From the IMG/VR virus record IMGVR_UViG_3300032083_002886, positions 1 to 34,459 of that record: a DNA stretch of 34,459 nt. One strand, 5' to 3'. This document shows, in pieces, positions 1 through 34,459 of this stretch (position 1 is its first letter; every line of letters begins with the position of its first letter). Under the pieces are notes generated by a model. The model had not been told where the DNA came from. It was given only the letters and a program-made list of their open reading frames with translations, and did not search any database. The stretch comes from a virus. The translations under genes were made by a program, and so were the position numbers.

Positions 1-169
1 GTGAATGCGATTCGATCATGGCTTTACGATCTTTGATTACTTCTACTGGCCAAACGTCACCATTAGGAATTTCATGCAACGCGGTCACAACCCCCGTCGC
101 GCCCGTTTGACGAATATCCGTCAAAGTTGTTTCATCATTTGGTCCAAACCAACGCCAAGTATGTTCCAT
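1..169 (-). CDS. uxuA: Mannonate dehydratase UxuA, N-terminal part (cut by window edge)
   Basis: UxuA dehydrates D-mannonate to 2-keto-3-deoxygluconate in glucuronate breakdown, in the cytoplasm. The 56 visible residues begin [12 protein letters not shown] and continue with [20 protein letters not shown], which matches the family N-terminus as I know it (MEQTWRWYGPND..., [15 protein letters not shown]). The ATG at 169-167 follows a strong GGAGG with 5 bases between. The stop codon of the original uxuB (171-173) lies inside that ribosome-binding region, so the two genes were tightly coupled before the prophage entered. In this lysogen the coupling is lost, because most of uxuB lies about 33 kb away on the far side of the prophage. 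The rest of uxuA is outside the window. Confidence 0.93.
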
Positions 170-170
170 T

Positions 171-242
171 CTATCCTCCGAAATTCGCTGTGTTGTTATT
201 TAATAGTCTGCTATTGAATGACAAACATTCCGCAACACCGCT
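171..242 (-). pseudogene. uxuB: Detached 3' end of uxuB (last 22 codons plus stop)
   Basis: Read on the minus strand from the target duplication, the frame GGT GTT GCG GAA continues open for 22 codons and ends in TAG at 173-171, one base before the uxuA ATG. The frame is the one in which the main uxuB body enters the duplication at the other prophage end (33052-33056). Joining the two flanks restores an uninterrupted reading frame ending in ...ISSGVAECL...NFGG. This is therefore the host C-terminus of UxuB, stranded by the insertion; it has no start and is not expected to be translated alone. Confidence 0.85.
238..242. repeat. Target-site duplication CCGCT (right-end copy)
   Basis: CCGCT directly precedes the TG that opens the prophage at 243. 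The same 5 bases directly follow the CA that closes it at 33051. Five base pairs is the duplication length made by Mu transposase. The surrounding 10-bp identity (ACACCGCTTG at both junctions) is longer than 5 bp only because host bases happen to equal the phage TG and CA termini. Confidence 0.9.
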
Positions 243-331
243 TGTAGCGCGGCGCGAAGTTTGAGCACTAAAGTCGCATGTTTTGCGCATTTTATAAAGT
301 GATCAGAATTGTAGTCTTAGAAGGGAAATAG
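243..331 (+). other. Prophage right terminus with probable transposase-binding sites
   Basis: Read inward from the end, the sequence begins TGTAGCGCGGCGCGAAG, which resembles the Mu right end (TGAAGCGGCGCACGAA, from memory). AGTTTGAGCA at 258-267 recurs exactly, in the mirrored orientation, in the left end at 32886-32895. TTTTGCGCATTTTA at 281-294 has a close partner TTTTGCATTTTA, also mirrored, at 32917-32928. Sequences shared by both ends and both pointing inward are what transposase-binding sites should look like. No gene is seen here. Confidence 0.6.
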
Positions 332-354
332 AAAAAGGGCCAATAGCCCTTTTT
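332..354 (-). terminator. Terminator of the late operon (bidirectional hairpin)
   Basis: AAAAAGGGC (332-340), a 5-base loop and GCCCTTTTT (346-354) form a perfect 9-bp stem with T runs on both strands. It stands just after the last late gene and just inside the right prophage end, so it should stop late transcripts before they enter uxuA, and could also block host transcription from the other side. Confidence 0.85.
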
Positions 355-372
355 ATTTATCTGTTAGTTAGA

Positions 373-585
373 TCAGAGAGAGCCACAACTGATTTCAAAC
401 TTAGATGAAATTGTCTTTCCATCCGCGCTTGTCATATTTGTTGTAGTATCCATTGATGCGGTTTCGTCGCTACAATACTAAGTAGCACCACGAGCAGATA
501 ACTCCGCACTCGCATAGTGGATAGGCTTTTGTGAACTACAACCAACTGCTAAGAAACATAAAAGTAACGCTAGATAAATCTTCAC
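373..585 (-). pseudogene. Small lipoprotein gene with an in-frame amber stop at codon 36
   Basis: A GTG start at 585-583 has GGAG six bases upstream, inside the last codons of the fibre-assembly gene. The product starts MKIYLALLLCFLAVGCSSQK, a textbook lipoprotein signal with the lipobox LAVGC and lipidated Cys16, so it would sit in the outer or inner membrane. Codon 36 is TAG (480-478). The same frame then stays open for 34 more codons to TGA (375-373), with two cysteines (codons 38 and 67) and a Thr/Ser-rich stretch typical of a short periplasmic domain. The sequence fits a 70-residue lipoprotein broken by a TAT/TAC-to-TAG change; a 35-residue peptide or programmed read-through are the alternatives. 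I recognise no family. It is the last gene of the late operon, a usual place for prophage cargo. Confidence 0.7.
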
Positions 586-586
586 A

Positions 587-1111
587 TCAATCTCCATATA
601 GTGGCCAGTATTGGCCGTCAGTTACATCGATCTCGGTAATATCCACGCGAGCTATCAGCGCGACAAGCGCGGCTCGATTGGCTGCTATCCAAGCTGAGCA
701 TGCCGCTGTATCATCAGCGCCATAAATGCCTAATGCCGCATTGATCTGGCCTATTTGATTCCATCGTGCATGAATGCGTTTCGAGCATTCCGTGTTTGCT
801 AGCGCTGTTTGCTCTGCATTAGTTGGCGGAATAACGGGCGCTTCTAGTAAAGCACCTTCCGGCAACTCTTCACCATCTTCGGTTTTATGTTTTGAACCGT
901 CAGCCAACCAATATTCTTGGCTTGCTGGGTAATATTCCCAATCACCCGTTACAAACCCTTGAACAAAGCCTTTCTTTTCAGCAAGTGGTTTTTTTTCTGT
1001 TGTGTTGCGATATGTTAATTTCTCACCACTCACCGCATCTTTTTGCGGCTCTACTGCGCCGATTAACGGCCAAAATTGAGTAGAGGTTCCGTATCTATAT
1101 AGTGTTGCCAT
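587..1111 (-). CDS. Tail fibre assembly protein (Mu gpU-like)
   Basis: The 174-residue product helps fold or attach the tail fibre encoded just upstream and is the usual partner of Mu gpS-type fibres. The N-terminus (MATLYRYG...FWPLIGAVEPQ) and a C-terminal half rich in Ala and Trp (RIHARWNQIG..., AWIAANRAALVALI) fit the broad family of tail-fibre assembly chaperones, whose C-terminal part is helical and predicted to contact the fibre. Two ATG codons are adjacent; the second (1111) has better spacing to GGAGA. Only one fibre/chaperone pair exists and no inverted second pair, so there is no Mu-style G-segment switch. Assignment rests mainly on position and general pattern. Confidence 0.7.
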   Translation of the reverse strand: MATLYRYGTSTQFWPLIGAVEPQKDAVSGEKLTYRNTTEKKPLAEKKGFVQGFVTGDWEYYPASQEYWLADGSKHKTEDGEELPEGALLEAPVIPPTNAEQTALANTECSKRIHARWNQIGQINAALGIYGADDTAACSAWIAANRAALVALIARVDITEIDVTDGQYWPLYGD

Positions 1112-1120
1112 CATCTTCTC

Positions 1121-2155
1121 CTAAACCAAAAACGCGGCGTTAATTGAGTAGTTCATTGGGCGATTATCCGCAGCTGTTGGCACAACATTAGATGCGTCAA
1201 ATTTTATCCCTAAATTTCCGTTTGTACCCGACGACGTGCCGTTGCTTGTGTATACAGCCTCAAATGGACCAGATAACCCACTTTCAAATACGTTGGGCAA
1301 TATTGCCGAAAAGCCGCCCTCAATATTTTGAATAGCATCACCTTGCCAAGTGCCCAACATGCGACCCACATCAAACCCACGTCCATTATCTGCAATACGC
1401 AAAAACGTGCCATCGTAGATTGGAACGGTGAATGTTGTAGCTCCGTCGCCATCGCCCCATTTACCGCCGTATTCTTGCAAGTCAGCGTCCTTTGTCGCTT
1501 GGTCAATCAGCCCAGTTTTTTGAGCTTTTGCGAATAAGATTGGGTGTGTTGCTCGGCTTAGTTCACCGCTGTCAAATCGCATTTTGCACGCACCAACACC
1601 AGCGAATGGCGAAGAAATTATCTCTCCGATAAGCGCCACGGGATTTCCTGTTTTTGGGTTAATCTGATTCGCTATATAGAACGATCCGGCGATGTACCGT
1701 ACCGTGAGCAATGCGGTTTCGAATATCTGTGTGTCAGACACAATGCCCGCTAAAGGTTTCGCTGCTAGCGCATCCACTTTAATTGTGACTGTTGCTGTGT
1801 TGGTCGCCGCTACGATGAATGAAAATTCGTCGTAGTCGTTTAGGGTTGTGACAGGCTGCTTGCCTGCTGGTGTAGTAAGTATGATCGCATCAGCAGTGCC
1901 ACTGACATCCATCAGTGATTTAGAGCGTGTAAGCTTACCTAATGCCTCAGCTAAGTTAGTTAGCTTTGAAGAATCATAAGCCACTCCAGCAGCTGCGAGA
2001 GCGTTTTGGAACTCATCAATTTGATCATTAAACCAATCTTGACCAGGATAGCTTGGTGCTCCTGAATCGTTACTTTCTGAAAAGTAGCCTGGTGAACCTT
2101 CAGTAGGTTTTCTTGCTGGGCGTACAGCTACTTGAGAGCCGTTTTTTAGTTTCAT
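1121..2155 (-). CDS. Tail fibre protein with C-terminal collar-type domain
   Basis: This 344-residue protein is the probable receptor-binding fibre on the baseplate. The N-terminal part (about 1-75, including PGQDWFNDQIDEFQNAL) is a particle-attachment region common in phage fibres, followed by a beta-rich middle. The C-terminal 170 residues carry GEIISSPFAGVGACKMRF, FTVPIYDGTFLRIADNGRGFD and GDAIQNIEGGF, the pattern of the phage tail collar domain found at fibre tips. Compared with Mu gpS (about 500 residues, from memory) it is short. The gene abuts gp48 (its ATG overlaps the gp48 stop) and is followed by the assembly chaperone. Confidence 0.83.
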   Translation of the reverse strand: MKLKNGSQVAVRPARKPTEGSPGYFSESNDSGAPSYPGQDWFNDQIDEFQNALAAAGVAYDSSKLTNLAEALGKLTRSKSLMDVSGTADAIILTTPAGKQPVTTLNDYDEFSFIVAATNTATVTIKVDALAAKPLAGIVSDTQIFETALLTVRYIAGSFYIANQINPKTGNPVALIGEIISSPFAGVGACKMRFDSGELSRATHPILFAKAQKTGLIDQATKDADLQEYGGKWGDGDGATTFTVPIYDGTFLRIADNGRGFDVGRMLGTWQGDAIQNIEGGFSAILPNVFESGLSGPFEAVYTSNGTSSGTNGNLGIKFDASNVVPTAADNRPMNYSINAAFLV

Positions 2156-2742
2156 TAGGCTGCTTCCTCATATATGAATTCGTAGTATTTCCCCGCCAAT
2201 TTGAATTTATTTAAGGTGCAATTCAGTAAAGCGGCGGACTCTGAAACCAGTGGTGTTAAGCAGTCATCGAGACAGCTTGCGTAGTTGTTTGAAATGTTCT
2301 TAACAATGACTTGAATAACGTGACGATAGCGCTCTTCATAAAGTGGGTATGTGCAACCGCGCAAGCAGTGATGTGGGAAGATTTCGTTTACTTCAACCGT
2401 ATACCCAAGCGTTGTCGCAAGCTCTTCGATTGCCCAGCTTTGCAAGCCACCTTTGCGGTAATATTTTTCTATCACTGCACGACGTCTTGTTTCGAACGTT
2501 TGGTCACTTAGCACGCATTCAGGCAAACCTAAATATTCTTCCCAATATTCTAAAAGCTGCTGAGTGCTATTTGGTCGCATTTCGAGCAATAGCTGGTCTG
2601 CGCTTCTCTCTGCTCGCTGTAATCGTGGTGCATAACCTGCCACGTATTTATAAAGCGGCCCTGACTGATCGCGTGACCAAATATCACCTTGCGGCATTTG
2701 CATCATGATAGCGTTTGACCATTGCGCTACGCTGTGGCTCAT
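2155..2742 (-). CDS. Baseplate wedge protein, Mu gp48-like (DUF2313)
   Basis: The 195-residue product matches the DUF2313 family, which links the baseplate wedge to the tail fibres and is the functional counterpart of P2 gpI. Typical features are the N-terminal MPQGDIWSRDQ segment, LLLEMRPNSTQQLLEYWEEYLGLP-type helices, and RRRAVIEKYYRKGG followed by a C-terminal cysteine-containing part (HHCLRGCTYPLY). It overlaps gp47 by ATGA (2739-2742) and ends exactly at the fibre start, indicating translational coupling. Confidence 0.88.
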   Translation of the reverse strand: MSHSVAQWSNAIMMQMPQGDIWSRDQSGPLYKYVAGYAPRLQRAERSADQLLLEMRPNSTQQLLEYWEEYLGLPECVLSDQTFETRRRAVIEKYYRKGGLQSWAIEELATTLGYTVEVNEIFPHHCLRGCTYPLYEERYRHVIQVIVKNISNNYASCLDDCLTPLVSESAALLNCTLNKFKLAGKYYEFIYEEAA

Positions 2743-3806
2743 ACGTTACTCCACGTAACAACACCAAGTGCATGCAGCTCATTAGGTAGCGCACTGATGT
2801 TGTCAGACAAACTAACTGTGTAATCTGTCACACCATCTACCACACCAATTGCCGTTCTTAACCCTGACAATAGCAAGGTTTGACCAGGTGCTAATGACTT
2901 AAAATAACTTTGAATGGATTCGATCACAGCAGCACGACGCTCTGTAGAATCTGGCGAGATAGTGATAATTAGATCAGTGGTTTTTAAAACTAAATCAATA
3001 TAAATGGCCTCTATTCCAGCTGGTCGACCTACAAACACTTTTGATGCTGGGTCTTGATGGCGGAAGATATACGCGTCCATTGTTGCTGCATCTGTAGACG
3101 TTGGGATGATATCGCTACGTCCATCGAACACGAACGCATAACCAACAGTCGAGCCGCCTTGGTAAGCATCGTATGACCATGCGCGGGTAACGCCAGCGAC
3201 TTCACGACACCACGCGACATAGTCGGCCACAGCGCCACCCATTGGCGGGTTGCGCTTACGGAACAACAAACGCTCTAGTAACTCACTAACGCTTTCGATC
3301 TCTGCACCACCTGATATAGCAGCGGTAACACTGCCTTGTGGCGATACTCCTGGCACTGTTGAAACCAGTGTGAGCGCGTCGCCAACGGGTACGTCATAGC
3401 TAACGCCCGTGTCTTCGGATTGCACGACAGCTAGCACGCTAGAACCATCTAATGACGACGATGTGACTGTATAAACACGCCCATCACTGTGGGTCATTTG
3501 CGTGTCTTCTGGAATAGTATTTGTGCCCAAGAATGTCACGGTACCGCCAGCGTATGTTGCCAGCTTACGAACTACACCTTCGTTCTGTGCTGTGTCGATA
3601 ATCGTCTGGTCGTCGGACTCAGACGTAGGGATGATTTGGCGAACAATCCACGTTTGATAATCGTACAAATCGCGGACTGATCCGCTTACAGCACTGTTCA
3701 ATGCTTGCTCAACGCCAAATTTAGGCAGCACCTTATCTAACGAGCTTTGAATGTCGATTAAACCCTCGTCAATGAGGGTTTTAAGTGTGGGGACGTTATA
3801 CGGCAT
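2739..3806 (-). CDS. Baseplate J-like wedge protein, Mu gp47-like
   Basis: This 355-residue protein belongs to the baseplate J family (P2 gpJ, T4 gp6), which forms the wedge ring of contractile tails and triggers sheath contraction. Family features are the opening MPYNVPTLKTLIDEGLIDIQ, a central beta-rich domain (GGTVTFLGTNTIP, TGVSYDVPVGDALTLVS), and LLERLLFRKRNPPMGGAVADYVAWCREVAGVTRAWSY, which is near-diagnostic. I start it at the ATG at 3806, preceded by CAGGT; an in-frame ATG at 3830 has no ribosome-binding site and would deepen the overlap with gp46. Confidence 0.92.
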   Translation of the reverse strand: MPYNVPTLKTLIDEGLIDIQSSLDKVLPKFGVEQALNSAVSGSVRDLYDYQTWIVRQIIPTSESDDQTIIDTAQNEGVVRKLATYAGGTVTFLGTNTIPEDTQMTHSDGRVYTVTSSSLDGSSVLAVVQSEDTGVSYDVPVGDALTLVSTVPGVSPQGSVTAAISGGAEIESVSELLERLLFRKRNPPMGGAVADYVAWCREVAGVTRAWSYDAYQGGSTVGYAFVFDGRSDIIPTSTDAATMDAYIFRHQDPASKVFVGRPAGIEAIYIDLVLKTTDLIITISPDSTERRAAVIESIQSYFKSLAPGQTLLLSGLRTAIGVVDGVTDYTVSLSDNISALPNELHALGVVTWSNV

Positions 3807-4260
3807 TTTGTATACCTGCAAGTTGAGCATCCCAACGTTGTGACACGCTGATAGTCATATTGCGGCCGTCTGGCTTGGTGATCGCAATGGTCAATGCAAG
3901 AGTATTAATACGAGGAATGGCACCGACCACAGAAACGGCCTTGGCCATGATGCCGTCGCCAGCGTCTACGAGCATCCAGGCAAGGGAATTTTCAGCGTAT
4001 TTAACAGCAAGGTTTTTTACATCGCTGGTTAGTTTTTCACGCTTGAGTAACCACAATTTACCACCCCAAGAGGTGGTACTGTAGGTATCGCCTGGCCAAC
4101 CGCGTAAGTCGTTAGAACCGTCCGGTAATTCGTCAGAATCTGAGGCGCGGGAATCAGTAAAAAGCGAAATCAAAACAAGCTCGGCAACACTACTATCGAC
4201 AAGGTCGCCCTCGACGATGATGTTCATCTGTTGCTTGAGTTGATCTAGTAAAATACTCAT
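3796..4260 (-). CDS. Baseplate protein, Mu gp46-like (GP46/gpW family)
   Basis: The 154-residue product is the small baseplate wedge protein related to P2 gpW and T4 gp25. LRGWPGDTYSTTSWGGKLWLLKREKLT is the recognisable GP46 core: a D-G-G/W-G-D-x-Y pattern with the conserved GSKLWLL-like strand. The C-terminal half (AVKYAENSLAWMLVDAGD... LTIAITKPDGRNMTISVSQRWDA) is the expected beta fold. It overlaps gp45 by ATGA at its start and runs 11 bases into gp47. Confidence 0.88.
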   Translation of the reverse strand: MSILLDQLKQQMNIIVEGDLVDSSVAELVLISLFTDSRASDSDELPDGSNDLRGWPGDTYSTTSWGGKLWLLKREKLTSDVKNLAVKYAENSLAWMLVDAGDGIMAKAVSVVGAIPRINTLALTIAITKPDGRNMTISVSQRWDAQLAGIQNAV

Positions 4261-4871
4261 ACCGTTATAGGATCCGAAGTTGCCTTGTCAGTGTCGTAAA
4301 TATGCTTATGACTAAGTAGAGAAAATCCACCAACGATAGGCACAAAATTAGCCGCCGCGATGGATTTCGCGAATGATGCACCACCTAAAGAATCTACATC
4401 GCCAGCCTCCGAAATCGTCAGTGTGTTATTGAAGTTCGTCACGCCTGTAATATTTACAGTAGGTGCCACAATATTGAATTCTTCGCTCGCGGTGAGATTA
4501 ACTTTGTTTGCTGTTACGTTGATCACACCATCTTTTGTTAACTGAATTTGATGACCTTCCATGTGATACAAAAACACATCACCAATTTCGCCCTGTGGTC
4601 GGTACTGTTTGTTCTCTACTGCAATGGCGACGAGTTGGCCAAGGTTGCCGCCCAGTGCCGCAAGTATGGCTTCTGATCCTAGTGGTGGGTTGCTGCTGGT
4701 ACCGTAATTTTGAAAGCGTTCGATGTCGTCGGCTGATTCATCCGCGCGCATTTTCACTTGCAGAGTTTGACGCTTCACATCTTCATTAACCGATGTTACT
4801 AGCGCACGAACCAGCATTTGGCTGATACGTCGACGAAGGGGGGCGAGGGATTTTTCAATTAATCTGTACAT
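4257..4871 (-). CDS. Baseplate spike protein, Mu gp45-like
   Basis: The 204-residue protein is the central membrane-piercing spike below the tail tube (P2 gpV counterpart). The N-terminal 100 residues hold the OB-fold-like domain with ERFQNYGTSSNPPLGSEAILAALGG and GEIGDVFLYHMEGHQIQL. The following repetitive beta segment (VINVTANKVNLTASEEFNIVAPTVNIT) fits a triple-stranded beta helix. Near the end is His188-x-His190 (SHKHIYD), the HxH pair that binds iron at the tip of Mu and P2 spikes. It is flanked by hub (4871) and gp46 (4260) with 1- and 4-base overlaps. Confidence 0.93.
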   Translation of the reverse strand: MYRLIEKSLAPLRRRISQMLVRALVTSVNEDVKRQTLQVKMRADESADDIERFQNYGTSSNPPLGSEAILAALGGNLGQLVAIAVENKQYRPQGEIGDVFLYHMEGHQIQLTKDGVINVTANKVNLTASEEFNIVAPTVNITGVTNFNNTLTISEAGDVDSLGGASFAKSIAAANFVPIVGGFSLLSHKHIYDTDKATSDPITV

Positions 4872-5944
4872 TACCAGCTCTTACTAATAGAAGCGGACTT
4901 ATCCACTTTGGCAGGAATGTTTAGCGCATCAGGATCGACAACAGACAGCACGATTAAGCGCCCAGTATCATTGTCTTCTGAGTACAGAATATTGCTAATC
5001 AACATGTCTTTATTGATCTTCATAATGGCGTCAGTGACAGGGACAATACGATTAAGCTGATAGAGGTTTCCTGTGTTCGGATTACGCCATCCTGTCAGCG
5101 TGTATTCAGCTGTATTACTGGCACTGATCGCGCGCTGGCGCTCCCACTGGCCGCGCAAACTGGCACCAGCTGCTGTGGTGACTTCGTCATTCACAATGAT
5201 CAAAGGACGATAACGCTTTACGTCCTGGTCTGTGATTGTTGATTTGATGCCACCAACGTTTTCAAGCGGTTGATCGTCTTCCCAACCAGCGCCCCCCGTT
5301 GCTTTTACGATGTATTCACTAAAGCGTTGTTTTCGACTAAATCGGCCGCGTCCTGCTTTGACATTAACACCTAGTTTTAACGCCACTTCACCGCGCTTTT
5401 TGCTAGCACGAGTAATAACAAGTTGGCCCAGTCCGTTGGTCGTAAGCAGTACGCCACGCTGTTGTGCTAGGCGTGTCAAAAACTCGCCAGCGGTTTCGCC
5501 TTGCTCTACTTGCACACGTTGGAACGCTGCACCCACGTCTGTTTCGTTAATAACGGATATACCAAACGGGGCCGATACGATGATGGCAATTTGTAGCAGG
5601 GTTTGGTTTTTGAATTGGCCGCTTGGCTGGACGACTGAACAGTCGACAAGGTCGGCAGTTTTATCGCGGCCTGTCACGCTGATGGTAATGGTCTCGTCGT
5701 CGTAACTTGGGATAAAGTCGTCAAGGTACCCAGTGATCAAACGATCTTTACCAATATCGACGGTGCATTCTGAACCCGTTAACAAGCCATCGATAAACGC
5801 ATCATAAGCCGCAACATCGCCTTGAAATTCCCATGTAAGTTCTAAGTCAAACGTGCCAGCCATGGCCGTTAATGAGCGATTGATTCGCACTTTTTGCCAG
5901 CCCTCGTAAGCATTACCCGCCGCCTTTAAAATGACATTATCCAT
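4871..5944 (-). CDS. Baseplate hub protein, Mu gpP/gp44-like
   Basis: This 357-residue protein forms the trimeric hub that joins the tail tube to the spike (P2 gpD, T4 gp27 relatives). Supporting features are an N-terminal beta domain (GWQKVRINRSLTAMAGTFDLELT), LLTGSECTVDIGKDRLITGYLDDFIPSYDDETITISVTGRDKTADLVDCS, and a hub-typical GETAGEFLTRLAQQRGVLLTTNGLGQLVITRA. The C-terminal part contains the GWRNPNTGNLYQLNRIVPV segment seen in Mu gp44. It begins within the last codons of gp43. Confidence 0.92.
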   Translation of the reverse strand: MDNVILKAAGNAYEGWQKVRINRSLTAMAGTFDLELTWEFQGDVAAYDAFIDGLLTGSECTVDIGKDRLITGYLDDFIPSYDDETITISVTGRDKTADLVDCSVVQPSGQFKNQTLLQIAIIVSAPFGISVINETDVGAAFQRVQVEQGETAGEFLTRLAQQRGVLLTTNGLGQLVITRASKKRGEVALKLGVNVKAGRGRFSRKQRFSEYIVKATGGAGWEDDQPLENVGGIKSTITDQDVKRYRPLIIVNDEVTTAAGASLRGQWERQRAISASNTAEYTLTGWRNPNTGNLYQLNRIVPVTDAIMKINKDMLISNILYSEDNDTGRLIVLSVVDPDALNIPAKVDKSASISKSW

Positions 5945-7265
5945 TGATCAACTCCACACTTTCGCCAGCGGCCACAAAGGACGGATTCGAGATACCATTG
6001 CGACGAATCACGCTTGCTCGGTTCTCTGTATCGCCTGTTTGTTGCCAGGCTAAAAGCGCCACTGGCATGGTGACATTTGGGCGAGTCGTAGAAAGGTTTG
6101 GCAACTGTTGTGCTCGAATGCGAGTGTCTTCTAATACAGCAATTCTCAATGCGCGAAATGTGCGCCACGTGTCACTGTCGCCACGTTCCACAGCAGCTTC
6201 GGCAGCAATAGCCAAATCGCTGGCGATTCCGTTACCGATCGTTGTTAATTGACTGCCTGTAATCACGGCTTGTCGACCGACACCTGTTAGGCTGTCTATC
6301 GTGTCGATGTCTGTATCGACATTAAAATCTGAGTTGGCCATGGCGTCGGCTTTTTCGATAAGCGAACCATCCAACAGCAGCGTATTAAATGCGCTGATAT
6401 TGTTGTCTTGTGCTGCGATGGTGGCGGTATCTGATACGGTTTGCACACCACTGGCAAAACCATCGGCCGATATAATCGAACGACCTAAGCCGCCACGCAC
6501 GGTTAACTCTGCGCGCATACCATCCCAACGATTACGCACATTGTCATAAACTGATAACGCTTGAATTGGGTCTGTAACCAAGCCTTTCACATCTTCAATT
6601 AGCCCCATGGCTTCTCGTGCTAAATCACCTGGCTTAGCGAGTAGATTACCCACCGAGTACTTCAAGTTTGTTAGGCGGTTTGTCCAGGCTTTCAGCTCAC
6701 TAGGTAGGTGCGGAATAGAGCGAGTAAATTCGTCGAGATCTTGCAATGCCTGGTCAAACAAATCACCAAGACCAGCGGCTTCAGTCGTGGCTTTTTTATA
6801 GCTTAATACTGAACGAGTAAATGCCGCTTGTGATGCAGCTCTTGCTGATTCTGTGGCGGCTTTTACTGATTCGCTTGTATCGATAGTGGCATTAGGAAAT
6901 AGGCTTTCGCCTGCGTTGTATGCGTCAAAGCTAAATGTCGCAACACCGTCTTCTTTTAAGTCGAGTTTGTGAGAAACATTACCGACTTGAATCTGGATAA
7001 CACCAAACCATGGATGAACCAATTCACCCGCGCCCGACCGATTCAGCGCAACGAGTAGCGTCTGTAAGCGCGATACATAATCACTGCCAACTATTTTGCC
7101 TTCGATTTTTTCTTGCTTAAAAACTGCGCCGTTATCTTCTGCATAGCCGCTTTCACGTTTCGGGTATGAGTGTGCAATGGCACGACGGCCAGACGTGCCA
7201 TTCACTATATCGAGTTCAAATTTAACGCCACGAAAACTGGCCGTTAAACGATCTTCAAATGCCAT
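5937..7265 (-). CDS. DNA circularisation / tail protein N, Mu gp43-like
   Basis: The 442-residue product matches the Mu gpN family, which has an N-terminal DNA_circ_N domain (FRGVKFELDIVNGTSGRRAIAHSYPKRESGYAEDNG, about residues 10-45), preceded by the short FEDRLTASFRG. LLVALNRSGAGELVHPWFGVIQIQVGNV (about 72-100) is a strong family segment. The family name comes from a reported role in DNA circularisation, but in contractile phages the protein acts as a baseplate-tube component next to the hub. The remaining 330 residues are mainly helical and alanine-rich. It sits 11 bases after the tape measure. Confidence 0.9.
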   Translation of the reverse strand: MAFEDRLTASFRGVKFELDIVNGTSGRRAIAHSYPKRESGYAEDNGAVFKQEKIEGKIVGSDYVSRLQTLLVALNRSGAGELVHPWFGVIQIQVGNVSHKLDLKEDGVATFSFDAYNAGESLFPNATIDTSESVKAATESARAASQAAFTRSVLSYKKATTEAAGLGDLFDQALQDLDEFTRSIPHLPSELKAWTNRLTNLKYSVGNLLAKPGDLAREAMGLIEDVKGLVTDPIQALSVYDNVRNRWDGMRAELTVRGGLGRSIISADGFASGVQTVSDTATIAAQDNNISAFNTLLLDGSLIEKADAMANSDFNVDTDIDTIDSLTGVGRQAVITGSQLTTIGNGIASDLAIAAEAAVERGDSDTWRTFRALRIAVLEDTRIRAQQLPNLSTTRPNVTMPVALLAWQQTGDTENRASVIRRNGISNPSFVAAGESVELING

Positions 7266-7276
7266 TTAAACGCCTC

Positions 7277-9103
7277 CTAATTTTGCCCAGCGTCAGGGTC
7301 TTTATCGATGCTAATAAATGGGGAACGACTGCGAGCCGTGGCACGTACACGGTCATCAGACACTTGTACATCGACCGCGATCTGACCGTTTAATGGGCTG
7401 GTTGCGGCTGGGTTGGCGATGTTCTGAATAATTTGTGTAGCGAACGCGGACACATCGCCACCTTGGCCACCTAAGTTATTGGCCATTTCTGAAATAGATG
7501 GGCGGTTACGTTGCTCCCACCGAGAGCGCTGACGCTGTGATGGCGTGGCATTATCTTCATCATCACCAAACATTCCATTCCACACATCGCCCAGGGTGGT
7601 TTCCTTAGCCCACACACCAAAGTCTGTATCGCCTATGGCTGCATCCATAATTGAGTCAACAAAGGGGTATACGCCTGCTGTAATAGCTGCTGTTTGCAAA
7701 CCAGTTTTCAAACGATTTCGTTTGGGTTTCTGGTTATTTGATGAGTCAATAGACGGATCACCGCCATTATTAAACCCACCTTGGCCCATGTTGACGACAT
7801 AAACAGGGGTTGCACCAAGATTATTCATACCGCCTTTGCCAGCCGCACCGCCGATGCCGCCAGCACCAAAAGTCTTCTTAGCCCACATGCCAGCATCGAG
7901 CGTTTTCTTTGCCGCAATAACACCACCAATCGCCCAGACTGCAACTTCGCCCCATTTAAGCCAACTATCGACCGTTTCTTGGTCGACGCCATTAATAGCA
8001 TCAGCTATTTCTTTGATAGGGCCAGACAGCTTTTCATTTGCAAATTTAGAAAATGAGTTATTCAGAGAAGTCATGGCACTGTTAAATGTGGCGGCATTTT
8101 TGGCAGCGGCTTTTTGTGTCGCGCCCAGTTCCGCATTACCAGATACCATATCTTTTAATAGCAGTTTGTTTTCTTGGCTATATAACGACGCCAAGCCTTG
8201 CAAACTTGTCTGATCAAACACATCACCCAGTTTAAGCGGGTCGTTTTTCGCTTTATCTAAGACTTCTAACAACAGTTCAACAGGCTGACGCAGTTCGTTC
8301 GTGCCATCTTTGAAAACTTTAATACCTTGCTTATCTAAGAATTCAACTTTCTTTTTATCGGAAAAGGTCGCGAAGATACCTTGGATAGAAGTTAATGCTT
8401 CGTTGGCATTACCTTTTGATTTTGCAATAAGCTGAACCAGCGCGCCCATTTGAGTGATCGCACCAGGGCCTTTTGCTTGGTAGGTTGCAAACAGCTGCTC
8501 ACTAATCCCCGCCAAATCTTTAACACTGACACTACCGACAGCGAACTGGCCATATAGCTGATCAAGAACGTTCATCACTTCTTTAGCATCTTTCACACCT
8601 TTCTCGCGGAACTGTGCGAACAGTGCGCCTGTGCTTTCCGCATCGGCACCAAAGGCTTGCATGAACTGCCCCATGTTTTGCAGGTTATCCATGGTGAACT
8701 CTAAGTCACCCGTTTTACCAAGCAGCGCATCAACACCCGCTGCGATCTGTGTTGTATCGATACGCACATCATCTTGGTTTGAAACATTCTCTACCGATTT
8801 AGTAAGGGCTTTTACTTGATCGTCTGTCAGCTTGGCGTTAGTACCGATGCGCGTCATCTGCTCTTCAAAATTACCAACACCACGCACAGCTGCACCTGTG
8901 GCCAATGTCGCAGCCAAACCCACATAGCGATTACCCAAGCGGTCTATGCCACGACCAGCTGCCGCTGTAGACATACGAACCATCTTCATTGATCGTTCAT
9001 TTTTACGAGCAAACTCACCCATAGAATTACCATAGCGCTTGGCTTTCGCCGCCAAGTTACCCGCGAGGTTAATAATAATGTTTGTTTCGAGTTTCTGCGC
9101 CAT
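7277..9103 (-). CDS. Tail tape measure protein, Mu gp42-like
   Basis: At 608 residues this is the longest late gene and lies immediately after the tail-assembly chaperone pair, the fixed position of tape measures. It opens with a helical, alanine-rich region (IIINLAGNLAAKAKRYGNSMGEFARKNERSMKM) and contains the phage TP901-type core (RYVGLAATLATGAAVRGVGNFEEQMTRIGTNAKLTDDQ). GLASLYSQENKLLLKDMVSGN and ALNNSFS/FAN-type helices follow. Glycine-rich hydrophobic stretches around residues 390-430 could be the membrane-active segments. Length is somewhat below Mu gp42 (about 690 residues, from memory), implying a slightly shorter tail. Confidence 0.92.
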   Translation of the reverse strand: MAQKLETNIIINLAGNLAAKAKRYGNSMGEFARKNERSMKMVRMSTAAAGRGIDRLGNRYVGLAATLATGAAVRGVGNFEEQMTRIGTNAKLTDDQVKALTKSVENVSNQDDVRIDTTQIAAGVDALLGKTGDLEFTMDNLQNMGQFMQAFGADAESTGALFAQFREKGVKDAKEVMNVLDQLYGQFAVGSVSVKDLAGISEQLFATYQAKGPGAITQMGALVQLIAKSKGNANEALTSIQGIFATFSDKKKVEFLDKQGIKVFKDGTNELRQPVELLLEVLDKAKNDPLKLGDVFDQTSLQGLASLYSQENKLLLKDMVSGNAELGATQKAAAKNAATFNSAMTSLNNSFSKFANEKLSGPIKEIADAINGVDQETVDSWLKWGEVAVWAIGGVIAAKKTLDAGMWAKKTFGAGGIGGAAGKGGMNNLGATPVYVVNMGQGGFNNGGDPSIDSSNNQKPKRNRLKTGLQTAAITAGVYPFVDSIMDAAIGDTDFGVWAKETTLGDVWNGMFGDDEDNATPSQRQRSRWEQRNRPSISEMANNLGGQGGDVSAFATQIIQNIANPAATSPLNGQIAVDVQVSDDRVRATARSRSPFISIDKDPDAGQN

Positions 9104-9118
9104 GGGGTTCTCTATGTA

Positions 9119-9596
9119 TTATTTCTGGTTTGGAGGTCTAAAAAAATCAGCGCATTTAAGCAGCTTGTCGAACGTCATTTTACGAGTGGATTCGATGGGG
9201 ATGCGGGCGCTAAGCGCCCAAGTGAGTTGTTCGCAAACGTCACCCATCCCCGAGTGTTCGCCCCCGCTGTGCTAGCGCCTCGGCCAGCTGATTGTCCAGT
9301 TCTTCCGCTTTCTCTTGAATCATCTGAAAATCATCTTCGTGCAACTTACGCATATCTTTAATGCTAAACGGGCCTTGGACTTGACCGATATATTCAACCT
9401 GTCGCCCCAGCATCTCTAACCCCATCAACACGTCAGACGTATAAGCCAACGCTTTGTTGTTTTGCACGACAACTTTTTCAGCCGCTAACTGGGCGTCTAT
9501 ATAGTCGCCTGTAGTCAGCTTACGAAGACCCACTTCCGTGTGAGTTGATTCGCCTACTTTGAAGCCGTGCTCTAATTCAAACGTCATGATGGCCAT
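9119..9596 (-). CDS. Frameshifted tail assembly chaperone (gp41-extension, -2 shift)
   Basis: The frame that continues from the slippery site (G-GGC-GAA...) is open for 47 codons to TAA at 9121-9119, 15 bases before the tape-measure ATG. It reads EQLTWALSARIPIESTRKMT then a cysteine-containing end, protein-like sequence with no start of its own. It lies two bases back from the normal frame: a P-site GGG at 9263-9261 moving to GGG at 9265-9263 gives exactly this frame. The fusion would have 112 + 47 = 159 residues. Mu itself is known for a -2 shift at its tail chaperone genes, and GGGGGCGA is, to my recollection, the Mu slip sequence. Confidence 0.85.
9240..9596 (-). CDS. Tail assembly chaperone, Mu gp41-like (unshifted product)
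   Basis: The 118-residue protein corresponds to Mu gp41 and P2 gpE, the short chaperone that coats the tape measure during tail assembly. It contains GLRKLTTGDYIDAQLAAEKVV and YIGQVQGPFSIKDMRKLHEDDFQMIQEKAEELD, both typical of this family. The last seven codons follow the slippery run GGGGGCGA (9265-9258). In the normal frame the ribosome reaches TGA at 9242-9240. A fraction should shift and make the longer form listed separately. Its ATG overlaps the tube gene stop by one base. Confidence 0.92.
   Translation of the reverse strand: MAIMTFELEHGFKVGESTHTEVGLRKLTTGDYIDAQLAAEKVVVQNNKALAYTSDVLMGLEMLGRQVEYIGQVQGPFSIKDMRKLHEDDFQMIQEKAEELDNQLAEALAQRGRTLGDG
9258..9265 (-). other. Slippery sequence GGGGGCGA for -2 ribosomal frameshift
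   Basis: In the gp41 frame the codons are CGG GGG CGA. The run of five G lets the GGG-decoding tRNA re-pair with GGG two bases upstream. It lies 18 bases before the normal stop, in the place where all long-tailed phages carry the chaperone frameshift. Confidence 0.82.
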
Positions 9597-9946
9597 TAGA
9601 CTCTCTCCGCCTTCATTCCATGAAATGTACCGCTAATTTCACCCGCATCGGTCATTGAAAATGGCTCTTGCGGCTCACAGCCCGTCATCATGTAATCAAG
9701 CCCGTTATCGCCCTCAAACGTTAGCGTCACGTTTGTCATGGCGTTAATTTCCATCAGATCAACGTCTTCATCAGCCACGATAGTGACCTGCATGGTTGGC
9801 TTAACGAATGTTTTCGAAAACCCCCAAATTTTGTTTGGCCCTGCATGCTCGGTAGAGGTGTAGCCACCTGGACTAAACACAGTACCAGGCTTGGTTTTTA
9901 ACTGTTTGCTGTTCGCACGAATGACCGCGCTACCTAAAATAGCCAT
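9596..9946 (-). CDS. Tail tube protein, Mu gpM/gp40-like
   Basis: The 116-residue product forms the inner tube of the contractile tail through which DNA passes. AVIRANSKQLKTKPGTVFSPGGY, KTFVKPTMQVTIVADEDVDLMEINAMTNVTLTFEGDNG and the closing GEISGTFHGMKAERV match the Mu-type tube family, and length agrees with Mu gpM (about 118). It sits between sheath and chaperone and has AAGGAG ahead of its ATG. Confidence 0.92.
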   Translation of the reverse strand: MAILGSAVIRANSKQLKTKPGTVFSPGGYTSTEHAGPNKIWGFSKTFVKPTMQVTIVADEDVDLMEINAMTNVTLTFEGDNGLDYMMTGCEPQEPFSMTDAGEISGTFHGMKAERV

Positions 9947-9960
9947 CTGCTACTCCTTAC

Positions 9961-11430
9961 TTATAGTTTGAACTGAGTGAGTGCCGCGAACACGCGCAAC
10001 TGATTAACGATGTCTGGTTTCCACACGCAATTTAGTCGATTCTTATTTGACTCATCACGATAGACAGACAGCGACGCTTTAAAACCTTCTATGTCTTCCA
10101 TCAAACCCTTTGGCACCCAATCAATGCGAGCCTGCTCGATGATCGCGTTACGCATGATCTTAGGCGTGACAATCGGTTGACCTGGATCGATGAAATCAAG
10201 AACGTCATCACCCGCCAATTTGTGGCGAGGGAATCGGTTTGTGACCATAGCTTTCAACGAGTAGCGAAGGTAACCAAGCGTTGCTGGTGTGGTGATATCC
10301 AAGTAACTCGGATCAGGATCGCCATAGCTGTTGACCTTGTATGTGGACACTTCACGTTCGATAGCCACTTCGTCACCCGCCGTCACCATGTAAGTGGCAA
10401 CACCGCTTTGTAATAGCAAGTTGCGTTCTGTCCAATCCCAACGGTCTGTTTTGGCTGGCGGTAAAATCCCTGTTAGCACGAGCGTTTGCAGTGGGCGCGC
10501 TGGATCAATCGCAAGCGAGTAGCTAGCACGCGCACCGTAAGCGGCAGCAAAGTCCCAAGGTGAACTTGGTGATTTGTTGGTACCCATGCAGGTGATCAGG
10601 TAATCGTTTCGACCTTCACCCCATGTGCTGGTTTCTGAAAACGTGCCGCGCATGGCTGTATAAGCAATGCCTTCCATCATTTTCAAAGGGCCGTAACGGT
10701 CGACAAGTTCATCGCGCAAACCGTTTAGGCTTTGAGTGTCTGAGTACGGTTGCACAAAATGGTTGTACCACTCGTCTGGAATAGCCGCGACGATACTACT
10801 AATGTCTGGTGTACCCGCACCGCCTGTCATGGCAGTGACCGCAACCGTGACACCTTTGGCCAAGACTTCACCATCGTAGTAGTTGTAACGAACGTCGATG
10901 TCGTTACCCGTTTCGCCTTTCCATTTGCATGTTAGTGTCACGACACCCACTTCAGCAGCAGCGGTAACAGGCAAATCGGTTTTGGCCGTAACGGCCGCAA
11001 CGATAGATGTGGCAATCGCTGCGGCATCGTCGCCCGCTTTTACCGCGACTTGTACGCTCACACCGTCGATCAACAAAGCAACAACACCCGCGCTCGCCGT
11101 TCCCACTGTGACCGTGATCGTGCCGCTTGCGGCTGAGCCTGTGAGATCCGCAACACCAAGAGCATACATATCGGTTGATGGGTTAATAGCACGAAAGCGC
11201 TTTAGCATCTTCGCGAGCATAGAGCCTTTGCCGTATGCGTCGTCCATGTCCGCTTCACTGGTACCGATGCGACGAGTGTCTAGCGCGTTGGCTGTGCCGC
11301 TGGCCAGTTGCTGACCAATGATCAGCACTTTGTTTACTAGGGTTGGTGTGCCTGTTAAAGCACCGCTGTTATCGATTTCGATGTAAACGAGCGGTACTTT
11401 TACGTCATTTGGAATATTACCGAGTGACAT
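9961..11430 (-). CDS. Tail sheath protein, Mu gpL/gp39-like
   Basis: The 489-residue protein is the contractile sheath. N-terminal MSLGNIPNDVKVPLVYIEIDNSGA and LVNKVLIIGQ are typical of Mu-like sheaths. DMDDAYGKGSMLAKMLKRFRAINPSTDMYALGVAD is the conserved sheath core, then a variable beta-rich insert (about 110-205) with Ala/Thr/Val repeats, and the C-terminal RIDWVPKGLMEDIEGFKASLSVYRDESNKNRLNCVWKPDIVNQL domain. Length matches Mu gpL (about 495). It follows the DUF2635 gene by two bases. Confidence 0.94.
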   Translation of the reverse strand: MSLGNIPNDVKVPLVYIEIDNSGALTGTPTLVNKVLIIGQQLASGTANALDTRRIGTSEADMDDAYGKGSMLAKMLKRFRAINPSTDMYALGVADLTGSAASGTITVTVGTASAGVVALLIDGVSVQVAVKAGDDAAAIATSIVAAVTAKTDLPVTAAAEVGVVTLTCKWKGETGNDIDVRYNYYDGEVLAKGVTVAVTAMTGGAGTPDISSIVAAIPDEWYNHFVQPYSDTQSLNGLRDELVDRYGPLKMMEGIAYTAMRGTFSETSTWGEGRNDYLITCMGTNKSPSSPWDFAAAYGARASYSLAIDPARPLQTLVLTGILPPAKTDRWDWTERNLLLQSGVATYMVTAGDEVAIEREVSTYKVNSYGDPDPSYLDITTPATLGYLRYSLKAMVTNRFPRHKLAGDDVLDFIDPGQPIVTPKIMRNAIIEQARIDWVPKGLMEDIEGFKASLSVYRDESNKNRLNCVWKPDIVNQLRVFAALTQFKL

Positions 11431-11432
11431 AG

Positions 11433-11630
11433 TTACTCTCCTTTCTTAGCAGCGGCTTTGGCTACGGTGGCTGGCTTTACAATCTCGACATCTTTGTCGG
11501 ATAAACGACGAACCCAAAAAGCCGATCGCTTTACAGTCTCGCCATTATTCGCTAAATGTGTGCCGTCTGGCTTGAGTACGTTCACGCCAGCTTTAGCGGG
11601 TTTGATCGTGATCATATCTTGAGTGCTCAT
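11433..11630 (-). CDS. DUF2635 protein, Mu gp38-like
   Basis: This 65-residue protein belongs to the small DUF2635 family always found before the sheath gene in Mu-like phages. The core MITIKPAKAGVNVLKPDGTHLANNGETVKRSAFWVRRLSDKDVEIV has the family pattern of a short beta protein with 'P..G.....G..V.....W.RR..DGDV'. Its role in tail assembly is not known. A lysine/alanine tail closes it. Confidence 0.85.
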   Translation of the reverse strand: MSTQDMITIKPAKAGVNVLKPDGTHLANNGETVKRSAFWVRRLSDKDVEIVKPATVAKAAAKKGE

Positions 11631-11646
11631 TTTGTTAGTCCTGTCT

Positions 11647-12234
11647 CTATTGATCTAAAGTAATGTCGCTGTCCATCGTCGGTGCGCCATGGGCAATCTC
11701 TGCCGTGGCATGCATAGTTACAAAGTCGTCTAAATCGGCGGCGGTAAGGGGCTTATCTAGCACCCAGTTTTGTGTCCAGCTGACTGACCAGATCGCAAGG
11801 CCAAGGCCGTCTACATCACCGCTGTACAAGTTATCCATGTTTAAGCTTTCAGCTTTCTTGTTCGCAGTGGGAACGCCTTTATTTGCCAGCAGCAGCTTTG
11901 CTAATCGCCCCGCGATCACTTCCGCGCGCTGGTCACGTGAGTAGCCGAACTGCTCGGTACAAAACACATAAGCTACTAAATCCACATCACCCGTCATCTG
12001 TCCGGCTGACTGATCGATATTGCGAACACGTAGAGCGGCAATGCGGATGCCGCCGTCTTTGCCGCTCATCCAATTTTTAATCTCGTTGGGCTTATCAAAA
12101 CGCCCAACGTGACGTGTAATTTTTGACACCTTGTCGATGTCGTCTTCGTTGCCTGTCAGCTTTGGCGTTAAGTAGCTGACGATCTCATTGACCGCGTAGA
12201 CTGTTGAACCTGTTGTTACAAAATCAGGACGCAT
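11647..12234 (-). CDS. DUF1834 protein, Mu gp37-like
   Basis: The 195-residue product fits DUF1834, a head-tail or tail-terminator protein of Mu-like phages (position and size agree with a tail terminator). VRNIDQSAGQMTGDVDLVAYVFCTEQFGYSRDQRAEVIAGRLAKLL is the clearest family region, and the closing DGLGLAIWSVSWTQNWVLDK matches terminator-like beta strands. It begins 11 bases inside the G gene. The exact role is inferred from position. Confidence 0.82.
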   Translation of the reverse strand: MRPDFVTTGSTVYAVNEIVSYLTPKLTGNEDDIDKVSKITRHVGRFDKPNEIKNWMSGKDGGIRIAALRVRNIDQSAGQMTGDVDLVAYVFCTEQFGYSRDQRAEVIAGRLAKLLLANKGVPTANKKAESLNMDNLYSGDVDGLGLAIWSVSWTQNWVLDKPLTAADLDDFVTMHATAEIAHGAPTMDSDITLDQ

Positions 12235-12775
12235 CGCGCATTACCTCGCTCCAAAAATCCCCAACGGTATCAAGCAGCTCTGTTTTGTTATTGCCGCTCA
12301 ATCCTAAAAATTCGCGCTGTGGCATGTTCATCGCGCGAGTAAATGCGCTGACCGTTTGATTAACGGGAAACTTGAGCGCCTTACCGAACGCTTGTGTAAT
12401 GCGTCGGGTATGAGCCGATATATTGACCGACCCTTTAAAGCCATCTTGTATAGATGGTGCATATGGCAACGGCGAACCAAGGTGTACTTTGCTGCCTTTG
12501 ACTTGGTACTGAATCGAGTCAAGTAATGGACCATCGCCTTGCAACAGCGACTGATTGCCGTGGCGTGTTTTCGCGTAGCTTGCAGACCAGGCTTGCCACG
12601 GTGTTCCGTCTGGTGCGGTTTTCTCTGTTGTGATGCGTCGACGGGTTTGGCTCTCTGCGACAGCACCGATGGTTTCTAACAACTCACGTTTGTGGGCTGG
12701 GTTGCCGAGTGCGTCTATCATTCGCTGATAGCGCTCTAGTTCCGCTTGGCCGTTTACCTGAACAGAGATACCCAC
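12224..12775 (-). CDS. Virion morphogenesis / tail completion protein, Mu gpG-like
   Basis: The 183-residue protein belongs to the phage virion morphogenesis family (Mu gpG, P2 gpS), needed to finish the tail and join it to the head. Matching segments are LLETIGAVAESQTRRRITTEKTAPDGTPWQAWSASYAKTR, LLQGDGPLLDSIQYQV, YAPSIQDG and MPQREFLGLS. In Mu gene G follows F directly; here it stands between gp36 and gp37, in the order seen in phages where all connector genes are grouped. It overlaps both neighbours (1 and 11 bases). Confidence 0.9.
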   Translation of the reverse strand: MGISVQVNGQAELERYQRMIDALGNPAHKRELLETIGAVAESQTRRRITTEKTAPDGTPWQAWSASYAKTRHGNQSLLQGDGPLLDSIQYQVKGSKVHLGSPLPYAPSIQDGFKGSVNISAHTRRITQAFGKALKFPVNQTVSAFTRAMNMPQREFLGLSGNNKTELLDTVGDFWSEVMRDAS

Positions 12776-13209
12776 TAGAGGATTCCACCCAGTGACTTAC
12801 GAGTGAACAAACGCTCGTTGTCTTGAATGAGCTCGACTTTGCCCACTGCACCTTCGGTCGGGGTTTCCAGCGTAGGTAAACCTAATTCACGCTGACCATT
12901 TGAAATCTCTTTCAGTGTTTTTAATGCCGAGTTATAGCGCTCGGTCATCATATTGGTGGCTTGCTGATCTCGGTCAGCCAGCCAATAAAAACTTATAGTA
13001 ATGGCCAACCCACCCAACAAACTCGGCACGGTTTCGAGTGGCAAAACATAGCGGCGCGCGAGGTATGAATTGATTTCGTCGTCTGCTTGCTTTAATGCTT
13101 CATCGATAGCTGTGTTGTTTAGATCGTCTGTGTTTCTATCGATAGCGAGGTTCCACACCATCGAACTATCACGATCTAATAAGTCTTGTTTGGTTGCGTA
13201 AGTGGCCAT
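12775..13209 (-). CDS. DUF1320 head-tail connector, Mu gp36-like
   Basis: The 144-residue product matches DUF1320. MATYATKQDLLDRDSSMVWNLAIDRNTDDLNNTAIDEALKQADDEINSYLARRYVLPL is the family signature, a helical adaptor fold related to the gp6/gp15 connectors of other phages. It probably sits under the portal and links head to tail. The gene starts 10 bases after gp35 and its stop overlaps the G start. Confidence 0.9.
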   Translation of the reverse strand: MATYATKQDLLDRDSSMVWNLAIDRNTDDLNNTAIDEALKQADDEINSYLARRYVLPLETVPSLLGGLAITISFYWLADRDQQATNMMTERYNSALKTLKEISNGQRELGLPTLETPTEGAVGKVELIQDNERLFTRKSLGGIL

Positions 13210-13219
13210 TGGTTTTCCC

Positions 13220-13873
13220 TTACTTCACTTTTAGTTCGTCGAGATCAATTTCGGTTACGACGAGGTTCTTTTCGTTGTAAATACGCTTAGCCTTTTCAGC
13301 TGAGAGACAAACAACTTGAGCCGACTCGTAACCCACGATTTCCACGTCATCAATCCCGCTTTCGTCTTCGTCCAGCACCAGAACCAAGGTCTTTTCAAGA
13401 CGTTTGAACTTGATACCCGAACGCCAAAAGCCCGTATCCGTTTTAGCAGTGACGACAAACGCACCTTTAAACTGTTCTCCCAACGTTGCGGAACGGGCAC
13501 TGTTACTAGCGCCATTAATGACAACGTCACTACCAGCAACACTATTCTGTGAGCCATCATTTCCTGCGGCATTAGTGCCCAATTCAGCACCAACGCCATT
13601 AGCACCAGAAGATTCTTTATTGAGTTCACCATCGTTTTGCTTTCCCTCTGTTTTTGAGTCTGCCTTCTCAGCATTTGATTGCTCCAGCTTGTCGGCCTCA
13701 CCCGTAGACGGGGTCTCTGGCGTAGACTCGGTTGGTTTGGTTTCGTCCGATTTCACAGTCGCGTCCGGTTTGGTTTCCGTTGCTTGCTCGGTAGCACCTT
13801 TCGCCACTGTTTTTGCAGTTGCTCCAGCACCTTTAGTTTTTGGCGCTGTAGTTTTTTTAGTTGCTTCACTCAC
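13220..13873 (-). CDS. Mu gp35-like protein with long low-complexity N-terminus
   Basis: The 217-residue product begins at GTG (13873) with AGGAG six bases ahead. Residues 1-125 are low-complexity, rich in Thr, Lys, Ala, Glu, Asn and Gly, and surely disordered. The C-terminal 80 residues (SGIKFKRLEKTLVLVLDEDESGIDD, VVCLSAEKAKRIYNEKNLVVTEID) form a compact domain like Mu gp35, whose role is unknown but which lies between major head protein and DUF1320. The gene is separated from the head gene by a strong terminator, which may lower its level. It could be a head decoration or stabilising protein; that is a guess from position. Confidence 0.72.
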   Translation of the reverse strand: MSEATKKTTAPKTKGAGATAKTVAKGATEQATETKPDATVKSDETKPTESTPETPSTGEADKLEQSNAEKADSKTEGKQNDGELNKESSGANGVGAELGTNAAGNDGSQNSVAGSDVVINGASNSARSATLGEQFKGAFVVTAKTDTGFWRSGIKFKRLEKTLVLVLDEDESGIDDVEIVGYESAQVVCLSAEKAKRIYNEKNLVVTEIDLDELKVK

Positions 13874-13892
13874 GACAAACTCCTGTCTTTTA

Positions 13893-13923
13893 AAAAATGG
13901 CGGCGCAATAAGCCGCCATTTTT
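13893..13923 (-). terminator. Terminator/attenuator after the major head gene
   Basis: AAAAATGGCGGC (13893-13904), a 7-base loop and GCCGCCATTTTT (13912-13923) make a perfect 12-bp stem with T runs on both sides. It follows the major head gene by 24 bases and precedes gp35 by 20. It would let head protein be made in excess over the connector and tail genes unless those have their own promoter. Confidence 0.85.
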
Positions 13924-13946
13924 GATTGGTTCTTTTTAGTTAGTGG

Positions 13947-14846
13947 TTATGCAACGAATGGCGTAACTACAATTTCAACGTCTTTGTAATAGATGTTGGA
14001 ATCACCGCCAGCGACTAACATGCTGTCAAACAAACCTTTCGCAGCGGCTCGGTTTCCATAGCCCACCGCGATAGTGGTAGGACGAATACCAATAGGTGTA
14101 CCGTCTGCTTTCTTCATTGTGCCAAGCAGTTTTACAGCCGCTTCATAGTTCGCTTTGGTCAGTGGTGCTTTAGAACCAATACATAACTGAGGGAAGGAGA
14201 AACCCACGTTACAACGACCATCGACACCAGCCGCCATTTTGTTGTTGAACCATGTGTATTCTTCATTTGGATTCATGTTTTTAAACACAAACGGACGGCG
14301 ATCTTGAAACACGATTGGCTTCAATACTTTGGTGTCATCGAATACAAACCACGGTTCACCTGTATCAGTAGACGGGTCGCCAACCACGTTGCTGTAAACT
14401 GATCCACCTGTATCACCTAGCGGGTGATCCGTATCGAAGTAGTTCTGACCGTCGAAACATAAGGTCGAGAAACCAGCAACCAATAATGGATAAGTCAATG
14501 TGTCAGGGAACATGGCCACTTGCTCGCCATAGTTCTTAGCAACAACGGAATACATGCCAACTTGATCGTCTTCAATACTTTCTCGACTAATAGAGATAGA
14601 GCTTTCGAACGTTTTGTTTTCAACCGAATAACCGTGCTTACCTAGGTCTGCAAGTTGACGAGCGCCAACCCATTCAGAGATACCTGGTAAGTCTTTTAGC
14701 CAACCGTAATAGTTAGCCGCACCAGACGAAGGAACTTTGGTGGCGACTTTATCCCATTGAGGTGTTGCAGCGCTTAGACCTTGTGTATAGGCCGTCGACA
14801 TTGCGACGAATAGCGCGGATAAAATTTGAGCTTCTGTAGCAGCCAT
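13947..14846 (-). CDS. Major head (capsid) protein, Mu gpT-like
   Basis: This 299-residue protein builds the capsid shell. Residues 1-60 (LSALFVAMSTAYTQGLSAATPQWDKVATKVPSSGAANYYGWLKDLPGISEWVGARQ) and GYSVENKTFESSISISREDIEDDQVG-like sequence around 85-105 are hallmarks of the Mu gpT family, as are YFDTDHP and WFVFDDTKVLKPIVFQDRRPF. Length is close to Mu gpT (about 305). It is encoded directly after the protease/scaffold gene and followed by a terminator. Confidence 0.95.
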   Translation of the reverse strand: MAATEAQILSALFVAMSTAYTQGLSAATPQWDKVATKVPSSGAANYYGWLKDLPGISEWVGARQLADLGKHGYSVENKTFESSISISRESIEDDQVGMYSVVAKNYGEQVAMFPDTLTYPLLVAGFSTLCFDGQNYFDTDHPLGDTGGSVYSNVVGDPSTDTGEPWFVFDDTKVLKPIVFQDRRPFVFKNMNPNEEYTWFNNKMAAGVDGRCNVGFSFPQLCIGSKAPLTKANYEAAVKLLGTMKKADGTPIGIRPTTIAVGYGNRAAAKGLFDSMLVAGGDSNIYYKDVEIVVTPFVA

Positions 14847-14858
14847 GTTTATGATCCT

Positions 14859-15356
14859 TTACTTAATGTTTAAAGCGAGTTTGGATTTCTGAAAGTCGCT
14901 TTCAGAAATTTGCAATTTTCGACACATAGCAATTTCATGCTCTTCGAGAGCACTTTCTTGCTGTTGCACTGGCGTTTTCTTCGCTGTAGCGTCAACGATC
15001 TTTGGCGCAGACTCCGCGAATTTCTCGAACTGTTCGCGGCCACCTTCGCTACGACAAAGCGCGACGTACATTTCTTTGTTCGCTGGGGCGACTTTGCCAG
15101 CCGCAATGGCCGCATCGACTAGACCTTCAGTCTCTTTGTCTTGCACGGCTTTAATAGCAGACTCGGCCGTTGTCGCGCGGTTAAGCGCCACTTCGTACGT
15201 TTCCTTCGGTACGAACTTAGTTAAGTCGGGTTGATTGGCACGGTTAAGCGCAACTTGTTCAGCAGACTTGAGCGTACCAATAGCAGCTACGGCGTCTTGC
15301 TCGGTGGCAGTTTCTGGCAATGCGAGTGCATCGGCCAATGCTTTAGGCAACGGCAT
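14859..15356 (-). CDS. Nested scaffold protein, Mu gpZ-like (internal start)
   Basis: Codon 159 of the protease gene is an ATG (15356-15354) preceded by AGAGGA at proper spacing (AGAGG, 8 bases, ATG). Translation from it would give a 165-residue helical protein, MPLPKALADALALPETATEQ..., equal to the scaffold half. In Mu, scaffold Z is made in this way from the 3' part of gene I, as I recall. The strong internal ribosome-binding site supports the same arrangement here. Confidence 0.7.
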   Translation of the reverse strand: MPLPKALADALALPETATEQDAVAAIGTLKSAEQVALNRANQPDLTKFVPKETYEVALNRATTAESAIKAVQDKETEGLVDAAIAAGKVAPANKEMYVALCRSEGGREQFEKFAESAPKIVDATAKKTPVQQQESALEEHEIAMCRKLQISESDFQKSKLALNIK

Positions 15357-15830
15357 GGTTGTATCCTCTTGGTTTTCAGAACGGTTTAAGGCGGGAACTC
15401 GAAAGTTCGGTTTATTAGTTAGACCTGCGCTGACAATAGCGATGATGTTAGATTGGCTGTCATGAGAGAACGCAGGGGAATAAAAGCAATAGCGTTTGTC
15501 TTTGATTTTCCAATCGCCATTTTCATTCCATTCAACACCGCCCCAGATTTCACCATTGCGGTTTTCTAGCGCGACTATCCAGCCATAGGCATCGGCGTCT
15601 TCGCCTTTTGGGCCTTTGATTTCGGTAGCGTGTTCAACGTCGAAAGGAAGTTTGGTATCGAATGCGGCAACGATGGCGTCGGGATTGTTGTTAAACCACT
15701 TACGACCGTCACGACCCTCAGCGGTACCCGCTGGAATCATTGGTAACCACTGAATGTCAGAATCCTTTTCCTCGCTTTGAACGAACTGAGGCATTTGGAA
15801 ACATAAAGCGGTGAGTGCGACTTGTGGCAT
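14859..15830 (-). CDS. Head maturation protease with fused scaffold, Mu gpI-like
   Basis: The 323-residue protein combines a protease (about 1-150) with a scaffold-like C-terminal half. The N-terminal part has IQWLPMIPAGTAEGRDGRKW, LPFDVEHATEIKGP and AYGWIVALENRNGEIWGGVEW...RYCFYSPAF, the recognisable Mu protease I family core. The C-terminal half is helical, with the repeated ALNRA segments expected of a capsid scaffold. The gene follows the central noncoding element; GGAG stands nine bases before the ATG at 15830. The protein should assemble the prohead, then cut scaffold and itself. Confidence 0.9.
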   Translation of the reverse strand: MPQVALTALCFQMPQFVQSEEKDSDIQWLPMIPAGTAEGRDGRKWFNNNPDAIVAAFDTKLPFDVEHATEIKGPKGEDADAYGWIVALENRNGEIWGGVEWNENGDWKIKDKRYCFYSPAFSHDSQSNIIAIVSAGLTNKPNFRVPALNRSENQEDTTMPLPKALADALALPETATEQDAVAAIGTLKSAEQVALNRANQPDLTKFVPKETYEVALNRATTAESAIKAVQDKETEGLVDAAIAAGKVAPANKEMYVALCRSEGGREQFEKFAESAPKIVDATAKKTPVQQQESALEEHEIAMCRKLQISESDFQKSKLALNIK

Positions 15831-16082
15831 TGAGCTGACTCCAATAATTTATCTATTGAACCCAGTTTATGCAGTTGGTAGGAAAACCTAGATTAACTCT
15901 CTTTGCTGTATTTCTGGGTTATCTTAGTGGAGTTTTGTAGCGCTTGGTTTGTCTATGCAATAAAACCATATTTAAACCGTGTTTAATTTCTCGTAGAAAC
16001 GTTTAAACATTTTTTCTCGTTAAGATGCCGCGCCTAGGTGATTAAATTGCTTAGGCGCGCTCTGAGGCGTTCGGCTCGTTAT
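15831..16082. promoter_or_regulatory. Central noncoding element of the prophage (candidate gyrase/bridging site)
   Basis: These 252 bases between F and I hold no plausible gene and lie close to the physical midpoint of the prophage (about 16650). In Mu the strong gyrase site sits in the centre, between genes G and I, and is required for pairing the ends during replication. Two motifs stand out: TTTAAACCGTGTTTAA (15971-15986) and AAACGTTTAAAC (15997-16008); both recur at the left end after the repressor gene (32804-32819 with one mismatch, 32799-32810 exactly). A further hairpin, CGCGCCTA (16029-16036) with TAGGCGCG (16052-16059), follows the F gene and lacks a T tract. A gyrase site cannot be recognised by eye, so that role is inferred from position. 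Confidence 0.5.
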
Positions 16083-16853
16083 TTATTTTGTAGGATCAAA
16101 CAGGGCTTTTTCTTTGGTTGCGAGGGCGTCTTTCAATTCCTGTTCTCTGTTTATGCCAGGGTTGTAATTCCATCCTGGATCAATACCACGCGGTATGATT
16201 TCCACTTCGCCCGTTCGCTTGTTAACCCATTCCTTGGTTCCGTTATCGGGCGCTTCGGTTTTGATCTTGCCATCCTTCACGAGCTGCTCATATTCACCGC
16301 GAGACACTTGGCGTACACCGCACTTGCAGCCCCAGCCGTTTGGCGTCATGTGGGTTTTCCACCACGGGTCATCAATGGGCAAGCAAGTACTAGCCCATTG
16401 CTCGTGTTGGTGCCTATGATTCTCGGACGGGCCAAGTTCATAGATGAGATACGGCAAGGCGCGCTTAGTACGTTGCGCTCGTTCCCATTGACCAGCGGCG
16501 CGAGCGGTACGCATGTTGGTTTTGTAGATGGTTTTAATACGGCCAGTACTGCCAAGCTGTACGGGTTGCGTCTCGTTTGTTAGCGGGTCGACCATTTCTT
16601 GTATGCCCCACCATCCCTTTTTAACGAGTAGTGGTTTTAGTACATCACGGAACTGGGCGAACGTCTGGCCGCTTGCAATAGCGTCGGCAACCATAACCTG
16701 TACATCAAGTAACAAATCCGCATTGGTCATCTTGGCAACGGTGAATGCGTTGCCATGTTCCGCTTTCCAAACATCACGATAGTCAAAACCTGGCTTTAAA
16801 TCTTTGTCGATTAAATAGCGTAGAGCCTCTTGGTTGATGACATTATCAGACAT
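16083..16853 (-). CDS. Minor head protein, Mu gpF/gp30-like (short form)
   Basis: The 256-residue product belongs to the phage head morphogenesis family (Mu F, SPP1 gp7), a minor capsid protein bound near the portal. The C-terminal motif STCLPIDDPWWKTHMTPNGWGCKCGVRQVS is diagnostic: it carries the conserved Cys-x-Cys at the family's end. The N-terminal region (FTVAKMTNADLLLDVQVMVADAIASGQTFAQFRDVLKPLL) is also typical. It is clearly shorter than Mu F (about 420 residues, from memory), lacking a C-terminal extension. It overlaps the portal gene by 8 bases. Confidence 0.9.
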   Translation of the reverse strand: MSDNVINQEALRYLIDKDLKPGFDYRDVWKAEHGNAFTVAKMTNADLLLDVQVMVADAIASGQTFAQFRDVLKPLLVKKGWWGIQEMVDPLTNETQPVQLGSTGRIKTIYKTNMRTARAAGQWERAQRTKRALPYLIYELGPSENHRHQHEQWASTCLPIDDPWWKTHMTPNGWGCKCGVRQVSRGEYEQLVKDGKIKTEAPDNGTKEWVNKRTGEVEIIPRGIDPGWNYNPGINREQELKDALATKEKALFDPTK

Positions 16854-18432
16854 CGTTTACGTCTCCCAATGCACGAGACTGAAACATCATTCTAGCCAAC
16901 TGCTCGGTGAACTGTTCCGCTGTCAGGTTCTGTTGTAGCTCTGGCAGTAACGCTTGAAACTCTTCAAAGCTGCTCACAGATTCAGCCGCTTTTAAAATCG
17001 GGTTCATAAACTCTTCACCACCGACCTCGACCCAGTCGGCCATGGCCTCATCTGTCATGTCGTCGATATCCGTATCGATATTGGTCTGTGTACGATTCAT
17101 TGCGACGGGGCGAGTAGATCGATTTAACGCTGTGCCGTTTAAACCCTGTTCACTGCTTGGATAAACGGGCGTTAAACTACCTTCTGGTGTTAGCAGTTCG
17201 TCATCGTCTTCGGCTGGCTTCAAACCAAACTTATCCAGTATTTGTTTTGCTGATACTTTCATACCGCGATCAATCATAGGGGCCAGTGAGTCAACCAGCA
17301 TTTTCAAATCTTCTGGCTCGTCAATCTTGATGCGAACGCGAGGGTAATGCTCTTGCACACCCCAGTTTAGAATAATGTAGGGCTTAACGAGCTGGTCGTT
17401 GATCGTTGCTTCTAACTGTCGCGCGTCCCACTTTGCAATGTCCGTCCGTACTTCGTCATGCACTTCGGCTTGGCTGCGTGAGCTGCCATTGTCGCTCGTC
17501 ATGGTTTGACCAAGTACGGCTTTACTAATTTGTTCGTCACACCATCGGGCCATGTTTTCAAAAAGCGTATCGCCACCTTTCGCTGCACCAGATTCGATAA
17601 GTTCCATTTTCATAGAGTCAGGAATGGCCGCGCCTGCATCGCTGGCGATTTTACCGATCGCATTGATCAGTGTGGCGATGTCGTCTTTGGTGGCGTTCGG
17701 GCCATACTTGCCCACGCGGATCGGGATGCCGAACACTTCTGCGAATGACCACCAATCTCTAAGCGTGTAGCTTTTCAGCATGTACATAACAGCAACTAAG
17801 CGAGCCAAACCATTGCGCCACACGCTGCCAGACTTCGAGCGCGGTGTGTGGACGATGAACTTGTATGGTTCAAGCGGTGCACCGTATGGGGCTTCGTCAC
17901 TGATCAATAGAATCTCTTGGAGCGTGTCCTGGTCTGGACGCAAGTAACGAGGGTCTACCCATTTATAAGCTTGTGGTGTCCATGGCGTTTTGTTGGTGTT
18001 CCATAGGATCTCAGATACACCAATGCCTTTACCAAGGCCATCAAGCAAATCAAAGAACAGCTCTGGCATGGCGTCTTGATGGAGGATCGCGCGTACACGA
18101 TCCGCCATAGCAACATCAGCAGGGGAATCACTGGCCGCTTCGACCGTTGGCATGATAGACGCGACAACGAGCTTACGCGTTCTAAGCTGTGCCGCGTAAT
18201 GCAAGTCTCGCTCTTCCATTTCTTCTGCGAGCGTCATGTATTGTTCTGGGTCGTTACCGTCAACCACACCACGCAACAACCCAGCCAAGCGGCTGGGCGT
18301 TAACATACTGGCAACACTAGCGGGTCGTGGGTTGCGAATACCTGTTGTGTAGGCTCGCGTTATTTCTTCGCTGAGGATTTCTTTCTCGGCTTCGAAGGGC
18401 TTGCCGTTCTGGTCTAAAATTGGGCTGGTCAT
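16846..18432 (-). CDS. Portal protein, Mu gp29-like (DUF935)
   Basis: The 528-residue product is the dodecameric portal at the capsid vertex through which DNA is packed. Family marks are MLTPSRLAGLLRGVVDGNDPEQYMTLAEEMEERDLHYAAQLRTRKL, WVDPRYLRPDQDTLQEILL, FIVHTPRSKSGSVWRNGLARL and MARWCDEQISKAVLGQTMTSDNGSSRSQAEVH. Its start overlaps the terminase stop by ATGA, so terminase and portal are translationally coupled. Confidence 0.94.
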   Translation of the reverse strand: MTSPILDQNGKPFEAEKEILSEEITRAYTTGIRNPRPASVASMLTPSRLAGLLRGVVDGNDPEQYMTLAEEMEERDLHYAAQLRTRKLVVASIMPTVEAASDSPADVAMADRVRAILHQDAMPELFFDLLDGLGKGIGVSEILWNTNKTPWTPQAYKWVDPRYLRPDQDTLQEILLISDEAPYGAPLEPYKFIVHTPRSKSGSVWRNGLARLVAVMYMLKSYTLRDWWSFAEVFGIPIRVGKYGPNATKDDIATLINAIGKIASDAGAAIPDSMKMELIESGAAKGGDTLFENMARWCDEQISKAVLGQTMTSDNGSSRSQAEVHDEVRTDIAKWDARQLEATINDQLVKPYIILNWGVQEHYPRVRIKIDEPEDLKMLVDSLAPMIDRGMKVSAKQILDKFGLKPAEDDDELLTPEGSLTPVYPSSEQGLNGTALNRSTRPVAMNRTQTNIDTDIDDMTDEAMADWVEVGGEEFMNPILKAAESVSSFEEFQALLPELQQNLTAEQFTEQLARMMFQSRALGDVNDV

Positions 18433-20033
18433 AATCGTATTCCTTGTCGGCCTGACGCTTGGCCAATGTCATCATATAAGTCATTTTCTTCGGCGGTACC
18501 AAAGAAGCGGCGGTTGATATCGTCGCCACGGCCGCCGATGGTGTGGAGTTCGTAACGTGTCATTTCTTGTTTTGAAACGATGTAACCAAGGAATATAGCG
18601 ATGGCGCTATCGCCGTGACGTTTGTTTCCGTCGCTGCCTTTTGTTCGGCTGTCATCTATGCCAGGCACACCACGAATGATTTGGATTTGACCGAGATCAG
18701 TCACGATGTCTTCATGCTTAGGCAGGACAATGTCGTCGTCTTCGAAAGCCGCTTTAAAGATGGGCATGTTCTCTCGGTAGTAACCAACGGACAACATGAC
18801 TTCGACCACTTCATCACCGTATTTGTATTTGGCTTGCTCGGCTAAGTATTGGCCGTTGCCTCGCGCATCCAGCGCAATGCCGTCCCGCTTGGGCAAGCGA
18901 TCACAGATAAAATACAGCGCTTGCTCTTGCTGCTTGAATGGCACGTTCGCCAGCTCAACAAGAAAAGGCACGATGCGTTTTGTGTTGGCTTCGACTGTTA
19001 TCGGGGCGAATACGGTTAAGTCTCCGTTCCTGGCAAAGTCTTCCCCAAGACAGTGTCGTAAATCGGGTGGCAGCTTTTCTAATTCTGGCAGTACGAACTC
19101 TTCTAGCCACTCTTGCATTTCACCTTTGCGTGCATGTTCGCTGGCTGTGTTAAACGTAGAGGTTCCAGTAAATCGAAAAACAGGCGCATCAAGTAGGCGG
19201 GCCGCACGATCACGCAGGCCACGAGAGATATAAGCGCCACCGCCGTTTTTAGGAACGCAGTAATATTCTTCTAGGGCGTCTTCTTCGGTAGCCGTGTCTT
19301 TGATTAAGTTGGCTTTCCATTCGTCTTCGAGTTCCTGTGACCACTCTTGTTTTTTAACCTGACAGATACGCTTATAAAGACCATCTGCGCATGCACGGTC
19401 TAGGGTTATAGTATGAATGGAGTAGCGTTTCTTACCCGCGAGACTGTCTTGAATTAGCTGGTTGAATAAGTTTTCAATGCCGTTATGAGTGGAAATGATG
19501 CGGACTTTTGAGCCCCACATGGTCAAGGCAAGCGCGGCTTTTAACACCTCGGCTAACTTCTCATGGAATGCCGCTTCATCGATCACTACTGTACCTTGCA
19601 TCCCCCGCATGTTTTTGGGATTAGACGACAGAGCTTTTACTTTAAAACCAGACGAGAAATAAATCACATAAGTGAGAATGTCTTTGTCTTCATCTTCAAA
19701 GACTTCTTCGCCCACATCACCACACGCTAAGTTGTATGCTTTGGCCCACATTGCCACAGCGTCGATAAATTCCCGCGCCATGTCTTTGTTAGAACCAATA
19801 TAAAATACATCTTCCCCGCCAGCATCCGACGCCATAGATGCGGTTAATGCATCGTCTGCGGCTTCGGCCCAGGTCACACCAGTACGACGAGATTTTTCAC
19901 AAATCTTTAATTGTGAGCTGTCATTGATCCAATCTTTTTGATAATCCAACAACACTTCATCAGGATTAAATTCTTTTCGCAAAATAGCAGCGGCTGATTG
20001 GCTGGTGAGTTGCTGTAGCTCGGACGTGATCAT
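18429..20033 (-). CDS. Terminase large subunit, Mu gp28-like
   Basis: This 534-residue packaging motor has an N-terminal ATPase and C-terminal nuclease. KICEKSRRTGVTWAEA (about 43-58) is the Walker A-like loop of the Mu terminase family and TVVIDEAAF (about 148-156) the Walker B with its catalytic Glu. EDFARNGDLTVFAPI, GIALDARGNGQYLAEQ and KGSDGNKRHGDSAIAIFLG carry the acidic residues expected of the RNase H-like nuclease. I start at the ATG at 20033, which makes an ATGA overlap with the preceding small gene; an upstream in-frame start at 20081 would lie fully inside that gene. Confidence 0.94.
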   Translation of the reverse strand: MITSELQQLTSQSAAAILRKEFNPDEVLLDYQKDWINDSSQLKICEKSRRTGVTWAEAADDALTASMASDAGGEDVFYIGSNKDMAREFIDAVAMWAKAYNLACGDVGEEVFEDEDKDILTYVIYFSSGFKVKALSSNPKNMRGMQGTVVIDEAAFHEKLAEVLKAALALTMWGSKVRIISTHNGIENLFNQLIQDSLAGKKRYSIHTITLDRACADGLYKRICQVKKQEWSQELEDEWKANLIKDTATEEDALEEYYCVPKNGGGAYISRGLRDRAARLLDAPVFRFTGTSTFNTASEHARKGEMQEWLEEFVLPELEKLPPDLRHCLGEDFARNGDLTVFAPITVEANTKRIVPFLVELANVPFKQQEQALYFICDRLPKRDGIALDARGNGQYLAEQAKYKYGDEVVEVMLSVGYYRENMPIFKAAFEDDDIVLPKHEDIVTDLGQIQIIRGVPGIDDSRTKGSDGNKRHGDSAIAIFLGYIVSKQEMTRYELHTIGGRGDDINRRFFGTAEENDLYDDIGQASGRQGIRL

Positions 20034-20227
20034 ACTGGCAATCCAGAAACCGATAGAGAGACAGTGCAAGCGCCGTCCCATTCAAACTGGCGACTTTCTT
20101 TGAAGTCTTCTTTTAGTGACGCTGTGATACCCGCAATGACTTCATCAATGTTTGGATAGTACACAACGCTATCGTCTGCATTAGTTACCAGTATGCCGTT
20201 TTGAATTTGCTGCAATTCATGCTTCAT
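20030..20227 (-). CDS. Small protein of unknown function before the terminase
   Basis: This 65-residue product is bracketed by 4-base ATGA overlaps with the Acb2-like gene upstream and the large terminase downstream, and GAGGA precedes its ATG, so it is surely translated. The sequence (ILVTNADDSVVYYPNIDEVIAGITASLKEDF) suggests a small alpha/beta protein with no cysteines and no membrane segment. I do not recognise a family. Its insertion with the next gene between terminase subunits hints that the two act as a pair. Confidence 0.75.
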   Translation of the reverse strand: MKHELQQIQNGILVTNADDSVVYYPNIDEVIAGITASLKEDFKESRQFEWDGACTVSLSVSGLPV

Positions 20228-20409
20228 ACTAATGTCCTCACAGCCGCATCTTTTGACTCAAGCAGCTTACGAAGCGCCACGACTCTTTCCTCATTGTCAG
20301 GTAGACGCTCAGCGATCAGTTCAGCCATATCAGAAAAAGGCTTGCTGACTAGCTGCAAATGCTCTGGCAAGTGCTGCCATTTAAAGAACTTTAAAATCTC
20401 TGGTTTCAT
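20224..20409 (-). CDS. Acb2/Tad1-like hairpin-domain protein (possible cyclic-nucleotide sponge)
   Basis: The 61-residue product is a helical hairpin: ILKFFKWQHLPEHLQLVSKP, then FSDMAELIAERLPDNEERVVALRKLLESKDAAVRTLV. The layout F-x-x-x-H-L-P-x-H-L-Q-x-V-S-x-P-F, a Leu-Ala-Ile helix, L-P-x-N-x-E-R, and A-L-R-K-L-L-x-x-K-D-A-A-V-R recalls the Acb2/Tad1 hairpin family. Acb2 and Tad1 bind the signalling nucleotides of CBASS and Thoeris and so block those defences. Recognition is from memory of the family pattern, not a search. The start is taken at ATG 20409 (TGATG overlap with the small terminase stop, AGGG upstream); a GTG one codon earlier is possible. A structural role in packaging is the main alternative. 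Confidence 0.6.
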   Translation of the reverse strand: MKPEILKFFKWQHLPEHLQLVSKPFSDMAELIAERLPDNEERVVALRKLLESKDAAVRTLV

Positions 20410-20993
20410 CACGCGATCCCTAGAATGTGTTTCTTAATGTCGGCGGCGGTGTCCGCTGAAATACCCGCTTTTTTAACAACAGCTTCCACTTCACTGGCGG
20501 CTTGTTCGGCAAACGCCTTACGAATTTCTTTTTCGACTTTGTGGCTTGTCATGGCGGCTTGTTCGATACGCTGCACAACTAAGGCAAGTTGGCCAAGTGC
20601 TTTTGGTGGGATAGGTTCAGCGCCTTCTTTCTCTGCTTCGTCCATCATGTGCATGGAGGTTTCGAACGCCATGGTTCGCACAAACTCTTGCAGTAATTTG
20701 CCAACTTCTGAAACAGGGGCATCACCTAGCTTGGTCGTCCATACCTCGGCAACCTCACGCGCTTCACGAATACGAGCGCCACGGTTTTCCATGCGCTGTG
20801 CATAGCGGTTAAATGACGTGCGGCTGATCTTGGCATCTTCGGGTAAGCCTGCTTCGTCGATCATTTCATTGACGGCGGCTAGGATGTCTTTTTGCAACAT
20901 ATTGCCAGAACGAATTAACGCACCGATGCTGGTGCGAATGTCTTCTGGCAGTAGGTCTACTTTTGACTTGCGGTTCTTTGCTCGCTTTAACAT
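20409..20993 (-). CDS. Terminase small subunit, Mu gp27-like (DUF3486)
   Basis: The 194-residue protein fits DUF3486, the Mu gp27 family that recognises the phage pac end and recruits the large subunit. RKSKVDLLPEDIRTSIGALIRSGNMLQKDILAAVNEMIDEAGLP is the family's N-terminal DNA-binding helix region, followed by SRTSFNRYAQRMENRGARIREAREVAEVWTTKLGDAPVSEVGKLLQEFVRTMAFE. AAGGGG precedes its ATG. Two very small genes separate it from gp28, unlike Mu. Confidence 0.9.
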   Translation of the reverse strand: MLKRAKNRKSKVDLLPEDIRTSIGALIRSGNMLQKDILAAVNEMIDEAGLPEDAKISRTSFNRYAQRMENRGARIREAREVAEVWTTKLGDAPVSEVGKLLQEFVRTMAFETSMHMMDEAEKEGAEPIPPKALGQLALVVQRIEQAAMTSHKVEKEIRKAFAEQAASEVEAVVKKAGISADTAADIKKHILGIA

Positions 20994-21002
20994 AGCCGCC
21001 CC

Positions 21003-21293
21003 TTATGCTCTTGGCTTCTTCACGCCTGGCTGTGCGGCTTGGCCTGTTGCTACGTCTTGGCCGCGACCTGTTAACTTGGCGATTTGGTGAGCGCTCATTT
21101 CGCGGATTGTTATCAAGTCTTGCTCTTGCAGCCAAGCCAAGTGCGTACGAACTGCATCGCGGCTAATATTGTGACCATAACTTTCTAAGCAGGTATCTAA
21201 GATGGATTCGTTGGCTTCATAGGCTGGCATCTCGTTGAGCGAGCGCAAGATGACAAGCCGCTGGTCTTCTTTTAACAGGTCTTTAAACGACAT
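21003..21293 (-). CDS. Mu gp26-like helix-turn-helix protein
   Basis: The 96-residue protein corresponds in position, size and sequence to Mu gp26 and to the phage family named after VpaChn25_0724. LLKEDQRLVILRSLNEMPAYEANESILDTCLESYGHNISRDAVRTHLAWLQEQDLITI is a winged-helix-like fold: three helices, then a turn ending in a recognition helix. ISRDAVRTHLAWLQEQDLI resembles the wHTH of small regulators. Its function is not known; being next to terminase genes it may bind phage DNA. The C-terminus is Gly/Lys-rich. Confidence 0.82.
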   Translation of the reverse strand: MSFKDLLKEDQRLVILRSLNEMPAYEANESILDTCLESYGHNISRDAVRTHLAWLQEQDLITIREMSAHQIAKLTGRGQDVATGQAAQPGVKKPRA

Positions 21294-21605
21294 TTAATTA
21301 CTCCTTTTATCATCGTTAAGGCGCTGTTCTAACAGCAAACGAGACAAGTTTTCGATGGGTTGAATCTGCGCTCTCATTTCTTTCATTTCGCCACTGTGTC
21401 TTTCTAGCTGAACAAGCAGCTCGGTTACTTGTTGCTGTGTTGCCATTGCATCTAACTTGCCTTCTAAGTGATCGACTTTTTTAGAGACCGCTTGCACGTC
21501 TTCTTTTTTGGCGTAGGTTTTTGCTAGAAACGCCATAACAATAATCGCGGCGGTGGTTAGCAATGCCCAAATGGGTGCCCAATATTTCAGTAACAATTCA
21601 CCCAT
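21294..21605 (-). CDS. DUF2730 membrane-anchored coiled-coil protein, Mu gp25-like
   Basis: The 103-residue product has one N-terminal transmembrane helix (about residues 10-30, APIWALLTTAAIIVMAFLA), then a coiled coil (KKVDHLEGKLDAMATQQQVTELLVQLERHSGEMKEMRAQIQ). This is the DUF2730 layout found between lysis and packaging genes of Mu-like phages. The architecture also resembles an inner-membrane spanin, which would fit its place after holin and lysozyme, but no embedded Rz1-type lipoprotein is evident. The ATG at 21605 has AGGAG; the longer frame upstream lies inside the DksA-like gene. It overlaps that gene by 8 bases and gp26 follows at once. Confidence 0.85.
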   Translation of the reverse strand: MGELLLKYWAPIWALLTTAAIIVMAFLAKTYAKKEDVQAVSKKVDHLEGKLDAMATQQQVTELLVQLERHSGEMKEMRAQIQPIENLSRLLLEQRLNDDKRSN

Positions 21606-21822
21606 GCGTTCGCTCCTTCTTGTTTTGGCAAGCAACACAGCGCACAGCGGTTGGCACTAACTCGACACGCTGCTTTGGTATGATGTCGCCACATGCCAGA
21701 CAGTAGCGGACACCGTGGGCGTCTTCGTCTGGCTCTTCGATTGGGCGGTTGCGCTGTGCTGCTAACGCACGATCTCTGTGTTCTTGCTCTAGCTCTGAAG
21801 CGCGATCAAACTGGTCGGTCAT
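21598..21822 (-). CDS. TraR/DksA-type zinc finger protein
   Basis: The 74-residue product has the DksA C4 zinc finger, Cys41-x2-Cys44 and Cys62-x2-Cys65 (YCLACGDII...AVRCVACQ), after an N-terminal helix (DRASELEQEHRDRALAAQR). Short TraR-like proteins bind the secondary channel of RNA polymerase and mimic DksA plus ppGpp; many Mu- and P2-like phages carry one in the lysis cassette. The helix before the finger includes an acidic pair (EEPDED) near the position of the functional tip. It starts within the holin stop (ATGA). Confidence 0.9.
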   Translation of the reverse strand: MTDQFDRASELEQEHRDRALAAQRNRPIEEPDEDAHGVRYCLACGDIIPKQRVELVPTAVRCVACQNKKERTHG

Positions 21823-22418
21823 TTGCGCCCCTTAATTACGTTTGCAATCGCGCCTGTCACTTTATCACCGCTGCTTTTTGAGTAAGGCGCAAAGCCATCA
21901 AGTGAGCGCAAGCCGTGATAAGAAAACGCCAGGGCAAACAAAGTCAATGCGATAGCAACATCGGGGCCATCAGCAGTAAGGTTGAAGGCTTTAGCCAGCG
22001 ACATTCCAAAAATATAAATCGTGCCAGCCCAAAAGCTTTGTCGCGCTTGTAATGGTCGTGTATGACGGACGTATTCGTCTGTGGCTTTATCACCTGCACG
22101 CACTGTTTCTTGCGTTTCGTGGTGCTCGGCTTGCTTGTCTGTCAGGTCGAGTTCTTGGCGGCGGGTAATTTGTTTTTCTAGTTCGACTTTGATTCGTTCT
22201 AGTTCAACCATTGCTTCTGGCGGCAAGTTTTGTAACTCACGAGTCACTGCGATCTGCTTAGCGTCTTTGCTTAAACCAAGCACAGCATCGGCTTTCTCTA
22301 CCGCACTCGCCACTTTCTCGGCGGTATCGCTACCACCAAATAAATGCGCCACGCCACGAATGGCAGCTGGGCCAAGATCAACAGCAAGGGACGCAAGCCC
22401 TGTAAGTAACGTCAACAT
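21819..22418 (-). CDS. Holin of the 3-TM / GTA-holin type
   Basis: The 199-residue protein is likely the holin that opens the inner membrane for lysozyme. It has a hydrophobic N-terminus, a charged coiled region with ELERIKVELEKQITRRQELDLTDKQAEHHETQETVRAGDKATDEYVRHTRPLQAR, and two C-terminal transmembrane helices (about 128-146 and 153-170). The EL.....EL....A....R..DKWT..RP.. arrangement is that of the GTA_holin_3TM family. It lies 3 bases after the lysozyme gene. The function follows from family and neighbourhood. Confidence 0.85.
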   Translation of the reverse strand: MLTLLTGLASLAVDLGPAAIRGVAHLFGGSDTAEKVASAVEKADAVLGLSKDAKQIAVTRELQNLPPEAMVELERIKVELEKQITRRQELDLTDKQAEHHETQETVRAGDKATDEYVRHTRPLQARQSFWAGTIYIFGMSLAKAFNLTADGPDVAIALTLFALAFSYHGLRSLDGFAPYSKSSGDKVTGAIANVIKGRK

Positions 22419-22421
22419 AAT

Positions 22422-22991
22422 TTACTCCTTGATTTCCCATGCAGCGTTCGTGAGATCGACTAGGCGGTTATGCCAGCCTTCAATGAAGCGCACTTGTGAT
22501 GTGTTGCTCTGGATGATGCGAGCATAGAAGCGCGCACGACGTAGCCCGAAACGGGCAAGAAGGTATTCTTGATCTAGCGAGGTAACAGCGGCGCGAGTCT
22601 TTGGCCCCACCATGCCGTCGTCTTTACAGGCTGAGATTTCTTGCAGTAACTTAATGGACGTGATCGCGCCATGTTGAACCGCTGAATCGAACACATACAG
22701 CGCCACGGCTGGCGACCATTCTGGACAATACGCTGCTCGCCAATAGCGGGTGTGGTAGATACGCACAATGTCATCAAGGGTAAGCGCGGCAATATCAAGA
22801 TGAGGAAAGGCGCGTTTGCTAATGCCGCCCTTGGTTTCGCCACCCAAGTCTTTTGGGTCGTTAACGTAACCAAGGTCGGGTTTTGGTGTGCCGTCTGCAT
22901 ACAATGCGCCTTCTTTGATCAGCACAAAGACAACAGCGAACAGGAAGGCTTCTGAGTAAGGCTTAGTGTTAAAGCAGTGATATGTAGACAT
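22422..22991 (-). CDS. Phage lysozyme (glycoside hydrolase 108 family)
   Basis: The 189-residue endolysin cuts peptidoglycan at the end of the lytic cycle. YVNDPKDLGGETKGGISKRAFPHLDI is the strong GH108 signature and KEGAL (Glu27) holds the expected catalytic Glu, though the usual H-E-G-G-Y is altered and a short ADGTPKPDL insert follows it. The C-terminal part (VFDSAVQHGAITSIKLLQEI... DGMVGPKTRAAV) carries the peptidoglycan-binding 3 domain ending in FIEGWHNRL. The hydrophobic AFLFAVVFVLI stretch corresponds to the first helix of the domain but could act as a signal-arrest segment. The ATG at 22991 lies inside the T tract of a terminator and has no ribosome-binding site. Confidence 0.92.
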   Translation of the reverse strand: MSTYHCFNTKPYSEAFLFAVVFVLIKEGALYADGTPKPDLGYVNDPKDLGGETKGGISKRAFPHLDIAALTLDDIVRIYHTRYWRAAYCPEWSPAVALYVFDSAVQHGAITSIKLLQEISACKDDGMVGPKTRAAVTSLDQEYLLARFGLRRARFYARIIQSNTSQVRFIEGWHNRLVDLTNAAWEIKE

Positions 22992-22993
22992 AA

Positions 22994-23035
22994 AAAAAAG
23001 CACAATCAAATTAGTTCATTTGATTGTGCTTTTTT
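22994..23035 (-). terminator. Strong bidirectional terminator between Mor operon and lysis genes
   Basis: AAAAAAGCACAATCAAA (22994-23010), loop TTAGTTCA and TTTGATTGTGCTTTTTT (23019-23035) form a perfect 17-bp stem with A/T ends on both strands. It ends the Mor operon. Its distal T tract runs into the lysozyme start codon at 22991, so the late transcript must start in or just upstream of the hairpin, or read through it. Confidence 0.9.
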
Positions 23036-23071
23036 AAGAGTGAGGGGGCGGATTAACCTTGTTTGCTGTTT

Positions 23072-23509
23072 CTAAGTCCTGGGCTTTAGATCATTAATAC
23101 CTGCACCAGAAAAACACATTTTATTATCTTGATCTACGATCAAACATACATTTCCATTCGTTTTTAGTGACTCAATAATGCCATCAGAAATCGCCCCATC
23201 ATTAGGGAAAGCGACGGCTTTTTTTGGCCCAAGACATTGCAGTCTAAATTCTTCATAATTGCCCAGAACATACAGATCACCGAACGGCTCTGAATATGAT
23301 TCCTTAACATAACACTGATCATAAGGAAGAAATATTCCAAATTTCATGCCTCCATCTTTATGAACAGGCACCATTGCTTGTATGTTTTTTCCAACCATAT
23401 CCGTTGACACAAACGCTCGTAAGTCATCATTGTATTTCCATGCACTTTCGCTACTTAACGCCTTCAATGGCATGAGTAAAACGACAAACAAAACTATAAA
23501 TGCTTTCAT
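23072..23509 (-). CDS. Secreted protein with signal peptide and four cysteines (cargo)
   Basis: The 145-residue product opens with a clear Sec signal, MKAFIVLFVVLLMPLKALSS, with likely cleavage after ALS, leaving a periplasmic protein of about 126 residues. Cysteines at 66, 92, 122 and 132 could form two disulfides. The second half (LQCLGPKKAVAFPNDGAISDGIIESLKTNGNVCLIVDQDNKMCF) looks like a compact beta domain. No family recognised. The ATG at 23509 has AGGAG; a GTG five codons earlier is less likely. Linked to the Mor gene but not part of the Mu core, it is a probable lysogeny or envelope-acting cargo gene, for example a superinfection factor. Confidence 0.8.
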   Translation of the reverse strand: MKAFIVLFVVLLMPLKALSSESAWKYNDDLRAFVSTDMVGKNIQAMVPVHKDGGMKFGIFLPYDQCYVKESYSEPFGDLYVLGNYEEFRLQCLGPKKAVAFPNDGAISDGIIESLKTNGNVCLIVDQDNKMCFSGAGINDLKPRT

Positions 23510-23520
23510 GTTACTTCTCC

Positions 23521-23703
23521 TCACTTAGACCATTTTTTAAAAGCAATCATGTACAAGTAAATCAGCTGTAAAAATGGGACTAAGATAAGCAGCAAAGCAA
23601 CCCACCAATCACCTTTAAAGCCTGCTTTCTTGGCAATAGCGCAAAGAGGAAGAACAGTTATTAAGCCTGCAATCATCATTACTATTAATTGGTAAACTGT
23701 CAT
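23521..23703 (-). CDS. Small two-helix inner-membrane protein
   Basis: The 60-residue product has two transmembrane helices: QLIVMMIAGLITVLPLCAIA, then DWWVALLLILVPFLQLIYLYMIAF, with a short KKAGFKGD loop and a FKKWSK tail, which suggests both ends face the cytoplasm or a hairpin insertion. ATG 23703 is preceded by AAGGG; the longer frame upstream would enter the Mor gene. It lies between Mor and the secreted protein with 10- and 11-base gaps. This fold is common among small bacterial membrane proteins; no function can be named. Confidence 0.75.
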   Translation of the reverse strand: MTVYQLIVMMIAGLITVLPLCAIAKKAGFKGDWWVALLLILVPFLQLIYLYMIAFKKWSK

Positions 23704-23713
23704 TTTTCGACCC

Positions 23714-24127
23714 TTAAAAAAGTTGCGCTTGGCGCTTGTTGGTTTCGTGTTGGCGCATAATAGCAATCACTCGATAGATCTGCTGCATGCTCAGTTTATA
23801 TTTTTGACACAACTCTTGCACGTTATGACCGTTAAATTCGTTCCATATTTTAAGATGTTTGAGTTCTTTTTCTAGTCGATATCCGCGCGGCAAATAAAAT
23901 TGCATACCGCCGAACGCATCACAAATGGCGCTCAACTGTCGCAATGCAATAGAGCTGTCTTTCTCTGTTTTATCCAGTTCGTGTTTTAGTATGTCGTAGA
24001 TTTGGCGCATTGCTTCTGGCCAGCGGCAATTCTCGTCATCTATATGTTCGATGGCATCAATGGAAACGTTATCGAATCCGAATGCATCTATTGTGGTTTC
24101 GTCTCGCTCTTGCTGTCTTGGTTTCAT
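23714..24127 (-). CDS. mor: Mor/C-family middle-late transcription activator
   Basis: The 137-residue protein is the Mor transcription activator, which binds as a dimer upstream of middle or late promoters and recruits RNA polymerase. The family core is FGGMQFYLPRGYRLEK (72-87), the dimer/strand region, followed by the helix-turn-helix HNVQELCQKYKLSMQQIYRVIAIMRQ (101-126). Mu has two such genes, mor and C; only one exists here, and it lies after the early terminator where Mu C would be. GAGGGG precedes its ATG. It may combine both steps of the Mu cascade. Confidence 0.93.
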   Translation of the reverse strand: MKPRQQERDETTIDAFGFDNVSIDAIEHIDDENCRWPEAMRQIYDILKHELDKTEKDSSIALRQLSAICDAFGGMQFYLPRGYRLEKELKHLKIWNEFNGHNVQELCQKYKLSMQQIYRVIAIMRQHETNKRQAQLF

Positions 24128-24150
24128 GGTTCGCCCCTCAGCTCACACTC

Positions 24151-24180
24151 AATAAAAAAGCCTTCGTATTAGGAAGGCTT
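24151..24180 (-). terminator. Terminator at the end of the early operon, directly before mor
   Basis: On the minus strand AAGCCTTC, loop CTAATAC and GAAGGCTT (24158-24180) are followed by TTTTATT. The T tract ends only 23 bases before the mor start codon. Early transcripts must read through, or mor must have a promoter overlapping this hairpin. Confidence 0.85.
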
Positions 24181-24207
24181 CTATTGTAAGTCCGGCTGGT
24201 GTGGGAT

Positions 24208-24843
24208 TCAGTCTTTAACGTGGGTGTTGAGTGGCTCCATTGGCTCGTTATAGATATTGGAGTATTCAATGTGCAACTCTATTTGCTCAATTGCTCTGAA
24301 AGCCTCCTCAAAAGTAGCGTCATAAAAATGAATATGAATAAGCTCGGTTTTAGTATTAGCCGAACAACTTGATCCTGGTGTTAATATGTTAATTTTTGGA
24401 TGAATCCTCCCACAATTTAATAGGTTAATGAAATCATGTCGAGCTAGTTGTAAATCAAGTCCTTTCCGGTCTTTTTTTTCTTTTAGATCTACAATAGTGA
24501 CCCCACCTACCTGAAGAAGGAAACGCGTTATGATGGCTGGCCCAACACCATTATTGCTTAGCCCTAATGAAAATAAATTATCCACTGCTGGCTCATATGT
24601 CTTTGCTGTATGTGTACCAAGCAGAGGTCTGACACTTAACCTGTTATGTAGTCTGTTTGCTTCTGTAGCAGTGCGGGATAAAAAATGTGCTTTTATTGCA
24701 ATAACAACACCAGCGATTGCGGTCACTGTACTAAAGAACACCCCTGAGATTGTCCACCAATCCGTACCGCTAGACGCCAGCAGATCAGAATTAATGTATA
24801 TCGTTTGCCCAACTGTTGAGGCTAAGTTCCAGTAATCATCCAT
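24208..24843 (-). CDS. Single-pass membrane protein of unknown function (cargo)
   Basis: The 211-residue product has one transmembrane helix at about 30-51 (WTISGVFFSTVTAIAGVVIAI), then a charged linker and a soluble domain. SVRPLLGTHTAKTYEPAVDNLFSLGLSNNGVGPAIITRF has the pattern 'SVRPxL...L.L.N.G.GPA.I' of a widespread family of bacterial membrane-anchored proteins of unknown role. Base composition is more AT-rich than the structural genes. It closes the early operon just before the terminator, a typical slot for cargo that could act in lysogens or against competing phages. Its ribosome-binding site (AGGA, 12 bases off) is weak. Confidence 0.75.
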   Translation of the reverse strand: MDDYWNLASTVGQTIYINSDLLASSGTDWWTISGVFFSTVTAIAGVVIAIKAHFLSRTATEANRLHNRLSVRPLLGTHTAKTYEPAVDNLFSLGLSNNGVGPAIITRFLLQVGGVTIVDLKEKKDRKGLDLQLARHDFINLLNCGRIHPKINILTPGSSCSANTKTELIHIHFYDATFEEAFRAIEQIELHIEYSNIYNEPMEPLNTHVKD

Positions 24844-24875
24844 TTGCTTTTTATCCTGCTAGTCTACTCAATTGG

Positions 24876-25430
24876 TTATAACGGTTTGTTTAGTTTTTGA
24901 TAGTCTGCGCTTAATGCTTCGTAACTTAGACCTGAGTTTACATGGCGGCCTTGTTTCTCGAAAGCTTCTTTCATCAATCGGTAGTGCCAGCGCTTGAGCG
25001 ATTCGAGTACGCTTTGTGCTTGCCAGTTATCCAGCCATACAATGTATTGAACGCCTTGTCCGTTGGTGGTTTTGGTCATGCGTTGGCCGTAGGCATCTAG
25101 TGCGCGGTCACTGCCGTTTTCAATAAATCCTTGCTTGTGCATGGTGATCCATATCGCTCTTATCTTGTTGGCCGCTGGCGAGCGTGGCTTTGGTTTTGTA
25201 TTGTTCTTGGTGTTGGCTTTTGGTGGTGCGGGTACAAAGCCAAGGGCCTTTTTAAAATGATCCAAAACGAGGCTTAACTGATGCTCGGTCATCAATTTTA
25301 AACTCGTCTGTCCCGTTAACCTTTTCAGCATTGGACGGTAGATTTCATCGTCTAGCTCTAATGATTTCTTGCCGATGCTGATGGCGGCAATCATTCGCTT
25401 TCTTCTTCCGGTATCGTATTGTGTTTGCAT
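24876..25430 (-). CDS. gemA: GemA/gp16-like regulatory protein (DUF1018)
   Basis: The 184-residue protein matches DUF1018, annotated as GemA, which in Mu modulates host gene expression and DNA topology. Signature: GRRKRMIAAISIGKKSLELDDEIYRPMLKRLTGQTSLKLMTEHQLSLVLDHFKKALGF. The following lysine-rich linker and KIRAIWITMHKQGFIENGSDRALDAYGQRMT are the second part of the family. I prefer ATG 25430 (GGGGAG ahead), which keeps the conserved RRKR; ATG 25394 would give an ATGA overlap but lose those residues, and a TTG at 25448 is also in frame. It overlaps the previous gene by 40 bases with the preferred start. Confidence 0.88.
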   Translation of the reverse strand: MQTQYDTGRRKRMIAAISIGKKSLELDDEIYRPMLKRLTGQTSLKLMTEHQLSLVLDHFKKALGFVPAPPKANTKNNTKPKPRSPAANKIRAIWITMHKQGFIENGSDRALDAYGQRMTKTTNGQGVQYIVWLDNWQAQSVLESLKRWHYRLMKEAFEKQGRHVNSGLSYEALSADYQKLNKPL

Positions 25431-25621
25431 TGTATCCACACTCCCCAAAGGTTTAGTCCTGCGTCGCTTTCTTCGTCTACGTGTTCTTGTAAACAGTCTG
25501 GTAAAGGCGCGTTAATCTGTACTTGTGAGCCGTTCGGTTTGGCACGCACTGCGATCACGTGCGCCCCCGCTAACTCTAATGTTTTGATCACCCCAGCTGT
25601 CTGGGCCATGAGGTCATGCAT
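25391..25621 (-). CDS. Small early protein of unknown function
   Basis: This 76-residue product (VIKTLELAGAHVIAVRAKPNGSQVQINAPLPDCL, then acidic HVDEESDAG and a WGVWIQC segment) looks like a compact alpha/beta protein. I do not recognise it. It starts three bases after the stop of the acidic protein upstream and its 3' end overlaps the gemA gene, so it is part of the early operon. Two cysteines, no membrane segment. Confidence 0.65.
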   Translation of the reverse strand: MHDLMAQTAGVIKTLELAGAHVIAVRAKPNGSQVQINAPLPDCLQEHVDEESDAGLNLWGVWIQCKHNTIPEEESE

Positions 25622-25624
25622 TGG

Positions 25625-25972
25625 CTACAATTCATCTACTTCAAAGTCATCGACACTAAAATCAAAAGAATCGATGCTCACTATATTTATGCCCCATGAC
25701 CCGTCCATTTGCGGCCAACCTTCCTCGCCAACTTTGAACTCTCGGATGATGCTTTCTTCACTTTGCCCTTGAGCGCTCATTTGAAATACACGACAGCCAA
25801 GTCTTTTGAGTAATCGCTCTAAAGCCTCATCATCGTCATAATCTTCAAGCAACCCGTGAAAATCAAAAAGCTCTCGCTGTATTTCACTGAACTTTTCACT
25901 ATCAATCTCTACAACCAAATCAAAACTATCGTCCATGTTTCCGTTAACAATTATGTATTTTTTAATCGTCAT
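25625..25972 (-). CDS. Acidic early protein of unknown function
   Basis: The 115-residue product is strongly acidic (over 25 Asp/Glu), with FDLVVEIDSEKFSEIQRELFDFHGLLEDYDDDEALERLLKRLGCRVFQMSAQGQSEESIIREF and an acidic C-terminus FDFSVDDFEVDEL. The central part has the layout of a small DUF2528-like phage protein, but I cannot confirm that. Such acidic proteins can act as DNA mimics; that is speculation from composition only. AGGAG precedes its ATG. Confidence 0.75.
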   Translation of the reverse strand: MTIKKYIIVNGNMDDSFDLVVEIDSEKFSEIQRELFDFHGLLEDYDDDEALERLLKRLGCRVFQMSAQGQSEESIIREFKVGEEGWPQMDGSWGINIVSIDSFDFSVDDFEVDEL

Positions 25973-25981
25973 ATCTCTCTC

Positions 25982-26218
25982 CTAAGCGGCGTTGCGCTTT
26001 TCTCGTTTGTTTCCTAACTGACAGGCTTTGCATGTGCTTTGCAGGCCGTCGGGTTTGTGTATTGATATTCCCCAAAACAGGGTGTCTTGCGGCCAGTACT
26101 CTTTGCAATCTGGGCACCACTTTTGCAAACCCAACTCTGGGTCGAGGATGCCCTTGCCATTTGCTAGCCGCTTACTCAACAACTGCGGCGGCATGAGTGG
26201 CGTATATTCACCAAACAT
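25982..26218 (-). CDS. Small C4 zinc-ribbon protein
   Basis: The 78-residue product holds Cys35-x2-Cys38 and Cys63-x2-Cys66 (WCPDCKEYWP... GLQSTCKACQ) and a basic tail (GNKREKRNAA). The pattern W-C-x-x-C-x-x-x-x-P-x-x-x-F-...-G-x-x-x-x-C-K-x-C is common in small phage zinc proteins related to the HNH/recombination-endonuclease-VII zinc site, but the catalytic His-Asn-His part is absent. GGGAGG precedes the ATG. It could bind DNA or RNA. Confidence 0.75.
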   Translation of the reverse strand: MFGEYTPLMPPQLLSKRLANGKGILDPELGLQKWCPDCKEYWPQDTLFWGISIHKPDGLQSTCKACQLGNKREKRNAA

Positions 26219-26236
26219 AAAAGCCTCCCGCGCTGG

Positions 26237-26821
26237 CTAGCGCTTTGCTCTAAGATCTTTCATTAGCTGGTAGGTAATCGGGGCGTTACGCCTTTTGCTA
26301 AAGTCAAAGCCAGCTTCATTTAAAAAAGACTTTTCTAAGATGTCCCAGTTAGTAATAACCCTTCGCCAATCTACTGATAAACACGCGATCTTTGGGAAGG
26401 AAATACGAATTTCTGGGATGTAGTAAAGTAGAATTAAACAACGGTTAAAGTCACAAGGATCATGTGGCGCTCTAATTTGGCTTAACCTTAAATTTAATGC
26501 GCAATAGGCCATTGCTTCATCACATAAACCTGTGCTGCCTAAAGCCATCCGCTCAAGTATTTTTCTTTCTAAGGTTTTATCTTTGTGGGCCTCATCACAT
26601 TGCTCAACTTTTTTCCAATTACGAAATGCTAGCGTTATTCGACCTGACTCCTCGCCGTACTCTCCATCACATTTATAATCCCACTTACCTAAAAAAAGCT
26701 CCTCTCCAATAGTTGTAATTAGAATTCGACTTGGGCCATGACCTTCGTCACCTTCCAAAACATCACCAACTCCCCAACCATTTAGATCTAATGTTTCTTT
26801 TTCAGTTTTTCCTCTTAACAT
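26237..26821 (-). CDS. Unrecognised early protein (probable cargo)
   Basis: The 194-residue product has no motif I can name. It begins with a beta-rich N-terminal part (GWGVGDVLEGDEGHGPSRILITTIGEELFLGKWDYKCDGEYGEESGRITLAFRNWKKV), then a helical part with five cysteines. It looks soluble and cytoplasmic. It is more AT-rich than its neighbours, is preceded by an unusual pair of hairpins (26849-26885), and has AAGGGG before its ATG. Isolated composition and flanking structures suggest a separately acquired gene. Confidence 0.7.
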   Translation of the reverse strand: MLRGKTEKETLDLNGWGVGDVLEGDEGHGPSRILITTIGEELFLGKWDYKCDGEYGEESGRITLAFRNWKKVEQCDEAHKDKTLERKILERMALGSTGLCDEAMAYCALNLRLSQIRAPHDPCDFNRCLILLYYIPEIRISFPKIACLSVDWRRVITNWDILEKSFLNEAGFDFSKRRNAPITYQLMKDLRAKR

Positions 26822-26848
26822 TTCATTCCCCTTAGCTGCTCATCAGTA

Positions 26849-26885
26849 CCTAGCCACTACGCTAGGCAGACGCGGCGAACCGCGT
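26849..26885 (-). other. Two tandem hairpins in the 78-bp gap before the 194-residue gene
   Basis: CCTAGC (26849-26854) pairs with GCTAGG (26861-26866); ACGCGG (26870-26875) pairs with CCGCGT (26880-26885) around a 4-base loop that reads TTCG on the minus strand. No T tract follows, so this is probably not a simple terminator. It may protect or process the early mRNA, or mark the edge of an inserted cargo gene. Confidence 0.55.
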
Positions 26886-26899
26886 TTCGCTTATGGGTT

Positions 26900-27319
26900 T
26901 TAAAGGTTCACAAAGTCCGTTCTTATAAACTCCAAGCCTTCGATCTTTTTGTACTTGCGCTGCATTGATGCGAAGGTTTTAAAAAATGCCTCGTACCATT
27001 CAACTTTTTTATCAAGGTCGTGATATTTTTTTGCTTCTCGTTTACCCCATACTTTGATGATCCTTTTTTGTTCTGTTGGGGAGTAAACAGAGCGTGATCG
27101 TTTATTCCAAAGCTGCTCGACGATTGGGTCAAAGTGATTGCCAGGCCAACCCATTGCAGGTTGCAATTGGCCGTCGATAAAGACGCAAATCGCCAGCACG
27201 TTCTCTTTGATAAAGCGCTTTTCGAGCGTGATCTCTTTCTCACCTAGTTTGAATTTGACAGCACCGTACGAGCCGCTTAACCCTTTTTCGATTTCTTCCC
27301 ATTGCTCTTTGGTGATCAT
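26900..27319 (-). CDS. Conserved Mu-like early protein of unknown function
   Basis: The 139-residue product (MITKEQWEEIEKGLSGSYGAVKFKLGEKEITLEKRFIKENVLAICVFIDGQLQPAMGW) has a beta-rich N-terminal half and a basic, aromatic-rich C-terminal half (KRIIKVWGKREAKKYHDLDKKVEWYEAFFKTFASMQRKYKKIEGLEFI). Proteins of this layout occur in early regions of transposable phages; the role is not known to me. Start 27319 has AAGGAG and shares one base with the preceding stop (TAATG). An upstream in-frame start lies inside that gene. Confidence 0.78.
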   Translation of the reverse strand: MITKEQWEEIEKGLSGSYGAVKFKLGEKEITLEKRFIKENVLAICVFIDGQLQPAMGWPGNHFDPIVEQLWNKRSRSVYSPTEQKRIIKVWGKREAKKYHDLDKKVEWYEAFFKTFASMQRKYKKIEGLEFIRTDFVNL

Positions 27320-27525
27320 TAGGCCGCTCCTTGCTCTAGTGGCTTTTCGATCATGCATTGGATGCCGCTCAGGTAGGCCGTGGCATACTCTGGGCTTTTA
27401 ATTTCGCTTAGGTTGGCGCAGGCTAATGCGATGACTTCCATTAGGTATTCTTTGTACTCGCTGACGGCCACGGGCTGGTTAAGCGCGTTTTGTGCTGCTG
27501 CACGAACTGTGTGTGTATTTGCCAT
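27319..27525 (-). CDS. Small early protein of unknown function
   Basis: This 68-residue product (MANTHTVRAAAQNALNQPVAVSEYKEYLMEVIALACANLSEIKSPEYATAYLSGIQCMIEK) is predicted all-helical and mildly acidic. ATG 27525 has a strong AAGGAG seven bases upstream, which decides the start over an in-frame ATG at 27549. It is tightly packed in the early operon, coupled by TAATG to the next gene. Confidence 0.75.
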   Translation of the reverse strand: MANTHTVRAAAQNALNQPVAVSEYKEYLMEVIALACANLSEIKSPEYATAYLSGIQCMIEKPLEQGAA

Positions 27526-27535
27526 GGTGTGCTCC

Positions 27536-28174
27536 TTAAAGCGCCGCAATATCTAGCGAGATAGGTTTGTATTGATCTGTGTTTTCAATGCGTTCATACA
27601 CTCGGATATAGACGGCGGTGCCGTTGGATTTGAGCGCGTCTTTCAATGCGATCATGGCGCGGTTCCATTCCTCATCGTCGATCTCCATGCGCATAAGATC
27701 CAGCACTTTGCCTGTGCTTATTTCGCCACTTCGATTTTTGCGGAATGCTTGTGAGACCACTGTACGAATGTTGGCGTTTGCGCCTTCGCTCCAGCGGACA
27801 AGGCAAGAGTCGATCAAGGCTTTGGCGGCTTCGATCTCTTCTGTAAAAGCGACCACTTCACGATAGGTACGTTGGATTTTGTAGCGACCATCGAATGACA
27901 CGAGGCTGACGTTGCCTTTCTTCCCGCCAAGCTTTGCGCCGTAACGATCGGCAGCGATTTCGATTAGATCCGAAATGTCGTTAAGGGCTTTTGCTTTGTA
28001 CGCGGCCATGTCACGACTAAGAGAAAGCGCCTCTGGTACCAGTGCCATAACGACCTGATCGCGTAGCAAATCTTGCTCACGAATGCTGGCTTCTGGCACG
28101 AAATGGCCATCAGCGTTTACGCGCATTCCTTCCGGTACTTTGATAAAGGTTTCTTGCTGGTTGCTAGTGGACAT
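27536..28174 (-). CDS. DUF3164 protein
   Basis: The 212-residue product fits DUF3164, found in the early operon of many transposable phages in the position of Mu gam. VPEGMRVNADGHFVPEASIREQDLLRDQVVMALV is the usual opening, followed by helical LIEIAADRYGAKLGGKKGNVSLVSFDGRYKIQRTYREVVAFTEEIEAAKALIDSCLVRWSEGANANIRTVVSQAFRKNRSGEISTGKVLDLMRMEI. Function unknown; a role with transposition or DNA protection is plausible from position. GGGAGA precedes its ATG. Confidence 0.88.
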   Translation of the reverse strand: MSTSNQQETFIKVPEGMRVNADGHFVPEASIREQDLLRDQVVMALVPEALSLSRDMAAYKAKALNDISDLIEIAADRYGAKLGGKKGNVSLVSFDGRYKIQRTYREVVAFTEEIEAAKALIDSCLVRWSEGANANIRTVVSQAFRKNRSGEISTGKVLDLMRMEIDDEEWNRAMIALKDALKSNGTAVYIRVYERIENTDQYKPISLDIAAL

Positions 28175-28466
28175 TCTTGCTCTCCCATTCGATGTTGCAG
28201 TTGTTTAGTTGTGCGCTGTAAACACTGGTACGAGTACCGTTAAAGTTGCGGGTTTTGATGACCGCACCTTTTAGCTTTTTGGTTTCCGCTGTGGCCATTA
28301 CTAAGATGGTCGGGTGTGTGGTACCCATTACCGTGCCTGTGATCGTGATGCCCATTTTCACAAGCTGATGAGCTGTCTTGCTGACGTTCAAAAGGCTTTC
28401 AAGCATGTGGGCATTTTGTTGGTTTGGCTGGACGTGCCAGCCGTCATAGCGTGTTGATTTAGTCAT
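28164..28466 (-). CDS. Small early protein of unknown function
   Basis: The 100-residue product (MTKSTRYDGWHVQPNQQNAHMLESLLNVSKTAHQLVKMGITITGTVMGTTHPTILVMATAETKKLKGAVIKTRNFNG) has the look of a small beta protein with a basic surface. Start 28466 gives an 8-base overlap with the zinc protein upstream and GAAATGGAGC provides the ribosome-binding site; the in-frame start at 28538 lies inside that gene. No family recognised. It overlaps DUF3164 by 11 bases. Confidence 0.72.
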   Translation of the reverse strand: MTKSTRYDGWHVQPNQQNAHMLESLLNVSKTAHQLVKMGITITGTVMGTTHPTILVMATAETKKLKGAVIKTRNFNGTRTSVYSAQLNNCNIEWESKNVH

Positions 28467-28662
28467 TGTCTTGCTCCATTTCTTTACGGACGATTGGCGC
28501 GCATTTTGGGCAGTAGTCATAACCATTTTCGTGATCAATAAACCAACCGTGGTTCTCTAATTCGTAATGCTTTGATTCCACATCAGAAGAGTCCATTGCA
28601 TCCAACTCGAACTCTTTTGTGCACATTCCACCATCACAGTTAACTGTTGCTTGAATTGACAT
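28459..28662 (-). CDS. Small zinc-ribbon-like early protein
   Basis: The 67-residue acidic product has two cysteine pairs, Cys9/Cys14 and Cys51-x2-Cys54 (NCDGGMCTKEF... YDYCPKCAPIV), arranged as a small zinc ribbon. GAGGG lies seven bases before its ATG, which is 10 bases after the stop of B. Function unknown. It is one of two small C4 proteins in this early operon. Confidence 0.75.
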   Translation of the reverse strand: MSIQATVNCDGGMCTKEFELDAMDSSDVESKHYELENHGWFIDHENGYDYCPKCAPIVRKEMEQDND

Positions 28663-28672
28663 ATCGTTTCCC

Positions 28673-29617
28673 TCAGTCGTTGTTTTCTAGTTCATTGAAT
28701 GCTGCCCGCAGTGCGCTCTCGTTGATGAGTTCGCCTTTGCAAAACATGGCCGCAAGTTTCAAAGTTTTGGTTAGTAGACGAAGGCCACCTGGGCGCTCGC
28801 TAATCTGTTGCATCAATGCGCGTTCTTTGTCGCCGTTGACGTTCCATGCGTCGCCGATCGCTTTCACGTCTGCGATTTTTGTTTTGTGGATGCCGCGTTT
28901 CTTGGCGATACGAGAGAACAGACGGGCAAAGTCTTCATTGCGTCGGCCACCAGTTAGCTGGGTGTAAACGCGGTTGTTACCGACAAGCACCATGCCGACA
29001 CCTGTCTCTTCTTGCAGAATGCGAAGCTCTTCTAGGGTTGGGTAGTCGAGGTGGTCGGCTTCGTCGATGACGATAAGCCCCTCAGTTCCCATTAGACGTT
29101 TGCGGATCACGCGAGACAGTGGCCCTTTACGACGTGGGGCTTGCTCCATGTCTAACTCCATGGCAAGTTCATAAAGACACTCGGTTAGGCTTGAACGGCT
29201 AGGGCTGGCGGTCACGTGCCAAACGTTGTTGTTATTGCGTTTGTATTCGCGTAACGCTTCGGATTTACCCACGCCAGACGCACCAAATATGACGACGATG
29301 GATTCGCTGATTTGCGCGTAGGTCATGTCGTCCATGATTTGTTTAGCTGTGGTTGTCATCACAAAGCCAGGGTTAACCACTGGGCTAGATTGTTTCTGTT
29401 CGTCACGTGCTAGCCACTTGGCCAGTTTGGTGACGATGGCAGTCGCATCGGCTTGGTATTTGCCGTTAAGAATCTGGCTTACCGTTGCTGGTGATGAGCT
29501 GATTTCACGAGCCAGTTGGGCGGCGGTCACTTCCTTTGCATCGAGCTTTGCTTTGATGCGCATCAGTACAGCGGTTTGGTCTTCGGCATTGCTTTGCATG
29601 GTCAATACTTTGGTCAT
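28673..29617 (-). CDS. B: Transposition ATPase, MuB-like
   Basis: The 314-residue AAA+ protein binds target DNA, delivers it to the transposase and protects the prophage from self-insertion. It has an N-terminal helix-turn-helix (about 31-52, TAAQLAREISSSPATVSQILNGKY), Walker A FGASGVGKSE (111-120), Walker B LIVIDEADHL (181-190), and the C-terminal helical domain LMQQISERPGGLRLLTKTLKLAAMFCKG. Length and layout match MuB (312 residues). AAGGAAG precedes the ATG 12 bases after the stop of A. Confidence 0.95.
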   Translation of the reverse strand: MTKVLTMQSNAEDQTAVLMRIKAKLDAKEVTAAQLAREISSSPATVSQILNGKYQADATAIVTKLAKWLARDEQKQSSPVVNPGFVMTTTAKQIMDDMTYAQISESIVVIFGASGVGKSEALREYKRNNNNVWHVTASPSRSSLTECLYELAMELDMEQAPRRKGPLSRVIRKRLMGTEGLIVIDEADHLDYPTLEELRILQEETGVGMVLVGNNRVYTQLTGGRRNEDFARLFSRIAKKRGIHKTKIADVKAIGDAWNVNGDKERALMQQISERPGGLRLLTKTLKLAAMFCKGELINESALRAAFNELENND

Positions 29618-29629
29618 GGTGGCTTCCTT

Positions 29630-31621
29630 TTACAGTTTGTTTTTCTGTTGTTGTTCGCGGTAATCCGCAATGGATGCGGCAAAGTTTTGTTCGTACTCGT
29701 TTTCTTCTTCGTACTGCGGTTGCTGTGCAACAGCTACGTTTCCGTAAACCACGGCAGGGCGTGCGGGGATGACGACTTTAGTATCTGGAATAAACTCTTC
29801 TTCAAGCGGCGACATTTGTGCAGCGAGTTCGAGCGCGTCCATTGTCTTTTGCGCCTGGGCAGCGGCTTTGGTCGCTTTGGTGAACTGGGTACGATGGCGC
29901 TTGGTTTCGCGAGCGGCTTGAGTGTCGCCAAAGCCCACTTTTTGCTGACACTCGGCATGGCAGATATGCACGCCATCTAGGGTGTAGATCTCGACAGCAT
30001 CGTGAAGGCGAAGCGGGTCGAAACGTGCAACCAGTTTCTTGCCGACCATGTCCATCATTGATTGGTGGTAATAGCGGTTCTTCTGGCCCTTGATCGATCC
30101 GCCAGCGTCTAGCGTGATGGTGCCGTGTTTGTCTACGGTGACGGCTTCGGCTTGCAGCATCATCATTTGCAATTGTGCTGTTGTCGCTTTGCGAATCGCG
30201 GCATGTTGGTAGCTGGTATTGAACACGTCGTTAAACGACATAAAGCCTTGGGCCATTTCTGTGTTGCGGTTGGCTTTGGCGTTGTACATTTCGACGCCTT
30301 TGGCTATCGCAGCAAGGAACACGTCCGCTTCAATAGCTTTCGATCCGTAGTTGTCTGGCTTGGCCATTGGGTTCGGGCCAGTGTAGGCACCTGCCAAACT
30401 TGGGTGTTTGTCGATGTATTCTTCTAAGCCACCCACACCGAACGCACGTTCGATAGGTTTCGCTTGGCCGTGACCTTTTCCTAAGATCACGCTAGACCAA
30501 TGCAACTTCATACCCAGCATGGGGATGATGCCGAGCGGGTCGTCTTCTTTGACTTTGAAGCGGTAACGATTTGGTACACCGCCTGTCATCCATTTGTTGG
30601 CTGCGGCGCGGGTGTTATCGATGGTGACTTCTTTAGGGATACCGTACTTCTCGCACACGTCCATCATGGATAGACGAATAGAGTCTGTGTTCTCGCTCAC
30701 ATCACAACGCCAGCCGATAATCTTGCGGCTGTAGATGTCTTGCCAAAACCATGTTTTAGGGCGGAGTACTTCACCGTTAAACCAACGTACAAATACGTTA
30801 TGTTGGTAGCCGTCGCCGTTGATCCATTCCATTGCATGTAGATCTGCAACGGTTCTTTCTTGTGGTGGGTAAAGCATGGCCAAAGCGTGTTCGCCTTTGC
30901 GCAACAGCGTACGGTGCTCTTGTGGCACTTCAAACTGCATACGGCGTTCTAGGCTTTTCTTCGAAGGAATAACCCAGTCGTTTGACTTGGCAGCGTCCTT
31001 TAGTCGCTCATAACAAACGCTAAATGCTGGCTCTTCTTGGCGTAGGTAATCGGACTTGATGAAGTCCCAAGCGGCTGGCGTGATGAAAGCAAAGCGAGCT
31101 TTGCGCGCACTGACAGCGGCTTCTTTGTTCTTCGGTAGAAGGACAGGCAACCAGTCTTGTTCTGCGAAGTTTTTAAGGCTGGCAAACTCACGACGAACGC
31201 TAGCAAAGGCAACGCCATATTCTTCACATACGGATTCGTAAGCCGTCATTTTGGGTACGCCGCTGTTGATTAGCTGTTGCAATACGGTCAGGTAAGACAG
31301 TTTTGCTTTGGCCTTGGCTTGCGCTTTGCTGCCTGCGCTGTTCCAACGTGACCATAGCGCTTCGCGACAATAGCGATCGGCTTTTTGTTGTGGCACGTCA
31401 AAGACTTTTTCACCGACTTTGATTTGACCAGCACGCTTGTACAAAGCCGCCTGAGTGGCAGCGGGTAAGATGCTTATGTGATATTCAAATGCCTTAGTGC
31501 CTTCGCGTTTGCGAGCAAGCTCTGGCTGTGCAGTAGCAAGCTGTTTCAACTTCTCGCGGGTGTTACGTTCTGTGGTTGGCATTCCTGCCGCACCAGATAT
31601 TTCGGTTGCTGTTAGAAACAT
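29630..31621 (-). CDS. A: DDE transposase, MuA-like
   Basis: The 663-residue transposase cuts the phage ends and joins them to target DNA. Residues 1-65 (ATEISGAAGMPTTERNTREKLKQLA...RKREGTKAFEYHISILPA) form the winged-helix domain that binds the operator/enhancer. End-binding helices follow, then the RNase H core with Asp270 (WINGDGYQ), Asp335 (VTIDNTRAA) and Glu391 (AKPIERAFG), at nearly the same positions as the MuA triad (269, 336, 392). The C-terminus ends in a Glu/Gln-rich tail that would contact B and ClpX. Full length equals MuA (663), so the gene looks intact. Confidence 0.97.
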   Translation of the reverse strand: MFLTATEISGAAGMPTTERNTREKLKQLATAQPELARKREGTKAFEYHISILPAATQAALYKRAGQIKVGEKVFDVPQQKADRYCREALWSRWNSAGSKAQAKAKAKLSYLTVLQQLINSGVPKMTAYESVCEEYGVAFASVRREFASLKNFAEQDWLPVLLPKNKEAAVSARKARFAFITPAAWDFIKSDYLRQEEPAFSVCYERLKDAAKSNDWVIPSKKSLERRMQFEVPQEHRTLLRKGEHALAMLYPPQERTVADLHAMEWINGDGYQHNVFVRWFNGEVLRPKTWFWQDIYSRKIIGWRCDVSENTDSIRLSMMDVCEKYGIPKEVTIDNTRAAANKWMTGGVPNRYRFKVKEDDPLGIIPMLGMKLHWSSVILGKGHGQAKPIERAFGVGGLEEYIDKHPSLAGAYTGPNPMAKPDNYGSKAIEADVFLAAIAKGVEMYNAKANRNTEMAQGFMSFNDVFNTSYQHAAIRKATTAQLQMMMLQAEAVTVDKHGTITLDAGGSIKGQKNRYYHQSMMDMVGKKLVARFDPLRLHDAVEIYTLDGVHICHAECQQKVGFGDTQAARETKRHRTQFTKATKAAAQAQKTMDALELAAQMSPLEEEFIPDTKVVIPARPAVVYGNVAVAQQPQYEEENEYEQNFAASIADYREQQQKNKL

Positions 31622-31631
31622 ACAATCTACC

Positions 31632-31889
31632 TCACACTGCCGCTTGAAGTTCTTGGTAACGGCTTGGCCATATCTCTTGTGGTGTTACACCAATTGCATC
31701 AGCAATGATTTTTTCACCCTTCGGCCATGGCGAACGCAGTGCATTCGCTAGTGTGTTTTCTGATAGACCTGCGTTACGTGATAGCTGACGAACGGATAAA
31801 TTACGTTTCTTTAGTCCTGCGACAATGTCGGCTCGATGCCAATCACTTCCGTTTTCATCCGTTTTCTGAGAAACTGCGCTCTTACTCAT
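31632..31889 (-). CDS. ner: Ner-like winged-helix regulator
   Basis: The 85-residue protein is the Ner family regulator (also called Nlp/SfsB) that lowers early and repressor transcription during lytic growth. DWHRADIVAGLKKRNLSVRQLSRNAGLSENTLANALRSPWPKGEKIIADAIGVTPQEIWPSRY is the complete family signature, with a helix-turn-helix at about 32-50. It is the first gene of the early operon, with AAGGAG eight bases before its ATG. One exact operator 9-mer (31856-31864) lies inside its first codons. Confidence 0.96.
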   Translation of the reverse strand: MSKSAVSQKTDENGSDWHRADIVAGLKKRNLSVRQLSRNAGLSENTLANALRSPWPKGEKIIADAIGVTPQEIWPSRYQELQAAV

Positions 31890-31927
31890 CTTAGTAACTC
31901 CTTTATGTTGCTTAACTTAGTAAGGAC

Positions 31928-31956
31928 ATAATGGACGCAACGGACATATATATCAA
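31928..31956 (-). promoter_or_regulatory. Early promoter Pe (sigma-70 type)
   Basis: On the minus strand TTGATA (31956-31951) and CATTAT (31933-31928) are separated by exactly 17 bases, a near-consensus promoter placed about 40 bases before ner. GGACATA occurs twice over it (31924-31930 and 31942-31948), and operator 9-mers adjoin its -35 side, so repressor or Ner bound here would block it. Confidence 0.75.
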
Positions 31957-31959
31957 CAT

Positions 31960-32000
31960 AAACGGATGTAATATTTTGTAAATCATCCGTTTAAAGGATG
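31960..32000. promoter_or_regulatory. Operator region with inverted AAACGGATG / CATCCGTTT sites
   Basis: AAACGGATG (31960-31968) and CATCCGTTT (31984-31992) form a 9-bp inverted repeat, and the second half also belongs to CATCC-GTTTAAA-GGATG (31984-32000). Exact copies lie in ner (31856-31864) and in the repressor gene (32107-32115), with an 8-of-9 copy at 32832-32840. The cluster fits the repressor operators, which in Mu also serve as transposition enhancer. TAATAT at 31969-31974 could be the -10 of the repressor promoter, but no -35 is clear. Confidence 0.72.
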
Positions 32001-32019
32001 AGAGGTTAAAGGTTTAAAG

Positions 32020-32796
32020 ATGGAAAATAATAAAGAAAACAAAGACTTAATAGAAAAAGATGAAAGAGACGAAGAAACGGCTAAATCATCTTTTTCTTAT
32101 GATGGTAAACGGATGGAATGGGTTGTGGCGTCCGAAGTGGCTGGACTTGATGGTTTTCCTACATCAGATCGTTGGACTAGAAGCCAACTCAAAGAGCTAG
32201 CAAAGGACAAATCGCACTTGGTCAGAAAGAGGAAAGGGACGAAGGCATTTGAATATCATGTGAGCTTACTGCCTGCCGAGACACAGCGCTGCTTGTTAGG
32301 TGATGTATCTATTCAAGAGCCTGTAACGGCATACAATCAAAGCGCATTACCTGTTGGACAGGTCGACTTTTTAGCAGAGTTTGCATTAATACCTGGCTAC
32401 TCTATTCAAGTGTCAGCGGGTAATGGGTCGCTAAACATAGACCAGCTAGAACCCTCGCGTTATCTGGCGTTCAGAAAGAAGTGGTTAAAGTTTCGCGGCT
32501 TTGCTGAAAAGGATCTTGTGATCGTTTGGGCAAAAGGTGACAGCATGGAACCGACGATAAACAATAACGATACTCTCGTCGTACACACAGGCCGTAGTCG
32601 TCCGCAAGATGGGCACATCTACATATTCAGACACGACAATGAATTGTTTGTTAAGCGCTACCAGAGCATCGTAGGCGCATGGCGATTGATTAGTGATAAC
32701 GTCATGTACACACCCCTCGAAATCAAGAAAGAAGAACAGCATCAATTTGAAGTAATCGGGCAAGTCGTTCATATTGCCAAAGACATCGGCGATTGA
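32020..32796 (+). CDS. c: Phage repressor: Mu-type DNA-binding domain fused to S24 peptidase
   Basis: The 258-residue protein is the lysogeny repressor. After a charged lead, residues 32-92 (MEWVVASEVAGLDGFPTSDRWTRSQLKELAKDKSHLVRKRKGTKAFEYHVSLLP) form the Mu repressor/MuA-type winged helix, nearly the same as residues 5-55 of the transposase here. The C-terminal half is a LexA/CI-like S24 domain with Ser175 in GDSMEP and Lys212 in LFVKRYQ, spaced 37 residues as in LexA. A likely self-cleavage site is Ala133-Gly134 (VSAGNG). So, unlike Mu c, it should respond to RecA and DNA damage. It is the only plus-strand phage gene, with AAAGG before its ATG. Confidence 0.94.
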   Translation: MENNKENKDLIEKDERDEETAKSSFSYDGKRMEWVVASEVAGLDGFPTSDRWTRSQLKELAKDKSHLVRKRKGTKAFEYHVSLLPAETQRCLLGDVSIQEPVTAYNQSALPVGQVDFLAEFALIPGYSIQVSAGNGSLNIDQLEPSRYLAFRKKWLKFRGFAEKDLVIVWAKGDSMEPTINNNDTLVVHTGRSRPQDGHIYIFRHDNELFVKRYQSIVGAWRLISDNVMYTPLEIKKEEQHQFEVIGQVVHIAKDIGD

Positions 32797-33051
32797 TTAA
32801 ACGTTTAAACGGTGTTTAAAGATTCGTTGTGCATCCGTTGCGGTTGCTCAACTAACAAGACTTAAAATACTAATTTTAAAACCACTGCTCAAACTGGCGT
32901 AAAATTTCCACGCTGCTAAAATGCAAAAGGGGCCAAAGTCTAAACAGACCTCAACCCCTCTAATTCACTGGCTTTCTAGTTTTAAATCCCGTCTATTCCG
33001 TGGAACTTCCGGTTAATCCCTGAATATGATCATTTAAGTAGTCCCTATACA
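32797..33051 (-). other. Prophage left terminus: repeat motifs, hairpin and probable transposase sites
   Basis: No gene is seen between the repressor stop and the phage end. Read inward from 33051 it begins TGTATAGGGACTAC, sharing TGTAT with the Mu left end as I recall it. AGTTTGAGCA (minus, 32895-32886), TTTTGCATTTTA (minus, 32928-32917) and a related AGTTGAGCAAC (minus, 32853-32843) mirror motifs of the right end. A hairpin AGGGG/CCCCT (32928-32932, 32955-32959) with inner stem GTCT/AGAC may end the repressor transcript. The sites lie 120-210 bases from the end, comparable to the spread-out L sites of Mu. Confidence 0.6.
32799..32819. repeat. Left-end copy of the AAACGTTTAAAC / TTTAAACGGTGTTTAA element
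   Basis: AAACGTTTAAAC (32799-32810) overlaps TTTAAACGGTGTTTAA (32804-32819). The first is identical to 15997-16008 and the second differs by one base from 15971-15986, both in the central noncoding element. The copy starts right after the repressor stop codon. Both motifs are near-palindromes, typical of protein-binding sites. Confidence 0.7.
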
Positions 33052-34459
33052 CCGCTTGAAATAATTGTTTGATATGCGCTCAGCACAGCATTAGAAAAAA
33101 TCTCGCTTTGGCTGATTTCTGTTGAGAAAATATCGTTGAGTTTTAGGGCTTCGCTAACCAAGCTTTCTGGGTCAGAACAACGAGCATGGAGTTCGCTTAG
33201 TGTTTGCGCCATTGGGTCATCGACCTTGTGCTGATTACCTTCTAGATCTTCGCCGCGAACATAAAATAACCATGCCGCTATACCTAGTGCTGTCGCATTA
33301 AGCCCCCCCTGTTTCGCCCCTTTCGCTAAACGTTCTTCTGCGCCATTTAACCAACGCTGAGGAATTTTCTGTGAGCCATCCATCGCAATTTGTGACAACT
33401 GATGCTGCAGACTGTCATTAGCAAAGCGGCTCACTAGACTTTCAATGTAGGTTTGTACTTGAACCTCTTGTGGTAGATCCAAGGTAGGCGAGGCTTCAAC
33501 GCTCATGTAGTGACGAATTAAGTTCGCAAATTTTTCATCCGCAACGGCTTGTGCCACGGTTTTATGCTTAGCGGCTAAGCCAACATACGCCAACAAGGAA
33601 TGACTGCCGTTTAATAAACGAAGCTTCATGGTTTCAAATGGATGAACGTCTTCCACCATTTGTACGCCATCGTTTTCCCAATCTGGACGACCTTGTGGGA
33701 AGTTGTCCTCTACTACCCATTGGCTGAAAGCTTCACACATGACCGCATTTTGATCGTCGCATTGCAGCTCTTTCTGTAAACGGTCACGAGAATCATCCGA
33801 CATAGCTGGTACGATTCTGTCGACCATGGAGCTAGGAAACGCCACATTATCTTGAATCCATTGCGCGAGTTCAGTCGAACGCAGAGCGGCTAGATCACAA
33901 ACGGCTTGGCGAGTTAAACGACCATTCTCTGGCATGTTGTCACAAGACAAGATGGTGAACGGCTCTAAACCAGACTCTTTTCGGCGATACAAGGCTTCAA
34001 CCAAGATTCCCGGTGCGGTTTTTGGCGCAGTTGGGTTCTGTATATCGTGCTGAATGCTTGGATCATCTTGGCGCAGAGTTTTGTCCGCTGGTGACAAGTA
34101 ATAGCCTTTTTCTGTGACGGTTAAAGTCACGATCTTTGTCTTTGGCGACACAAGCTTGGTAAACAAAGGCTCTTTATCAGCGCCAGCAAATAGAGCATCA
34201 CGAATCGCGTTGATCTCGCGCAACTCGACGTTCTGGCTGTCTTGATATTCGGCAATATGATAACGGCAACCATTGCTTTTTAACTCGTCGACCAACTGGC
34301 TATTCGAGCGAATATTTACCGCACAAATCCCCCAATCGCCTCCTTGGTGACGATTGAGGTTTTTCTCGATATATACGGCTTGATGTGCACGATGAAAAGC
34401 ACCTAAACCGATATGAACAATGCCAACATCTACCTTATCTGGAGCATATAAAGTATCTG
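33045..34459 (-). pseudogene. uxuB: Fructuronate reductase UxuB, C-terminally truncated by the prophage (N-terminus beyond window)
   Basis: UxuB reduces D-fructuronate to D-mannonate with NADH, one step before UxuA. The visible 471 codons start in the Rossmann fold (VGIVHIGLGAFHRAHQAVY) and include SCDNMPENGRLTRQAV and the polyol-dehydrogenase signature MKLRLLNGSHSLLAY with the catalytic Lys, Asn and His. Only a short N-terminal piece is outside the window. Host sequence ends at 33052; the last two codons and stop (GGT GTA TAG) are completed by the phage terminus TGTATAG. Compared with the original gene the last 20 residues are missing. The catalytic domain is whole, so activity may survive; MtlD-like polyol dehydrogenases are the alternative, but the adjacent uxuA decides for UxuB. 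Confidence 0.88.
33052..33056. repeat. Target-site duplication CCGCT (left-end copy)
   Basis: CCGCT follows the terminal CA (33050-33051) of the prophage and lies inside the uxuB coding sequence, where it encodes part of Ser-Gly on the minus strand. It matches 238-242. Confidence 0.9.

Follow-up and report, generated by a model that had tools for sequence, protein, structure and literature searches.

A 61-codon gene carried by a Mu-like phage belongs to a widespread protein family that is a separate sister of the Acb2/Tad1 hairpin family, not a member of it. From its kinship with these sponges, we consider it likely that the gene, as part of this new sister family, encodes a putative sponge for a nucleotide signal. 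We analyzed the gene in its window, a 34,459-nt IMG/VR virus record, together with relatives from phages, viral contigs and bacterial genomes.

Results

The hairpin gene (20224..20409, minus strand; phrog_1761 / phrog_5120) starts with ATG at 20409, has its last codon at 20229-20227 and ends with the stop TGA at 20226-20224. Its 61-residue product is MKPEILKFFKWQHLPEHLQLVSKPFSDMAELIAERLPDNEERVVALRKLLESKDAAVRTLV. The ORF length and the opening and closing motifs given in a first-pass annotation, made from the sequence by itself, were exact; the strand, which it did not state, is minus. The gene shares 1 nt (TGATG) with a Mu gp27-type small terminase gene on its upstream side and 4 nt (ATGA) with a 65-aa ORF on its downstream side. 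The translational coupling on both sides that had been claimed is what we infer from these overlaps, which are themselves observed. The gene is under purifying selection (dN/dS about 0.11), with values of 0.105-0.123 against four close homologs. Because homologs are also numerous, the ORF is a genuine gene and not a chance ORF.

The order of genes, all on the minus strand, is small terminase (20409..20993; PF11985, E 3.6e-53; phrog_426), hairpin gene, 65-aa ORF (20030..20227), large terminase (18429..20081; Terminase_6N, PF03237, phrog_2; with ATG 20033 as the probable start) and Mu-type portal protein (16846..18432; PF06074, E 5e-101). The first-pass annotation had wedged the hairpin gene between the terminase subunits. 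It does adjoin the small subunit gene, but not directly the large one, since the 65-aa ORF intervenes. That ORF has no convincing family match. It occurs between the hairpin gene and the large terminase in two relatives (L001, 85%; L002, 55%) and is missing from two others (L003 and L242). A joint role for the two products, which had been suggested, is therefore unlikely, as the ORF is absent from several close relatives, and we rejected a partnership with this lineage-specific ORF.

Besides the gp27-type terminase and the Mu-type portal, the window carries genes that, judging by eye from the sequence, we take to encode a MuA-like transposase, a MuB-like ATPase and a repressor. At the right edge lies a mannitol-dehydrogenase-like gene (33045-34457, minus strand; also judged by eye) that is probably host DNA past the prophage end. 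With MuA-like, MuB-like and repressor genes inside and a host dehydrogenase at the edge, the window looks like an integrated Mu-like prophage. No Tad2-like domain (PF11195) was found in the hairpin protein or in the window.

Relatives of the hairpin protein are common. With tblastn at E up to 1, a phage collection yielded homologs in 321 records, 313 of which cover at least 80% of the protein. The phages infect Vibrio, Erwinia, Acinetobacter, Brevibacterium, Gordonia, Mycobacterium and other hosts, and nearly all of these homologs are annotated as hypothetical, the label being "anti-TRAP" or "occludin homology" in a few cases. Homologs were present in 151 viral contigs, relatives are encoded in at least 541 viral-contig stretches, and a further 57 loci in species genomes encode relatives, with prophages from many phyla represented (Pseudomonadota, Actinomycetota, Planctomycetes, Myxococcota, Acidobacteria and others), the closest being from Marinomonas rhodophyticola (89%). 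Across 174 distinct relatives, F9, H13, L14, P15, S22, A29 and E41 are at least 90% conserved, as is nearly the whole stretch L46-R58, the exceptions being positions 52 (A/S) and 55 (A/C). Since the relatives were retrieved with short exact patterns, this sampling is biased toward the conserved end, which is overrepresented. The family is widespread and so far unnamed, with recent sponge surveys lying outside this comparison.

To relate the family to Acb2 and Tad1, we used the Pfam model of their hairpin, PF24729. The hairpin protein did not match it at E<=1 or reach the curated cut-off of 27 bits, and the window gave no match at E<=10; among 54 relatives, only four touched the model (best E 0.018, below the cut-off). 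Scans of the hairpin protein against Pfam, NCBIfam and PADLOC returned nothing useful, and weak sigma-factor matches (E 0.02-0.04) were dismissed as noise. Our reference set consisted of 56 viral proteins retrieved with a consensus-like query that we wrote, each of which matches PF24729 in Pfam. Comparison of profiles with hhalign aligned the 54-sequence family to this set with 88.6% probability (P 2.6e-6), and an alignment of 174 relatives with 95.2% (P 2.5e-8). None of 800 decoys (400 column-shuffled and 400 that preserve the hydrophobicity pattern) came close, the best scoring 24.5 versus 43.0 for the real alignment. An HMM built from the PF24729 set detected relatives at 4e-6, while the best of 3480 shuffled decoys reached 0.29. 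The Acb2/Tad1 hairpin PHROG, phrog_1454, was matched by the complete PF24729 set (56/56) and by 31/54 relatives (best 1.5e-6), and phrog_1761, the PHROG of the hairpin family, was matched by 22/56 PF24729 proteins; thus, matching is reciprocal. Judged from these profiles, the hairpin protein is a remote homolog of the Acb2/Tad1 hairpin at the superfamily level, with a similarity greater than composition and helix pattern would produce. The homology spans about 51-63 columns of the PF24729/phrog_1454 family, which includes the short "Acb2 homolog 43" (PDB 9ptq). The search against the HMM of the Acb2/Tad1 family that the first-pass annotation had proposed gives no direct Pfam match; the lack of any significant HMM or structural match, which it had named as a refutation, is not borne out at the profile level.

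In a phylogeny, the hairpin family and the PF24729 set split with 100/100 support and a long branch, a result subject to sampling. PF24729 co-occurred with the family in 1/50 viral records, a figure that is uninformative because a background rate is lacking.

AlphaFold2 predicted a helical hairpin, as had been proposed, with a mean pLDDT of 96.5 and helices at residues 4-9, 16-35 and 40-60. The predicted topology, a short N-terminal helix followed by two long antiparallel helices, matches that described for the Acb2 protomer (PMC12043709). When Foldseek was run against predicted viral models (BFVD), homologs came first, followed by numerous proteins with the Acb2/Tad1 hairpin, the best of which reached E 0.11 and prob 0.99. 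Neither by sequence nor by fold did the PDB contain a significant solved-structure match to the hairpin protein, Acb2 and Tad1 included; a designed binder (best VIA Z 6.9) was dismissed, as this score is not meaningful for a helical hairpin. T4 Acb2 (Vs.4) is likewise a helical hairpin with a short N-terminal helix, but has no direct sequence match to the hairpin protein. Tad1 carries a C-terminal helical hairpin related to the family, together with an N-terminal beta domain that the hairpin protein lacks, and solved Tad1 is not matched directly. The family falls below the PF24729 cut-off, yet profiles, PHROGs and topology agree; it is therefore a sister family and not a member.

The two families share scaffold residues (F9, A29, P37, E41, A45, L46, K48, L49, E51 and A56 in the hairpin protein). 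Other positions are invariant in both but differ between them: from PF24729 to the hairpin family, R25 becomes S22, T50 becomes R47, E53 becomes L50, M-F-W 56-58 becomes K53-D54-A55, and N60 becomes V57. The changes of Thr to Arg47, Trp to Ala55 and Asn to Val57 fall where contact with the ligand is presumed. The PF24729 signature in the second long helix (R-E ... T-K-x-E-E-A-x-x-W-A-N) is not reproduced. The first-pass annotation would have taken loss of ligand-pocket residues, together with a lack of nucleotide binding, as evidence against its own proposal, and the loss of residues is partial: E41, K48, E51 and A56 are kept, while R43, T50, E53, W58 and N60 are replaced family-wide.

In T4 Acb2, changing T68 to Met weakens binding (PMC12657230), and Y8 and F82 contact the ligand (PMC12657218). 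T68, the Thr of TKLEEA, aligns with Arg47 of the hairpin protein, and the C-terminal aromatic F82 is replaced by Val61 or Leu in the family, so that neither has an equivalent. Y8 falls near W11/H13, within an N-terminal segment that is rich in aromatic residues and His in both proteins, although the alignment is approximate there. Because invariant residues at equivalent positions differ, the hairpin family probably has a different ligand or binding mode from Acb2, and the same ligand is improbable.

The family keeps company with other sponges. In 217 hairpin-family loci (1.85 Mb), we found five Tad2 genes, all confirmed with Pfam, and the distance to the hairpin gene is 9-57 nt in every case. 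Two of these loci are related to each other, which leaves four independent cases. In 20,000 rounds of random placement, at least four of five Tad2 genes were never this near. In the positive control, PF24729 genes had Tad2 within 1 kb in 5/80 loci. Both families consist of small stand-alone phage proteins and are associated with Tad2 genes. Tad2 adjoins only about 2% of hairpin-family relatives.

In some loci, a longer protein has the hairpin as its C-terminal half. Such fusions were found in two bacterial loci (L254:5827-6174 and L289:5728-6177) and, with the same module, in four Vibrio phages (L473-L476). The module-hairpin gene of Vibrio phage 1.205.O is immediately preceded by a crAss001_48-Tad2 gene. 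The N-terminal module reads MKKYIGTK...GYxVxYxDGYxSWSPKxxFExAY, and searching with it recovered many viral ORFs; L313-L392 are also among the loci with the module. It is predicted to fold as a beta-sheet plus a short helix, and has no relative in the PDB. Scanning 63 module proteins (that of L254 and 62 others) revealed Tad2-like PF11195 in 33, crAss001_48 (PF21825) in 33, PF13876, which is the Acb4 family (PMC11722364), in 12, and PF24729 in one, a Tad1 that matches the solved protein at E 8e-12. With local models, 3/65 retrieved module proteins had none of these four domains. The module thus links three kinds of known sponge (Tad2, PF13876/Acb4 and Tad1) and the hairpin family. For Tad2 and Acb4, the folds are unrelated to the hairpin, and the likeness is one of association only.

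Genes for crAss001_48 also lie directly beside the hairpin gene (L255:5586-5798, L273:6174-6374 and L256:6177-6383). This domain, which is often fused to Tad2, is a candidate sponge or sponge partner. Some relatives have zinc-ribbon-like CxxC segments before the hairpin (L301:765-1133 and L467:1605-2237); among CxxC relatives, we noted an anti-TRAP annotation in Ochrobactrum phage OH and weak Anti-TRAP and DnaJ matches. In Erwinia and Dickeya jumbo phages (L478:2794-3246 and L310:3755-4189), the hairpin is fused to an N-terminal P-loop-like segment, GDVGSGKSAAY, with a weak STAND-NTPase match in L478.

Could the hairpin, though of Acb2/Tad1 ancestry, have been repurposed to bind protein, for instance as a direct inhibitor of an immune protein or as an oligomerization subunit for neighboring sponges such as Tad2? 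The replaced Acb2 ligand-position residues would fit such a role, as would the near invariance of residues 46 to 58 on every face of the helix, which is expected of a buried interface, and the presence of the hairpin beside or fused to modules common to Tad2. However, the hairpin gene is alone in most genomes, and conservation over phages of very many hosts is easier to reconcile with a conserved small molecule than with a protein target, which would evolve fast. We regard this explanation as unlikely. Control of host physiology through sequestration of a nucleotide or metabolite that is not an immune signal, such as a second messenger with a housekeeping role, would also accommodate the broad host range and a common scaffold bearing different invariant residues, but the characterized partners of the shared module are all immune-signal sponges, which makes it quite improbable. 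Relatives are not known to play such a non-immune role.

The genomic context indicates that the hairpin gene is not tied to terminase. The matches of 107 flanking genes of relatives were spread over 87 PHROGs, with no PHROG recurring more than four times, and the annotated neighbors of homologs include capsid, tail, holin, endolysin and early genes. Vibrio phage martha 12B12 carries the hairpin gene at the same gp27-terminase junction as the window, while Vibrio phage 1.028.O, a Mu-like relative, has an empty site there, with gp27 abutting terminase. With random neighbors and an empty site, the hairpin gene is therefore accessory cargo, mobile between phage contexts, and not packaging machinery. 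Its place between small and large terminase in the window and its relatives could suggest a role in the packaging or head formation of Mu-like phages, but these neighbors and the empty site contradict that role, which we rejected as scarcely credible.

Discussion

A model that fits the kinship with Acb2/Tad1 and the company of other sponges is that the hairpin protein probably mops up a bacterial alarm molecule. As accessory cargo of a Mu-like prophage, the gene would supply a small helical-hairpin protein that, by analogy with Acb2 and Tad1, may oligomerize through its long helices and sequester a nucleotide-type immune signal. With the signal sequestered, the host effector would stay inactive during phage production.

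The resemblance to Acb2/Tad1 that was first noticed by eye is thus retained as remote homology (from profile comparison, decoys and reciprocal PHROGs), as predicted topology and as fusion to or adjacency with sponges. It does not extend to PF24729 membership or to the signature residues where ligand binding is presumed, and the choice of CBASS or Thoeris as the target is not supported.

More tentatively, and with a good deal of doubt, we suggest that this is a distinct and very widespread sponge family capturing an immune signal that none of Acb2, Tad1, Tad2 and Acb4 binds, and that the N-terminal module common to these proteins is the mark of a "sponge cassette" in which different signal-binding domains are interchangeable, including the hairpin and possibly crAss001_48. 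The altered yet invariant residues of the family suggest a different ligand, and the module would be a simple handle for discovering more types of sponge. If our reading is right, a family present in hundreds of sequenced phages gains a testable function, the evasion of nucleotide-signaling immunity.
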